Part shown: in pieces, positions 1 to 64,000 of the stretch
How positions within the stretch are numbered: the stretch's first letter is position 1
Layout of the letters: every line of letters starts with the position of its first letter
Origin: Ignavibacteriales bacterium
GTDB lineage: Bacteria; Bacteroidota; Ignavibacteria; UBA10030; UBA8401
Assembly: GCA_026390635.1 (NCBI GenBank)
Contig: JAPLFO010000149.1
Coordinates: forward strand, 1 to 64,000
Direction: 5' to 3'
Length of the DNA: 64,000 nt
Notes under the pieces: model-generated
What the model saw: the letters and a program-made list of their open reading frames with translations, nothing else
The model's database searches: none
Told to the model about the DNA's origin: nothing
Translations under genes and position numbers: made by a program

Positions 1-533
1 CCCAATCCCGCGAGTGAAAGAAGATTAATTGCAGTTCCTTGTTTTGCAAGAAGCGTTAAAAAACCATCCATGTCGCGATACGGACAATCGAATCCGAACT
101 CGTCTTTGAAATCTTCAAGCTGCTGCCCGAGTTCCGGACCACCCAGCGGCGCGGCGCCGCCGCCGCAATTGCCGGTTACCGTTGTTGTCACTCCCTGGCG
201 GATTTTGCTCTCAGCACGCGGAGAAATCAGCAGCGCTGTGTCAAGATGGGAATGAATATCGATAAATCCCGGCGCAACGATCAGACCCCGTGCGTCGATC
301 ACGCGGGAGGCATGCGCATCGCCGAGCGAACCGATGGCGCTGATCACGCCATCGCGAATTCCGAGATCCATCATTCGCGCCGGTGCGCCGGTGCCGTCAA
401 GAATTTCACCGCCGCGGATGACGATATCCAGCGGAGCACGCATGCAACCGATGGATGTGAAGTTGAGTGCCGTCAATCCGGCAACTGAAAATCCGGCTGT
501 CACACCGGGGCGGATAAATGACCGTCGATCCAT
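1..533 (-). CDS. N-acyl-D-amino-acid deacylase / D-aminoacylase-like amidohydrolase, partial (C-terminus off the window edge)
   Basis: Reverse-strand translation from ATG at 533: MDRRSFIRPGVTAGFSVAGLTALNFTSIGC...LDIVIRGGEILDGTGAPARMMDLGIRDGVISAIGSL...VIDARGLIVAPGFIDIHSHLD; typical amidohydrolase N-terminus with the metal-binding HxH motif. Confidence 0.85.
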   Translation of the reverse strand, partial: MDRRSFIRPGVTAGFSVAGLTALNFTSIGCMRAPLDIVIRGGEILDGTGAPARMMDLGIRDGVISAIGSLGDAHASRVIDARGLIVAPGFIDIHSHLDTALLISPRAESKIRQGVTTTVTGNCGGGAAPLGGPELGQQLEDFKDEFGFDCPYRDMDGFLTLLAKQGTAINLLSLAGL

Positions 534-606
534 AGCTTTCCTTTCGCAGTGTACTGACGTTGGGTCTGTCACGCACTTCAACGATAGCCAACGTCGAATC
601 CTGTTT

Positions 607-1998
607 CTACTCCCCGATGGTACGCAAGCCCAAGTTCTTTCTCCACTCTATTATAACCAGTCCGGCACAAATAGTCCAAACAATATATTCAAGCCAGTAC
701 AATTCCTGCGGTGACGCCGGAAGATACGCCGCGTAACTCAACATCATAAGATTGGTGCTGAATACCAGCGCAAGAGATCCGACCAGCACATTCACGAACA
801 GAAGCGGTGCAAAATACCAAACGTGCACTTTTCCTGCAATCACAATTGCACACGCATAGACGAGAAGGATTCGTTGCAGAAGAGTCCGGTAGCTGTCAAC
901 CGGTCTGTGGAGACCGAACAGAAGGACTGCTGCAGATCGAATCACAGACAGCACTTTGGGAGCAACGATCCACCAGAGCGGAACGGAAAAAAGCGCCGCT
1001 ATGCGTCGGACAAGGTAGAGGGGCACGCCATTGAACGATGCCTGTTCATTATAGTAGATAAGTCCCTGCGAAAACGTATTCCACGCTGCCGGATGGATAA
1101 AGAACGGGATGGCACAAGCCGCAATGATGACAGCAGCGAGGCATCCGGCAGCCGCGGCCCGTCGAAGCGGAACTCCCGTTCGCGCAAGAGGAAGGAAGAT
1201 CACTGCAGGCGTGAACTTCAGCAGGAAGAGTATCGCTCCCATGATGCCGGCCTTCACAACGGGGAAATCCATTCTCCGCTGCATCCACTGCGTCATGAGC
1301 AGCAGTGCGGCACCGAGAGGAGCAAAGAGCAAACCGTCCAGATGTCCCTGTCCGATGATTTCAACCACCGGGATGGGTGCAAAAATATAGAGCGCGAATC
1401 CGGCAGTCATGGGCAGGACTGTTGACGAACGCAATTTCACCAAGCGATCGACTTTGATCAGAAGCAACATTCCTGCAATTTCGCTCGCCAGTAGAATCAC
1501 CTTCCAGAAAATGAGGCCGGCAACCCACGACGAACTGAATATGCTCCCGCAGCCCACTGCCAGCGCCATCGTCATTTCAGAAAGCTGCGGATAAATTGCA
1601 GGAATCCCCATGTTCCCCATTCTCTCGAACACTTCCGTTCTGAATGGAACATATTCCGGCGCCAGCGGAACATGGGCGTAGACATTCTGACCGCTCATGG
1701 TGAGATGCCCGTGCCAGAGATAGGAATAGACATCGTCGGACAGCCAGGGAAGCATCGGCGAAGTGAAGATTCTGGGAAGCAGAAAAAGAATCCAGAAAGC
1801 ACGTACGGTGAGATGATTTTTCCACACGCGGTACGCTGACCATCCAACGAGCGCATGAGCAAAAAATACCGCAAGAAAGAGAAGAATGGTAGAGGAATTG
1901 CGTTCCGCCGGAATTGCGGGATAGATGAAGAACAGAAGGACATACAGACCGGCCATCAGTCTGCGCTTCCTTCCGGAATCTGTCTGATCAACGACCAT
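607..1998 (-). CDS. Polytopic membrane glycosyltransferase-like protein (GT87/mannosyltransferase-like)
   Basis: 463 aa, many TM segments, 'LPRIFTSPMLPWLSDDVYSYLWHGHLTMSGQNVYAHVP' resembling the periplasmic-loop motif of GT-C enzymes. Confidence 0.6.
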   Translation of the reverse strand: MVVDQTDSGRKRRLMAGLYVLLFFIYPAIPAERNSSTILLFLAVFFAHALVGWSAYRVWKNHLTVRAFWILFLLPRIFTSPMLPWLSDDVYSYLWHGHLTMSGQNVYAHVPLAPEYVPFRTEVFERMGNMGIPAIYPQLSEMTMALAVGCGSIFSSSWVAGLIFWKVILLASEIAGMLLLIKVDRLVKLRSSTVLPMTAGFALYIFAPIPVVEIIGQGHLDGLLFAPLGAALLLMTQWMQRRMDFPVVKAGIMGAILFLLKFTPAVIFLPLARTGVPLRRAAAAGCLAAVIIAACAIPFFIHPAAWNTFSQGLIYYNEQASFNGVPLYLVRRIAALFSVPLWWIVAPKVLSVIRSAAVLLFGLHRPVDSYRTLLQRILLVYACAIVIAGKVHVWYFAPLLFVNVLVGSLALVFSTNLMMLSYAAYLPASPQELYWLEYIVWTICAGLVIIEWRKNLGLRTIGE

Positions 1999-2027
1999 GC
2001 AATGGTCCCTGCACCGGAGAAGATTGA

Positions 2028-3131
2028 TTAGCGGACTGCATTTTCATTAATAGTCAACGTGCCGGCATCCGCATCGATCGTGGCATTGATTCCCAGTGGC
2101 ATTGTCACTTTGTCTTTGATATGTCCGATCATCATTCCGTAGAGGGCGGGAATCCCGAGCGGCTCTATGCGCGTCCGAAGAATTTCTTCGACGCTCAACG
2201 TCTGACTGTATCCGGGCTTGTACTCGCTCGGCTTGCAGTCAGTCAGCTTTCCGATGACGAGACCTGCAAGTTCCTGCAGTTTTCCCGTCAGCCAAAGATG
2301 TGTGAGCATGCGGTCAACACGGTACGGCTCTTCCCCGACTTCTTCCAAAAAAAGAATTTTGCCGCGAAGATCAACTTCAAACGGCGTGCCGAGCGAAGAC
2401 ACTACAAGCGAGAGATTTCCCCCCACGAGCGGACCTGTGCCTGTGCCTTTGCCAAGTTTAAGTATGCGATTTTCCTTTTCGACTTTTTCCCCTTTCCGCA
2501 GAGCCGGATTTTTGATTTCGCCGATCGCTGTGTTCGACACAATGGCTCTATTCATATAGCCCATTGTATAATCGCTGAATGTCGAGAGCACCACCGGTCC
2601 GTGAAACGTCACCACGCCGGCATGTTTATAGACCGCAAGCAAAAGCGACGTAATATCGCTGTAACCCATCAGGACCTTGGGGTTCTTTCGGATGAGATCG
2701 TAATCCAGCAGCGGCAGAATGCGCATGCATCCCCAGCCGCCGCGGAGGCAGATTATACCGTCAATGTCATTGCGCGCAAACATTTCGTTGACATCAGCCG
2801 CGCGTTCGGCGTCGCTTCCGGCAAGATAGCCATATTGCTTTTTGATGTTCGAGCCCAGCACAACACGATAGCCCAGCGATTCGATAGTCTCTTTGCCCAT
2901 ATTGATATCTTCCAGTTCGTACACATTGGAAGCAGGAGCAATGATTCCGATGGAAGAGCCCGGGCGCAGCGCTTTGGGTTTCACAAGATCAAGCGGCGCA
3001 TCGTTGGCGCCATTTTGAAAGCGCTCAAGAAATGCGGGCGGATAAATTGCGGCCAGGGCGGAGGCGGAAATTCCCGTGATAAAATTTCTACGTGTGAGCG
3101 ATTCGATCATTTCAAGTTCCTTTCCATGCAT
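2028..3131 (-). CDS. LD-carboxypeptidase (peptidase family S66)
   Basis: LRPGSSIGIIAPAS...GYRVVLG...DGIICLRGGWGCMRILPLLDYDLIRKNPKVLMGYSDITSLLLAVY...TFHGPV...GGNLSLVVSSLGTPFEVDLRGKILFLEEVGEEPYRVDRMLTHL; N-terminal signal-like sequence. Confidence 0.92.
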   Translation of the reverse strand: MHGKELEMIESLTRRNFITGISASALAAIYPPAFLERFQNGANDAPLDLVKPKALRPGSSIGIIAPASNVYELEDINMGKETIESLGYRVVLGSNIKKQYGYLAGSDAERAADVNEMFARNDIDGIICLRGGWGCMRILPLLDYDLIRKNPKVLMGYSDITSLLLAVYKHAGVVTFHGPVVLSTFSDYTMGYMNRAIVSNTAIGEIKNPALRKGEKVEKENRILKLGKGTGTGPLVGGNLSLVVSSLGTPFEVDLRGKILFLEEVGEEPYRVDRMLTHLWLTGKLQELAGLVIGKLTDCKPSEYKPGYSQTLSVEEILRTRIEPLGIPALYGMMIGHIKDKVTMPLGINATIDADAGTLTINENAVR

Positions 3132-3277
3132 CTCATTAATACATCAACAATATTCGGTAGAAGGTTTCGATACAGTAATTTCTCAGCTGCCGGATACGGC
3201 CCGCAATATACATGATTTCCTTTCTTTTTGCCAGCACTGCGGTTGTGCCGAATTGTTGAACTTTGTATCTTCCAAAC

Positions 3278-5524
3278 ATGAAAGAGTTCATCCGGAAATA
3301 TCCGGTCGCTGCGCCGCTGGGTTTGCTCACGCTCTGCATCCTGCTTCCCTATTGGAAGCTTGCCACAATGCAGGGCGTGATAATCACCGACGATATTTTT
3401 GCCAGCGATCTGATGAACGATTCTTTTCCCGCCCGCCACTATCTTGGCGCGATGCTCCAGCGCGGTGAGTTTCCGCTGTGGTATTCTTCGATCTATGGAG
3501 GATTCCCGTTCATCGCACGCGCGGAAGCGGGCGCCTGCTATCCGTTGAATCTGCTTGCATTCGGAATTCTTCCCCCCTATGCGGCGCTGAATATCGTCAT
3601 TCTCACAACTTTTTTCATTGCCGCGGCCGGATCGTATCTCTTTGCCCGCAAGATCGGTGCCAACGTGCCGGGCGCGCTTGCTGCAGGTATCAGCTTCGCC
3701 TATTGCGGCTTCATGGTGGCGCACACGAAGCACTTGAGCACTGTGGCGGCGGCCTGCTGGTTCCCTCTTGGACTCTATTTTATTGAAAGGGCGATTCAGA
3801 CCTACCATGAACTTCATGCGTCCGAATCATTCCGCTCGATGCTCTGGTTCGGCCTTGTCTTCGGCCTCCAGCTCCTCTCCGGCCACATTCAGGTTGCGTA
3901 TTATGCCGGACTCTTCTATGGAGCGTATTTCGTTCTCCGACTCTTCTCAACACACTGGCAGCTTTCGATAGAACTGAAGAAAAAGAAAGGGACTGTGGAG
4001 CGCCGCCTGTCCGTCAAAGAGGCGCTTCGCCATCCGGCGCTCCGATATTTTGTCGCGACAGCATTCCTTGGGATTGGTCTGGCTGCGATTCAAATTCTTC
4101 CGACGTACGAACTCGTTGGCGTATCACAGCGCTCCGGCGGTGTGTCCTTTGATTATGCCGCGCAGTACGCCTACGATCCGGCAAACATTGCATCATTTGT
4201 CATTCCTTATGTCAACGGCGATATCGGCAATGCCAGCTATCGCGGCTCGAGCATTTTCTGGGAGGATTTTGGATATGCAGGACTGGTAATCCTGATTCTC
4301 GCCGTGTATGGAATCATCAAAGAATGGAAACGATGGCATGTAAAATGCTTCATCGCTTTCATCATTGCGGCATTTCTTCTTGTGCTCGGTCCAAACACTC
4401 CCGTATTTGAAGCTGCATTTCATATTCTTCCCGGCATGTCCTATTTTCGATTTCCGACCCGATTTCTATTTATTGTCGACGCTTCACTCGCGTTTCTTGC
4501 TGCCTTCGGCATTACCGCTGCCGTGCGGCGCTATGGCCTCCGTACTGGATGGATCTTGGTTGCATTAGCCGCCGCCGATTTGTTTTACGTCCAACTCCGC
4601 CAGAATCCGGTTGCCCCCATGAACACATGGGCCACGCCGCCGGCAACTGCATGGGAAATTTTGCAGGACACCTCGGACTATCGTATCTATTCTCTCGGAG
4701 GCAAAGAAACTCACACGGCGGCCTTTTCCGCCGCGCATGGATGGCAGGGTTCCCTCCAGCCGTACATCGATCAGCGCGAGCTTCTTCAGCCGAGCACGAA
4801 CGCCATCTACGGCCTCGCCAGTCCGGACGGATATGCTCAGCTCACTCCATCGTACGTCGTGGATGTATGGGGAGATCAAAATCGCGGGGGGATCATCACG
4901 CAAACGGCCGCACTTGGACCGCAGGGAATCATGCCGTCACAGTCATTTCAAAAACTGATGAATGTCTTTAATGTGAAATATATCGTCTCGGCATGGGATA
5001 TTCGAAGCGACACGTTGCGGATGATGAAACAGTGCAAGCCGGCACAGCTCTATGAAAATCCCGGATGCCGGCCGAGAGCGTTCATTGCGCACCACGGTCG
5101 CCCGGCATCGACGTTAGAGGAAGCGAAATCTATATTCTTCTCGCCTGATTTCGATCCCCAATACGATGTCATCCTTCATGAACAGCTCCCCTCGGCGGCT
5201 CCCGGGACCGATTCTGCCGCACACGTTCAGATATACTCTGCGCGATCAAACAGCATTGCCCTGCGCACCACCACCCGCACTGCATCCTATCTTATACTCA
5301 CGGATACGTACTATCCGGGATGGAAGGCCTTCGTCGATGGACAGGAGACAAAAATCGCGCGCGCCAATTTCTGCCAGCGCGCAATTCTCTTGCCGGCCGG
5401 AATGCACGACGTGCAGTTTGTTTTCGATTCGGCTCCGATAAAGGATGGCGCCGTCATCACGTCGGCGTCTCTTCTTCTCCTGATAGCCGGTATGTTCTAT
5501 CATCGCTTCCGGCGACAGAGATAG
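3278..5524 (+). CDS. YfhO family membrane protein
   Basis: About 750 aa polytopic protein, 'NDSFPARHYLGAMLQRGEFPLWYSSIYGGFPFIARAEAGACYPLN' and C-terminal 'YLILTDTYYPGWKAFVDGQETKI', characteristic of YfhO-like proteins. Confidence 0.8.
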   Translation: MKEFIRKYPVAAPLGLLTLCILLPYWKLATMQGVIITDDIFASDLMNDSFPARHYLGAMLQRGEFPLWYSSIYGGFPFIARAEAGACYPLNLLAFGILPPYAALNIVILTTFFIAAAGSYLFARKIGANVPGALAAGISFAYCGFMVAHTKHLSTVAAACWFPLGLYFIERAIQTYHELHASESFRSMLWFGLVFGLQLLSGHIQVAYYAGLFYGAYFVLRLFSTHWQLSIELKKKKGTVERRLSVKEALRHPALRYFVATAFLGIGLAAIQILPTYELVGVSQRSGGVSFDYAAQYAYDPANIASFVIPYVNGDIGNASYRGSSIFWEDFGYAGLVILILAVYGIIKEWKRWHVKCFIAFIIAAFLLVLGPNTPVFEAAFHILPGMSYFRFPTRFLFIVDASLAFLAAFGITAAVRRYGLRTGWILVALAAADLFYVQLRQNPVAPMNTWATPPATAWEILQDTSDYRIYSLGGKETHTAAFSAAHGWQGSLQPYIDQRELLQPSTNAIYGLASPDGYAQLTPSYVVDVWGDQNRGGIITQTAALGPQGIMPSQSFQKLMNVFNVKYIVSAWDIRSDTLRMMKQCKPAQLYENPGCRPRAFIAHHGRPASTLEEAKSIFFSPDFDPQYDVILHEQLPSAAPGTDSAAHVQIYSARSNSIALRTTTRTASYLILTDTYYPGWKAFVDGQETKIARANFCQRAILLPAGMHDVQFVFDSAPIKDGAVITSASLLLLIAGMFYHRFRRQR

Positions 5525-5614
5525 CGGTCACCAAACAGAACCGCGGTCACCGAGCGTGGCTCGACGGACACCGAGCAAAGCCGAGGTGCCGCTCGCCATG
5601 ACGGCCGAGGTGAC

Positions 5615-6097
5615 CTACAGTTTATATACAATCTTCCGCAGAAACTCTTTACGCACAACAATGTCCGCTTCTGTTTCGATGCCTTTGGTGACAACACCGT
5701 CGATAACGCCTAGAATTCCACGACCCTGTTCATTCTCCGCCACAATCACATCGACGGCGTTTGCAGTCGCGCAAAAAATCCGGCACACTTCCGGAATATT
5801 TTTTATGATATTCAAAATATTGACCGGAAAGCCGTCCGTCATAAAGAGAATAAAGCTGTGACCGCAGGAAAGCGACAGCGCATTCTTCTTTGCCAGCTCT
5901 ATTAATCCCGCGTCATTGCCTGTCCATCGCACCAGCGCCGGACCGGAAGCCTCGCAGAATCCGAGTCCGAATTTCATCTGGGGTACTGCCTGCACGATGG
6001 CCTCATGAATATCTTCCACCGTCTTGATGAAATGGGATTGGCCGAGGATGAAATTCATGTCCTCCGGTTTTTCTATGGCAATCGTTGAGATTTGCAT
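5615..6097 (-). CDS. Adenosine-specific kinase-like protein (Adenosine_kin family)
   Basis: 160 aa: IEKPEDMNFILGQSHFIKTVEDIHEAIVQAVPQMKFGLGFCEASGPALVRWTGND...GRGILGVIDG, matches the family signature. Confidence 0.85.
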   Translation of the reverse strand: MQISTIAIEKPEDMNFILGQSHFIKTVEDIHEAIVQAVPQMKFGLGFCEASGPALVRWTGNDAGLIELAKKNALSLSCGHSFILFMTDGFPVNILNIIKNIPEVCRIFCATANAVDVIVAENEQGRGILGVIDGVVTKGIETEADIVVRKEFLRKIVYKL

Positions 6098-6187
6098 GCG
6101 TTGCTCCTTTCCACGAAAGAGTTTTGTTGTACTATCTATGCGGGATGTATGAATATAGAAAAATTGCAGCTTGGATTGTAGCTCGGA

Positions 6188-6213
6188 TTGTAGCTCGACT
6201 CTGTGGAGTCGAG
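6188..6213. repeat. Short palindromic intergenic repeat, copy 1 (TTGTAGCTCGACTCTGTGGAGTCGAG)
   Basis: Perfect hairpin CTCGACT-CTGTGG-AGTCGAG; related to the copies at 12346 and 12482. Confidence 0.65.
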
Positions 6214-6379
6214 TGCAAGGGATGGGACGTATCGTAAATGTACTATGGAGAAAACAGCGGAAGAACGGAAAAGAAATTCAATTGCCAATCGAATGCGACC
6301 AGCAGTTCGATTCCAGATATTGATACTATAGGCCGTCCTGTCAATCGATATCACCACTACGGGTGACCGCGATCGCACC

Positions 6380-7237
6380 TTACTGAATCAAACTGAAATA
6401 GATCGGCCCTGTCGCCACCGCTGCTGAGGCAAAAACACCGATCCCGCCATTCAAGCGATCGCGGATTTCGCGCAGCGAACCTCCTTCAGCCGCCATGGAC
6501 TGCCGGAGAAAATCATAGTAATTCTCATCAACTGCTGAAACAGATATCCTATGCCGTCCCAGATAACGGAACATCAGCCACGGCAGTTCAACGGAATTCC
6601 TTTGCGGAATATTGAAAAAGAAGGAAGTCTTCTGTGGCTTCGGGTCATCCGGATTGCGGTTCTTGCTGCGAAAATCATTGATGAACGGAGGATCCACATC
6701 GGTGCTCGTGATCGACGCGACATAATCGCCGTAGCCGCTGCTGGGCGACCAGCCTACTTCGATTGAAGGCTGCTGAACATCCCACAACAGTGTCGCCGGA
6801 AGTGTGGTGACAATATGGAATGTATCCGGCACCAATGTCGTTCCCGTCACAACCGGATATCCGCCGGCATGCACCTCGATTGAATAGCTACGCCGCGGAA
6901 GTATGACCGCCGGAGATGAAAATCGTCCCTGCTTCAGCGGATCAGCGACGAGTACGTAGGTGGTTTCTGCTGTCATCGGATCGGATGCCTTCATCAGGCT
7001 GATTCTGACCGATGCTCCGGTAATTGCGACGGCTTTTTCTGTGTAGCGCTCCATGATTTGTGCCGTTCGCTGAACATAGACAGAATCGATCGCTTTGCCT
7101 GCAAACAGGTACGCATTCAACACGAGTTGATTCGAATAGTCATCCGATGATGATGGTTCCGAGCATCCGGAAATAATCACGAGCAGAAGAGAAACGAATA
7201 CACTATACATCATTTTCAATTTCATAGTCTTCCTCAA
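6380..7237 (-). CDS. DUF4249-type lipoprotein
   Basis: Lipobox 'VIISGCSE', 'LVLNAYLFAGKAIDSVYVQRTA', located directly downstream of a TonB-dependent receptor, as is usual for DUF4249. Confidence 0.75.
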   Translation of the reverse strand: MRKTMKLKMMYSVFVSLLLVIISGCSEPSSSDDYSNQLVLNAYLFAGKAIDSVYVQRTAQIMERYTEKAVAITGASVRISLMKASDPMTAETTYVLVADPLKQGRFSSPAVILPRRSYSIEVHAGGYPVVTGTTLVPDTFHIVTTLPATLLWDVQQPSIEVGWSPSSGYGDYVASITSTDVDPPFINDFRSKNRNPDDPKPQKTSFFFNIPQRNSVELPWLMFRYLGRHRISVSAVDENYYDFLRQSMAAEGGSLREIRDRLNGGIGVFASAAVATGPIYFSLIQ

Positions 7238-9462
7238 AATTCAAAATCACATCCGAAGGTGGGAATAATCGGAAGCAGACGCACGTTCGTCACTTCCGTC
7301 GGATTTTTTTTCGTGTCAAATTGCTTGAACCAGACATTCCGGTGACTTGTCAAATTGAAAATCTGAACATACCAATTCCCCTTCAGTCCGAACATGGTCA
7401 TCTTTTTCGTCACGCTGAAATCCAGCCGATAGTACGGCTCGAGGCGGCGATTGTAGATGTCGCCCGGAAGTATCACGTCATACTGGCGCTCCGGTGTCCG
7501 CACGACATACCGGCCGACGCCGAGCGTGTACGCCTGTCCAGTGGCATAGCTGTAGATCAGTCCGAACTTCCATTTCTCGTCCAGCGCATAGTTGGCGGTG
7601 ACGGAGACATCGTGACGCCGGTCGTACTTCGGCATATATTCCTTGTCATCCGGAAATTGGAGGTAGGTCCACGAGAGCGAATAGCCGATCGAACCGGTCA
7701 ATCGCCCAAAACGATGCTGCAGGAAAAACTCTGTTCCGAATGCACGTCCGGTACCGGTGTAGAACAGTTCGTTCACATCGGTGGTACGGGTCGCCTGACC
7801 GATCCAATAGAGCACATCTTTGTATGATTTATAATATCCTTCGACAGAAAGTGTCTGCCCTTCCATCGGCTGAAGTTCCACGCCGGCCACAACATCCATG
7901 GAACGGGACGGATTCATCTTCCTGTTGATCGGAACCCACACTTCAAACGGATTGAATCCATTGTCGCCGCCGATCGGCACCGAGTTGAGGAATTGATAAT
8001 ATACACCTCCCGCCAATTTCAGCGAAATGTCTTCGGTCAGATGATATCGCGTGGCCAGGCGCGGACCCAAGCGAACAGAGCGCGACGCATCCTGGTACTC
8101 TCCCCGCACGCCGCCGTTCAGCGTCAGCACCGGCGATGGACTCCATTCGTCCTGCAGATAGAATGAGATTTGTGCCGGGCGCTCGAGAAAGGAATACGAA
8201 TCCCCGCCGCCGAATCTTTCAGAATACGAAATATTATATTGCGACCACCAGATTCCCGTTTTCAACAGATGCTCGTTCGTGACATAGAAATTCAAATCAC
8301 CTTTAAGTGAATAGTCGGTAACGCCATTTTCTTCTATGTATTTGACGCCGCCGAAATCAAATTCGGTGTGTGCTTTGTAGTGGCTGTACGTGGCGATAAA
8401 ATTTGAGAACACCGTCGGACTGAAGACGTGCGTCCATTTTGTCGCAACGGTCTGATTCCCCCACCACATTGCGATCCCTAACGACTTGTCGGGATTGAAT
8501 GTGAGATTATCCTGGCCGAAGTACGTTACCAGCGAGACTTTGTCATCTTGTCCGAAGTCCTGATTGATCTTTCCATTTGCGTCGTAAAAATAGTAGAGCG
8601 GCAGCGGATCTTTTCCCTTGTCGAGTCCGGCGGCGCGCATGAAGACATCAAAATAGGTCCTGCGCCCGGAGAGGAACCACGAACCGTTCCCGAGCGGACC
8701 CTCGCCGGTCAGACGACTGGAGATGAGGCTGACCGATCCCTTGCCGTGGAATTCATTTCTGTTGCCGTCAATGTTCGTTACGTTCAGGACAGAAGAAAGC
8801 CGTCCGCCATATTCCGCCGGAAGCCCGCCCTTGATCAGTTCGGCATCTTTGATCGCGTCGTTGTTGAAAGTGCTGAAGAAACCAAACAAATGCGACGGAT
8901 TGTACACGACTGTCCCATCCAGCAGAATCAGGTTTTGGTCGGAACTGCCGCCACGCACATACAGACCGCTGGAAATGTCCGAAATCGCTTTGACTCCAGG
9001 CATTGTTTGCAGCGCGCGGAAGACGTCCGCTTCGCCGATGGACGGAAGACTCTCAAGATCCTTCGCCTTCATGAGGATACGGCCGGTCTGTGTGGTCTGC
9101 TGCTGTTGGATTTGTTCGGCCGAGATCACCACTTCGCCCGCCTGAATTGCCTGCGGCTCGAGATCGACATTCTTCACCACCGCCGTAACACCGTCAGATT
9201 CCAATGTGAATAACACAGCCTTGTATCCCAGCAGCGATACCCGCACCGTATGGCGTCCCGGCGGCATTTTCGGGATCACATAGTAGCCCTGTAAGTTCGA
9301 CGTACCGCCGATCTTTTCTTCCTTGAGAAAGATGTTCGCGTACGGCAGCGACTCACCATTACTTTTATCGCGAATGAATCCACTCAATACGCCGGAGGGC
9401 ATCGGCTCGGCAGCAGAGAGAAGTGTTGGGAAGAGAAAAAAAGCGAGGAGAAGTTGCTTCAT
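7234..9462 (-). CDS. TonB-dependent receptor with N-terminal carboxypeptidase-like regulatory domain
   Basis: SGFIRDKSNGESLPYANIFL...GTSNLQGYYVIPKMPPGRHTVRVSLLGYKA; plug domain 'LPSIGEADVFRALQTMPGVKAISDISSGLYVRGGSSDQNLILLDGTVVYNPSHLFGFFSTFN'. Confidence 0.93.
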   Translation of the reverse strand: MKQLLLAFFLFPTLLSAAEPMPSGVLSGFIRDKSNGESLPYANIFLKEEKIGGTSNLQGYYVIPKMPPGRHTVRVSLLGYKAVLFTLESDGVTAVVKNVDLEPQAIQAGEVVISAEQIQQQQTTQTGRILMKAKDLESLPSIGEADVFRALQTMPGVKAISDISSGLYVRGGSSDQNLILLDGTVVYNPSHLFGFFSTFNNDAIKDAELIKGGLPAEYGGRLSSVLNVTNIDGNRNEFHGKGSVSLISSRLTGEGPLGNGSWFLSGRRTYFDVFMRAAGLDKGKDPLPLYYFYDANGKINQDFGQDDKVSLVTYFGQDNLTFNPDKSLGIAMWWGNQTVATKWTHVFSPTVFSNFIATYSHYKAHTEFDFGGVKYIEENGVTDYSLKGDLNFYVTNEHLLKTGIWWSQYNISYSERFGGGDSYSFLERPAQISFYLQDEWSPSPVLTLNGGVRGEYQDASRSVRLGPRLATRYHLTEDISLKLAGGVYYQFLNSVPIGGDNGFNPFEVWVPINRKMNPSRSMDVVAGVELQPMEGQTLSVEGYYKSYKDVLYWIGQATRTTDVNELFYTGTGRAFGTEFFLQHRFGRLTGSIGYSLSWTYLQFPDDKEYMPKYDRRHDVSVTANYALDEKWKFGLIYSYATGQAYTLGVGRYVVRTPERQYDVILPGDIYNRRLEPYYRLDFSVTKKMTMFGLKGNWYVQIFNLTSHRNVWFKQFDTKKNPTEVTNVRLLPIIPTFGCDFEF

Positions 9463-9512
9463 TAGTTTTTAGCTCGGTTTTACGGACATTTCCCGTCGGA
9501 AGTTGCAACAAA

Positions 9513-9540
9513 ATGCCCGCGTATGATTGTACGCGGGCAT
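9513..9540 (-). terminator. Intrinsic-terminator-like hairpin downstream of clpC
   Basis: ATGCCCGCGTA-TGATTG-TACGCGGGCAT inverted repeat in the clpC/TonB-receptor gap. Confidence 0.6.
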
Positions 9541-9563
9541 TGAGAATATTCTTCGCTTGAATA

Positions 9564-12083
9564 CTATTTCACATCGGCCGGTTTTTCTTCTTCCGTGCTC
9601 TCTTCCCTCTGCTCAGTGTTCAGCCGGTCTTTGTTGGCGTCGTAGAACTTCAATGCCTCTGCTTTTGCATTGAACTTCACTTTGATCCTGCTTCCCTCGC
9701 CGAACTTACCCTTCAATATTTCCTCGGCCACCGGATCTTCAATGTATTTCTGCAGTGCACGGCGCAGCGGACGAGCGCCAAAATTCGGATCGAATCCTTT
9801 GTCCGCCAGGAATTCCTTGGCCTGCTTATTCAATTCGATGGTAATATTCATCGAACTCATCCGCTTGAACAGTTCCCTTGTTGAGATGTCTATGATCTTC
9901 AGAATATCCGGCCGTTCGAGCGCATGGAATACAATGGTGTCATCGATCCGATTCAGAAACTCCGGATTGAATACTCGTTTCAGCGCATCTTCGATGGTGT
10001 TCTTCATCGCCTTGTATTTGTCCTGCACCGTCGGATCCCCGAAGCCGAACCCGCCGGCTGACTTTATATCGCGTGCGCCGATGTTCGATGTCATGATCAG
10101 TATCGTATTTTTGAAATCGACACGCCGTCCCAGGCTGTCTGTCAACTGCCCATCGTCGAGCACCTGCAGAAGAATGTTGAACACATCCGGATGCGCTTTT
10201 TCGATTTCGTCCAGCAGTACCACGGAGTACGGTTTACGCCGGACTTTTTCCGTCAACTGTCCGCCTTCTTCGTATCCGACATATCCGGGAGGCGCTCCGA
10301 CCAGGCGGGACACGGAGAACTTTTCCATGTATTCACTCATGTCGACACGAATCAGCGCTTCATCAGACTCGAACAGATATCGCGCCACTGCTTTTGCCAT
10401 TTCGGTTTTGCCCACACCGGTGGGGCCGAGGAAGATGAACGACCCGATCGGACGGCGGGGATCTTTCAATCCGGCACGTGTGCGGCGGATCGCTTTTGTC
10501 AATTTCGACAGTGCCTCATCCTGGCCGACGATTTGTTCGCGCAACACCGATTCCATCTTCAACAGCTTTGCAGATTCCGATTCCGCGATGCGGTTCACGG
10601 GAATGCCGGTCATCATCGCAACGACATCGGAGACGTTATCTTCGGTGACCTCATACACAGTTTCCTGCGCCTTCAACTCCCACTCGCGCTTTGCCATTTC
10701 CAGATCGCTCAGAAGTTTCTTTTCCAGATCGCGCAAGCGTGCTGCTTCTTCAAAGTTCTGGTTTTTCACGACTTGATTTTTGGATTGCTTGATTTCTTCG
10801 ACTTTTTCCTCGAGCGTGAGAATCTCTTTCGGCACAACTATATTGGCAAGATGGACGCGCGCGCCGGCTTCATCCAGCACGTCGATAGCCTTGTCCGGAA
10901 GATTTCGGTCGGTAATGTAGCGATCGCTGAGTTTGACGGCAGCGGAAAGCGCTGCGTCGGAGAAATGAACTCCGTGGTGCTCTTCGTACTTCTGCTTGAT
11001 GTTCATCAGGATCTGCAGCGTCTCGTCCACCGTTGTCGGATCCACCATGATTTTCTGGAACCGGCGATCCAATGCGCCGTCCTTCTCAATATACTGGCGG
11101 TATTCATCCAGCGTGGTAGCACCGATGCATTGCAGTTCACCACGCGACAGCGCGGGCTTGAACATGTTCGAGGCGTCCAGTGAACCGGATGCCCCGCCGG
11201 CACCGACGATGGTATGCAGTTCATCGATGAACAGGATGACATCGCGGGCCTTTTCCAGCTCGTTCATGACGGCTTTCATCCGCTCTTCAAACTGCCCGCG
11301 GTATTTTGTGCCCGCCACCAATGCCGCCAGATCGAGCGTGACAACGCGCTTATCGTGGAGAACGCGGGAGACTTTCTTCTGAATGATCCGCAGCGCAAGT
11401 CCTTCGGCGATGGCGGTCTTTCCAACGCCAGGCTCGCCGATCAGCACGGGATTATTCTTCTTGCGACGGCTGAGCACCTGTGCCACACGTTCGATTTCTT
11501 TTTCACGCCCGACAACCGGATCGAGTTTTCCTTCCCCGGCAAGTCTGGTCAGATCGCGTCCGAAATTGTCCAGTACCGGCGTCTTTGATTTATCCTGCTT
11601 CTTTTCCTGCTGGCCCGATTGCTGCTGCGGGGAGGACGGTTTGCCGCTGATAATATTATCCAGCTCTGCACGAACAAGGTCATAGTGCACATTGAACTGA
11701 TGCATGATCTGCGCGGCAATGTTATCATCATCCCTCAACAGGGACATCAACAAATGCTCTGTCCCGATGACGTCAGACTTATAGAGCTTTGCTTCCAGAT
11801 AGGTGATTTTCAGCACCTTTTCTGCCTGTTTCGTGAGCGGGATATTGCCGATCGTCAGTGTACCGCCGGCTGTCCGGACGGTGTCTTCAATCGCCTTTTT
11901 CAACTTGTAGAGATCAACGCCCAGATTGCGGAGGATCTTAACTGCGATGCCTTCACCTTCGCGGATAATTCCTAAAAGGAGGTGTTCCGTACCGATATAA
12001 TCGTGTCCAAGCCGGAGTGCCTCTTCCCTGCTGAGACGAATAACATCCTGAACCCGGTTGGAGAAATTGCCTTCCATTGTCAT
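9564..12083 (-). CDS. clpC: ATP-dependent Clp protease ATP-binding subunit ClpC
   Basis: 839 aa with duplicated N-domain, two AAA+ domains ([30 protein letters not shown]) and a UVR-like linker ([17 protein letters not shown]). Confidence 0.96.
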
Positions 12084-12345
12084 ACCTTTAAATAATGTCA
12101 GAAATCTGTGAAATCCTTCACAGGTGGTAACACTGTTGCCCTTGAAGATGTTTCACTCTGTCAATATAGCTAAAAAGCGAGGGGGTGTCAAGAAAACCGG
12201 AAATTGCGGAATTTGCGTCGCGAGAGGCATTTTTTCATGCAGATATCTGACACCACCCCGCAAACGCATGAGGGTTGCATTTTGAAGATAGCGCTTGTGA
12301 CGGGAAAGAAGAACTCTATTGCCACCGAGACCACGGAGCACATTT

Positions 12346-12377
12346 TTGTAGCGCGACTCCGTGGAGTCGCGACCATG
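12346..12377. repeat. Short palindromic intergenic repeat, copy 2 (TTGTAGCGCGACTCCGTGGAGTCGCGACCATGG)
   Basis: Hairpin CGCGACTCC-GT-GGAGTCGCG; same family as 6188 and 12482. Confidence 0.7.
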
Positions 12378-12481
12378 GATTTGATGGATCAAAGCCAAGT
12401 CTCGAGCCACTGTAGAATCAATTGTCAGACTGTACTTTTACACCAGATTTCCAGAGATCGCAATACAGATTGTATCACAAT

Positions 12482-12513
12482 TTGTAGCGCAACTCCGTGT
12501 AGTCGCAACCATG
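12482..12513. repeat. Short palindromic intergenic repeat, copy 3 (TTGTAGCGCAACTCCGTGTAGTCGCAACCATGG)
   Basis: Near-identical to copy 2, including the trailing ACCATGGAT(C/T)TGA. Confidence 0.7.
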
Positions 12514-12586
12514 GATCTGACTGATCGAGACCACCGTCCCGATCTACGGCAGAGTCAATTACTAAACGGCTCTTCTCGCTGGATTT

Positions 12587-14191
12587 CTAGAAGTCGTAGT
12601 AGAGATTGCGGAACGATCCCCGAATGCCGAAGCTCACATGGAGAGATTCTGAGGATTCAATTGTCGATGTTGCCGATCGGTACGAACACGAAGCCTCGAG
12701 ACGCAGGTTGTTCATGGGATTGAGAAGATACGAGGTTTGCACTTGCGCATACAGCAATCGGGTATGGATACCTTGTCCGATGAAGTTGCCGTACTCATGG
12801 TCCCGCGTCACGTACGATTTATACACATCCTTGCCGACATTGTCCGTTGCCGAAGAGTCATTCCCGTAGAGTGCATAATTGCACTGCAGCCTGAATTCAT
12901 ATCTGCCGGTCGAATACTGTCCGATTGCCAGCCACTCGTAGAAATTTGCACCGAGAGGATGTTCGAGGCTCTGCCGGTAGTGCGCGTGGTTTTTTTCCGG
13001 ATCCAGGTGTGCATAGGTATAGGGCGAAACGAGATTCAGCTCCGCCTGCGCAAATAATCCCCGGACGTTCAGCGGCTCAGCGGACTTTACACCAAATTGG
13101 ATTCCGTACTTGTTTCCCCACCAGCCCCGGTTTTTAACGAGTTCTCCGATAACAAATTCATCCAGCATTGCCTGACCGTAGAGCGCTGTTCCGTCGGCAA
13201 TGATATACCGCCAGTTCATACCGATGAGATAATTATCAGGCGAGCCAATCGAATATCCGGTCGGATGGAGAAATATGATAGGATTCAGATAGTTCAGTTC
13301 GATGCCGCGTCGTCCGGTGGAATCCTGCTCCCGCCATATCATGCTCTCGAACAAGCCGACGGAAAGTCGCTTCGTTATATTCACGTCCAGATAATGAAAT
13401 ACTCCACTTTTTTTGTGCCAGGCATCCGGTTCCGCGGCGGAAGTAATATGCTGGAACTCTGTCCACATACAGATGTATTTGATTTTCCAGAGATCTGCGG
13501 TAAGTTTGAGGTATGGATAGTTGAATGCCGCATCCGAGAGCATGAGAGAGCGGTAACCGTCCCCCAAGAAATTCTTGCCCTGCCCTACCTGGACACCCAG
13601 ATAGCGAGACGGCCGATAGGAAATAACCGCCGATGCGTATGCGAAATCAAACGTCTGCGTACCGGAGTATTTATAGTATCCCTGTCCGGGAATGATGGAA
13701 TCCCTGCGGACGATGGCATCGACATATTCCGGAAACTTCACCTGATTGTCGTAGAAGTCTGCCCTGAAAGAAAAGGCATTGCCGGCGGAACCGCCCACGC
13801 CAAACGCTCGAGTATTCACCGACGTCGTGCGTTCGGCTTCAACGTCCCTTCCAATCTGGAAATCAGGATAGAAGTCGATGTAGAGACGGTAGTCGTCCGC
13901 TACGATGTCCACCAAGTGCTCTGCAAATAATTTTCTGGAGAGCGAGCCGGTGTTCGTTGTGTCCCACACCCGGCCTGTTGCCAGCACCGAGTCAACATTG
14001 TTCCCCACGGTAAGATCTCTCAATTCGAATGGTTGGAGAGGACTATGGACCGGATGTGATAGCGAGTAGAGCGTTTTCGAGAGACGATTGTTGAGTTGAT
14101 GATCAATGGGAAGGAGTTGTGACTGCGCCCGAAGAACCCTCGGACAAATAGAAACGAAGCAAACGGCGACCAGCAACAACCGAATTTTCAT
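12587..14191 (-). CDS. Outer-membrane beta-barrel protein, possibly capsule assembly Wzi-like
   Basis: 534 aa with signal peptide and alternating aromatic beta-strand pattern; 'GQGKNFLGDGYRSLMLSDAAFNYPYLKLTADLWKIKYICMW'. Confidence 0.55.
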   Translation of the reverse strand: MKIRLLLVAVCFVSICPRVLRAQSQLLPIDHQLNNRLSKTLYSLSHPVHSPLQPFELRDLTVGNNVDSVLATGRVWDTTNTGSLSRKLFAEHLVDIVADDYRLYIDFYPDFQIGRDVEAERTTSVNTRAFGVGGSAGNAFSFRADFYDNQVKFPEYVDAIVRRDSIIPGQGYYKYSGTQTFDFAYASAVISYRPSRYLGVQVGQGKNFLGDGYRSLMLSDAAFNYPYLKLTADLWKIKYICMWTEFQHITSAAEPDAWHKKSGVFHYLDVNITKRLSVGLFESMIWREQDSTGRRGIELNYLNPIIFLHPTGYSIGSPDNYLIGMNWRYIIADGTALYGQAMLDEFVIGELVKNRGWWGNKYGIQFGVKSAEPLNVRGLFAQAELNLVSPYTYAHLDPEKNHAHYRQSLEHPLGANFYEWLAIGQYSTGRYEFRLQCNYALYGNDSSATDNVGKDVYKSYVTRDHEYGNFIGQGIHTRLLYAQVQTSYLLNPMNNLRLEASCSYRSATSTIESSESLHVSFGIRGSFRNLYYDF

Positions 14192-14390
14192 GGGTGGAAA
14201 TTTCCTGTCACTTCATCTGGATGGCAATTCGAAATACAATATAGCAACATGACCCGGAGAAACAACACGAGCCTACTTTTCCAGACCACACTCTATTGTA
14301 GAGCACGTCATTCCAGTCGATCGAGAATAGTCCGAATTTGAGTTGGCTTGACAAATACTGGCTCATTTTGTATATTGACAAACCATTTAT

Positions 14391-14462
14391 TCCGCGGTAG
14401 CTCAATGGTAGAGCATGCGGCTGTTAACCGCAGGGTTGTAGGTTCGAGCCCTACCCGCGGAG
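14391..14462 (+). tRNA. tRNA-Asn (GTT anticodon)
   Basis: TCCGCGG-TAGCTCAATGGTAGAGCA-TGCGG-CTGTTAA-CCGCA-GGGTTGTAGGTTCGAGCCCTACCCGCGGAG; complete cloverleaf, anticodon GTT. Confidence 0.95.
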
Positions 14463-14467
14463 CAAAA

Positions 14468-14494
14468 ATCCCACCCCCATAGGGTGGGATTTTC
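14468..14494 (+). terminator. Terminator downstream of tRNA-Asn
   Basis: ATCCCACCCCCATAGGGTGGGATTTTCC. Confidence 0.75.
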
Positions 14495-14499
14495 CGTTT

Positions 14500-14772
14500 A
14501 TGGCCTACACGGTATATGTTTTGTATTCAGAGAAGTACGACCGATTATATATCGGCCAGTCGGAAGATTTGGAGCGCCGGCTTGCACAGCATTCGAGGGG
14601 AGAGATTTTTTCGACAAGACCGTATCTCCCGATGAAGCTCATCTATTCAGAGCGTGTTTTTTTTGCGTTCTGAGGCGATGAGGCGAGAGAAGCAACTGAA
14701 AACTCGCGGTGGCCGCCTGTGGATACGAACACATTGTATTATAGTAGAGCATGTCTGTCGTACGACAGATTA
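14500..14772 (+). pseudogene. GIY-YIG nuclease (UPF0213-like), frameshifted at a T8 tract
   Basis: Frame 1: MAYTVYVLYSEKYDRLYIGQSEDLERRLAQHSRGEIFSTRPYLPMKLIYSERVF(FAF*); the next frame continues ...LRSEAMRREKQLKTRGGRLWIRTH. The break is at T8 (14657-14664); losing one T restores the frame. Confidence 0.85.
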
Positions 14773-14893
14773 ACCGCAGGGTTGCAGGCTGAGGAGTCCA
14801 GACAAAATCTGGACAACGAAGTCCCGCGCTCTTTTTGCGGGATTCGAGCCCTATCGCAGCGAAGCAGAGATCCCGTTACGGGACCCGCGGAGC
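14742..14893 (+). repeat. tRNA-Asn 3'-half-like copy carrying three hairpin insertions (repeat copy A)
   Basis: TAGAGCATG[TCTGTCGTACGACAGA]TTAACCGCAGGGTTGCAGG[CTGAGGAGTCCAGACAAAATCTGGACAACGAAGTCCCGCGCTCTTTTTGCGGGA]TTCGAGCCCTA[TCGCAGCGAAGCAGAGATCCCGTTACGGGA]CCCGCGGAGC; unbracketed parts match the tRNA-Asn at 14391. Confidence 0.8.
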
Positions 14894-14905
14894 CATTGGA
14901 CATAG

Positions 14906-14931
14906 AACCTCGAAACTAACGTTTCGAGGTT
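14906..14931 (+). terminator. Terminator-like hairpin after repeat copy A
   Basis: AACCTCGAAAC-TAAC-GTTTCGAGGTT, perfect 11-bp stem. Confidence 0.6.
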
Positions 14932-15070
14932 GTTTATGCCCCCCCTCAACAGCGGTTCCATCCCCACGGAAACCAATCCTGATTTCTCCCTTGGGTTCGG
15001 TCTTTTTGTATTTGGAGGTGATTGAGAATTCTTCCATAGATATCATCGGCTCCCGAAGTGATTCGGGAGA

Positions 15071-15107
15071 AAAAAAAGAGAACCAGGAATCCCGGTTCTC
15101 TTTTTTG
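15071..15107. terminator. Bidirectional terminator hairpin
   Basis: AAAAAAAGAGAACC-AGGAATCC-CGGTTCTCTTTTTT just downstream of the 15129-18110 minus-strand gene. Confidence 0.75.
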
Positions 15108-15128
15108 TTTTCAGTCAACTGCTGTCAT

Positions 15129-18110
15129 CTACTTCAGAAGCAGCATTCTCCGGGCGAATGAACGTCCGTCATGACTCAGTTGGTACGTATAGACACCTGA
15201 CGAGAGTCCGAGGGCATCGAATGTCACATTGTAGCGCATACCTTCATTCGCTATTCCGTCGAAAAGCGTCGCGACCTGCTGCCCCAGTGAATTTACGACC
15301 ACCATGCGGGCAAATCCGGTGGAGGGGACGGTGAAGGAAATCGATGTCGTTGGATTGAACGGATTCGGATAATTCTGTTCCAGCGAGAACGTTGTCGGGC
15401 CGACTTCAGTTGCGGCGGCTTCTTTGCCGAGCCTGCCGACATTCAGGAAATCGCTCCCTTCGACGGGGATACCTGTCTTTGTGGTCCCAATCAGTGTCGC
15501 AGAATGGTCGTGCTTGGTGAGGCCGGTTGCCTTCGTTACGAACTGGAGCATGAGGTCAGCACGTCCATCATGATTCACATCTTTGTAGTCCGCCTTATCA
15601 TCATGATTCACATCTTTGTAGTCCGCCTTATCATCATGATTCACGTCTTTATGGTCCGCCTTATCAAGTACCGGGTGAGCACCTCCAGGCCCGAACCGCA
15701 GCGACGCCACGTCGAGCTTCGTTGCATCGAAGGTCGGAGTCGACAACACAGCAACAGGGATAACCCCATTGTCCTCGAAGTTCACCACGTTGGTCGAAGA
15801 TCCCGGCTTGATATCCACGATGATCGGATATGGCTTGACCGTCACCTTTTGAGTGCCGGTGGATACATTCCCTGAACTATCGCGCGCTGTGTAATGTATG
15901 GTGGTCACTCCCAATGGGTAGATCGTTGGTGCGTCTGATGTAATGCTCACCGGTCCGACACAGTTATCGACAGCAGTGGCAGCGCCGAGGGAACCCGAAT
16001 AACCGCCTGCTGCGTTCGCGATCACGGTGGTGTCAGGAGGAACTGTCAAAACCGGCGGCGTCAGGTCGACGATCTTGAGCGTGAGCGTACCCTTGCCGGG
16101 GCCGCCGGCGTTGGACGCCGTGAGGTCAATCGGGAAAGTGCCCACGATGTTGGGCAACGTGCCCGAGATCGCGCCGGTGGAAGCGTTCACGGCCAGGCCG
16201 GCGGGCAGACCCGCGGCGGCGTAGGCCGTCGGCGAATTTGTGGCGACGATCTGGTAGCTGAACGCGCTGCCGCAGGAGCCGCTCTTCGACTCGCTCGTGA
16301 CGACCGGCGCGGACACGGCGTCGTCAATGGTTACCGTGTTGGTAACCTGGCCGCCGAAATAGAGGCGTGATGCCTGAAAGAAGGTCAACGTGTAGGTCTG
16401 GCCGGCGACCAATGGAAGCGTGCTGGTGGCCTTGATCTTCCCCAGAGTTCCGAAGACAGCCTGCAGGTAGGCATATTGATAAGTTCCGTCCGCCGACCCG
16501 AGCCCCTGGGCGTCCAAGCCCCAGTTTGCAGGAGAACCGTTGAGAATGCCGCTGTAGTTATTGAAGGCCCAGTTGCCGAAAACGGCCGCGCCACCGTTGG
16601 CTGAAACTCCCGCGTTCGTGCCGAGGACCGGCGTCTCGAAGCCGTCTGAGAACGCGGTCGTCGCGCCATTGGTGATTTTCACGGCGTCGATGAGGATGGC
16701 GTTGTCGCCCGAGGGACCACCGGCGATGAGATTGAAACCGAGGGTATAGTTGCCCGAGTGTGTGGGAATGAAGTTCACGGTGTATTTCTTCCAACCCTCC
16801 GCGGTCGCGGTCGTGCGGGTGAAGATTACCGGGGGAATCGCCGGCGGAGGTCCGAACGGCGTGGTGTTCGTCAGCAAGTCGAAGTTCTGGCCGCCGTAGC
16901 CGTTGGGGCTGACTGAGGCGATGTCGGGCTTGCCGTCGCCAGTGAAATCGGCCAAAGTCACATCAACTGCATTCGGAATAGTGCCAAAAAGAGAGGGCGC
17001 GCTCAAGGTTCCGTCCCCGTTTCCGGTCAGGATCGCAACCTTACCGGCAGCGTTGAGACTCGCGGCCACATCCAGATTTCCATCACCGTTGACATCGGCT
17101 ACGAAAAACCCAGTCGGCCAATTGGCAGCCCCAGAGGGAAAGTTCGCTGGACTCCCGAAAGTTCCGTTGCCATTGCCAAGATAGACGGACACCGATCCGT
17201 CGCTAAGGCCCTCAATGAGATCCGGCTTGCCGTCCTTGTTTAGATCCGCTACCGCAATGCAGGACGCGGCCGGGCTGAGAATAATCGGCGCCTGCAGCGT
17301 GCCGTCCCCGTTTCCGATGAAGAGATCAGTCGCGTTGGCCTGTCCACTGGTCACAACAAAGTCAGCCTTGCCGTCTCCGTTTACGTCCACGATGACGCCC
17401 TGTCCGACGGCGGGACCGCCCGCATTCGGCATGATGCTGGTCACCTGTCCGGGAGTGAACGTGCCATCTCCATTATTCTGATAAATATATAAGCCGGCGT
17501 AGGCGCTGCCGACGATGATATCCGGCTTACCATCACCATTCAGGTCGCCGACCGTCAGAGAGCGCACATCATAAAAACCGAGGTAATAGTTCGTGGTGGA
17601 AAACTGGGGCACCCCATTGACATCGTTGCCCGTGTTGATGAGCACGGTTACCAGGCTGTAAGGACCATAATTGATATGCACCGTCGTTACGCAGACGGCA
17701 TCGAGCTTCCCGTCCCCGTTCACATCGGCGGACTTTACTAACATGTAACCGTCAATGGCCTTAGGCATGTATTGGACGAGACTTCCGGGCAAGTTGACCA
17801 TGTTGCCCGTCGTCATCTGATCTGCGTTGATGTCAAACTTCTGGAATGTGCCGTTGCCGTTGCCATACATGAATCGGGCACTGGGGGAGCCGTCGACGAT
17901 GAAGGCGTCCAATTTGCCGTCACCGTTAAAGTCGCCAACCGCGGCTGGCCTGGGCGGCTGCCAGGGCGCGCTACCTGTCGGAGTTGCGATGATGGTATTG
18001 AACGTGGGCGCTTGCGCAACGGTACGAGCTGGAACCGCGGCAAGCGCCGCTATCCCCGCCAGCAAGAGAACCCAACTGCGTAGATTTCTTTTCATAGTGC
18101 AAACCTCCAA
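15129..18110 (-). CDS. Secreted FG-GAP/VCBS repeat protein with putative Ig-like domain and C-terminal T9SS sorting domain
   Basis: Repeated 'VGDLNGDGKPDIIVG / DVNGDGKADFVVT / DLNKDGKPDLIEG' motifs; 'AGLPAGLAVNASTGAISGTLP'; C-terminus 'LEQNYPNPFNPTTSISFTVPS...SSGVYTYQLSHDGRSFARRMLLLK'. Confidence 0.88.
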   Translation of the reverse strand: MEVCTMKRNLRSWVLLLAGIAALAAVPARTVAQAPTFNTIIATPTGSAPWQPPRPAAVGDFNGDGKLDAFIVDGSPSARFMYGNGNGTFQKFDINADQMTTGNMVNLPGSLVQYMPKAIDGYMLVKSADVNGDGKLDAVCVTTVHINYGPYSLVTVLINTGNDVNGVPQFSTTNYYLGFYDVRSLTVGDLNGDGKPDIIVGSAYAGLYIYQNNGDGTFTPGQVTSIMPNAGGPAVGQGVIVDVNGDGKADFVVTSGQANATDLFIGNGDGTLQAPIILSPAASCIAVADLNKDGKPDLIEGLSDGSVSVYLGNGNGTFGSPANFPSGAANWPTGFFVADVNGDGNLDVAASLNAAGKVAILTGNGDGTLSAPSLFGTIPNAVDVTLADFTGDGKPDIASVSPNGYGGQNFDLLTNTTPFGPPPAIPPVIFTRTTATAEGWKKYTVNFIPTHSGNYTLGFNLIAGGPSGDNAILIDAVKITNGATTAFSDGFETPVLGTNAGVSANGGAAVFGNWAFNNYSGILNGSPANWGLDAQGLGSADGTYQYAYLQAVFGTLGKIKATSTLPLVAGQTYTLTFFQASRLYFGGQVTNTVTIDDAVSAPVVTSESKSGSCGSAFSYQIVATNSPTAYAAAGLPAGLAVNASTGAISGTLPNIVGTFPIDLTASNAGGPGKGTLTLKIVDLTPPVLTVPPDTTVIANAAGGYSGSLGAATAVDNCVGPVSITSDAPTIYPLGVTTIHYTARDSSGNVSTGTQKVTVKPYPIIVDIKPGSSTNVVNFEDNGVIPVAVLSTPTFDATKLDVASLRFGPGGAHPVLDKADHKDVNHDDKADYKDVNHDDKADYKDVNHDGRADLMLQFVTKATGLTKHDHSATLIGTTKTGIPVEGSDFLNVGRLGKEAAATEVGPTTFSLEQNYPNPFNPTTSISFTVPSTGFARMVVVNSLGQQVATLFDGIANEGMRYNVTFDALGLSSGVYTYQLSHDGRSFARRMLLLK
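15567..15665 (-). repeat. Intragenic 33-bp tandem repeat (3 units) encoding (K/R)AD(Y/H)KDVNHDD
   Basis: Units 15567-15599 and 15600-15632 are identical; 15633-15665 differs at a few positions. Confidence 0.9.
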
Positions 18111-18773
18111 TTTGGTTGATTATTTAAGTGGATTTATGATGTCAACTAAAATAATGAACTAAATGAAATCCAAAAAGGTTCCCGAAAAGACCAACGGACT
18201 ACGGCTCCTGACGGTTCGGATTCGAATAGGCCGTGAATACGTGCGAATTGTCTGCTGGAAAAGCAGGAGTCATAATGTAGCCAGGGGAGCTCGAGGGAAC
18301 AGAATCGAAGGCGCTACAACGCAGAGCTGCATATCTCAACAGGTCAGCCGCCTAAAGGAAACTGGCAGGGACTGCCTTGTCCGTCCCTTTCGTGCACCCC
18401 AAAATCCCTTTTCTTCCAAAAGGACTAACGTTGGAGTCCTCTTCCAGTATATTGGTGCAGACTCGGATCAGAGAACCGGGCATGAGAGAAAACGCAAACT
18501 TAGGAAGACCTATAATGATAGTAGAACAGTTCGAACGACGGTATAACCCCGATAGGCTCCGCGTGATTGCTTTTTCCATCCTGATCTTCTTCCACGCAGG
18601 GATGATCGCGACAAGACCGACAACCGCTCCTCCGGTAATTGATTTGTAGATACTCCATTATTGACTGAAGCCTCTGTTCTTTTTGTAACATTTCTGATCC
18701 ATGTACGACTAGCGTCGATAGATCTGGAAAGATCGGCTCACGTAGAAAAATCCCCGCTTTGATGTCGACAACT

Positions 18774-19005
18774 TTACTCCTGCGCAAGAGCCGGATAGTC
18801 AATTGTTATCCTCAGAAATTTTGCTTGGACTTCCGGCTGAATCAGACCGGCATCCCTCAATTCAATTACGTCTGATTGATGAAGGTTCAGATAGCAGGGT
18901 AATCGGCGGTTGTCGATGAATATTTTCTTTGCTCCCTTATACTTATTGGTGAAAACAACAGGAATTTCGAATAAAAGCTTGATAGAATCCTCGTGTTTGG
19001 CGCGG
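18774..19005 (-). pseudogene. Small degenerate ORF of unknown family, paralogue of a remnant near 26.68-26.87 kb
   Basis: Encodes ...LRAKHEDSIKLLFEIPVVFTNKYKGAKKIFIDNRRLPCYLNLHQSDVIELRDAGLIQPEVQAKFLRITIDYPALAQE*; the second copy reads LRAKHEESNFLIFEIPVFFARIHKGA*HIFID...KVRIDYPALA*. Confidence 0.45.
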
Positions 19006-19215
19006 AGCCAGAAAAACCCGATCGAGAGATCGGGTTTTTTGTTTAGTGCCTGTTGTAAGCTGACGAGTCCAGATGAAATCTGGACGACGAAGTCCCGCGC
19101 TCTTTTTGCGGGATATGAGTCCTTTCGTGACGAAGCGGAGACAAAGCCTCTGGTGATCTGTCCGAGGCTTTGCCATGTACGCATGGTTGTCCCGTATCAC
19201 GGGATCCGCAGGGCA
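18988..19215 (+). repeat. Structured tRNA-associated repeat, copy B
   Basis: CCTCGTGTTTGGCGCGGAGCCAGAAAAACCCGATCGAGAGATCGGGTTTTTTGTTTAGTGCCTGTTGTAAGCTGACGAGTCCAGATGAAATCTGGACGACGAAGTCCCGCGCTCTTTTTGCGGGAT...; shares the hairpin block with copies A and C. Confidence 0.75.
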
Positions 19216-19590
19216 AATCGCCTGTTTCAGAGTCCACTATTTTATCCTGCTCCCATTCAGCATTGCAGCCCCGCGTCACCCCAAGGAAATAAATGAAAAA
19301 TCTGTTCAACTTTTGTCCTGCATATATAGTCTATCCTTAAATATTCTATCATCGCTCAATAAGTATTGATCACCATCGGAATTTCGGGATATTTCTTTAT
19401 ATAATGGGTAGAACTATTGCTGCATCATAGCCAGTGCGATTCTTTTTCAATCGTTTATGCCCGGGACGCACATCCTAGAAAACAATTTCTTTGGCGATTT
19501 TCCGGATTTGCAGACAACGGCGGTATGAGTATTGCGGCAGTCTCAAAATATATTTTGTGAAATCTATCACGCATCGTCAAGGGACGAAAA

Positions 19591-21183
19591 ATGTTTATTC
19601 GCTACATCATTGCAGCATCTATGGGAATATTCTTCGGTTCAGCAGGGGTCGGTCAGACCTATAAAATTGTCGATGCAGGTCAGGCGAAGTGCTTCGATTC
19701 AATAAAAGTAATTGCCCCGCCGTCTCCCGGAAAACCATTTTATGGACAGGATGCACAGTATTCCGGCAATCTTTCCAGCTATACGATCGGCGCGGACGGA
19801 AAAACAGTTTATGACAATACTGCGAACCTGACATGGATGCGCAGCCCGAATATGACCTACACCCCTCCGGTGAAGACAGACAGAATGAGCTATGCGGCTG
19901 GCCTGCGGTGGGTTACCGCCGTCAATGCGTCCAACCATGGCGGCTTCAATGATTGGCGAATCCCGACCATCAAAGAGCTCTATTCATTATATAGCGGCAA
20001 GGGCACAGATCCGGGCGGTTCGGCTTCATCAGCAGGTCTGACACCGTATATTGATTCAAGCTATTTCAAATTTGCTTATGGGAATACGGCGCTTGGAGAA
20101 CGTGTTATTGACCAGCAGTACATGTCCGGCAACATTTTCATTATGAGTCCCAGTGAATCCGGATATGCAAAAGATTTCGGTGTAAACTTCGCTGATGGAA
20201 GAATAAAAGGGTATGATACCGTTGATGCACTGGCCCATCAGATCAAAACTTTCTATGTGCAGTTGGTGAGGGGCGCGACAACGTACGGCATTAATAATTT
20301 CACGGATAATGGCGACCAGACAATCACCGATAATGCCGCCGGTTTAATGTGGGCAAAGAATGATAATGGATCAGGCCTTTGCTGGATAGATGCTTTGGCG
20401 TGGGTGCAGACAAAGAATGCCGAAAATTACCTTGGCCATAATGATTGGAGAATGCCCGACATTAAAGAATTGCAGAGTATTGTCGATTATTCGCACTCTC
20501 CAGACTTTGACAAACTGCCGGCAATCAACTCGAAGTTTTTCAATTGCAGTCCAATAATAAATGAAGCTGGACAGCCCGATTTTCCTTATTACTGGTCAGG
20601 GACAACTCATGAAGGATATGCGACAAATAATACCGGGGGAGGTGAAGCCGACTACATTGCTTTCGGGCGCGCGTTGGGCTGGCCGACTACTCAAGCATCC
20701 TGGGTTGACGTGCATGGCGCAGGCTGTCAGCGCAGCGATCCAAAGGTGGGTCCGCCATATGCTTATGCCGATGTTAAAACGGTTACAGTATACGGTGTCA
20801 GCTATACCGGCTATTCGCATGGACCGCAGGGTGATGCGATCCGCGGGGCCAATTATGTCCGCATTGTACGCACCGTCAACAAAGCGAGTGGATTCCATAA
20901 TGGTCCGACATCACCATCACATTTTGAACTTGAACAGAATTTTCCAAACCCCTTTAATCCGACAACGATAATTCGATTTACGGTTCCTCTCACCGGAAAA
21001 ACGATGTTGAGGGTGTTTAACTCGCTCGGGCAGCGCGTTGCCATTTTGTACGATGGCATAGCTGACGCGGCCATCGACCATCAGGTGCAGTTTAGCGCAT
21101 CGTATCTGCCGTCAGGCATCTACTTCTCGCGGCTGGAGCATGATGGAAAGGTGCAGTCGAAGAAAATGCAACTGCTCAAGTGA
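19591..21183 (+). CDS. Secreted DUF1566 (Lcl C-terminal-like) domain protein with T9SS sorting domain
   Basis: 'TVYDNTANLTWMRSPN...GGFNDWRIPTIKELYSLYSG', 'ITDNAAGLMWAKNDNG...HNDWRMPDIKELQSIVDYS'; C-terminus 'LEQNFPNPFNPTTIIRFTVPL...SKKMQLLK'. Confidence 0.88.
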   Translation: MFIRYIIAASMGIFFGSAGVGQTYKIVDAGQAKCFDSIKVIAPPSPGKPFYGQDAQYSGNLSSYTIGADGKTVYDNTANLTWMRSPNMTYTPPVKTDRMSYAAGLRWVTAVNASNHGGFNDWRIPTIKELYSLYSGKGTDPGGSASSAGLTPYIDSSYFKFAYGNTALGERVIDQQYMSGNIFIMSPSESGYAKDFGVNFADGRIKGYDTVDALAHQIKTFYVQLVRGATTYGINNFTDNGDQTITDNAAGLMWAKNDNGSGLCWIDALAWVQTKNAENYLGHNDWRMPDIKELQSIVDYSHSPDFDKLPAINSKFFNCSPIINEAGQPDFPYYWSGTTHEGYATNNTGGGEADYIAFGRALGWPTTQASWVDVHGAGCQRSDPKVGPPYAYADVKTVTVYGVSYTGYSHGPQGDAIRGANYVRIVRTVNKASGFHNGPTSPSHFELEQNFPNPFNPTTIIRFTVPLTGKTMLRVFNSLGQRVAILYDGIADAAIDHQVQFSASYLPSGIYFSRLEHDGKVQSKKMQLLK

Positions 21184-21258
21184 GAACAACTTAGAATGAA
21201 AAAATGAAGACGCAAATATGAAACCGAAATCATTTTTTTACTAATCGAATCGAATTGC

Positions 21259-22746
21259 ATGGAGAGAACTGATTTTTATAAAGCAATGGCTTCTCTTATT
21301 ATTACCATATTCTCGAGCCTCTCTGCGTTGTGCCAGACGTATAAAGTTGTCGATACCGGCGTTCATGAGTTTTACGGTGACAGTACTATTATTTCCGTCC
21401 CGAAACCAGGTGATCCTTTTTATGGACAGGATGCTGCATATCAGGGTAACGAGCCCTCTTATGTTAATAATGGAGATGGCACGGTTACTGATAATGTCAC
21501 CGGATTGATGTGGCAGAAAGACATGGGCGCCAAGATCTCCTATAGCGCGGCTTTTACGAAAGCAGACACCATGACACTGGGAGGCTTCACTGATTGGCGC
21601 GTCCCGACAATAAAGGAACTGTATTCCCTGATTCTTTTTACGGGACGCAGCGGCGGAACTGCTTCTGTCAGAAAGTATATTGACTCCGCCTATTTTAATC
21701 AGCCGATCGGAAATACGGCAATCGGTGAGCGGGAGATCGATGCGCAGACCTGGTCTTCAACCCAATACAAGGGTCTAACCATGGCTGGTGATTCTACTGT
21801 CTTTGGAGTAAATTTTATTGACGGAAGAATAAAGGGATATCCAAAATATCAACCCGGCAGCGGAAACACCACGCCCAATACAATGTATTTTCGGATGGTG
21901 CGCGGAAACTTCAGCTATGGAATTAACAAATTTGTGAATAATGGCGACGGCACCATTGCCGATAATGCGACCGGATTGATGTGGCAGCAAGCCGATGATG
22001 GAGTTGCACGCGATTGGAAATCCTCGTTGGCATACGCGGAGAACCTCACTCTCGCTAGCTATTCTGACTGGCGCCTGCCAAATGCTAAAGAATTGCAGAG
22101 TATTGTTGACTACACAAGAAGTCCTTCTTCTACAAATTCACCGGCAATAGATCCGCTTTTTTCAACGACGAGCATCAAGGATCCCAATGGAACTGCCGGA
22201 CAGTATCCATATTTCTGGACAAGCACCACTCATCTGGACGGTGTTAATCCGTATAGTCCCGCTGTCTATATCGCATTCGGCAAGGCCCAGGGAAAAATGA
22301 ACAGCACATTATTGGATGTTCACGGCGCGGGCGCGCAGAGAAGCGATCCCAAGTACGGTAATGCTGCCGACTATCCTCAATATATGGGACCCCAGGGCGA
22401 CGTTCGCTATGTGTTTAACTATGTCCGGTGTGTGAGAAGCAGCAGCCGTTCCACCGGAGCGGTTGAACAGCAATCATCCCCTTCCGGATTTGTACTTGAT
22501 CAGAACTTTCCCAACCCATTCAACCCGACGACCGCGGTTACATACGAACTGACGGTTACGAGTCGGGTCCGGCTCGTCATCTACGACATGCTCGGCCGGG
22601 AGCTCACCGTGTTAAAGAACGAACAGATGCCGCGAGGGACGTACACCGTTACTTGGAATGCGGCGGATATGCCCACCGGAACATATTTCTGTTCATTGAC
22701 AACCGGGAGCTTCTCGCAGACGCGACGGATGATGCTGATGAAGTGA
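21259..22746 (+). CDS. Secreted DUF1566 domain protein with T9SS sorting domain (tandem paralogue)
   Basis: 'TVTDNVTGLMWQKDMG...GGFTDWRVPTIKELYSLILF', 'SDWRLPNAKELQSIVDYTRS'; C-terminus 'LDQNFPNPFNPTTAVTYELTV...QTRRMMLMK'. Confidence 0.88.
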   Translation: MERTDFYKAMASLIITIFSSLSALCQTYKVVDTGVHEFYGDSTIISVPKPGDPFYGQDAAYQGNEPSYVNNGDGTVTDNVTGLMWQKDMGAKISYSAAFTKADTMTLGGFTDWRVPTIKELYSLILFTGRSGGTASVRKYIDSAYFNQPIGNTAIGEREIDAQTWSSTQYKGLTMAGDSTVFGVNFIDGRIKGYPKYQPGSGNTTPNTMYFRMVRGNFSYGINKFVNNGDGTIADNATGLMWQQADDGVARDWKSSLAYAENLTLASYSDWRLPNAKELQSIVDYTRSPSSTNSPAIDPLFSTTSIKDPNGTAGQYPYFWTSTTHLDGVNPYSPAVYIAFGKAQGKMNSTLLDVHGAGAQRSDPKYGNAADYPQYMGPQGDVRYVFNYVRCVRSSSRSTGAVEQQSSPSGFVLDQNFPNPFNPTTAVTYELTVTSRVRLVIYDMLGRELTVLKNEQMPRGTYTVTWNAADMPTGTYFCSLTTGSFSQTRRMMLMK

Positions 22747-23090
22747 TTTTTGTGATAGTGTACCGATTGATCATCCGCTTCGTTCATAGGCGAAAATATT
22801 TTCATCACGGCATAATGATGGAGTCAGAATATAGCCCCTGCGCAGGAATTGCAACAATGCTCCTCAAAAATATGTTCGTCTCGAAAAGAGTTTTCATGTA
22901 GCTGTGTGTCCTGCCCCCCCCCCAAAAAAAGGCCTGTAAAAACGAGAGCTTTCCTGAATCGCGTAAAAATTGTATAATAGTCGGAGAAGAGAAGCAGCGT
23001 TGAATAACCCACGTGGAATTCATCAAATGAATCTTGGGATGTTGACTCGTTAGACAGTTCCTGCTCCCACCGCCCCGTTGAAAGCCGGAT

Positions 23091-24314
23091 ATGAAAAATA
23101 TTCTTTTCCTTTTGGGAATATGTATCTGGTCCACCCACGCTCAAACCTTCCCGGTCTATGTTGTCCTGTTCACGCATATCGAGGACAACACACCGATCGG
23201 AATGCTTGGCAGCCAACAATCTAAAGACAATTATACATTAGTCCGAAACCGGCTGATTGAAATGGCGAATCTTGCCCATGTCAACAATGTGAGCTGGTCG
23301 CTTCAGCCCGACTGGAAAATACTGCTGGCGGCATTGATGTATGAAGACTCCCTGATGAAATCGCCGACGAAAGGAAAGAATTTTCTCCGCTATCTCAAAG
23401 AAGATCTCGGTGCAGCAATAGATGCCCATTCTCATGAAAGCTACGGCTATAACTACACCGATGTCGCGAATCTTCTCGATTCGCTCGGTGTCGGAGGCAG
23501 CACTGTCATCGGCGGCCATATATGGGATCCGACGCTGCCGCAATTTGCCTATTGGGACCGGTTCCGAGTTCCTGTGTACGGGCAGCAATATCCGTGGGCC
23601 GTCTGGCGAGGGAATATTCTCATGGGAAGCGGCACACCGAATCATGTGAACGATCCGGTCATAAGCGGCGTCTGGCGCCCCAAAGACCGCTACCACTATT
23701 TTGTCGACGACACTGCCGGAAATATTATCTGTATCGGACAATATAAGAGCGATATCGCAGGAATCGGCGAGTTGATCGCACTCTATGCGAATGGAATCAT
23801 TCCGGGCGAGGCCATGCTCACCTCGTCATATCACATTAAACCGGCCGATATAACCGCTGCCGGTGGCATCGCGCTGATCGACAGCACGGTTATCAAGCCA
23901 TTATCTGTGCTGCGCCGTCAGAACAAAATCCGGTTGACGGATTTTACATCGCTCGTCCTTGATTGGAAGACGTTGTACGGATCGCGGGCAACGCTGTATG
24001 ATCCGGGCAATGCTACGGCTGTCCGCGATGGAGATTCCGCTCCAGAGAGTTTTGCGGTATTTCAAAACTTTCCCAATCCCTTTAATCCGTCAACATCAAT
24101 TTGCTATCGGCTGCCCGAGCGATGTTTTGTCTCGCTTCGTGTTTTCGATCTTTTGGGAAGGGATGTTGCTTCTTTGGTGACTGCGGAGCAGGATGGCGGC
24201 ATGCATCAGGTGCTGTTCTCGGGAGAGGGGCCGGCATTTCCGAGTGGCATTTATTGGTATCAGTTGCGCGCCGGGAATCATTCCATCACAAAATGCATGA
24301 CACTGCTGAAGTGA
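23091..24314 (+). CDS. Secreted protein of unknown function (polysaccharide-deacetylase-like features) with T9SS sorting domain
   Basis: Signal peptide; 'AAIDAHSHESYGYNYTDVANLLDSLGVGGSTVIGGH'; C-terminus 'FQNFPNPFNPSTSICYRLPE...SITKCMTLLK'. Confidence 0.65.
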   Translation: MKNILFLLGICIWSTHAQTFPVYVVLFTHIEDNTPIGMLGSQQSKDNYTLVRNRLIEMANLAHVNNVSWSLQPDWKILLAALMYEDSLMKSPTKGKNFLRYLKEDLGAAIDAHSHESYGYNYTDVANLLDSLGVGGSTVIGGHIWDPTLPQFAYWDRFRVPVYGQQYPWAVWRGNILMGSGTPNHVNDPVISGVWRPKDRYHYFVDDTAGNIICIGQYKSDIAGIGELIALYANGIIPGEAMLTSSYHIKPADITAAGGIALIDSTVIKPLSVLRRQNKIRLTDFTSLVLDWKTLYGSRATLYDPGNATAVRDGDSAPESFAVFQNFPNPFNPSTSICYRLPERCFVSLRVFDLLGRDVASLVTAEQDGGMHQVLFSGEGPAFPSGIYWYQLRAGNHSITKCMTLLK

Positions 24315-24319
24315 ACACC

Positions 24320-26476
24320 ATGCACATGCGTTCTCTTTTTTTTCTGTCTGTTTTATCCATCTGCACATTGTTTGCGGAAGGGATGCTCACTCTTCGTGAT
24401 TCCATGCAGCTTCCGCAGGCCTCGATCTGGGGCGGAATTTCCTTCAACGGCGAAAGCATCAGCATCACGACGACGGCCATTGTGAACGGCAAGCCGCAGT
24501 TGTTTCTCAGAACACTGAATCCGCAGACCCTTCTGCAGATCCTCCCGCCAGTGCAACTGACATTCGAAAGCGATCCTCAATCACAGCGGTGGATTACAGA
24601 TCACAAACACCTCTTCCTTACAGGTCAACATTTTATTGTTTTTTCCGTGCGCGGTGACAGCGACATCTATATTTTCAAAACCGACGTCAACGGCAAACGC
24701 ATCGGCAGCATCACGCCGATTGCCGAGCACACGACGAACCGCACCAACGATATGATGTTTGCCACAGACGGGGAAAATATTTTTGTCGCATATTTCAAGC
24801 CTACCGATCAGTCAATCGTTCACACCATCAATCAACAACTGCAGCCGGTTTCCGCACCGATCATCACTTCGTCCCAACTTCCGCACAATAACCTCGGCGG
24901 ACTCTTCTATAGGAACAATTCCTTTTTCATGTTTACGGGAGACAAGGCCGGACCAAATTCCCAATTGATTGTGACCATATGGAACCATGACTGGTCTCCC
25001 GCAATTCAGCAACGGAAGATTCTTGCGATACCTCCGGTAGGCGAGGGATATTTTTTTGCATCCGGCATTGCTTTTGACAGCTTGTCAAAACGATGGATCA
25101 TCGCTTTTCATCATGTGCAGAACAGCAATCCGGACAGCAGCACGCATGTTGATTTTGGAATATTTGATGAATCCTTCTCGCTGATCGAACAGTCCCACGG
25201 ATTCCGCGGCTACCGGCCGCATTTGCTGTTGAGAAACAGTGAGCTGTACGTAGTTTACGACGCAGGAGGCGTCTTCCTCCGGCGGTACACACTTCAGCCT
25301 GCCGTGCGGAAAACAATCGCGTGGAAGCAATACCTTACTCTGGCGCCGAACGAAGGCACGGCGTTCGTCGTTGATACGTCGATGATCGTTAACTACGGCG
25401 GTGTTCCGGTGATTACGTTTGCGAATGACAGCTCGCTGATCCTCTCTTCATCGGGAAATACACAATTGCAGTTCTATCTTATCAAAAACAACGGCCAGAC
25501 CTTGATCTCACTACCAACGACCCCGCGGGGACCGGACGGCGGATGTATCTATTTACCCGATGGACAATCGCGGTTCGTCACGGAAGAACCGGCTTCCAAC
25601 AATACACCTCAGAAGCACAGGAGTAGAGTGATCAGTTGGATCTCCTCTGATGGGAAGATCTGGACGAAAGAATCGGGAATACGCTATCAGCCGGGGCTTG
25701 AGGATGACTCCATCGCCAGCGTCGTCTGTCCGATCCAGGTGAAGGACTCCGTCTGGCGGATGTATTATGTCGGAGATTTTTACAGAACGAACGGCGTGCG
25801 CACGGCGATTACGTACGATTGGGGATGGACATGGAAAGCAGAGTCACGAAAGAATATCATGAAGAACGGCGACGTGGATCCGCATCCTGTCTATGTGTCG
25901 GACGGCAGGATCCGGCTCTATGTCCGGACCGGCTTTTCAGAAACCAATCCTGCAAAAAGGGGTATCGGCTACAACGACAGTAACGACGGTATCACCTTCG
26001 ATACCACAAAGACAACGATGATCCTTCCGGACAATACGCTTCCCCTGACAATGAATCTCGATCCCTCGGTGATACGATTCACCGACGGAACCGTTGCCTG
26101 TTTTTTTGGAGCGGCGCCAGCTATGAATCAAAATCAAAACACAATACCTCAATTACGCGTTGCATATGCACGAAAACCAACGGACGTTGAGACGTACCTT
26201 TCCGGGATTCCGGAGAGTTTTGACTTATCCCAGAATTATCCAAATCCTTTCAACCCGGCAACCGTGATCAATTATGCACTGCCGGTTTTCAGTGCGACAA
26301 AGCTTGCCATCTATGACATGCTTGGCCGCGAAGTGGCGGTGCTGGTGAATCAAGAGAAACCGGCGGGGCGGTACGAAGCAACGTGGGATGCATCCAGATT
26401 TTCTTCTGGAGTATATTTCTACAAGCTCTCAGCCGGAAGCTATGTGTCGGCGAAAAAATTGGTGTTGCTCCGATAA
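24320..26476 (+). CDS. Secreted sialidase/beta-propeller-like protein with T9SS sorting domain
   Basis: Internal ATG at 24320 (MHMRSLFFLSVLSICTLFAEG) gives a signal peptide; 'VSDGRIRLYVRTGFSE', 'LDPSVIRFTDGTVACFFGA'; C-terminus 'LSQNYPNPFNPATVINYALPV...SAKKLVLLR'. Confidence 0.65.
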   Translation: MHMRSLFFLSVLSICTLFAEGMLTLRDSMQLPQASIWGGISFNGESISITTTAIVNGKPQLFLRTLNPQTLLQILPPVQLTFESDPQSQRWITDHKHLFLTGQHFIVFSVRGDSDIYIFKTDVNGKRIGSITPIAEHTTNRTNDMMFATDGENIFVAYFKPTDQSIVHTINQQLQPVSAPIITSSQLPHNNLGGLFYRNNSFFMFTGDKAGPNSQLIVTIWNHDWSPAIQQRKILAIPPVGEGYFFASGIAFDSLSKRWIIAFHHVQNSNPDSSTHVDFGIFDESFSLIEQSHGFRGYRPHLLLRNSELYVVYDAGGVFLRRYTLQPAVRKTIAWKQYLTLAPNEGTAFVVDTSMIVNYGGVPVITFANDSSLILSSSGNTQLQFYLIKNNGQTLISLPTTPRGPDGGCIYLPDGQSRFVTEEPASNNTPQKHRSRVISWISSDGKIWTKESGIRYQPGLEDDSIASVVCPIQVKDSVWRMYYVGDFYRTNGVRTAITYDWGWTWKAESRKNIMKNGDVDPHPVYVSDGRIRLYVRTGFSETNPAKRGIGYNDSNDGITFDTTKTTMILPDNTLPLTMNLDPSVIRFTDGTVACFFGAAPAMNQNQNTIPQLRVAYARKPTDVETYLSGIPESFDLSQNYPNPFNPATVINYALPVFSATKLAIYDMLGREVAVLVNQEKPAGRYEATWDASRFSSGVYFYKLSAGSYVSAKKLVLLR

Positions 26477-26844
26477 TATACGTCTCAGTTTCAATCATCG
26501 GCCCGGATTAGAATCATCCGGGTTTTTCCATTTGCTCGGGTCACGCACTTTGCTGAGCATGCGCGGCTGACACCGAGCGATCTTGTCAAATCAACCCATG
26601 TGGCAAACTCTCCCCTATAAAATCTTTCTCTCTATATTTAGGCAAGCGCAGGATAATCTATTCTCACTTTTGGAATCTATATAGGCGCTTCCTGCTGGAT
26701 CAATCCGGCCTCGCGAAGCGCGATCATATCAGACTGGTCGAGATTCAAAAAATGGGGCAAACGGGTGCGATCGATGAAAATATGTTAGGCTCCCTTGTGA
26801 ATTCTTGCGAAAAAAACTGGGATTTCGAATATTAAAAAGTTAGA

Positions 26845-27055
26845 CTCCTCGTGTTTGGCGCGGAGCCAGAAAAACCCAGTCGAGAGATCGGTTTTTTTGT
26901 TTAGTGCTGGTTGTAGGCTGAGGCCTCACGATGAAATCGAGACGACGAAGTCCCGCAGTTTTTTTGCGGGATTCGATCCCTGTCGCAGCGAAGCGGAAAT
27001 CCCGTTACGGGACCCGTGGAGGCAAAAATCCCGATCAGCAATGATCGGGATTTTC
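26845..27055 (+). repeat. Structured tRNA-associated repeat, copy C, ending in a terminator
   Basis: CCTCGTGTTTGGCGCGGAGCCAGAAAAACCC...TTTAGTGCTGGTTGTAGGCTGAGGCCTCACGATGAAATCGAGACGACGAAGTCCCGCAGTTTTTTTGCGGGATTCGATCCCTGTCGCAGCGAAGCGGAAATCCCGTTACGGGACCCGTGGAGGCAAAAATCCCGATCAGCAATGATCGGGATTTTCC. Confidence 0.75.
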
Positions 27056-27191
27056 CGTAATAGAGAAATTCGAGCTAACAATCGATCTTTCCCCCCGGTA
27101 TAGTCTGCACTACGATGCAGTCACGCTCGGTTGATTCACATTATTCCACGCATAGGCAGGTTTTTTTTCAACTTCCGACGTTACAGCAGTA

Positions 27192-28070
27192 TTACGAGTT
27201 CATAGCCTTTCGATTTCGATCTTCTTCAATGCCCGTCTTGAACTGTTTTAATGATTGAAATACAAATTCAGGCATCTGTTCATCATACGAGCGGTCACCA
27301 ACCATATCGGCTAAGAGCCGCAACGCGGATTCTCTTGCCAACTCTTCATTGAGAATGTTGATGATCCTCACAAGCGTAGTTTCTGTGCAGATATCTCCGG
27401 CATCTCTGCCAAGAAGTCGTGCACTCACAAGATCGTAGTCAAGTTTTGCCGCAAATAGATCATCATCCGAAGTGTAAAACCGATCTTCATTACCGGCATC
27501 GATGTACTTTGTGAGAATATATCGAAGGTCCACCGCATCCTTCTTTCGCTCCGGATAAGCATCTTTCCACGAACACAGCTTCATCACTGCCAGCGCAGCC
27601 GGTGTACAAACCTTCACAACAACTTCCGGTTCGACGGATACGCGAACGGCGATTGAACTTTGGAGCGCCTCTTCGAATCCATCGGTCCTCATCAATACAT
27701 CGGAGGTTGGAGGCCAGGCAATAATGCCAACGGGATTCTCCAGCGGTCCAAAGGGAACGATATCAACGATGGTGCCGGAGACATAAAGCCGTTGCTTCTT
27801 CTTGCTGTCCTTATCATACGATTTCAGATCGACAAGGTCATTGACAACGGTCTCGAACTGTTCCCATGTTTCAATGCGAATGCCCAGATCAATATCGAGC
27901 GACGCACGCCGTGTCGGGATGTTATGGATCGCGCTGAAAACAATGTCACGGGCAGTGGCACCGACGACCAAGAACGATATTCTATGCCTGCTTGTGATCT
28001 CTGCCAGATCTGTAAGAACTTTTACGACGGCAGGTTCAACTCTATTTGAAATGTCTTTTAAGTATGTCAT
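27192..28070 (-). CDS. AbiEii-like nucleotidyltransferase (putative type IV TA toxin)
   Basis: 'ISFLVVGATARDIVFSAIHNIPTRRASLDIDLGIRIETWEQF' nucleotidyltransferase motif with DxD; paired with an AbiEi-like gene, 29-bp overlap. Confidence 0.75.
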   Translation of the reverse strand: MTYLKDISNRVEPAVVKVLTDLAEITSRHRISFLVVGATARDIVFSAIHNIPTRRASLDIDLGIRIETWEQFETVVNDLVDLKSYDKDSKKKQRLYVSGTIVDIVPFGPLENPVGIIAWPPTSDVLMRTDGFEEALQSSIAVRVSVEPEVVVKVCTPAALAVMKLCSWKDAYPERKKDAVDLRYILTKYIDAGNEDRFYTSDDDLFAAKLDYDLVSARLLGRDAGDICTETTLVRIINILNEELARESALRLLADMVGDRSYDEQMPEFVFQSLKQFKTGIEEDRNRKAMNS

Positions 28071-29079
28071 TGATCAATTCTGCCGCTTCAAGTGCGCGGG
28101 TATCCCCTATGGCCAATAGATCAGCGTAAACAAGTAATGGATGGACGGTTGCTGTATCTTCATCTTCAGCAGTAAAGTTCCAGAACTGCTCTCGCAATTC
28201 AATCGCTCCCTTATCATCTTTTCGAAGCCTTAGCGTCTTCATGAGGTCATCGACCGGTTGACGCATGAAGATTGTAATCACTTCGGGTTTCAAGTAGTTG
28301 GTAAGCTTGTTGGCAGCAACTTCGCCGCCCCAGTACGCACCCAAAGCCCTGATGTCTGTATCTCTCCAGAAGAGTTCACGTGCAGCAGTGTACCGCCCGC
28401 GAAATGTTTTCGCCCTGTATTTCATCACGTACGCATTCGCCCATTTGTCGGCAAGCTCCTGCTTCTGCACCAAGGTTCGGCCACGGTCAGCAAGTTCGAT
28501 CAGATAGTTCTTCCGCGTCAGATCCCTCATTACGGCCACAACAGTTCCGAGAGCAACTTCTGCCGCTTCTGCAATTTCCCGGTATGTGCATTTTACAAGA
28601 TTTTCTTTACAGAGAAGCGCAAACACGACTCGAATACCGGCTGCGCCAAAAATATTTTCCGTCTCCGCCTCATTCTGGCCCGGCAGATCTGTTCCGGCTT
28701 TGTTGCCGTACATGAATATGTAGATTGGGGGTCTGTTGATATATGCATTCCCGGCCATATCTATAAACTGGATATGCCTGTCTCGCATAATTTTGGCGAG
28801 CGTGGGAGTCACATGTTTTGTGATAAGAAGATTCGTCTCGGGATTTTTATTGTTCTGTGCAGCAACTTTCGCGATTGTGAATTCATTGATCGTGAGTTTG
28901 ATTTCCACGTTGAAGAGCGGAGCATTGATATCGTCCCTCACCCGCAACGTCCCATCAGTGGTCACGTCGCGAAGAAATACATTACCATGCGCATAGACAG
29001 CTCTGAGACAGGTTTCCTTCTCCAAGACATTCAATACCTGATTGACCAGCTCAGCTTCGTTTTGTGCTTTATTTTTCAT
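28042..29079 (-). CDS. AbiEi-like / COG4861-type regulator (putative type IV TA antitoxin)
   Basis: 345 aa; winged-helix-like segment 'YREIAEAAEVALGTVVAVMRDLTRKNYL' and 'RELFWRDTDIRALGAYWGGEVAANKLTNYLKPEVITIF'. Confidence 0.7.
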   Translation of the reverse strand: MKNKAQNEAELVNQVLNVLEKETCLRAVYAHGNVFLRDVTTDGTLRVRDDINAPLFNVEIKLTINEFTIAKVAAQNNKNPETNLLITKHVTPTLAKIMRDRHIQFIDMAGNAYINRPPIYIFMYGNKAGTDLPGQNEAETENIFGAAGIRVVFALLCKENLVKCTYREIAEAAEVALGTVVAVMRDLTRKNYLIELADRGRTLVQKQELADKWANAYVMKYRAKTFRGRYTAARELFWRDTDIRALGAYWGGEVAANKLTNYLKPEVITIFMRQPVDDLMKTLRLRKDDKGAIELREQFWNFTAEDEDTATVHPLLVYADLLAIGDTRALEAAELINDILKRHFK

Positions 29080-29098
29080 AACTGTTCAAATATTTAGC

Positions 29099-29119
29099 AT
29101 GTTCATTTATATTGAACAT
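29099..29119. promoter_or_regulatory. Palindromic operator candidate 1 upstream of the AbiE-like operon
   Basis: ATGTTCA-TTTATAT-TGAACAT. Confidence 0.6.
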
Positions 29120-29174
29120 ACAATATTTATGAACACATGTCAAGTTCCGGGCAGGAAATTGTTCGTAAATCTGC

Positions 29175-29197
29175 ATTGTTCATATATATTGAACAAT
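29175..29197. promoter_or_regulatory. Palindromic operator candidate 2 upstream of the AbiE-like operon
   Basis: ATTGTTCA-TATATAT-TGAACAAT; core TGTTCAtaTATATTGAACA nearly identical to candidate 1. Confidence 0.6.
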
Positions 29198-29394
29198 GAA
29201 ACAATTTGAACGGTGAACGCTGAAATCATTGAACATTGACGAAAACAACTCCTCCCGGCTCTGTTTCAGCATTTGTATCCCCAAAGCGGACACACGAATT
29301 TCCCTAATTACGCCATTTTCTCTCTTCGATCAAACATCGACGGTTGAAGATTGGAACCGCACATATTTGTGGTTCCATCCAGCAGAGCCGGTAG

Positions 29395-29523
29395 CAAGTT
29401 TGATTCCACGGTTTCCATTGGCCTACCGATAGCGTTGGCAGGCGGATTGCCCTATCAAAGTGAAGATCCCGTTTGAGATCCACGGAGCAAAAAATCCCGA
29501 TCAGCAATGATCGGGATTTTTCA
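29395..29523 (+). repeat. Probable fragment of the tRNA-associated repeat (copy D), ending in a terminator
   Basis: ...GAAGATCCCGTTTGAGATCCACGGAGCAAAAAATCCCGATCAGCAATGATCGGGATTTTT; the terminator is identical to that of copy C apart from A-run length. Confidence 0.5.
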
Positions 29524-29563
29524 TTTCACAAAAACCGCTGCGGCAGCCGTTGACGGACGCGTG

Positions 29564-30217
29564 TTATTCGCTGCCACCCTGCAATTCCTTCTGCATTCTT
29601 CGGATGTCTTGCAGGATCGGCCCTTTGGATTTCTTCCATTCGCGCTTCGAGACGAAATAGCCGAACAGATAGACCATGGCGACGAAGCCGAAACTGGTTA
29701 AAATCCCCGCCAATGCGTTGTGGATGTCAAAGTATCTCCTGAAGACATCGATAATATACGGTGAAGCCGCCGAGGCCAGCAGTGATGTTACCACCAGAGA
29801 CATCACGAAATACGGCGCCGACATAAATTGATACCGCGCAGCGGCTCTGTGGAGAAAGAGAGTCACCGGCGCAGCATAATCGATCGTGCCGAGTTTTTTT
29901 ATCTGCAGATGCAGACCTATCGCAAGCCCCAAAAAGATCAGCATGATCAAAGCCTTGAGCGGAAAAGTGTTGTCAATGTGGTGAGAAGGATCTATCATTG
30001 CAATGGCCGCTACAACAAAAGAAAACAGCCAGAGTCCAGCAGCGATCCGCCAGAGGGGCGTCGCTTTTTTGAGAAGTTTCAATTGTTTGGCGTCCTCGGC
30101 TTTGAGTACTTCAATCAGGTTGTCAACGGTACTGTCAATGCTATTCATCGCTTCCTCCTGTTTTGCCTGTGGAGCCTTGATGGCATATCGATGTTCCTTC
30201 AGATCTTCAAGTTTCAT
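29564..30217 (-). CDS. Membrane protein, putative anti-sigma-type partner of the ECF factor
   Basis: 217 aa, about 4 TM segments, overlaps the ECF sigma gene by 11 bp. Confidence 0.5.
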   Translation of the reverse strand: MKLEDLKEHRYAIKAPQAKQEEAMNSIDSTVDNLIEVLKAEDAKQLKLLKKATPLWRIAAGLWLFSFVVAAIAMIDPSHHIDNTFPLKALIMLIFLGLAIGLHLQIKKLGTIDYAAPVTLFLHRAAARYQFMSAPYFVMSLVVTSLLASAASPYIIDVFRRYFDIHNALAGILTSFGFVAMVYLFGYFVSKREWKKSKGPILQDIRRMQKELQGGSE

Positions 30218-30731
30218 TGCCGTTCTCCTCCATCATCTCTTTCAATGCTTTTCGGATCCGATGAAGCTTTACCCGGATGTTCACCTCCGAAATGCCAAGG
30301 ATGTCCGCACTTTGTTTCGATCCCACATCTTCCAGATAGAGAGAAATTAACGCTCGATCGACAGGCGACAGGATATTGATGCAGCGATACAATTGATCAA
30401 GCGAACGCATTTCCTCTTCTGCTTCCTCATGATTCGCTTCCGGAATCAGATCAATAGTAGCTGAAGCTTCCAGGTCAATGTGTTTCTTCCGGCGTTGTTC
30501 CGTTCGCAGGTGACTGAGGCAGGTATTGACCGTGATTCGATAGATCCAGGTGCTGATGGCGGATTGGGACCGAAAAGTATCAAAACTCTTCCAGATATTG
30601 ATGAGGATTTCCTGGTAGACATCGTTCCGCTCATCCTTGTCATGAACATATCCGCAGCATATCCGGAATATCCGGTCGCTGTTCGATTTGATGATTTCTC
30701 TATAACGGGTTTCTTTTTCCATCAATCTCAT
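30207..30731 (-). CDS. RNA polymerase sigma factor, ECF/sigma-70 family
   Basis: 'IFRICCGYVHDKDERNDVYQEILINIWKSFDTFRSQSAISTWIYRITVNTCLSHLR' and region 4 'LSPVDRALISLYLEDVGSKQSADILGISEVNIRVKLHRIRKAL'. Confidence 0.92.
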   Translation of the reverse strand: MRLMEKETRYREIIKSNSDRIFRICCGYVHDKDERNDVYQEILINIWKSFDTFRSQSAISTWIYRITVNTCLSHLRTEQRRKKHIDLEASATIDLIPEANHEEAEEEMRSLDQLYRCINILSPVDRALISLYLEDVGSKQSADILGISEVNIRVKLHRIRKALKEMMEENGNET

Positions 30732-31109
30732 CCTTCATATCTTAGATGACGGAAGGACAGATTTGTTACAAAAAAGATGATAGCAAATCGCCCCGAATTG
30801 CCGCATAATGGTTAATGTAGTCTATACGATCGGCACTGGCAAGAGGGAGACTCATAGACCGTGGGTTCCCGCTTGAGAATCTCAGATGGCCCCCTTCCTA
30901 CTGCTTCTATCCCAAACCATTCGCTACGGATGCTGCTCCGGTATTCCAAATCCTGTGTCTTTCGTTCTGTCCTTTCCCTTCGGATAGATGATGATTCAGC
31001 CGGAATTATTGAAACAGATATTGGAATTTCTTCATTTACTTCTTTACCATAGAATGCTTATTTTCATAATCCTCCAATAGATCCCGAATTTCTTATCGGA
31101 GAAGCCGCA

Positions 31110-32627
31110 ATGCCACAAGCCGTCGGATTTGATAATGCACGCTACCTTAAGGAACAGACTCAACCGATCCTTGACCGGGTACAACAGTTAGACAATAAAC
31201 TGTATCTCGAATTCGGAGGGAAATTGTTGTTTGATTTTCATGCGGCGCGCGTGCTTCCCGGATATGATCCGAATGTGAAAATGCTGCTCCTGCAACAGTT
31301 GCGAGATAAATCCGAGATCATTCTCTGTATCTACGCAGGCGACATCGAACGGAAGAAGATCCGGGGAGATTTCGGCATCACCTATGATGCAGATGCCCTC
31401 AAACTGATCGACGACCTGCGCCAATGGAATATCAATGTCGCCTCTGTCGTCATCACGCGATATGATAATCAGCCGTCGGCCGGCGCATTTAAGAACAAAC
31501 TGGAACGATCGGGTATGCGCGTCTACACACACCGTGCAACAGAGGGATATCCGATGGATGTCGACACGATCGTGAGCGACAAGGGATATGGGGCAAACGA
31601 GTATATCGAGACGACCAAACCGATTGTTGTGGTCACCGGACCCGGACCCGGCAGCGGAAAACTGGCCACCTGTCTTTCCCAACTCTACCATGAGCACCGG
31701 CAGGGAATCCGCGCAGGATACGCAAAATTTGAAACATTCCCCATCTGGGATCTGCCGTTGAAACATCCGGTCAACATCGCGTATGAAGCGGCAACCGCGG
31801 ACATCAGTGATTTCAACATGATCGATTCGTTCCATCTCGAAGCATATAATCAACGATCTGTCAACTATAACCGCGATATGGAAGCTTTTCCTCTTCTGCG
31901 GCGGATCATCGAGAAAATCACCGGGGCAGCATCATTCTACCAATCCCCAACCGATATGGGAGTCAACCGGGCCAGCACAGGGATCGTCGATGATGAAGCG
32001 ATCCGCGAAGCGGCTCATCAGGAGATCATCCGCCGCTATTTCCGGTATTCATGTGAGTATGCTGCCGGATTTGCAGAAAAAGCAACTGTGGATCGAGTAA
32101 CGCTCCTGCTCGATGAGCTTCATCTCAATGTCGAAGACCGGATCGTTGTCCGGCATGCCCGTATGGCTGCGAAAGAATGTGAAAAAAAACAAAATGGGAA
32201 CGAAGGAATTTTTTGCGGAGCAGCGCTTGAACTCAAGGACGGAACGATCATCACCGGAATGAATTCTCCGTTGATGCATGCCTCCTCTGCGCTGGTGTTG
32301 AATGCCATAAAGCGTCTCAGCGCAATTCCCGACGACAGGCATCTCCTTCCCCCGAACATCATCGATTCAATCAGCCATTTGAAAAGGGATGTGCTCCGCG
32401 GAAAAATGATGAGTCTCGATTTGGAGGAAACGCTTATTGCTCTCAGTATCGGTGCAGCAAACGATGCCTCGTTACAGATGGTCCTCGCAAAACTCAAATA
32501 TCTGCGGGGATGTGAAGTGCACATGACTCATATCCCGACACCGGGTGATGAAGCCGGACTCCGGAAACTCGGCGTCAACCTCACCACCGACCCGGACTTC
32601 TCGACAAAACGCCTATTCATCTCCTGA
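31110..32627 (+). CDS. DUF1846 domain-containing protein
   Basis: 505 aa; 'FDNARYLKEQTQPILDRVQQLDNKLYLEFGGKLLFDFHAARVLPGYDPNVKMLLLQQLRDKSEIILCIYAGDIERKKIRGDFGITYD'. Confidence 0.9.
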   Translation: MPQAVGFDNARYLKEQTQPILDRVQQLDNKLYLEFGGKLLFDFHAARVLPGYDPNVKMLLLQQLRDKSEIILCIYAGDIERKKIRGDFGITYDADALKLIDDLRQWNINVASVVITRYDNQPSAGAFKNKLERSGMRVYTHRATEGYPMDVDTIVSDKGYGANEYIETTKPIVVVTGPGPGSGKLATCLSQLYHEHRQGIRAGYAKFETFPIWDLPLKHPVNIAYEAATADISDFNMIDSFHLEAYNQRSVNYNRDMEAFPLLRRIIEKITGAASFYQSPTDMGVNRASTGIVDDEAIREAAHQEIIRRYFRYSCEYAAGFAEKATVDRVTLLLDELHLNVEDRIVVRHARMAAKECEKKQNGNEGIFCGAALELKDGTIITGMNSPLMHASSALVLNAIKRLSAIPDDRHLLPPNIIDSISHLKRDVLRGKMMSLDLEETLIALSIGAANDASLQMVLAKLKYLRGCEVHMTHIPTPGDEAGLRKLGVNLTTDPDFSTKRLFIS

Positions 32628-32710
32628 TCACCCGTTATGGGAAAAATCCGCCGAACAATAGGGTTACCAACATTCTAATGTATTCGTGCCTCTTTCGCAG
32701 CCCCAAACAA

Positions 32711-32738
32711 AAATCCCCAAGATACTTGGGGATTTTGC
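32711..32738 (+). terminator. Terminator downstream of the DUF1846 gene
   Basis: AAATCCCCAAGATACTTGGGGATTTTGC. Confidence 0.75.
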
Positions 32739-32795
32739 TTTAATGCGTGTCTGTACTCATATTCCGGCGTTTTGAATTCCTACTGCGAGAACGCT

Positions 32796-33926
32796 TTACT
32801 TCTTCTGCCAGCGATCATTCGCTTCCAGCACCGATCGCGGTCCGTCGCCATTGAGCCAGACTTTGGCGTCGGGATTATCTCGCAGCCAGGCATCCCAGAA
32901 CGCTGTACTGAGTGCAAGGACAACGCGGTGATGATTCGGATTTCTCTTTTCAGCGTCGCCGGGGAGCGCCCGATCGGAGAACGCCGAATGTTCTGCCCGG
33001 TCAAGCACTAATTCATTTTTGCTGCCCGAAGGAAGTGCAGGAAATACCGCCATGCGGGATTCCGGATCTCCGCCTCCAACTAATCCGAAATCTTTTGTCC
33101 CGGTCATCAGCAGCCATGGAATCTTTACGGCACCGAAGGCTTGCTCGGCGCTCCCCCGTTTCGGACTGCTCGGACTGAACGCGATTGCCGCTGTAATTCT
33201 TGCATCGGTGAACGGTGCGGCACCCAACGGAGTCCTTTGTCCGCTCACAGCCTGAGTTGTTACCGCACCGAACGAATGTCCTGACATGCCGATCCGTTTC
33301 AAATTGAGCCGTCCGGATAAGAGATGGCCGGCGGCCTTGTTCCAGCTTTCCAGTTGATCGAGTACTACCGGAATGTCTTTCACGCGAAGAAGAAAATTTT
33401 TCAGATTTGCCGCATTCTGCATCGCCTTCATCCGCTCAGCTCGAGGCTTATCCTGCCATACGGAAACGTCGCTCCCCGGATGTTGAAGGAACACAGCGAC
33501 ATATCCCCGCACGGCCCAGTGCTTCCCAAGATATGCGCTGCCCTCTCACGAACCTCCCAATCCATGGCTGAAAAGCACCACGGGCGCTGGAGCGTCATTT
33601 TTGCTGATGTAAACACGAATCGGAATTTCCCGATCTCTCCCATCGTCATTGACCGTAAGGTCGATGATTTCGACCTTTTCCGAATCTGATAGAATCATCG
33701 GGTCATAGGGATGCATTTGCGCAGAGAGTCGCACGGTCGAAGTTAGCAGTACGCCTGCAAGGAAAAAGAATGCCTGATAATGCACCCATATATTCCAGGC
33801 AGATGCCGTTCGCCTCCGGTAAAATATTAATCTGCAAGGACATAGTCTTACCGGCAAGACATCGTTCGCCGATTTCACAATCACTCTTTGATCTGCCGAT
33901 GACAAGGTATGACCTCCCATTCTCAT
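32796..33926 (-). pseudogene. Alpha/beta hydrolase (dienelactone-hydrolase/acetylhydrolase-like), interrupted by one in-frame TGA
   Basis: ORFs 33546-33926 and 32796-33512 are in the same frame: ...[37 protein letters not shown]...GHSFGAVTTQAV. Confidence 0.85.
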
Positions 33927-34049
33927 TTCAGCACTTGTTGTGTCTTGGTATGCGAACTTCCAATTAGCTGCTAATAACTCGCGTTACGCAAAACACATCC
34001 TTTGCAACTTCGGTGATTGTTTTTATGTCACTCCCAACGGAGATTGAAA

Positions 34050-34222
34050 TCAAGAAGGTTCCTTCAATCTATAAACATTACATCCCTTCGGGATTTCTCC
34101 CAAAAAACAATCGGTAACACTAATTACTTCGCTGCTCGTGGTAAAAGCTCCGAAGGAGCGATATGATTATAACATAATCAAAATACTAAGATCAAACCCC
34201 GTGAGGGGTGACATGTAGATTC
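34050..34222. repeat. Cluster of three REP-like palindromes with conserved tails
   Basis: ATCCCTTCGGGAT (34082-34094), GCTCCGAAGGAGC (34147-34159), ACCCCGTGAGGGGT (34196-34209), each followed by a GAYATGWTTATAR-like tail (the first on the minus strand). Confidence 0.65.
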
Positions 34223-34317
34223 ATTCTCTTTTGCATAACATCAGTTAATAAGTCTGCGGCGCTCGCTGGTGAATCCTCTGAAGCCCGGAACGGCGAATCC
34301 TGACTTCCGGATGCTGT

Positions 34318-35274
34318 TTACTCTGCGTCCGCCGGTGCATTGTCACCCGCAGAAAATCTGTATTGAATTCCGAGGGAGAAGTACCCTGAGGCATCCAGTT
34401 GTTTCGTTGCAAGAGTGGTTGTTCCGGATAGAATAGTCAGCGTTCGTCGCGAGATCGAACCGATCTCAGTATTCAGCCCGAATGCATCCGACAGTTTTAT
34501 TGCGCATCGTACTGCGATCTTTGCACCGGTTGTTCTCAATTGGAGATCGTTTGATGACACCGCATAATCGCCATTGTTTGCGATTCGCATACGTTCCCCG
34601 GCCGCACTGATGTTCGCTTGCAGTGTAACGCTCTTGCCTGCCAGATATCGCAGCGAAAATGAAAATGGGAGAATGACCGTGCTCGACCAATCGTCGTTGA
34701 TAGTCCACCGCAGCCCCACTATTGGCAGAAGCAGATCGCGTCCAAAAAGAGCAGAATAGTTCACTCCGTACATCAAATGAAGAGGGTCGGAGAGCCGATA
34801 GGTACCCATCGCCATAAGGCGAAACCGTATCGTTGGCGGCCCGCTAATAAGTTTATCTTCCGACGTTCCCAGACTTCCGGAGATCAGGTACAGATTTTTC
34901 GATTCTCCAATGTAAGACCAGGATCCCCCCAGCCATGCCGTTGTGATAATGCGCGGTTCGGCTATGATTGAGAGTTCTGTCGTGTTCCTGCGCAGTGATC
35001 CCGTCAGAGCAATCTGCTGGAAGGATCTTTCATCTTCTGCCAAATTTATCGAACGGTAGATCGGAACAACAGCGTTGATCCAGCTCCATCGCGATTCATA
35101 CGTACCGCTGTCTGTCGCAAAGTTTGTCTGCGGAATTCGACCGAATGAAACTCCGATCATTCCGCTGAGCGGACTGTTGTCAAGTGATTCCTGTGCGAGA
35201 GAGGATGAAGTAATCAACAAAATGGCGGCAAGAACTCGGTTCATAATGAGACTCCGGAAAAGGTTAAATGTCAT
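34318..35274 (-). CDS. Hypothetical outer-membrane/secreted protein
   Basis: 318 aa with signal peptide and beta-barrel-like pattern; overlaps the upstream gene by 4 bp. Confidence 0.6.
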   Translation of the reverse strand: MTFNLFRSLIMNRVLAAILLITSSSLAQESLDNSPLSGMIGVSFGRIPQTNFATDSGTYESRWSWINAVVPIYRSINLAEDERSFQQIALTGSLRRNTTELSIIAEPRIITTAWLGGSWSYIGESKNLYLISGSLGTSEDKLISGPPTIRFRLMAMGTYRLSDPLHLMYGVNYSALFGRDLLLPIVGLRWTINDDWSSTVILPFSFSLRYLAGKSVTLQANISAAGERMRIANNGDYAVSSNDLQLRTTGAKIAVRCAIKLSDAFGLNTEIGSISRRTLTILSGTTTLATKQLDASGYFSLGIQYRFSAGDNAPADAE

Positions 35275-36632
35275 TTCACAACAATCATTCTCTTTGTCTG
35301 AACGAGGCCGGCGACGTCAAGCGTGTAGAGATAGATTCCGCTTGAAGTATGGTACTGCTGAGCATTGAACTGAACTTGATACGTACCGGGTCCTTTGATT
35401 TCGTTGACGAGTGTAGCAATCTCTCTTCCCAGCATATCATGTACTTTCAACAGCGCATGTCCACTTGCCTCCAACCGATACTCAATCATTGTAGAAGGAT
35501 TAAACGGATTGGGATAATTTTGAAACAACCCTGATCTTTCCGGAAGGTCACAGCTCGTCTGCGTGGCGGCGTGCGTTGCTGTTTCAATAACCTTCGCCAA
35601 CCGTTCCCATATCTGAGTGTTCAATGTTGTCGGGACAAGTGAATTGTCCGGCGCATCGCCCATTCGCACAAAGACGAGACCCAAACTTGGAACGACATTG
35701 ATAAGTTGGCCGTTTTTTCCCAGCGCGGCGATCATATCCTTCGGTGCTGTCGGCGTCAGATATCCCGGAAACACTAATTGCATACCTGGAAGCATGTAGG
35801 TTGACTTTCCGTTCAACCACCAAAGGTATCCATAGGATGGATTGATGTTCTGGGATGTGTTGACCATGGCATTGAAATAGGCAGTATCGTTCAACACAAC
35901 GGCTGAGCCCCATACACCGCGATTAAGAATGAGAAGACCGAATCGCGCCATGCTGCGCGGTGTGGTATACAAGACGTTATTGTAATCATCGGAGCGGAGA
36001 TACAGACCGTTCATTCCAATTTTGCTGCGAATCCGGGTCAGGTAGAACTGATTCAGAGACATTCCGGTGGATCGTTGGATGACCGAGTCAAGAAGAGTAT
36101 AGGGGGCGTTATGATACGCCCACCGCGTTCCCGCATCGGCTTTGTACAGAAGACATGAACTGAGTGTACAGTCCTTATCAGGCACATCATCATCAAGACC
36201 TGCCGTCATCGTCAGTTGGTGTCGTACCGTGATGCGGCTTTCCTTCTCCGGCGATTCGCTCGTCCATCCTTTTCCCAGCCATTTCGAAGAAGTATCGGAA
36301 AGAGAAAGGAAGCCCTCGCTCCGGGCAATACCGACAAGCACTGATGTCATTGTCTTTCCGGCGGATGCCCAATACCAGAGACTATCTTTTGTGAAAGTCC
36401 CGAAATATTTTTCAATGGCAATTTTCCCATCTTTCAAGATAAGAAATGCCCGAGTATGACTGCTATCCAGAAGGGAATACAGCGGATCGATGGCCGCGCT
36501 ATTCCACCCGAAACGAGAGATCGAAACAGTATCCCACTGAGTACCGGTAGCGGGAGGGAAATAATACGTTTGCGCTGACAGGTATGAGCTGCAGAGGAAA
36601 GTAGAAAAGATACACAGAACCAATACTCTCAC
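35271..36632 (-). CDS. Serine hydrolase (class C beta-lactamase family) with T9SS sorting domain
   Basis: 'WYWASAGKTMTSVLVGIA' (SxxK-like), 'YHNAPYTLLDSVIQ' (Yxx), C-terminus 'FQNYPNPFNPSTMIEYRLEAS...QTKRMIVVK'. Confidence 0.88.
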   Translation of the reverse strand: MRVLVLCIFSTFLCSSYLSAQTYYFPPATGTQWDTVSISRFGWNSAAIDPLYSLLDSSHTRAFLILKDGKIAIEKYFGTFTKDSLWYWASAGKTMTSVLVGIARSEGFLSLSDTSSKWLGKGWTSESPEKESRITVRHQLTMTAGLDDDVPDKDCTLSSCLLYKADAGTRWAYHNAPYTLLDSVIQRSTGMSLNQFYLTRIRSKIGMNGLYLRSDDYNNVLYTTPRSMARFGLLILNRGVWGSAVVLNDTAYFNAMVNTSQNINPSYGYLWWLNGKSTYMLPGMQLVFPGYLTPTAPKDMIAALGKNGQLINVVPSLGLVFVRMGDAPDNSLVPTTLNTQIWERLAKVIETATHAATQTSCDLPERSGLFQNYPNPFNPSTMIEYRLEASGHALLKVHDMLGREIATLVNEIKGPGTYQVQFNAQQYHTSSGIYLYTLDVAGLVQTKRMIVVK

Positions 36633-36923
36633 ATGGATGCCTTTTCAGTCTGGAAGTGCTTCTACCTTAGACAGAACTTGAGAATAACGGTTTAATAGTG
36701 AGGTACTTCGATCTGCCGCCGCCTTCAAAGGAGGAGTCTATTCGCGGCCTCAGGATTCTGACCGGCGATTCTGGCTCAATCAAGACGGAATCCTGGAATT
36801 TTGTTGGTAACGGTGATCCGGCCGCGCGGAAGAAATTCGTTCTGGTCAGATTATTTCACTATCTTCATAACATGGGATCGATGAAACGGTTCTGCCGCCG
36901 GATACAATCGTCCCTCACACACT

Positions 36924-39863
36924 GTGCATTTTTCGTGTCGAGCTTTTATGATTCGTATCAAAGCGTCTTGGCTCCTGTTGATCTTGGCGATATTCCCACT
37001 TGCCACCGCCAATCGATTATTCGCCGCCGAAAAGAACAGTGTCTCAGTTCCGGTATTTTCCACCCCGCGTGGCTTTTACAGCAACAGCTTTACAGTTACG
37101 GTGAGTTCCGATATTCAATCTGCGGCCATTCAATACACGCTTGATGGCTCAGATCCCAGAACTTCTCCGACGGCCATACGACACATATCTCCGGCAATTG
37201 TTTTGGTGCATCCACAAAGTACCGAAGGCGAACGGGCCAAAGCTCCCGGCTTTGTTCTTCGCGCCTGCACTGTGGCGGACGACTTCTCCGTTAGCGAACC
37301 AGTCACCCACACATACATTTTTGCCGACAACGCCGGATTGCTGTCGGTCGAAGGTGCTGTTCCAGGGCCGCACTGGCCTTCCACATCCCAATCGAGTCAA
37401 TCTATTGATTATGGAATGAGTTCGACGGTCTTAAACGATATCCGATATAGAGATGTTATCAGCAACTCGCTGCGTTCAATTCCGACCATCTCCCTTTCTA
37501 CGGATCTCAAGCATCTATTTGACGCTGATAGCGGCATCTATATGAATGCGATGATGGATGGCAGAACATGGGAGCGTCCTGTTTCGATTGAACTCCTCAA
37601 TCCGGACGGAACGGAGGGTTTTCAAATCAACTGTGGACTTCGAATCCGCGGCGGATGGAGCCGTCACGGTGAGAATCCAAAACATGCTTTTCGTCTTTTT
37701 TTCAGAAGCGACTACGGCTATGGAAAATTGAAATTCCCTCTTTTCGACAGCGAAGGAGCCGCGGAATTCGACAAGGTGGATCTTCGCACTGCTCAAAACT
37801 ACGCCTGGAGTTATCCCGGCCACCTCGGGCAGTATAATACAATGATCAGTGAAGTCTTCTGCCGTGATCTGCAAAGAGAAATGGGGCAGCCGTATACGCG
37901 CAGCAGATTCTACCATTTGTACATCAACGGTGTCTATTGGGGAATCTATCAAACCCAGGAGCGTTCAGAGGCAAACTATGCCGCAACATATTTTGGCGGC
38001 GCTCAAGAGGATTATGATGTCATCAAGAACGGCGATAACTATGTTGTGGAAGCGACAGACGGAAGTCTGGATGCATATCGCACGCTGTGGAATTTCTGCT
38101 CAACAGGATTCAGCTCAAACACTATGTATTTTATGATTCAGGGATTAGCTCCTGACGGGACCAAAGATCCTCTCTATAAGACCCTCGTTGATATCGATAA
38201 TCTGATAGATTATATGCTGGTCATATTCTATTCCGGCAATTTTGACAGCCCGACATCGAAGTTTGGCAATAACAAAGGGCTTAATAATTTCTATGCTGTT
38301 TATAACAGAAATGGAAACCGCGGATTTCAGTTTTTTGTCCACGATGCGGAACATACGCTTCGAACCACAGCGGGCGAGGGACCCGGGATCGGACTGTACG
38401 AGAACCGCGTAAACATCGGAGACCTGACAGACGGCTATCGAATGCTGGTTAATGATTTTTCTGTATTCCACCCGCAATGGTTGCACTTCAGATTATCGAG
38501 CAATGCTGAGTATCGCATGCGTTTTGCCGATCATGTGTACAAACATTTTTTCAACCGGGGTTGTTTGACACCGGCAAGAACAGCGGAATTGTTCCTTGCA
38601 CGCGCAGCAGAAATCGATACTGCTATTATCGGCGAATCTGCACGATGGGGAAATACATACTTGTATCCGGCAGCAACGAGGGATGACACATGGAAACCCG
38701 CGATCAATGATATTGTGAAGAATTATCTCCCCAAACGGTCCTCAATCGTTTTGAGTCAGCTGCAATCCGCTTCATTGTATCCCGCAATTCAACCGCCTCT
38801 TTTTCTCAACGGTGCGGATACGCTGCCGGGTGAAAGCATTAGAGTGTCTTCCGACTACACGCTGACACTTTCTAATCCTAATGGATCAGCGGGCACAATA
38901 CAGTACACGCTTGACAACAGTGATCCGCGGGCAATCGGAGGAACTTCCGCGCCTGAAGCAAAGCATGGCGGCAATCGCGTCGATGTAACAATTCGTTCCA
39001 CTACTGTGGTAAAAGCCCGTATTCTGAATGGAGGAACCTGGAGTGCGCTGCATGAAATTGTCCTCTTTTCAAACGACAACGTCAGGGATCTCAAGGTTAC
39101 GGAAATACACTACCATCCGTTGCCCGCTGATACGGTCAGCGGAAATGAGATCGAGTTTTTAGAATTGAAAAACACCGGATCGTTGCCGATTAATCTATCG
39201 CAGGCGGCATTTTCCAAAGGCATTACATACACGTTCCCAACCGGTTGTGTGATTGATCCGAATGCCTTCATTGTTTTGGCTTCCAACAAAGCGGAGTTCA
39301 CCAGGCGATATGCATTTCTCCCCTTTGGAGAATACGACGGTCAGCTTGATAACAGCGGCGAGAGAGTCTTGCTCATGACCGCAGCAGCCGATACGATTTT
39401 TTCAATCCAGTACGATGATACGGCTCCATGGCCTGTTGCACCGGATACCGGGGGGTATTCACTGGTTCCAAAGGAGATAAATCCCAGAGGTGACCAAAAT
39501 GACGGCTCACAGTGGCGGTCGTCGTATGCGGTGCACGGTTCTCCCGGACGGGATGATAATGTGACAGCTGTTGAAAAGACCCCGGCACCGATAGCGCCGC
39601 GGTCTTTTGCATTGTATCAAAACTATCCGAATCCATTTAATCCGATCTCAATCATCCGCTATCAGTTGCCGGCCGCAGCCCGCGTGACCCTCACCATCTA
39701 TGACGTCCTTGGAAGAGAAGTAACAATGCTGGTGAATGAAATCAAAACTGCTGGAGATTATTCGGTCACATTCGATGCGTCAAGACTATCCAGTGGAATG
39801 TATTGGGCACGACTGCAGGGCGGCCAAAATATTCAATGCAAGAAAATGATGTTGATACGATAA
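36924..39863 (+). CDS. CotH-kinase-like secreted protein with chitobiase-like, lamin-tail and T9SS sorting domains
   Basis: 'IQYTLDGSDPRTSPTA', 'LRIRGGWSRHGENPKHAFRLFFRSDYGYGKLKFPLF', 'KVTEIHYHPLPADTVSGNEIEFLELKNTGSLPINLSQAAFSKGI', C-terminus 'LYQNYPNPFNPISIIRYQLPA...QCKKMMLIR'. Confidence 0.9.
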   Translation: MHFSCRAFMIRIKASWLLLILAIFPLATANRLFAAEKNSVSVPVFSTPRGFYSNSFTVTVSSDIQSAAIQYTLDGSDPRTSPTAIRHISPAIVLVHPQSTEGERAKAPGFVLRACTVADDFSVSEPVTHTYIFADNAGLLSVEGAVPGPHWPSTSQSSQSIDYGMSSTVLNDIRYRDVISNSLRSIPTISLSTDLKHLFDADSGIYMNAMMDGRTWERPVSIELLNPDGTEGFQINCGLRIRGGWSRHGENPKHAFRLFFRSDYGYGKLKFPLFDSEGAAEFDKVDLRTAQNYAWSYPGHLGQYNTMISEVFCRDLQREMGQPYTRSRFYHLYINGVYWGIYQTQERSEANYAATYFGGAQEDYDVIKNGDNYVVEATDGSLDAYRTLWNFCSTGFSSNTMYFMIQGLAPDGTKDPLYKTLVDIDNLIDYMLVIFYSGNFDSPTSKFGNNKGLNNFYAVYNRNGNRGFQFFVHDAEHTLRTTAGEGPGIGLYENRVNIGDLTDGYRMLVNDFSVFHPQWLHFRLSSNAEYRMRFADHVYKHFFNRGCLTPARTAELFLARAAEIDTAIIGESARWGNTYLYPAATRDDTWKPAINDIVKNYLPKRSSIVLSQLQSASLYPAIQPPLFLNGADTLPGESIRVSSDYTLTLSNPNGSAGTIQYTLDNSDPRAIGGTSAPEAKHGGNRVDVTIRSTTVVKARILNGGTWSALHEIVLFSNDNVRDLKVTEIHYHPLPADTVSGNEIEFLELKNTGSLPINLSQAAFSKGITYTFPTGCVIDPNAFIVLASNKAEFTRRYAFLPFGEYDGQLDNSGERVLLMTAAADTIFSIQYDDTAPWPVAPDTGGYSLVPKEINPRGDQNDGSQWRSSYAVHGSPGRDDNVTAVEKTPAPIAPRSFALYQNYPNPFNPISIIRYQLPAAARVTLTIYDVLGREVTMLVNEIKTAGDYSVTFDASRLSSGMYWARLQGGQNIQCKKMMLIR

Positions 39864-40165
39864 GGACATCTGTCCTTATCGGACGAGAAGCATCTTCCGC
39901 TTTTGCGCAAATCTTCTGTGGAAACCGCGTCCAGTGTATAGAAGTAGATTCCACTTGGTGTTTGAGCATTCCACGTCGCTTGCCATTCGCCGGGCACATC
40001 ATACACGTCCAGCGTCACCTTTCCGTTCTCCGGAAGAGCATAGTGAATACTCGTCGAGGGATTGAATGGATTCGGATAGTTCTGACCAATCGAAATGCAG
40101 ACATTTATGAATTGCTGATGATTCACAAAGAATCTATATTGCGATATGGTTTCTTCGCTGTCCAC
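39833..40165 (-). pseudogene. Orphan, truncated T9SS sorting-domain fragment
   Basis: 'IGQNYPNPFNPSTSIHYALPENGKVTLDVYDVPGEWQATWNAQTPSGIYFYTLDA' with no passenger domain and an internal gap. Confidence 0.7.
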
Positions 40166-40198
40166 GACCGTACGATCTGAAATATTTCTTCTCCTTGG

Positions 40199-41797
40199 GT
40201 GGCAAAAATGATATCAATCCTTCTCAAGAGCCGCAAACTATTCCTGTTTTTCTTGCTCCTGACCATCGCTCACGCACAAAACCGGCAGATCGATTCACTA
40301 AAACAACTACTCCCAACCATCAGTGGCAAAGGGCGACTTGCCGTCCTGTATGTCCTTTCCAATCAATTGGAGAACACCTCCCCTAGAGAAGCGCGGGAAT
40401 ACGGTCTTGAAGGCGTTTCGCTCGCACGACAATTGGGTGATTCGTCTTCCTTGGCTACCCTTTATTCTTCGCTGGCTTTCAGTTCCAGCGAACTGGGCGA
40501 TTTCGAGCAATCGCTGCAATACGGCTATCGCTCGCTTGAAATAGGCACCCTGATTCATGACAAGAGGAAGATCGCCAGCGCAAATAGCACTCTTGGCATT
40601 GCATATGTCTATGTCGGACAGTATAGCAAGGCTCTTGAGCATCATCTTGAAGCACTCCGTCTGCGCCAAGAACTCGGACTCATTATCCCGACAGCAAGTT
40701 CACTTAATAATATCGGAATTGTTTATCACAATATCGGTCAGTACGACAAAGCAATTGAGTACTACAAACGCGCACAGGAACGCCATGGGTCATCGGTAAC
40801 GGATCTTGTGAATGCCCGCTATCTTACCAACATCGGCTATTCGGAATTTAAGCGCGGTAATTTTGAGACGGCGATGAAGTATCATACAGAGGCACTTCAG
40901 ATCGCAGAGAAATCACATTATGACGGAGTGCTGGCCTATATTTATTTTAACCTCGGCATCATGCACTCGGAGAAACAAGACTTCGAAAAAGCGCTCAGTT
41001 ATCTGCTGCGCTCCTACCGCTATTATGAATCGCTTGGCCAGAAATACGGATCACTGCAAGTGCTGAATGCGATCGGAACGAATTATTACAAAACGGGTCG
41101 GTACAGCAAAGCATTTGAATATCTTGATCGGGCGGTTGTTTTGGCACGACAGATCAACGCACCGGAGCAATTGAAATCGAGTTATGAAATCCTCCATTCC
41201 ATTTACGACAGAACCGGACCGACAGCAAAAGCATATCAATTCTATCGACTGTATTCCGAAGCGAAAGACTCGCTCATGAGTTCCAACGAATCAAAAAAGA
41301 TCGCCGAAATTGCTATACAACACGTAACAACAGAAAAACAGCGGGAGATCGAGCTTCTCAAGAAAGAAAAGCTCATCTCTGATCTGAATTTCGAACAAGA
41401 GGGCACCCGGACGAAAATCCTGTATGTGAGTATACTGTTGTCGGTGGTGATCAGTTCTTTTCTCTTTTTCAACTATCGTCGGACCCACAAGACCAAACTG
41501 ACAGTTGAGGAAAAGAACAAAGAACTCAATCTGCTGAACGATGAATTGACGCTGCTGAATGACAAACTGAAGTTGCTGAATGATGAATTGCAGATAAAAA
41601 TGAGCGAGATCAAACTCCTCAGCGGATTGCTGCCGATCTGCGCCAATTGCAAAAAGATCCGAGATGATAATGGAAAGTGGGAACGGATGGAACAGTATAT
41701 TACAAAGCACAGTGATGCGAAATTCTCCCACGGGATCTGCCCTGATTGCATGCAGTCACTGTATGGCGATGTCCTGACAAATTTCAAGCAACCGTAG
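40199..41797 (+). CDS. TPR-repeat protein with TM helix, coiled coil and C-terminal CxxC...CxxC motif
   Basis: Repeated TPR motifs; TM 'ILYVSILLSVVISSFLFFNY'; C-terminus 'LLSGLLPICANCKKIRDDNGKWERMEQYITKHSDAKFSHGICPDCMQSLYGDV'. Confidence 0.85.
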   Translation: MAKMISILLKSRKLFLFFLLLTIAHAQNRQIDSLKQLLPTISGKGRLAVLYVLSNQLENTSPREAREYGLEGVSLARQLGDSSSLATLYSSLAFSSSELGDFEQSLQYGYRSLEIGTLIHDKRKIASANSTLGIAYVYVGQYSKALEHHLEALRLRQELGLIIPTASSLNNIGIVYHNIGQYDKAIEYYKRAQERHGSSVTDLVNARYLTNIGYSEFKRGNFETAMKYHTEALQIAEKSHYDGVLAYIYFNLGIMHSEKQDFEKALSYLLRSYRYYESLGQKYGSLQVLNAIGTNYYKTGRYSKAFEYLDRAVVLARQINAPEQLKSSYEILHSIYDRTGPTAKAYQFYRLYSEAKDSLMSSNESKKIAEIAIQHVTTEKQREIELLKKEKLISDLNFEQEGTRTKILYVSILLSVVISSFLFFNYRRTHKTKLTVEEKNKELNLLNDELTLLNDKLKLLNDELQIKMSEIKLLSGLLPICANCKKIRDDNGKWERMEQYITKHSDAKFSHGICPDCMQSLYGDVLTNFKQP

Positions 41798-41811
41798 GCG
41801 CGGAAGGTGTC

Positions 41812-43173
41812 TCATTGAATTCTCACATGCGGCAGCAGCCTGTCGATCTTGCTGTTGAGTGTCGTTCGTGGAATCTTGAGCAACCTTGCCGCATCGGTAA
41901 CATTATTCCTGCACTGAGCGAGAGCCCATTCCAGGATCATCGTTTCCTTGCCTGAGATGTATTCTTCAAACGACTGATAATTTGAAAATTCCTCTTTCAG
42001 GTATTTGTCCGTTGAACGCTCCGAAAGCGCCAACACCGAAATATCGATCTTGCCGCTGAAGGATAATGCAATCATGCGCTCGACGATGTTTTCCAGTTCC
42101 CGGACATTTCCGGGCCAATGATACGACTGCAATTTGTCAAAGATTTCATTCGTGAGCAGCATGATCTTGTCTTCTGCATGATGTTTCTTGAAGAAGTATT
42201 CCACCAGCAAGGGAATATCTTCCTTGCGTTCGCGAAGCGTGGGAATCTTTATTGGAATAATGTTCAATCGATAAAAAAGATCTTCCCGGAATGTTTTATT
42301 CTCGACTTTTTTCTTCAAATCGATCTTTGTAGCACATATGATGCGAACGTCGATCGGGATGTTCTGATTTCCGCCTATATGTGTGATCTCACGCTCTTGA
42401 ATAACCCTGAGCAGTTTGACCTGGACACTCAACGGAAAATCATCGACATCATCGATAAACAGCGTTCCTCTGTCTGCCCGTTCAAAATACCCGATATGCT
42501 GTTTGATTGCTCCGGTGAAGGATCCTTTTTCATGTCCGAAGAGTTCGCTTTCCAGGATGCTTTCCGGAATACTGGAGACACTCACCGTAATAAAGTTCTC
42601 ATCACGACGGGAACTTGTTTTGTGCAGCGCCCGGGCGACAAGTTCTTTCCCCGTTCCGCTTTCCCCTTCGATCAATACCGTCGAATCGTTATGCGCTATC
42701 TGGCTGATGGTATGAACCAGCGTTTTCATCGGTTGCGACAAGCCGACGATCGTCTTATTCTCAAGAGTTTGAAGCCTGTTCTTGAGTTCCAGATTCTCCG
42801 TAAGGACTTTTTGCAGCTGTTTGATGTTCCGGAGTATGGAAATCAATTTCTCAGGGGAGAATGGTTTGGTGAGATAATCATACGCGCCGATCTTCAGCGA
42901 CTGAATTGCGGTATCCACGCTCGCGTACGCCGTCATCAAAATGACTTTGCACGCCGGCTTGATAGATATAATGGATGTCAGCACGTCGATACCGTTCAAT
43001 TTCGGCAGACGCAGATCGGTGATGACAATGTCCGGATCCGCAGATTTGAAAAGCGTGAGTCCTTCCTCGCCGTTTTCGGCGGCAAAGACTTCATATCCCT
43101 CGTTCACCAGAATATCCGAGAGCGATTTCCGTGTGATTTTTTCGTCCTCAATGATCAGCAGCTTCGTCTTCAT
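41812..43173 (-). CDS. Sigma-54-dependent response regulator (NtrC family)
   Basis: Receiver 'LLIIEDEKITRKSLSDIL...DIVITDLRLPKLNGIDVL', AAA+ 'GESGTGKELVARALH' and 'ESELFGHEKGSFTGA', Fis-type C-terminal HTH. Confidence 0.96.
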   Translation of the reverse strand: MKTKLLIIEDEKITRKSLSDILVNEGYEVFAAENGEEGLTLFKSADPDIVITDLRLPKLNGIDVLTSIISIKPACKVILMTAYASVDTAIQSLKIGAYDYLTKPFSPEKLISILRNIKQLQKVLTENLELKNRLQTLENKTIVGLSQPMKTLVHTISQIAHNDSTVLIEGESGTGKELVARALHKTSSRRDENFITVSVSSIPESILESELFGHEKGSFTGAIKQHIGYFERADRGTLFIDDVDDFPLSVQVKLLRVIQEREITHIGGNQNIPIDVRIICATKIDLKKKVENKTFREDLFYRLNIIPIKIPTLRERKEDIPLLVEYFFKKHHAEDKIMLLTNEIFDKLQSYHWPGNVRELENIVERMIALSFSGKIDISVLALSERSTDKYLKEEFSNYQSFEEYISGKETMILEWALAQCRNNVTDAARLLKIPRTTLNSKIDRLLPHVRIQ

Positions 43174-44623
43174 ACGCAACCGGTAATTGTATTGTGAAAA
43201 TAGTTTCCACATTCTGAGTGCTCTGGACGTCTATCCGCCCGCCGTGTGATTCAATAATTCCCATGCAGACCGATAATCCCAGCCCCGTACCTGTGCCGAC
43301 GTCTTTGGTGGTGAAGAACGGGTCAAATATTTTTTTGAGATCATCCGGGGAAATCCCCGCCCCGCTATCCCGGATCTCCATGAACACGTGTTTGCTGTCA
43401 TTGTTTCCGGTGGTAATTGTGATTGAACCGTTTTTCTCGATGGCATCATAACTGTTCAATACTAGATTCATCACCACTTCCTGAAACAAATGAGAATCGA
43501 TCCGGACTTCTCCGATCTCGCCTGCAAGATCCGTCTGCACGTCGATTTGTTTCTCTTTCAGCCGAAGTTCAAAGAGATTGAGCACTTTGTGGATTGCATC
43601 ATTAATATTGATGAGGCTTTCCGATGTTGACTGCTGCCGGGCGAATCCCAGAAGTTTTTTTACGATGGTTTCGATATCCTCGATTCCTTCATTGATAAGA
43701 TTGAGATATTCGCCGGTTTTCTGCCCATTGTTTGCATTCTGCTGGATCGCATACAAGCACGACTTGATACCATTCAAAGGATTATTCACCTGATGCGCAA
43801 CGCCGGAAGCGAGCCTGCCGATGGAGGCGAGTTTCTCTGCCTGATAAATCTGTTTCTGCGCCTGCTCCAGTTCCTTTTTGGAACTTTCCAACCGCCCCTG
43901 TAATGATTGAAAGTGATTGTAAAAGAATCCGATCTCATCCTGTCGCCGCGGAAGCTCAATTTGCACATCCGGAGAAAAATCGATGGAATCAATGACGTGG
44001 ACAAGCTGCTCCAGTGATGATGTCATCCGGCGGATGGAAATAAAAAGAATCAGAAGCACGATTGACGTAACAAGAATTGTCGCCACCAGAAGAATGATAA
44101 AAACGCTGGCAATCTCATCACGGATCGGCTGCGCATCGAACCCGATGGTGGCCGTGCCCCAGTGCTTTCCGGAAAATATCAGCGGCTGACGAACTTCCAT
44201 CGTCCACCCGAACTGAGGATTATCATAGATCTTGATTTCTTTGGCATGTGCGGCAGGCGTTCCCGGATCGAACGAGAACGACGGGGCATAGTTTGAGTGA
44301 TTCGTGATCTGAATAATAGATGTCCCGTTTTTGTCGAAGATGACAACATATTGTACATTGCCCAAACGGGAGATGAAATTCTCCACATAGGTTTCAAGAA
44401 TGTTCTCTTTTTTATAGACGGATTTTTCTTCAAAGATCAGCGCATCAACCACGGTCACGGCAAAGGTTCTTGATATGGAGACAGCATTTTCGGATTGTTT
44501 CTGAATAATGATCTCTCTCCACTTCAACAGCAGAACAAATGAGATCAGCAGCATGAGAAGCGTGATGACCGAACCGGTGAGAAGTAATATTCTTGTCTTG
44601 AGACTGGAACGAACACTGAGCAT
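43148..44623 (-). CDS. Sensor histidine kinase
   Basis: Two TM segments, HAMP-like region, 'ASGVAHQVNNPLNGIKSCL' H-box, 'GAGISPDDLKKIFDPFFTTKDVGTGTGLGLSVC' ATPase motifs. Confidence 0.95.
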   Translation of the reverse strand: MLSVRSSLKTRILLLTGSVITLLMLLISFVLLLKWREIIIQKQSENAVSISRTFAVTVVDALIFEEKSVYKKENILETYVENFISRLGNVQYVVIFDKNGTSIIQITNHSNYAPSFSFDPGTPAAHAKEIKIYDNPQFGWTMEVRQPLIFSGKHWGTATIGFDAQPIRDEIASVFIILLVATILVTSIVLLILFISIRRMTSSLEQLVHVIDSIDFSPDVQIELPRRQDEIGFFYNHFQSLQGRLESSKKELEQAQKQIYQAEKLASIGRLASGVAHQVNNPLNGIKSCLYAIQQNANNGQKTGEYLNLINEGIEDIETIVKKLLGFARQQSTSESLININDAIHKVLNLFELRLKEKQIDVQTDLAGEIGEVRIDSHLFQEVVMNLVLNSYDAIEKNGSITITTGNNDSKHVFMEIRDSGAGISPDDLKKIFDPFFTTKDVGTGTGLGLSVCMGIIESHGGRIDVQSTQNVETIFTIQLPVAYEDEAADH

Positions 44624-44634
44624 TCTATCCTCTG

Positions 44635-45530
44635 CTATTTGCTGATCGCTCTCACCACATTATAGTCTTTGTCTGTCGCTTCCACAAAGCCGTAAATGAA
44701 TTCAGTATCCCATCCCTGGGTAATTTTTTCCCTGTCAGCATTCATTCGTCCGAGCTTGAGGAGTGTTGTTTTTATCGCATCAACGACCGGTTTTGAGTAA
44801 TCGCGTGCGACAACAATAGGAGACGTTGGAAATGGATCAGAATAGAGTAGTATCCTGATATTTCTGTTCATAATTTTTTTAATGAGGTATTCGCGCGTAA
44901 CACCTTTGTGACATTCAGGATGACGCTTTGATGGTGCGGGAAATTAATAACCTCCTGAAGATCGCTGCGCATGATGTTGTTTTTTTTGAATACATAATGC
45001 AGTAACCAGTTGGATGAATATGATTCTTTCGACGGCAGAGCGATCTTCTTCTTCCTGAGATCATTCAGACTGAAGATGTTTTTTGAACCGGTGGTAAAGA
45101 GAACAGAGCGCGAGAAAGGTTCAAAATTACTATTCAATGGTTTCAAAATCGGAATAACACCGTATTCGTCGTGCGCTTTGATATAGACATAGGATCCTAC
45201 AAATGCCGCTGCAACCTCTTTCCGGATCAACATCTTCACCGCTTGGCCATAATCATCACAGAGCCTGAGCTCGAATCTATATGCGGTTTTCGATGTGAGA
45301 TAGTCCAGCACTGGCTGATAGCCGCTGTAAATGATATGAGGCGGATATCGCGAAATGACGCTGATGTAAACAGCCGGCTTGTTGACAGAAACGGAATCGA
45401 TCGAAATCTCTTCGATATTCCTTTCCACAATTCCCTCAATATTTACTGCATATCGGTAGAAATAGTATGTGAACACCGATGCGAGAAACATAAAGAGAGA
45501 CAATCCGGCGACAATGGTTTTCTTCTTCAT
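44635..45530 (-). pseudogene. PhnD-like phosphate/phosphonate substrate-binding protein, frameshifted
   Basis: MKKKTIVAGLSLF...YISVISRYPPHIIYSGYQPVLDYLTSKTAYRFEL...VAAAFVGSYVYI...HHQSVILNVTK then frame change to ...REYLIKKIMNRNIRILLYSDPFPTSPIVVARDYS. Confidence 0.75.
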
Positions 45531-45815
45531 TTCTGTACTAATTGGTGTGACTATGGGCGACTGCGATATCTCTATAAAAACCGTTCCAAATATTTCTGTC
45601 GTCTTTAGGGCAGAATAGCCTATTACTACCGCCGGCATAGACCACGACGACGAAAAATCGTCAACATGACCATTGATCGTCGAATCAAGATACTGTTTTT
45701 TCGACAAACTTGTAATCGGTGCAAAAACAGCCTGTTTTCTATGGCATATTGTTTGACTACATGCCATTAACCAGCAAAGAAACCAATCGATCATTACTAC
45801 TGAAAGGGAGCCAGT

Positions 45816-46400
45816 ATGCAGGAAATAATACCGCGTTGGGAATGGCGGACGTTTACCAATGACCTAAAAAAGGCCGAAGAAAACATCCGGAAATTTCCTG
45901 AAGGAAAGTCGCGCGAAAGTGCAGAAGTCTATATTCTTTCTGAAGTCAGTATGGACAATACGAAGGTGCGCGATGATCTGATGGATATAAAAACCCTTCA
46001 ACAGGTGAACGAGGATCGGCTTGAACTCTGGCTGCCAATTATGAAAGGTACCTTCCCTCTTCCTGTCCCCGAGATCGAAAAAGTATTCAAGTGCTTTCGG
46101 GTCAGCGTTCCAAAATTTGAGCGGGATCAGTATACGTTCCAACAGTACCTTGATGAAGTGATCCGTCCGTCGAAATTGCTGAAAGCGGTCAATGTGTTCA
46201 AGAAACGGACCGGTTTCACGATTAACAACTGCATCGTTGAGATCGCAGAAGTGAAGGTTGACGATAAATGGATCAAAACCGCCGCAGTCGAAATGGAAGA
46301 TCCGGCAATGGTTATTAAAACTGTACGCGAACTGGAGTTGGATAACTTCCCGAATATCAATTATCTGCGCGGCCTCAAGAACCTCGTTGGAATGAAATAA
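45816..46400 (+). CDS. CYTH-like protein of unknown function
   Basis: 'IPRWEWRTF...VYILSEVSMDNTKVRDDLMDIKTLQQVNEDRLELWLPIMKGTFPLP...TAAVEMED'; adjacent to a CYTH gene. Confidence 0.55.
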   Translation: MQEIIPRWEWRTFTNDLKKAEENIRKFPEGKSRESAEVYILSEVSMDNTKVRDDLMDIKTLQQVNEDRLELWLPIMKGTFPLPVPEIEKVFKCFRVSVPKFERDQYTFQQYLDEVIRPSKLLKAVNVFKKRTGFTINNCIVEIAEVKVDDKWIKTAAVEMEDPAMVIKTVRELELDNFPNINYLRGLKNLVGMK

Positions 46401-46411
46401 GGAGAAGGTCA

Positions 46412-46885
46412 ATGGGAAAAGAGATCGAGAGAAAATTTCTGGTACAGGGAGATTTCAAACCCTCTGCCGGCAAACAAACGCGCATCGTGCAGGGATATCT
46501 TTCTTCAGTTCCTGAGCGGACGGTACGCGTTCGCATCAAAGGCGACAAGGGATATATCACGATCAAAGGGATCGGCAATCTATCCGGTGCGAGCAGATAT
46601 GAATGGGAAAAAGAGATTCCGATCAGCGAAACAGAAGAACTGTTGAAGATTTGTGAGCCGGGAGTGATCGACAAGACACGATTTTTGGTGAAGGCCGGCG
46701 TCCATACATTCGAAGTTGACGAATTCTACGGTGAGAATGACGGGCTTGTCGTTGCAGAGGTCGAACTGGCATCCGAGACGGAATCGTTTGAAAAGCCATC
46801 ATGGCTTGGCGAAGAAGTCACCGGAGACACGCGCTACTATAACTCGATGCTGATGAAGAATCCATTTACGAAATGGCCAAAGTAG
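46412..46885 (+). CDS. CYTH domain protein (triphosphate tunnel metalloenzyme family)
   Basis: 'MGKEIERKFLVQGDF' (ExExK), 'IVQGYLSSVPERTVRVRIKGDKGYITIKG', 'YEWEKEIPISETEELLKIC'. Confidence 0.93.
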   Translation: MGKEIERKFLVQGDFKPSAGKQTRIVQGYLSSVPERTVRVRIKGDKGYITIKGIGNLSGASRYEWEKEIPISETEELLKICEPGVIDKTRFLVKAGVHTFEVDEFYGENDGLVVAEVELASETESFEKPSWLGEEVTGDTRYYNSMLMKNPFTKWPK

Positions 46886-46892
46886 ATAACGA

Positions 46893-48397
46893 ATGACCGT
46901 GCGAATTGAATCGGCGGTACCACAATCGGCGGACACTGGTTCCGCAGATCACAACGGAAAGAATCTGGACGAACTGCTTGATCTGGACAAGCACCGTCTT
47001 TCCGTTATTCCTCAAAAAAAATCCACCGGTACCGAGCGATGGATGAAATTCCTCGGCATTCCTGTCGGCATTGCGGTTTTCCTTTGGCTCTATTATATGC
47101 CGACACCCGCCGGACTTACTGCGTCCGGGCAGTCTATCATTGCATCGTTCTGTTTTGCCCTCATCCTCTGGATTTCCGAATCCATTCCGACACATGTCAC
47201 ATCGTTGATACTCATGGTGCTGCTTGTGTTCCTGGATGGATGGGACATGAAGAACGTACTGGGCGTTCTGGGTTTCGACGTTATCTGGCTGAACGTACTG
47301 GCATTCATTCTGAGTTCATTGCTGGTAAAAACAAATTTAGCGAAACGAATTGCACTTGCCTTGATCGTAAAATTCGGTCATAGTGCGATGCCCATGATGC
47401 TCGCATTCCTTCTCCTGCAGCTTGTCTTGGCACCGCTGATCCCCGCAACGGCAGCGCGGACCGTGATAACGCTTCCCATTATGCTGATCGTTGCATCTAT
47501 CTACGGTTCAACAAATGAGAATCCGAACAATTTTGGAAAGAATCTCTTCCTGCAGAATTTGCTTGGTATCAATATTTTTTCTTCCGGATTTATGACCGGA
47601 AGCACCGCCAATCTCATTGCCATCTCGTTCATCTTCAGCATGGCGGGAACAAAGGTGTATTATACCGATTGGATGTTTGCAAATCTGCCGGTTGTTCTGA
47701 TTGCCATGTCCCTTGCGTGGGTCATCGGTCCGAAACTGCTGTTCAAACTCTCTGCTAAAGAATCCACCCCGGCCGTCCATGGCGGCATCGAAGTGCTTAA
47801 GAAACAGCTCGACGCAATGGGAAAAATGAGCTTTCTGGAAAAAAAGGGCGCAGTCATTTTTGGCATTGTCGTTATTCTCTGGGTAACGGATCGATTCCAT
47901 TTTGCGCTTTTCGGTTTTCAGATCGATCCGGTTATGGCAGCCATGGTGGGCGGCATTATTGCACTGCTTCCTAAGGTGGGGATACTAAAATGGAACGACT
48001 GTGACATTCCATGGCATCTCATGCTCTTCAGTGCGGGAGCCTATGCCGGTGGATTGGCGCTCAACGACTCCGGTGCTGCTCGATGGGTGGTCCAGAACCT
48101 CTTCTCGGCGTTCCATCTTGACAAAAACATCAACTTCTGGCTGTTGTACACGATTGTTATATCTGTGATGATGTATTCGCATTCAATCCGCTGGCATTGG
48201 CTCTCCCTGCCGCATTTACTATCGACTGGGTTATCGGACTGCCGATCAGCGCGAAGCCGAATGTCATTTTGTTCACGACCGGTCAATATTCCGTATTGGA
48301 CAACATCAAATACGGATTCATCATGGCAACGATAGGAATCATTCTGCTGGTGATTGCGGGACTTACCTGGTTCAGATTTTTGGGAATCACTCCATGA
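46893..48397 (+). pseudogene. DASS/SLC13-family anion:sodium symporter with an apparent deletion/frameshift near the C-terminus
   Basis: Frame 1 (46893 onwards) covers most of the transporter to 'IVISVMMYS'; a second frame supplies 'FNPLALALPAAFTIDWVIGLPISAKPNVILFTTGQYSVLDNIKYGFIMATIGIILLVIAGLTWFRFLGITP*'. Confidence 0.8.
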
Positions 48398-49155
48398 CGA
48401 AGAGAATCGGAGTACATGCATTCATCATATTTCTCCTGGCGGTTCTCCCGCTGCCGATCGCCGCTCAATTGCTGAAACAGTTTTCAGAACAAGTCCTTCT
48501 GGAAAAAGACGGCAGCGCAACAGTGGTGTGGCATATTGTTCCGGCAAGCGATACACTGCGCTCTCTTATGGTGCCATGGAACTTCCCTTTCACAGCAGGA
48601 GAGGCAATTTCTTTTGTCGTTCGCGGTAATGACACATCCTTCCGCGCTGCCGATGCGGAACTTGCCGAGAGGGAAGGCATCCACTTTGTCAGAGTCGGAA
48701 ACCACGATCGCTCGCCGCTGCATGCCCTGCAGATGCAATTTACCATTCAGCGGTACTGCAACTTTGGAAAAGAGAAAGCGACCGATTTCGGGAACTATAC
48801 AATTAAAAAGAGATTCATCAATACTTCCCTGGCATCGATTGATCAATTCTCACTGGAACTCGTTCTCCCGTCAGGATTTGTCGTTACGTCTGTCGACGAG
48901 ACAATTCCCAAGCAGACGGAGGATAATTCCATTTCGCCATTTGTCATTGGAAGGACAGAAGGAAGAAACAGCGTCGTCGTGCATGCCTCAAAAATGAAAC
49001 TTGGAGAGCATGCATTTATGAAGTTGCAGACAAAACCTGAGGCAAAGTCTCCCGTGCTATTCATAAGCCTGTCACTGATCGGTATTCTCTATGCTTTTTT
49101 CTTCCGCGACCTGCTGAAGAAGAAAGAATACGAACAACACGCCGACAAAACGTAA
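48394..49155 (+). CDS. Hypothetical membrane-anchored secreted protein
   Basis: 253 aa with N-terminal signal and C-terminal TM 'SPVLFISLSLIGILYAFFF'. Confidence 0.65.
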   Translation: MTKRIGVHAFIIFLLAVLPLPIAAQLLKQFSEQVLLEKDGSATVVWHIVPASDTLRSLMVPWNFPFTAGEAISFVVRGNDTSFRAADAELAEREGIHFVRVGNHDRSPLHALQMQFTIQRYCNFGKEKATDFGNYTIKKRFINTSLASIDQFSLELVLPSGFVVTSVDETIPKQTEDNSISPFVIGRTEGRNSVVVHASKMKLGEHAFMKLQTKPEAKSPVLFISLSLIGILYAFFFRDLLKKKEYEQHADKT

Positions 49156-49413
49156 TGTCAGGCAGCAATGTCTCCCTTTTCAAGAATGGTTAAACGTGCA
49201 AGAGCAAATCACGATCTTCTGCTTGATGAGTGAGTGACCCCGGAATTCACCGAGGATGTTTTCCCAGATTGGTGAATTGAATCGCAAATAGCTGGAACAG
49301 AATTACAGAACCATCACAAAAAGCAAACGGCATCTCGAGTGCTATGCTCAAAGATCTAATCAACCATATCAATTAACTAACCATTTCATCAACTATTTTA
49401 CAGAGGGATTCTT

Positions 49414-50682
49414 ATGAATACAAAGCATACACGCTGGATCGTGCTGATGTTCGCGTTGATAGGCACCATTAGCTCTTTCCTCATTGCACAAGACGCTCGC
49501 GTGCCCGGCGAGGATGCGATCAAAGCCCCCTTGGGTGCAGAGGCAAAAGACGGTAAGCTCGTTTTTGATTCGAAGGATTCAACATTTCAATGGTGGTTTG
49601 ATTCAAGAATTCAGATTGACGGTGCCAAATATTTCGAGAACAAGAACCGCATGAGCGATGGAACGATCATGAGAAAGGTCACATTCGCACTGAAAGCTGT
49701 TCTCTGGAAAAACTGGCAGGCGGAAGTTGATGTTGACTATGGCGAAAACGTCCTTGATCTTCGCGACGCGTTTATCCAATTCAATATCCCGAATCAAAAT
49801 CTTTCATTGAAGGTTGGAAACTTCAAAGAACCGTTCGGATTGGATGCACTGATTAGTTCCCGTCTCTTGCCATTCATGGAACGTTCCAGTGTTTCAAATG
49901 CAATTGCTCTTGGCAGAAGAGTGGGTTTCTCTGCAAACTATTGGCAGGATTATGGGCAGGTAACAGTCGGCGTTTTCGGACATGAGGTCGGAACAAGAAT
50001 TGACAAAGGAACCGACGATGAAGGATATTCAGCCAATGTTCGCATCACAGCCGCTCCAATCAACACACATGGCAAGAACCTCCATTTAGGATTTGCGGCT
50101 TCATACAAGACTCCTGATGCTGCGATGGGTGTCCCTCTGAATTCGCTGGAGGTCAAATCGCGTACTGAAACATACGTTTTTGATCCCAAACTGCTGCACA
50201 CTGGTGCTATTACTGATATTAACTATTGGACTCGTTTTTCCGGTGAATTGATGGGAATTTATGGACCGTTCTATGTGCAGGCGGAATACTTGGGAATGTC
50301 AATTACACGATGGTATGGAAATCCGAAAATCAATCTTGGCGGAGGATATGGGTTAGTCTCTTGGATGGTAACCGGAGAGACAAGAGCTTATTATGTTGAT
50401 GAAGGCGAGAGTGGCCCTATTGAACAGCCGATACATTCCTGGGGTGCCTTAGAAGTTGCGGCACGCTATAGTGTGACCGACCTGAACGACTCTAAAGCCA
50501 ATATCACCGGTGGAAAAGCGAACATTCTTACACTCGGTGTAAATTACTACCCCGTCCAGACTATCAAAATGATGTTGAACTATGCGATGGTGAAATTAGA
50601 TAAGTATGCAGACAGCAACGGCAAGTTCATCGGAGCCGATGATCATTCGTTTGTACAAATAAGGTTTCAAGCATCACTCTAA
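49414..50682 (+). CDS. Phosphate-selective porin O/P-like outer-membrane protein
   Basis: 'FQWWFDSRIQIDGAKYFENKN...KVTFALKAVLWKNWQAEVDVDYGENVLDLRDAFIQFNIPNQNLSLKVGNFKEPFGLDALISSR'. Confidence 0.9.
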   Translation: MNTKHTRWIVLMFALIGTISSFLIAQDARVPGEDAIKAPLGAEAKDGKLVFDSKDSTFQWWFDSRIQIDGAKYFENKNRMSDGTIMRKVTFALKAVLWKNWQAEVDVDYGENVLDLRDAFIQFNIPNQNLSLKVGNFKEPFGLDALISSRLLPFMERSSVSNAIALGRRVGFSANYWQDYGQVTVGVFGHEVGTRIDKGTDDEGYSANVRITAAPINTHGKNLHLGFAASYKTPDAAMGVPLNSLEVKSRTETYVFDPKLLHTGAITDINYWTRFSGELMGIYGPFYVQAEYLGMSITRWYGNPKINLGGGYGLVSWMVTGETRAYYVDEGESGPIEQPIHSWGALEVAARYSVTDLNDSKANITGGKANILTLGVNYYPVQTIKMMLNYAMVKLDKYADSNGKFIGADDHSFVQIRFQASL

Positions 50683-50697
50683 CCTCGAGGATCATGT

Positions 50698-51627
50698 ATG
50701 AAAAAGATAATAGTTGTTATCGTACCGCTTATGATCATTACGGGAGCATTTCTTTCATGTTCCCGAGATGCACCGGCTCCTACTGGACCGGCACCAAAGG
50801 TGATTGTACCGGTAGTAATGAATGAAATATATACACAAGGTATCCGTTCCAATCCAGATTGGATTGAAATTTACAATCCCAATTCCGATTCCATAAGTAT
50901 TGGAGGATATACTGTTTACAGTCTTGCGGGAAAGAACGGCGCAAAACCAAAGAAAGCAATTCCTTCGGGGACCTATGTCCCGGGGATGGGTCATTACGTC
51001 GTCGTGGTGAATGATACCATCTCTGCAAGCGCGTTTGATCTATCTGCCGGCGGTGAAAAAGTCTGGTTTGAAAATGGAACTGGAACCATTGTTGACAGTG
51101 TCAATGTACCTGCTCTCGGTGTTGATTCTTCGTATGCACGAAAGCCCGACGGCGCGAGTACGTGGGTTATAGCGACGCCACCGACGAAGGGAGCTGCAAA
51201 TTCTATCCTTCCAATTGTTATGAATGAAATCTTTGTTCAAGGTGTAGCAGGCAATCTTGATTGGATTGAACTGTATAACCCCAACACTGCTTCGGCCAAT
51301 ATCGGCGGGTATAAAATCTATGATATCGGCGGACAAGGTGGTACGAAACCAAAGAAGGACATTCCCGTTGGCACAATCATTGCCGCAAAAGGCTTCTTCG
51401 TAATCATTGTCGATACGGCAAGCTTTACCGGTGATTTGAGCGGATTTGGACTATCCCAAAATGGCGAAGCTGTCTGGCTGGAAAATGCAAACGGCAATAT
51501 CCTCGATAATGTCACCTTCCCTGCGATGACAAGCACGGGCGGTACAGTATCGTATGGAAGAAAACCAGATGGGAGTTCCAACTGGCAGATCCTCACCGTC
51601 ATTACACGCGGAACATCAAACAATTAA
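50698..51627 (+). CDS. Lipoprotein with two lamin-tail domains (LTD)
   Basis: Lipobox 'AFLSCSRD'; 'VMNEIYTQGIRSNPDWIEIYNPNSDSISIGGYTVY' and 'VMNEIFVQGVAGNLDWIELYNPNTASANIGGYKIYD'. Confidence 0.88.
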   Translation: MKKIIVVIVPLMIITGAFLSCSRDAPAPTGPAPKVIVPVVMNEIYTQGIRSNPDWIEIYNPNSDSISIGGYTVYSLAGKNGAKPKKAIPSGTYVPGMGHYVVVVNDTISASAFDLSAGGEKVWFENGTGTIVDSVNVPALGVDSSYARKPDGASTWVIATPPTKGAANSILPIVMNEIFVQGVAGNLDWIELYNPNTASANIGGYKIYDIGGQGGTKPKKDIPVGTIIAAKGFFVIIVDTASFTGDLSGFGLSQNGEAVWLENANGNILDNVTFPAMTSTGGTVSYGRKPDGSSNWQILTVITRGTSNN

Positions 51628-51637
51628 GAACGAAGGG

Positions 51638-51666
51638 CTGAACCGGATCACATCGATCCGGTTCAG
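51638..51666 (+). terminator. Terminator/hairpin downstream of the LTD lipoprotein gene
   Basis: CTGAACCGGATC-ACATC-GATCCGGTTCAG. Confidence 0.6.
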
Positions 51667-51678
51667 TGGGATGATTGA

Positions 51679-52446
51679 ATGAAGAGAATACGAGTTGTAC
51701 CTCTGCCAATGGCTAGCGTTGCGCTCATACCATTGTTGTTGCTGCTGGCATGCAGTCGCACGGAACCGACTGTTGCAGTTCCAGTGCCAGTCAACGGCGG
51801 GCTTGTGGAGCTAAGCGTTCATAACACGTCTGTTCCGGAACCCTCAGGGCTGGTGTACAATTCCAAGAACAACACCTTGATGACAGTATCAGACGCAAAC
51901 GCGACTGTGTACGAGATTGATTTTATGGGAAACATTCTTCATTCGTTTGTAGTGCAGGGATCGGATCTGGAGGGAATTGCACTGTCGCCAGATTGCGACA
52001 CAATGTATTTGGCGGAGGAAGGAAACCAACAGATTTCAACGTATCTCATCAACGGCTCGAAGATCAGTTCATTGAAAGTTCCTGTCGCAACCGAACAGAA
52101 CCATTCGTTGGAAGGGGTCACGATTGACGATCGCCGCCACATCTATGTCGTCAATGAGAAGAATCCGAGATTATTACTGGAATTCAACGGAGTAACGGAA
52201 GTCGCCCGGACGGAGATCACTGCAACGCTGGATCTGTCGGATGTCAGCTACGATGCCGCTTACGATTGTCTCTGGATCGTCAGTGACGAGTCACAAAAGA
52301 TATTAAAATGCACCAGAAGCGGCATTGTTCTGAACGAATATCAGATTTCCTTCTCCAAGGGAGAGGGAATTGCCATGGTCGGCGACAAGATGTACATTAT
52401 AAGCGATGCAACCGGGAAATTGTATGTGTTCAATAAACCCCGATAG
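51679..52446 (+). CDS. SdiA-regulated-domain (YjiK-like) lipoprotein
   Basis: Lipobox 'LLACSRTE'; 'VPEPSGLVYNSKNNTLMTVSDANATVYEIDFMGNILHSFVVQGSDLEGIALSPDCDTMYLAEEGNQQI'. Confidence 0.82.
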   Translation: MKRIRVVPLPMASVALIPLLLLLACSRTEPTVAVPVPVNGGLVELSVHNTSVPEPSGLVYNSKNNTLMTVSDANATVYEIDFMGNILHSFVVQGSDLEGIALSPDCDTMYLAEEGNQQISTYLINGSKISSLKVPVATEQNHSLEGVTIDDRRHIYVVNEKNPRLLLEFNGVTEVARTEITATLDLSDVSYDAAYDCLWIVSDESQKILKCTRSGIVLNEYQISFSKGEGIAMVGDKMYIISDATGKLYVFNKPR

Positions 52447-52709
52447 AATCAATAGCACGGGCTGCGATCTTTCATCATGAGAAGGAAATACACAAAAACC
52501 GTGCACTTCTTGATTGAATTCGTTCACTAGAAGGTAAAGAGCAACGATTCTTTGGGGTATTTTGTATGTTGTAAAAGGAGCAGTTGCAAATATATTGCTT
52601 TCCAAAAACCACAATAGCAATATTTCCATTACTACTTGATGGTGCGGAGTTACGCCATCGTTGTATATAATTAATTCACCTTGCTCTCCCTAAAAATAAT
52701 GGAGGTCCA

Positions 52710-53894
52710 ATGAAAAAGAAATCGTTACTCTGTGTTGCGGTGTTATCCGTGCTGTTATGCGCGCATCTCAGTATGGCCCAATCACCGATCAAAGTAAATG
52801 AGATTTATTCGCGCGGAGTCGCCGGAAATCTTGATTGGGTGGAGATGTACAATACATCGGCAGCATCGGTAGATATAAGCGGATACAAAATTTATGACGC
52901 CGGCGGCAAAACAGGAACAAAGCCCAAGAAACTATTTCCGACAGGAACGATCCTTCCCGCGAAAGGCTTTACCGTAATCATCGTCGATACCGCAAGCTTC
53001 ACCGGCGATCTGAGCGGATTTGGACTTGGCAGCGGCGGCGACAGCGTATGGGTCGAAAATGCGGCAGGAACACTGATCGATTCCGTCTTCATTCCTGCTC
53101 TTGGCGTCGATACGACCTATGCACGCATTCCGGACGGCTCAAACGCATTAGTGAAAGCCACTCCGGCGACAAAAGGTTCCTCGAATGTGCTTGTTAAAAT
53201 GAATGAAGTGTATACACGTGGCGTTGCAGGGAATCTTGATTGGATCGAGATGTATAACACATTAACCACACAGATAGATATAAGCGGCTATAAAATCTAC
53301 GACAACGGCGGAAGAGGCGGAACAAAACCGAAGAAATTATTCCCGACTGGGACAATTCTTCCTGCCAAAGGATTCTTCTTGATTGTTGTCGACACAGCAA
53401 GCTACACCGGTGATCTGAGCGGGTTTGGACTCGGAAGCGGCGGCGATACCGTCTGGGTGGAAAATACCGCGGGAATAGTGATTGATTCCGTCTACCTTCC
53501 GGCTCTCGGTGTGGACACAACGTATGCGCGCAAACCGGACGGCTCCAACCTTTTTGTGAAATCCTCCCCGGCAACCAAGGGTGCAACGAACGGCCCCGCA
53601 ACGTCTGTTCGATCAAATACACTGTTTGTGTCAGACTTCGTGTTGAATCAGAACTTCCCTAATCCGTTCAATCCAACGACAACTATTAGTTATCAACTGA
53701 CATCGAAGAGCATGGTTTCGCTCAGAGTCTATGATCTTCTGGGAAAAGAGATCGCAGAACTTGTGAACGAACAAAAAGAAGCCGGATCGTATTCTGTACA
53801 ATTTAACGCCCGCAATCTTGCAAGCGGCATCTACATGGTTGGATTGAAGGCCGGCAACTACTCGGAAATGAAGAAGATGACTTTAATCAGATGA
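52710..53894 (+). CDS. Secreted protein with two lamin-tail domains and T9SS sorting domain
   Basis: 'KVNEIYSRGVAGNLDWVEMYNTSAASVDISGYKIYD', 'KMNEVYTRGVAGNLDWIEMYNTLTTQIDISGYKIYD', C-terminus 'LNQNFPNPFNPTTTISYQLTS...EMKKMTLIR'. Confidence 0.9.
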   Translation: MKKKSLLCVAVLSVLLCAHLSMAQSPIKVNEIYSRGVAGNLDWVEMYNTSAASVDISGYKIYDAGGKTGTKPKKLFPTGTILPAKGFTVIIVDTASFTGDLSGFGLGSGGDSVWVENAAGTLIDSVFIPALGVDTTYARIPDGSNALVKATPATKGSSNVLVKMNEVYTRGVAGNLDWIEMYNTLTTQIDISGYKIYDNGGRGGTKPKKLFPTGTILPAKGFFLIVVDTASYTGDLSGFGLGSGGDTVWVENTAGIVIDSVYLPALGVDTTYARKPDGSNLFVKSSPATKGATNGPATSVRSNTLFVSDFVLNQNFPNPFNPTTTISYQLTSKSMVSLRVYDLLGKEIAELVNEQKEAGSYSVQFNARNLASGIYMVGLKAGNYSEMKKMTLIR

Positions 53895-54519
53895 GTAAAC
53901 ACCGCAGGAATAACGTCGTCTTTGCCTATATAGAATTGGCCGTCATTGTGTCTGTGATACTGTTTGGAATCATTCAGGCAATATTGTTCTTGCTGAAGTA
54001 ACTTTGATTTCCGCTCCACCACAATAGTTCGAGGATTTTGTTTGTGGTGGAGCGTATTTCTGCTTACCGCATGGCCGCATTGATTCGAGTTGCCCGGCAG
54101 ATGATCTGTCTTCAGGATCCCGCAAGGGGGACTGCCGCACCGGACGGACCCGGGCAACAAGGCAAATGACGTTGATGGAATTGGATTCTCAGCCAGCCCC
54201 GTCCCAGCGGCGGGGCTGTGTCTTGTGGTGGACACTCCCTTGGTCTTTTCCGGCGATGCACGCCTTCGTCACCGGAACACCCCGCATTCGACCGGCATTT
54301 GCCTCCCCTGCTATTTCAGCTCGGATGAAATTCTCCTCATTCCACTGAAAAATATGCCTTTTGATCGCAGATATTGCTATCCTTCAAGATGACGACGTAT
54401 CTTCCGGCTATTGAGTGTCGTCTCATTGCGGTGAGGACGAAAGAATTGCCCATTTTGCCATCCCCCAATGCGCAGGTTTTCCGCCAACACGTCGTCTATT
54501 CTTACAGAACCGGGAATTG

Positions 54520-55095
54520 ATGGAAGAGAAAGAACTCATACATCGGCTGCGAGATGGTGACAACAGTGCATATCGTTTGATTATTGACCGATATCAAACT
54601 TCCGTTCTGAATTGTTGTTTCAAGTTCGTGCGACACAGAGAGACCGCCGAGGACTTGACACAGGACGTTTTCATAGAAGTCTACAGATCGATTCATATGT
54701 TCAGATCGGCATCAAAGTTTTCGACGTGGCTCTTGAGAATTGCAATATCAAAATCATTAGATCATATCAAGAGCCAGAAAAGAAAAAAACGATTCGGATA
54801 TTTGAAGAGCATCTTTTCCGGCGACGATTCTGAAGAGCGCGCTCTATCATCCGATCTTCACAATCCGCAGCAACTGCTGGAGAATGAAGACAGGGTGCAA
54901 TTGCTTTCGTGGGCAATAGAATCGTTGCCCGATAATCAGAAGATAGCGTTGACACTCAGCAAATACGATGAACGAAGCTACAAGGAGATTGCTGACATTC
55001 TCCACACAACCATTCCCGCTGTTGAATCGTTGATTGTCCGTGCAAAATCAAATATGAAGAAAAAACTGTACGCACATTATAAGAAGCATCTATAG
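54520..55095 (+). CDS. RNA polymerase sigma factor, ECF family
   Basis: 'LIHRLRDGDNSAYRLIIDRYQTSVLNCCFKFVRHRETAEDLTQDVFIEVYRSIHMFRSASKFSTWLLRIAISKSLDHI'; internal ATG at 54520 is the likelier start. Confidence 0.93.
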   Translation: MEEKELIHRLRDGDNSAYRLIIDRYQTSVLNCCFKFVRHRETAEDLTQDVFIEVYRSIHMFRSASKFSTWLLRIAISKSLDHIKSQKRKKRFGYLKSIFSGDDSEERALSSDLHNPQQLLENEDRVQLLSWAIESLPDNQKIALTLSKYDERSYKEIADILHTTIPAVESLIVRAKSNMKKKLYAHYKKHL

Positions 55096-55144
55096 TCCGC
55101 TCCCATGCAGGAACGTGGAAACGAAGTAGCGTGAGGAACATTTC

Positions 55145-55453
55145 ATGAAAGAAGAAGAACGAATACTCGAGGAAGTTGAAAAGACCCTGTGTGCGCTCGA
55201 CGATTTGCCAACGATCGAGGCCAATCCATTTCTGTTTACGCGCATACAAGCCCGATTGGCTTCAGAAGATGTTTCACGGAAAACGTCCCTTGCAGGCTTC
55301 ATAGAACTCAAACCCATAGCATTGGCCGTTATTATTGTTCTCAACATCATCACCGCCGTGTATTTTTTCAATTCCAGAAGCAGCGAATATTCCAAAGATC
55401 AACTGATCCATTCGCTTAGCGCCGAATATAATTCAACACAAAACGACTTCTAA
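55145..55453 (+). CDS. Small TM protein, putative anti-sigma partner
   Basis: 102 aa, one TM, immediately downstream of the ECF factor. Confidence 0.5.
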   Translation: MKEEERILEEVEKTLCALDDLPTIEANPFLFTRIQARLASEDVSRKTSLAGFIELKPIALAVIIVLNIITAVYFFNSRSSEYSKDQLIHSLSAEYNSTQNDF

Positions 55454-55465
55454 CGGAACACGACA

Positions 55466-56317
55466 ATGGATCTGATAAGACAGAACAAGTTTATCGGCTG
55501 GGTCGTCGCCCTGTTGGTAGGACTAAATCTCCTCACATTGACCATGATTTGGATTCAGTCGGAACGAAGGAATCCCCCCCCACTCAGAGATTCCGGAAAT
55601 TCTCCCGCGAGTCCTGTTCCCATGCTGCAGCGCGAGCTTGAGCTTACGGCTGACCAGACGGACAAATTTCAGGGAGTATGGAGGAATCATCAGGAGAAGA
55701 CGAAAGAGATTAGTGAAGCACGGGACAATCTGAAACGCCTGATGACCGATGAGATATTCAGCTCCACGCCGGACAAGCAGAGGGTTGACTCACTCGCCTC
55801 GGGAATTGGAAGTCTTGAAGCCAGGATGGAAATATTGCGCTACGAACATTTCAGATTGCTGGCACAAATCTGCACCAGTGAACAGAAGACTCAACTGGGT
55901 GCAATACTGAGAGAGATCATCCGCAGGAAGGGGCCGACCGGAACGCCCGATCTCAAACCACAACAGCAGCGGTCGAAGGCCCCCGCAACGTTGAAGAACA
56001 ATAGAGACATTGAAGAAAGACAACGACCGCCCCGACCGGATGACCGACAGGGCCCACCGACCGCGCTTCAGAAGCTCGATCGATATGCAGAAAGACTCTC
56101 TCTCTCACCTGATCAGATCAAAAAGGTCAAAGACATTCTTGCCCTTTCCCGAACAAAGGAAGAGAAGTTTAAGTCTCAATCCAGACCGAGTCCGGCTGAC
56201 TTCGAGATTGAAAAACAGAAAGTGCGAAACGAAGAAGATGAAAGCATTGTCAGCATTCTGAATCCGCGGCAGAAAGTGGAATTCGAGGAGATGGTGAGAA
56301 ACCGGGGGAAAAAATAG
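55466..56317 (+). CDS. Periplasmic heavy-metal-sensor/CpxP/Spy-like protein
   Basis: N-terminal TM and two LTxxQ-like segments: 'LELTADQTDKFQGVWRNHQEK' and 'LSLSPDQIKKVKDILALSR'. Confidence 0.65.
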   Translation: MDLIRQNKFIGWVVALLVGLNLLTLTMIWIQSERRNPPPLRDSGNSPASPVPMLQRELELTADQTDKFQGVWRNHQEKTKEISEARDNLKRLMTDEIFSSTPDKQRVDSLASGIGSLEARMEILRYEHFRLLAQICTSEQKTQLGAILREIIRRKGPTGTPDLKPQQQRSKAPATLKNNRDIEERQRPPRPDDRQGPPTALQKLDRYAERLSLSPDQIKKVKDILALSRTKEEKFKSQSRPSPADFEIEKQKVRNEEDESIVSILNPRQKVEFEEMVRNRGKK

Positions 56318-56356
56318 ACGGGATCCTTCAACAAGACAGAAGCAATGTTGATGTGA

Positions 56357-58681
56357 ATGAAAGAGGTTCCTATGAAAATGATGAAGACCACATCGTACAT
56401 TCTCATTTCAATGACCGGCATAGTCCTCTGGTCAAGCATTTCTTATGCTCAGTCATTCTATGACCTCAATACTGTTCAGACGATTGCTCTGACCTTTCGA
56501 CAAAGCAACTGGGATTTTATGTTGGATACTGCGAAAGCCGGAAGCGACGGTTACATTATGGCCCAATCGGTTTCCATTAACGGAACAGTATTCGACAGTG
56601 TCGGCGTAAAATATAAGGGCAACAGCACCTATCGTCCCGAACAAGTAAAGAATCCTTTCCACATTGAACTGGATACGTACAAGGACCAGAATTATCAGGG
56701 CTACACGGATGTTAAACTCAGTAATGCCGCCAAAGACCCGTCATTCCTGCGTGAGGCGCTTTCGTATGCTATTTTGCGTCAATACATGGATGCCTCTCTG
56801 TCAAACTATGCAAACGTGTATGTGAATGGAAAATTAATCGGGTTGTACGTCAACTGTGAATCTGTCAGCAAAAAATTTGTCCGAAATCATTTCTATTCCA
56901 AGGATAATGCGTTTTTCAAGTGCAATCCTATTGCCGGCGCAGGACCGGGAACATCGGCCTTACCCAATCTGGTCTATTTAGGACCTGACAGCACCAGTTA
57001 TGCGCCTGCCTATGAAATGAATTCAGATTTTGGGTGGAGTGATTTGATACGTCTCTGCAACACTCTCAAGAACAATATTAGTGGAATAGAGACCGTTTTG
57101 GATGTGGACCGGGCATTATGGATGTTGGCATTTGACAATTGCCTGGTCAATCTGGACAGCTACATCGGAGGATTCGCACAAAACTACTACCTCTACAAGG
57201 ACAATACGGGACGATTCAATTGCGTCCTGTGGGATTTTAATGAATCATTCGGAACCTTCAGCAATACCGGAACGATCAATTTACCAAACACGACCGCAAA
57301 AATTCAGATGACACATTTGCTCCATTCCGGTGACGCAAATTGGCCCTTGGTGCAAAAACTGCTTTCTGTTCCTGCATACAAAAAAATGTATTTGGCGCAT
57401 TTGCAGACTATCCTGAATGAAAACTTCTCCAACGGCAGCTACCTGACAACGGCACGATCATACCAGCCGGTCATTGATGCTTCCGTTCAGGCTGATCCCA
57501 ACAAGCTGTACACTTATGCGCAATATCAAAGCAATCTAACGGCGGATGTTACTTCGGGATCCGGACCAAGTATGACCTCTGCGCCGGGAATTGCAAATTT
57601 AATGAACGGCAGATATACCTATCTCTCACCCCTCTCAGATTTCACGAACACAAGACCCTCCATTGCCGGCGTTGCTCCCAGCAACGCAGCGCCCAAAGTG
57701 AAGAGCAGCATTTCCGTCACCGCAACGGTATCTAATACCAATGCAAATGCTGTTTATTTAGGATATCGGTACGATGTCACCGACAAATTTACAAAAGTTC
57801 TCATGTATGACGACGGCGCGCATGGAGACGGTGCCTCCGGAGACAATGTCTACGGCGCGACCATCAACGTGAACTCTCCGCTCATTCAGTACTACGTTTA
57901 TGCAGAAAACAATAATGCAGGAATGTTCTCACCGGTAAGAGCTGAACATGAATTCTATACGATAAAGGCAGAAGGCGACCCCGGTACTGTGACCGTGAAA
58001 ATGAATGAAATCTATTCCCGGGGCACAACAACAGATCCCGACTGGATTGAACTCTACAACACAACAACTGCACCGATTAGTCTCGCCGGATACAAGATTT
58101 ATGATGTTGGTGGTCAGGGAGGCACAAAACCCAAGAAGGAGATCCCCGCCGGAACCGTGATCCCGGCGACGGGGTTCTTCGTCGTTGTCACGGATGGTTC
58201 TGCGTCCAGCGACTTCGGCCTCTCGAGCTCCGGTGAGACTGTTTGGCTTGAAGACTCGGCCGGCACAATCGTAGACACCGTGAACTTCGCCGCTATGGGT
58301 ACGTCCCAAAGTTACGGCAGATTTCCTGACGGAGGCGCGTGGAAGCTCCTCAATACGATTACTCGCGGAACGACAAATGGAGGAGCCACAGCGGTTTGGT
58401 CTGAACACTCTATCCCGGGCAACTTTGAATTAAGTCAAAACTATCCGAATCCGTTCAATCCAGTCACGACAATAAAATACTCATTGCCACGGAATACCAC
58501 TGTAATCTTGAGAGTGTATAACCTGATTGGTCAGGAGGTCGCAGTTAATGTCAATTCATTTCAGGCACCGGGGGAGTATTCGGTTACGTTTGACGCTTCC
58601 AAATTTCCAAGCGGCATATATTTCTATCGGTTGAGTGCGGGATCGTTCATCGAAACAAGAAAAATGATATTGATTCGATAG
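56357..58681 (+). CDS. CotH-kinase-like secreted protein with lamin-tail domain and T9SS sorting domain
   Basis: 'VGVKYKGNSTYRPEQVKNPFHIELDTYKDQNYQGYTDVKLSNAAKDPSFLREALSYAILRQYMDASLSNYANVYVNGKLIGLYVNCESVSKKFVRNHF'; LTD 'KMNEIYSRGTTTDPDWIELYNTTTAPISLAGYKIYD'; C-terminus 'LSQNYPNPFNPVTTIKYSLPR...ETRKMILIR'. Confidence 0.92.
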   Translation: MKEVPMKMMKTTSYILISMTGIVLWSSISYAQSFYDLNTVQTIALTFRQSNWDFMLDTAKAGSDGYIMAQSVSINGTVFDSVGVKYKGNSTYRPEQVKNPFHIELDTYKDQNYQGYTDVKLSNAAKDPSFLREALSYAILRQYMDASLSNYANVYVNGKLIGLYVNCESVSKKFVRNHFYSKDNAFFKCNPIAGAGPGTSALPNLVYLGPDSTSYAPAYEMNSDFGWSDLIRLCNTLKNNISGIETVLDVDRALWMLAFDNCLVNLDSYIGGFAQNYYLYKDNTGRFNCVLWDFNESFGTFSNTGTINLPNTTAKIQMTHLLHSGDANWPLVQKLLSVPAYKKMYLAHLQTILNENFSNGSYLTTARSYQPVIDASVQADPNKLYTYAQYQSNLTADVTSGSGPSMTSAPGIANLMNGRYTYLSPLSDFTNTRPSIAGVAPSNAAPKVKSSISVTATVSNTNANAVYLGYRYDVTDKFTKVLMYDDGAHGDGASGDNVYGATINVNSPLIQYYVYAENNNAGMFSPVRAEHEFYTIKAEGDPGTVTVKMNEIYSRGTTTDPDWIELYNTTTAPISLAGYKIYDVGGQGGTKPKKEIPAGTVIPATGFFVVVTDGSASSDFGLSSSGETVWLEDSAGTIVDTVNFAAMGTSQSYGRFPDGGAWKLLNTITRGTTNGGATAVWSEHSIPGNFELSQNYPNPFNPVTTIKYSLPRNTTVILRVYNLIGQEVAVNVNSFQAPGEYSVTFDASKFPSGIYFYRLSAGSFIETRKMILIR

Positions 58682-58804
58682 TATCCGGTGATACCGTGGG
58701 TGGTTACACAATCAGCCTTGCGTCTTCTCTCGTGCAACATACTGCCGAAACAGCAGTACTTGCGACGCAGATGGTATCATAGATCTGCGGAGCAAGTCGG
58801 CATT

Positions 58805-61800
58805 CTATCGACTCGGTTCCTTTGCCCCTACCGCTTCAAAATAGCGGCGGATCAATTCCTGATAGTCTTTTGTATAGCCCTCCTCCAGCGCCTTGATCAG
58901 GTCGCGGCGAAGTTTATCCGTCTCGGCGGTAGATGACAATGTCGCGGGACTAGACCGTACAGGCGCTTTGCCGGAGACAGAACGGCGACGCTGTTCAAAG
59001 TCTCTCTCCCGCAATGAACTCTGGGCTTCAAGCATACGGGAGAGAATTTTCTCCTGCTGCCGGAGCGTGTTGGGATTGACATTGTTCTGCTCCATATCCG
59101 CAACCACTTCACGCATCTCGTCCGCAATGCGCTGTAAATCTCCCAGAATGCGGCTGCGCTCGTTGCTCGATTGCGCCTCCTTGTTCAATTGCTCCATCGA
59201 TTTGCGCAGCGCATCCTGTTGTACAGCCAGACGCCCGGCTTGCTGCATCTGCGCCTGAGACATTCCGCTTCCCATCTGCTGCGTCTGCATGTTGATTCCC
59301 TGCTGCTGGCCGGTCATGCGCCTCAATTGCTGCATAAGCGATCCGCCGCCTGCGCCCGCACCGTCCTGCTGCATCGATTGCATCGCATCCTGGACAAGCT
59401 GCGCCGCCTGATTGAGCGAAGCCATCGCCCCTATCTGTTCCTGTCCGGCGGCACCGCCGTTGCGCTGATCCAGCCCCATGACGGCCTGGTTCATATGGGC
59501 AAGTGCGTCGCCGATCGACTTTCCCATTTCCGGGGTTACTATAAAAGATTTCTGCGATAGCTCCGCCAGGCCGTTGGTCACATTGCGAAGATCGTTCTGC
59601 ACATCCTGCTGAGTCTCCGCCTTTTCACGCAGGCGCGGAGAATTCGGATCGCTCCGCTGGGTTTCATTCTTCAATGCTTCTTCTTTCTGTGAAATCTGGA
59701 GGAGATCCTTCATGGCGCGGCGCAGGGCAGCCATCGTCTCCTGTATTTGCTTTGCGAGAAGCTGTTGCTGCATGCGGGACATCTGCTGCGTCATCTTCTG
59801 CATTTTCTTCGAAGCCTTCTGCTGGGATTCTTGTGCCTGCTGCGGCTGCTGCGCTTGGAGCTGTTGTTCGCTCTGCTCCATGGATTTTTCCATTTCCTCA
59901 TCGTTCGCAGCCTGCTCCGCTTTCTCCAGCTCGTTCATCGGCATTTCTTTTGCGAACTCCTCCATCTTTGTGCGGAGTTCAGAAAGATGTTTCTGCAATT
60001 CCTGCAGATCCCTATTGATATCGCGCTGCTTTTGTGCGAGTTCCTTTGCTTTTGCCTTGTCCTGCGGATCCGCTTTAGCCGTTTCTTTCTGCAGCGCTTC
60101 CTGCTGTTCCTGCAATTGTTCCGCCCGTCGGACCATCTCGTCCACTTTCTGTTCTACTTGAATGCGCTTCAACAGGTTGAGTGTCCGCTCAATGCTTTTA
60201 CGGAATGCCTCTTCGGTGAACTGTACCTTCTGCATTGCCTCTTTCAATTGATCAGGCGAAAAATTCTGCATCGAGCTTTGAAGGCGCTTCATCGCCTCCT
60301 GAAATTCCTTCAAGTCAAGCTGCTGCATCATCTGCTGGAGCTCCATATATTTTTGCATGGTCTCCTGCGAGAGGACATTGTTTTTTTGCAGCTGCTGTGC
60401 CATTTCGTCGACCGTACGATTCACCTGATCGACCTTTTTCTGAAGATCCTCATACTTTCTTGCAAGTTCGGTGGCACGCTGCTGCTGCTGCCAATCGGGC
60501 GGCTGGCTCTTCTTCATTTCCCGGGCCAGTTTCTCGACATCTTTCTTAAATTCCTCCGCCTGTTGAAGTGATTCATTCAGGTTTTTGACGGCGCTGTTTT
60601 GAGCCTTATCGGCATCCGCGAATACTTCCTCGAAGGATGGCAGGCGAAGGATGTACGTGTCGCTGACTCCCATCTTGGGACCGGAGACGACATCGTTGTC
60701 GAATACTTCCGCACGGTATTCAACAACATCTTCCGGCACAAGGGCGAGGGGTGCAAGATTCCAGGTATGGTCGGATTCAAGATCGAAACCGGTCATCCCG
60801 GCTGCCGATCGTCCGCCGGGTGCTATTGGAATCTGGACATAGGTGAATTGCTCCTGCGGCTTTTCATATTTTGACTGGATAAGACGGTAGGCAATGCGCA
60901 GCGCGCTGATGCCGTAGTCGTCATGCAGCTTGAAATGCATCGGCAGCGTTGTTGCGTCTGTGATATCAACATTGCGTCCGGGCTGCGTGATGGCAACACC
61001 CGGAACCTCGTCTGCCGTAATGTCGATCTTGTACTCGATCGGATTGATACTTGTATTTCCAGTTACATCTGTCAGCGCGATATGATAGCTCGTGGATTGA
61101 CGAAAGACCGCTTGAGCCGTCACTGATGTTCCGTTCATCGTGCACGGTATTTTTTTCCCTTCCCGGCAAAGGACCGATGCCGATGAAAGTTTCTTGTTGG
61201 AAAGAATTGTCCAATGCACGCGGGAACCGGCCAGTGCCGCAACATCTCCGACATTGTCATCCAATGAGATTGCCGGTGTATGCGCGTAGACCGGAGAAGT
61301 CACTACAACTTTCATCGAGCGAACATAAGGACGATCGACCACTGCGATACGGTACTCATCGCTCTGCATTTCTGCCGCCGAAACAGAGTAGCGGAAGGAC
61401 TGCTTGGCGGATGGAATCGCATACACAAATCGGCCGGTGGAATCCGCTGCCAGCGACACGTCTTCTGCGACCGTGACGCCTTCCAGTTGAAGTCGAAGCC
61501 GGACGCTCGTTGGCATCCGGAACGAGAGCGATTGGTTTGCAGTCACCAGGTCTGCGGAAATTGATACCGGAAGTCCTTTGACCACTTCTGTGTTGCCGGG
61601 CTGGACGCGAATTGTAAACGGATAAGGATGATGAAACTTCGTTGAACAATGCAGAATGCGACGTCCTGCTTCACCGAGTCCGGTCGCCGATGTTCCAAAC
61701 AGGATTGCAGCAACCACAAGCAGAGCTGCACACCAGCGGATGTTGCGCTTGAACGATGTGAACGATACAATCGCAATAAATGGAAGATTGCTGCTTGCCT

Positions 61801-62233
61801 CGTGCAGTTCCTTCGCCGCTGCTTCGATCATTTCCGGAGAATACTCATACCGTGATACGCTCTTGCCGGCACCGGAAAGCTCCAGCACATTGCGTAAGTG
61901 GTCTTTGATCTGGGGATACAAAATTCCGACGCGATCGGCAATGTCAAGCTCCGACAGCGAATGCAGGAGCTTTTGGGATGCAAGGATTGGACGGAGAACG
62001 AACCATGCCGCTGAAGCCGAGCAAATAAGAATCCCGAGCAAGAGAAGCAGTGTTCTGCCTGTTGTTCCGTATGCAAACAGCGCCTCCACTGCAGACGAGA
62101 AAAGTGCAACAATGACGGCACAACCTGCACCGATAATTGCGCCGCTGCCGATTTGCTCTTTATAATGAAGATTTCGGGCGGCGGTCAGCTTCCTGCGAAA
62201 TTCTGCTTCGTATTTTTCTATCCGGTTTGTCAT
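58805..62233 (-). CDS. DUF4175 family protein (large, Gln-rich coiled coil)
   Basis: 1142 aa, N-terminal TMs and 'DDYGISALRIAYRLIQSK...VVEYRAEVFDNDVVSGPKMGVSDTYILRLPSFEEVFADAD', then a long Q/E/K-rich coiled coil. Confidence 0.85.
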   Translation of the reverse strand: MTNRIEKYEAEFRRKLTAARNLHYKEQIGSGAIIGAGCAVIVALFSSAVEALFAYGTTGRTLLLLLGILICSASAAWFVLRPILASQKLLHSLSELDIADRVGILYPQIKDHLRNVLELSGAGKSVSRYEYSPEMIEAAAKELHEASSNLPFIAIVSFTSFKRNIRWCAALLVVAAILFGTSATGLGEAGRRILHCSTKFHHPYPFTIRVQPGNTEVVKGLPVSISADLVTANQSLSFRMPTSVRLRLQLEGVTVAEDVSLAADSTGRFVYAIPSAKQSFRYSVSAAEMQSDEYRIAVVDRPYVRSMKVVVTSPVYAHTPAISLDDNVGDVAALAGSRVHWTILSNKKLSSASVLCREGKKIPCTMNGTSVTAQAVFRQSTSYHIALTDVTGNTSINPIEYKIDITADEVPGVAITQPGRNVDITDATTLPMHFKLHDDYGISALRIAYRLIQSKYEKPQEQFTYVQIPIAPGGRSAAGMTGFDLESDHTWNLAPLALVPEDVVEYRAEVFDNDVVSGPKMGVSDTYILRLPSFEEVFADADKAQNSAVKNLNESLQQAEEFKKDVEKLAREMKKSQPPDWQQQQRATELARKYEDLQKKVDQVNRTVDEMAQQLQKNNVLSQETMQKYMELQQMMQQLDLKEFQEAMKRLQSSMQNFSPDQLKEAMQKVQFTEEAFRKSIERTLNLLKRIQVEQKVDEMVRRAEQLQEQQEALQKETAKADPQDKAKAKELAQKQRDINRDLQELQKHLSELRTKMEEFAKEMPMNELEKAEQAANDEEMEKSMEQSEQQLQAQQPQQAQESQQKASKKMQKMTQQMSRMQQQLLAKQIQETMAALRRAMKDLLQISQKEEALKNETQRSDPNSPRLREKAETQQDVQNDLRNVTNGLAELSQKSFIVTPEMGKSIGDALAHMNQAVMGLDQRNGGAAGQEQIGAMASLNQAAQLVQDAMQSMQQDGAGAGGGSLMQQLRRMTGQQQGINMQTQQMGSGMSQAQMQQAGRLAVQQDALRKSMEQLNKEAQSSNERSRILGDLQRIADEMREVVADMEQNNVNPNTLRQQEKILSRMLEAQSSLRERDFEQRRRSVSGKAPVRSSPATLSSTAETDKLRRDLIKALEEGYTKDYQELIRRYFEAVGAKEPSR

Positions 62234-62239
62234 TGGCTG

Positions 62240-62911
62240 CTACTGCGTCAGCGCCCACACAAGAATATTTGTTCCAAAGCGAAGAGCTTCCTCTCTTTTT
62301 TCATCCGGATCTTTATGCACCTCCGGATCGGCCCAACCGTCCGAAGGAGTCGATTCGAAGGTATAGTACACCGCCAGGCGGCCTTTAAGGAAAATGCCGA
62401 AGCCCTGAGGCGGTTTGTTGTCGTGCTCATGCGTCTTGGGCGGGCCGTTTGGAAAATCAAATTTACAATGATACAGTCCGTGCGAATACGGAAGCTCCAC
62501 GAGTTCTGCGTCGGGAAAGACACGCTTCATCTCCCGCCGGAAGGCTTTGTCCATGCCATAATCGTCGTCTGCGTACAGAAAACCGCCGTTTTCAATATAC
62601 TGTCGAAGTCGCCGGATTTCATAGTCTGAGAGGACAATGTTTCCATGCCCGGTCATAAAGAGAAAGGGACAGGAAAAGAGATTATCACTGCCGAGTTCGG
62701 CAAACTCATACTTTGGATCGGCATCGATGCCGGCATATTGGCGCGCAAAGAGGAGCAGATTCACTTCTGCGGATGGATCATTGTACCAGTCACCACCGCC
62801 GGCGTATTTTAGCCGGGTAATCCTGAATTGCGAATCGATCCGCCTGGATTGGGCAGAAGCCAATCCGATCAGAAGTGCCGAAAGGAGTATAAAAAAAGGA
62901 AGGCGGCGCAC
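62240..62911 (-). CDS. DUF4159 domain-containing protein
   Basis: 'FRITRLKYAGGGDWYNDPSAEVNLLLFARQYAGIDADPKYEFAELGSDNLFSCPFLFMTGHGNIVLSDYEIRRLRQYIENGGFLYADDDYGMDKAFRREMKRVFP'. Confidence 0.9.
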   Translation of the reverse strand: MRRLPFFILLSALLIGLASAQSRRIDSQFRITRLKYAGGGDWYNDPSAEVNLLLFARQYAGIDADPKYEFAELGSDNLFSCPFLFMTGHGNIVLSDYEIRRLRQYIENGGFLYADDDYGMDKAFRREMKRVFPDAELVELPYSHGLYHCKFDFPNGPPKTHEHDNKPPQGFGIFLKGRLAVYYTFESTPSDGWADPEVHKDPDEKREEALRFGTNILVWALTQ

Positions 62912-63038
62912 TGCAGTCCGTTACACTCGTGTATAAATGGAGCAGAGGATACAGAGAAAGATCGCTCTGTGTCCTCTGCGCTATACTGTCCAGAACTGCA
63001 GATAATGTACTCTTTGGTGTGTGAAATTGCAACAGCAG

Positions 63039-63389
63039 CTACATCGACTTCACCATGATGGCAACTTCCTGAGCAACTTTCCAATTGAATTCAAATGCCA
63101 GGCTCCTGTGATTGACCAGATCGATAATTGTTCCGATGCAGCAGAAGCCCCAGGTGAATAGATAGAGAATGCCCATGCCGATTTGCCGAACTAAAAACCG
63201 CTGCACACCGGCCGCGCCGACAAAAGCGATCAGCGTGACCAGCAACAGCGTCTGCGGTTCACGGCGGCGGGCACCGTAAATCATTGCAAACTGCTGAACC
63301 TGTGTTTCCGTCATATCTTTGGTCAGGTTCTGTATAAAGGTGAACTCGTCCCCTTCCAGTGTCGGCAGCATCGTTAGAATATTAGCCAT
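63039..63389 (-). CDS. TM2 domain-containing protein
   Basis: 'LLVTLIAFVGAAGVQRFLVRQIGMGILYLFTWGFCCIGTIIDLVN'. Confidence 0.85.
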   Translation of the reverse strand: MANILTMLPTLEGDEFTFIQNLTKDMTETQVQQFAMIYGARRREPQTLLLVTLIAFVGAAGVQRFLVRQIGMGILYLFTWGFCCIGTIIDLVNHRSLAFEFNWKVAQEVAIMVKSM

Positions 63390-63473
63390 TTGAGCTCCTT
63401 GGTATGTGTGCGATTATTTTTGCGACTGCTTCTGTATCCGTTTCCGATAGAGATGATATTCAAACAGTTTTGA

Positions 63474-63824
63474 CTACGAAATTTGGGTTCCTGCAGAATG
63501 TGTTTTCCAGAACCGGTAGAAGAGGGCAAGACTGCGCGCGCTGAGCACAACGACAGCCGGAATACCGAGCCAATGAGTCGACCATGATTGTTGAACATTG
63601 CCATGCAAGAAGAACGTAATCGCGTGGCCGATGTTGCAGCCTGGACAGAAATTGAGACCGAGAGATTTCAGCGGACAGAGTGAGAAATGGCGGTCTGCAT
63701 TGGGATCCGCGATTGCGAGAGCCGCCAGGGCCGTCACCCAGAAAGCTGCTTCCCATGGAAAACGAAGCATTTTTTGCACTCCGGACTTCATTTCATTCAA
63801 ACCACGCTCTTGGAAAAAGCTCAC
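63474..63824 (-). CDS. DUF2752 domain-containing protein
   Basis: 'CPLKSLGLNFCPGCNIGHAITFFLHGNVQQSWSTHWLGIPAVVVLSAR' matches the DUF2752 CPxxxxxGxxCPxCG-like pattern. Confidence 0.75.
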   Translation of the reverse strand: MSFFQERGLNEMKSGVQKMLRFPWEAAFWVTALAALAIADPNADRHFSLCPLKSLGLNFCPGCNIGHAITFFLHGNVQQSWSTHWLGIPAVVVLSARSLALFYRFWKTHSAGTQIS

Positions 63825-63906
63825 TTACCAACCGCCGACAGAAGTATTAATGTACGCAAATACTTCTTCTTGTTCCCAACCGTGTGCTTGCTTCGCCGCA
63901 ACAGAA

Positions 63907-63941
63907 AGCCCTGCTGACGACCGCGTCTGCAGGGCTCTTTG
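63907..63941. terminator. Terminator-like hairpin
   Basis: AGCCCTGC-TGACGACCGCGTCT-GCAGGGCTCTTTG. Confidence 0.55.
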
Positions 63942-64000
63942 TCATCGTGCCGGAAGCATTAGTCCATAATCTTCCGGAGGAATGCCGGACGATCAGTGTC

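Follow-up and report, generated by a model that had tools for sequence, protein, structure and literature searches.

The window, by which we mean the whole 64,000-nt stretch of DNA analysed here (Ignavibacteriales bacterium, GenBank assembly GCA_026390635.1, contig JAPLFO010000149.1, positions 1-64,000 of the forward strand), contains what is probably a decayed copy belonging to a widespread family of minimal, mobile parasites of tRNA genes, with a homing-like mode of spread in which cleavage is inferred, and which restore the tRNA gene that they enter. Each element is one gene for a GIY-YIG nuclease of 80-110 residues, together with a copy of part of the host tRNA. The proposal is based on features that can be observed directly, namely the layout, a rule that governs which half of the tRNA is copied, fidelity to one tRNA isotype, inserts within the copied halves, empty sites and tandem arrays. 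The family is apparently undescribed. No paper on GIY-YIG proteins with tRNA halves or palindromes was found in the open-access literature, and those parts of the 2006 paper on the GIY-YIG superfamily that mention tRNA describe no such association.

The features of the window locus are listed in Table 1. The original prediction had described an intact tRNA-Asn followed by a terminator, then a GIY-YIG ORF of about 270 bp, and then a partial copy of the same tRNA with three inserts, one of them a perfect palindrome of 16 bp, and with a second terminator on its 3' side. The intact tRNA, the partial copy, the palindrome and the two terminator-like hairpins were all found as described. The GIY-YIG domain is also present, beginning at 14500, but the ORF is not intact.

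Table 1. Features of the tRNA-Asn locus and related sequences in the window.
Feature	Position	Strand	Basis
Intact tRNA-Asn (GTT), the restored host gene	14391-14463	+	ARAGORN; Rfam RF00005, 70.7 bits
Terminator-like hairpin 3' of the intact tRNA	14465-14493	+	12-bp perfect inverted repeat with T run
GIY-YIG nuclease gene, frameshifted	14500-14773	+	PF01541, E 2e-8; translations
tRNA-Asn 3' part (tRNA positions 15-73) with three inserts	14741-14893	+	Spliced alignment score 70, null maximum 35
Insert 1: perfect 16-bp palindrome TCTGTCGTACGACAGA, replacing six bases (CGGCTG) of the anticodon arm	14754-14769	+	
Insert 2: 54 nt with two hairpins, at the T-stem/T-loop junction (GG^TTCGA)	14789-14842	+	
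Insert 3: 30 nt in the 3' strand of the T-stem, with short hairpin TCCCGTTACGGGA	14853-14882	+	
Terminator-like hairpin 3' of the tRNA half	14906-14931	+	11-bp perfect inverted repeat
Decayed copy of the insert 2/T-arm/insert 3 module	19052-19141	+	84% identity
Second decayed copy of the module	26909-27024	+	84% identity

One surplus base in a run of eight T (14657-14664) disrupts the reading frame. The first frame ends after 57 codons at 14673, and the next frame continues as LRSEAMRREKQLKTRGGRLWIRTHCIIVEHVCRTTD to a stop codon at 14771-14773, inside the tRNA half. The region of the conserved Glu is lost through this frameshift, which implies that the window copy is probably a remnant, and thus an inactive member of the tRNA-gene element family.

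Within the tRNA half, four blocks that are nearly identical to tRNA positions 15-27, 34-52, 53-62 and 63-73 follow each other in order, at 14741-14753, 14770-14788, 14843-14852 and 14883-14893 respectively. The null for the spliced alignment was set by 214 tRNAs of the wrong isotype, while 107 shuffled tRNAs scored no more than 27. The Rfam covariance model for tRNA, which had been suggested as a check, does not recognise the half, as is expected for an interrupted half; the spliced alignment in contrast lies far above its null. The half is tRNA-derived, and is not a tRNA. Its region of 206 nt folds with a z-score of -4.8. All three inserts contain hairpins, in agreement with the prediction, but the overall fold of insert 3 is no more stable than that of shuffled sequences. 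An insert similar to insert 2 is found at the same T-stem/T-loop junction in the tRNA-Val half of a locus from another family (L007). A resemblance of insert 2 to a hammerhead ribozyme (CTGAGGAG...CGAAGTC) was considered, and has no support from Rfam even at E up to 1. More generally, Rfam found no intron or ribozyme in the window and six further loci, where the only matches above the gathering score are to tRNA and SRP RNA.

The module made up of insert 2, the T-arm and insert 3 has only the two further copies listed in Table 1, and none elsewhere in the 3.98-Mb genome. Ahead of each copy come a 3' end resembling that of tRNA-Asn (gcgcggagcc) and a terminator. The idea that the inserts are a high-copy genomic repeat could be ruled out, since insert 2 has three copies, all within the window. 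As a separate observation, positions 18640-19230 and 26560-27060 are two diverged copies of a unit of about 450 bp (77% mean column identity), which consists of an antisense ORF fragment (..KKIFIDNRRLPCYLNLHQSDVIELRDAGLIQPEVQAKF..), the tRNA-Asn-like 3' end, the terminator and the decayed insert module. The 136-residue ORF of this unit has no match in Pfam.

The association of such nuclease genes with tRNA genes was examined in two surveys. In the first, 60 order-level relatives were searched for all PF01541 genes (about 100), and 90 loci were inspected. The genes fall into a tRNA-linked clade, with the motif Y.VYIL.S....YIG.T..L..R...HN.G...ST....PW.LVY.E.F.TRSEA..RE..LKS, and a sister clade with the motifs ..KGW.RKKKEALM and ..KKWNR.WK..LIE. 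A tRNA gene lies within 330 bp of 42 of the 52 genes of the tRNA-linked clade, as against 2 of 47 sister-clade genes from the same genomes (Fisher p 1e-15). Both of these two, L033 and L067, are at tRNAs with tRNA halves, and look like members of the tRNA-linked clade that were misfiled by their motif. By chance, a tRNA would be this close at only about 0.7% of positions, given the 37 tRNAs in the genome of the window. The second survey was an independent scan of 85,000 species genomes with a hand-made family consensus, yielding 80 named genome loci. It found a tRNA or tmRNA within 500 bp at 68 loci, in every case on the same strand (68/68). The expectation that GIY-YIG homologues occur near tRNAs more often than by chance is therefore fulfilled in both surveys; in each, the distance is nearly always no more than about 150 bp, and the strand is always the same. 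Five of the remaining 12 loci lie at a contig end no more than 75 bp from the ORF, and at least four of the 12 show tRNA halves by eye. Hosts in the second survey include Bacteroidota, Ignavibacteriota, Patescibacteria, Omnitrophota, Planctomycetota, Elusimicrobiota, Cloacimonadota, WOR-1 and a bin named Woesearchaeota.

Two loci extend the picture beyond tRNA. In a Kazan-group genome, a family member lies 155 bp 3' of a tmRNA gene (L175). At L017, a GIY-YIG gene is directly 3' of an SRP RNA gene, and is followed by a duplicated part of the SRP RNA with extra sequence, which is the layout of the tRNA elements repeated in another structured RNA gene.

The protein itself is small. The element ORFs, of about 80-110 residues, consist of a GIY-YIG domain and a short tail only. 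Residues Y4, Y15, G17, R25 and E61, corresponding to the Tyr, YxG, Arg and Glu of GIY-YIG enzymes, are invariant in 14 clade members. On the basis of this conservation and of PF01541 matches above the cut-off, the sequences place the clade in the GIY-YIG nuclease superfamily. The nearest relatives in the PDB are the UPF0213 proteins (1zg2 and 1ywl; E 2e-16), followed by SLX1 and I-TevI. A domain of this size has no room for a known module that binds DNA sequence-specifically, which counts against the explanation that we favour. In the phylum, 93 of 149 genomes sampled match the GIY-YIG profile, with up to 21 matches per genome. In phages, only 18 distant relatives were found, at less than 60% identity, and no phage source is evident.

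To locate tRNA halves, each neighbouring tRNA was aligned, with splicing, to the opposite flank of the ORF. A partial copy was found in 82% of loci, compared to 0.5% (1/214) using a tRNA of another isotype and 0% using shuffled tRNAs. The part copied depends on the side. Where the intact tRNA is upstream of the nuclease gene, the downstream copy runs to the 3' end of the tRNA without having its 5' end; where the intact tRNA is downstream, the upstream copy starts at the 5' end and stops short of the 3' end. This half rule is obeyed in 79 of 88 loci (p about 1e-18 for either end), and is the trace expected of insertion into a tRNA gene followed by restoration of the tRNA. The nine loci that violate it, some of which have full-length or tandem copies, count against this explanation. 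The ORFs are fitted to their host tRNAs: when placed upstream, 31 of 52 stop inside the intact tRNA, mostly with UAG at positions 8-10 or at 21-24, and when placed downstream, 25 of 37 stop inside the half.

The proteins also remain faithful to an isotype. On a tree of 96 proteins, the identity of the host tRNA changes 32 times, compared to 56-67 times when labels are shuffled. For the loci with named phyla, isotype changes 17 times (24-28 when shuffled) and phylum also 17 times (19-22 when shuffled), implying that, across phyla, the protein lineage goes with the tRNA. Because the tree rests on few columns and leaves many forks open, it is usable only for counts of this kind.

These results bear on a passive origin, in which partial tandem duplications of tRNAs arise through slippage or illegitimate recombination and the nuclease genes merely persist there. 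Such duplications do exist without a nuclease. At L190, where there is no nuclease gene, an intact tRNA-Val has behind it a partial repeat of 69 bp that is made up of its upstream flank and its 3' part and has a double hairpin in the T-loop; the repeat is absent from close relatives. However, duplication alone would not produce the strict rules of strand and side, ORFs that end in stop codons of the tRNA, a protein clade that tracks isotype across phyla, or the near absence of the arrangement from sister GIY-YIG genes in the same genomes, and we regard this origin as very improbable.

Mobile parasites of tRNA genes should leave both occupied and empty sites, and a comparison of the two had been proposed as a check on the window locus. 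It succeeded elsewhere: within the order, two genomes (G048 and G080) have an element at the junction between tRNA-Val and thrS and about 25 have none there, and in G048 the sequence 3' of the half resembles that directly 3' of the intact tRNA in an empty relative (G042). For the tRNA-Asn of the window it did not, because relatives in the same family have the upstream gene with no tRNA beside it, and there is thus no empty-site counterpart.

Four loci have tandem arrays, with three to eight near-identical units, each of about 320-370 bp. In one, three 323-bp units, each a tRNA-Ser 5' half with hairpins plus an ORF, precede a single intact tRNA-Ser; in another, a single intact tRNA-Leu is followed by three 345-bp units, each an ORF, a tRNA-Leu 3' half and a tRNA terminator. 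The tRNA terminator is duplicated with each unit at L271, and the array in G202 has eight units. The arrays indicate that the repeating unit is the nuclease ORF plus half a tRNA. Together with the adjacency and the occupied and empty sites, they support the original suggestion of a very small endonuclease-driven element linked to tRNA, or its remnant, with mobility being an inference from comparative anatomy.

It could be argued instead that the half and the nuclease serve the host, as a module for regulation, tRNA sensing or defence that is driven by the tRNA promoter. Their placement behind this promoter and the overlap of ORF and tRNA would, by inference, permit co-expression, and the halves remain identical to the local tRNA. 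The patchy distribution, arrays, decayed copies, empty orthologous sites and presence at several isotypes in one genome nevertheless have a selfish appearance, and a host-serving role seems to us hardly credible.

The inserts are a consistent feature of the halves, which retain the tRNA sequence and are interrupted by inserts of defined length, often without loss of bases. Loops or junctions are the sites of 62 of the 80 inserts scored (odds ratio 2.9, p 2e-5). In 59, the fold is matched in stability by no more than 5% of shuffled sequences, a level that insert 3 of the window does not reach. The insert sequences are in part specific to a clade. More than 20 tRNA-Arg halves carry CCTGCCTGCCGGCAGGCAGG or close variants at the end of the D-loop (22|23); inserts in tRNA-Pro halves are 22-nt pairs of 11-nt hairpins and those in tRNA-Ser halves are 30-nt pairs of 15-nt hairpins. 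The palindrome of the tRNA-Arg halves was also seen away from tRNA. It was rejected as a high-copy repeat, since there are only 0-7 copies per genome. Some halves keep more than 40 uninterrupted bases, so that blocking of recombination cannot be the sole role of the inserts.

Sister clades have palindromes of their own. At fourteen loci, genes of the sister clade described above lie in intergenic regions that abound in REP-like palindromes, for example CTGAGCGAAGTCGAAGGG, and at three others the ORF, from a sister clade, is between inverted repeats (CCCGTGAGATAA...TTATCTCACGGG). One of these (L070) is a 293-bp unit with a single GIY-YIG ORF, and it splits a tyrosine-recombinase gene; when the flanks are joined in silico, the reading frame of this gene is whole again. 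The unit is possibly a single-gene insertion element, and is an independent sign of mobility in a sister clade.

These observations allow a different reading, which we consider possible but doubtful. The hairpins would be the real mobile part: the GIY-YIG protein would recognise hairpins, as SLX1-type enzymes do branched DNA, and move small palindromes into the loops of hairpin-forming DNA, much as RAYT proteins are thought to act on REP elements, with tRNA halves being tolerated landing pads. This fits with the precise placement and partial clade specificity of the inserts, with the tRNA-Arg palindrome at other sites, with the surroundings of the sister-clade genes, and with SLX1 among the structural relatives. 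The low copy number of the palindrome argues against it, and on its own it predicts neither the half rule nor the fidelity to isotype. A broader version, equally tentative, is that of a hitherto unrecognised superfamily of minimal mobile elements, whose single-domain GIY-YIG nuclease would act on DNA hairpins and not on long sequence sites, with palindromes as its active partners; one branch would live in tRNA genes, rebuild them and tag the displaced half with palindromes, and others would move palindromes or units bounded by inverted repeats.

Returning to a homing-like parasite of tRNA genes, which we prefer, we hypothesise that the nuclease breaks the tRNA gene of one isotype, and that repair from an occupied donor locus would insert the nuclease gene together with the portion of tRNA needed to make the tRNA whole. 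The displaced portion would be left on the far side, as a 3' part if the nuclease gene is downstream and a 5' part if it is upstream. It would then come to bear palindromic inserts, mainly in the D, anticodon and T loops, which probably destroy the nuclease site, the folding of the half, and recombination with the intact tRNA. Tandem arrays would result from further rounds at this intact gene. Both DNA cleavage and homing by repair are inferences, supported by the class of enzyme (relatives UPF0213, SLX1 and I-TevI, and the precedent of SegB discussed below), and the protective role of the hairpins is also inferred. Whether the palindromes protect from re-cutting, prevent recombination with the intact tRNA, or are moved by the nuclease remains an open question. 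Two points do not fit well: the presumed target would still be present in the intact tRNA next to the gene, which leaves self-immunity unexplained, and the window itself offers only a frameshifted nuclease at a locus without an empty counterpart.

Small GIY-YIG genes are common in this phylum, and we found no account of their role. The data assign many of them a habitat, as tRNA-gene parasites that spare the host gene. They would be natural units of about 300 bp that target tRNA genes, and a possible source of some dispersed palindromes, and they offer a suitable system for asking whether recognition of DNA structure is enough for a bare catalytic domain to home. Some odd annotations are explained as well, such as nucleases whose C-terminus is encoded by a tRNA gene, and partial tRNAs that contain inserts.

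Several known systems share part of this anatomy. Genomic islands that integrate into tRNA genes use tyrosine integrases, and are bounded by an intact tRNA on one side and by a second copy of its 3' part on the other. The layout is the same here, but the family units are only about 300-400 bp, with no tyrosine integrase and nothing but the GIY-YIG ORF between tRNA and half; moreover, 5' halves are as common as 3' halves, and the halves carry hairpins. RAYT proteins are HUH tyrosine transposases associated with flanking REPs. REP elements are short palindromes (PMC3733652), and the combination of short palindromes with a small nuclease is shared; the differences are that GIY-YIG is the only protein, that there is no HUH enzyme, and that the inserts are in tRNA halves. 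Group I introns with homing endonucleases occur in bacterial tRNA genes (PMC3984707), and are likewise a selfish nuclease gene inside a tRNA gene that is not lost. There, however, a ribozyme interrupts the gene, whereas here the tRNA is uninterrupted, having been rebuilt in DNA with no splicing. The UPF0213 proteins are the closest solved relatives by sequence, and for these neither a published function nor a link to tRNA was found.

Among known enzymes the closest is SegB, a free-standing GIY-YIG homing endonuclease of phage tRNA clusters (PMC13096335, PMC2988022), which in T4/T6 cleaves inside tRNA genes at the motif RAWTSGAAC and drives amplification of tRNA segments (PMC13096335). In our own reading, this motif resembles the reverse complement of the conserved T-arm GTTCGAATC. 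SegB lies between whole tRNAs in phages, in contrast to a single-domain protein in cellular chromosomes, with a displaced, hairpin-interrupted half and fidelity to isotype. Enzymes of its kind have an extra DNA-binding region beyond the catalytic domain, which is absent from the family ORFs; with this region missing and cleavage inferred, membership of the SegB kind is incomplete. The family does resemble a homing endonuclease gene, and what it has in common with SegB is a stand-alone GIY-YIG gene beside tRNA genes, local amplification akin to the tandem arrays, and a gene beside its target with both occupied and empty alleles, as in G048 and G080 compared to their roughly 25 relatives.
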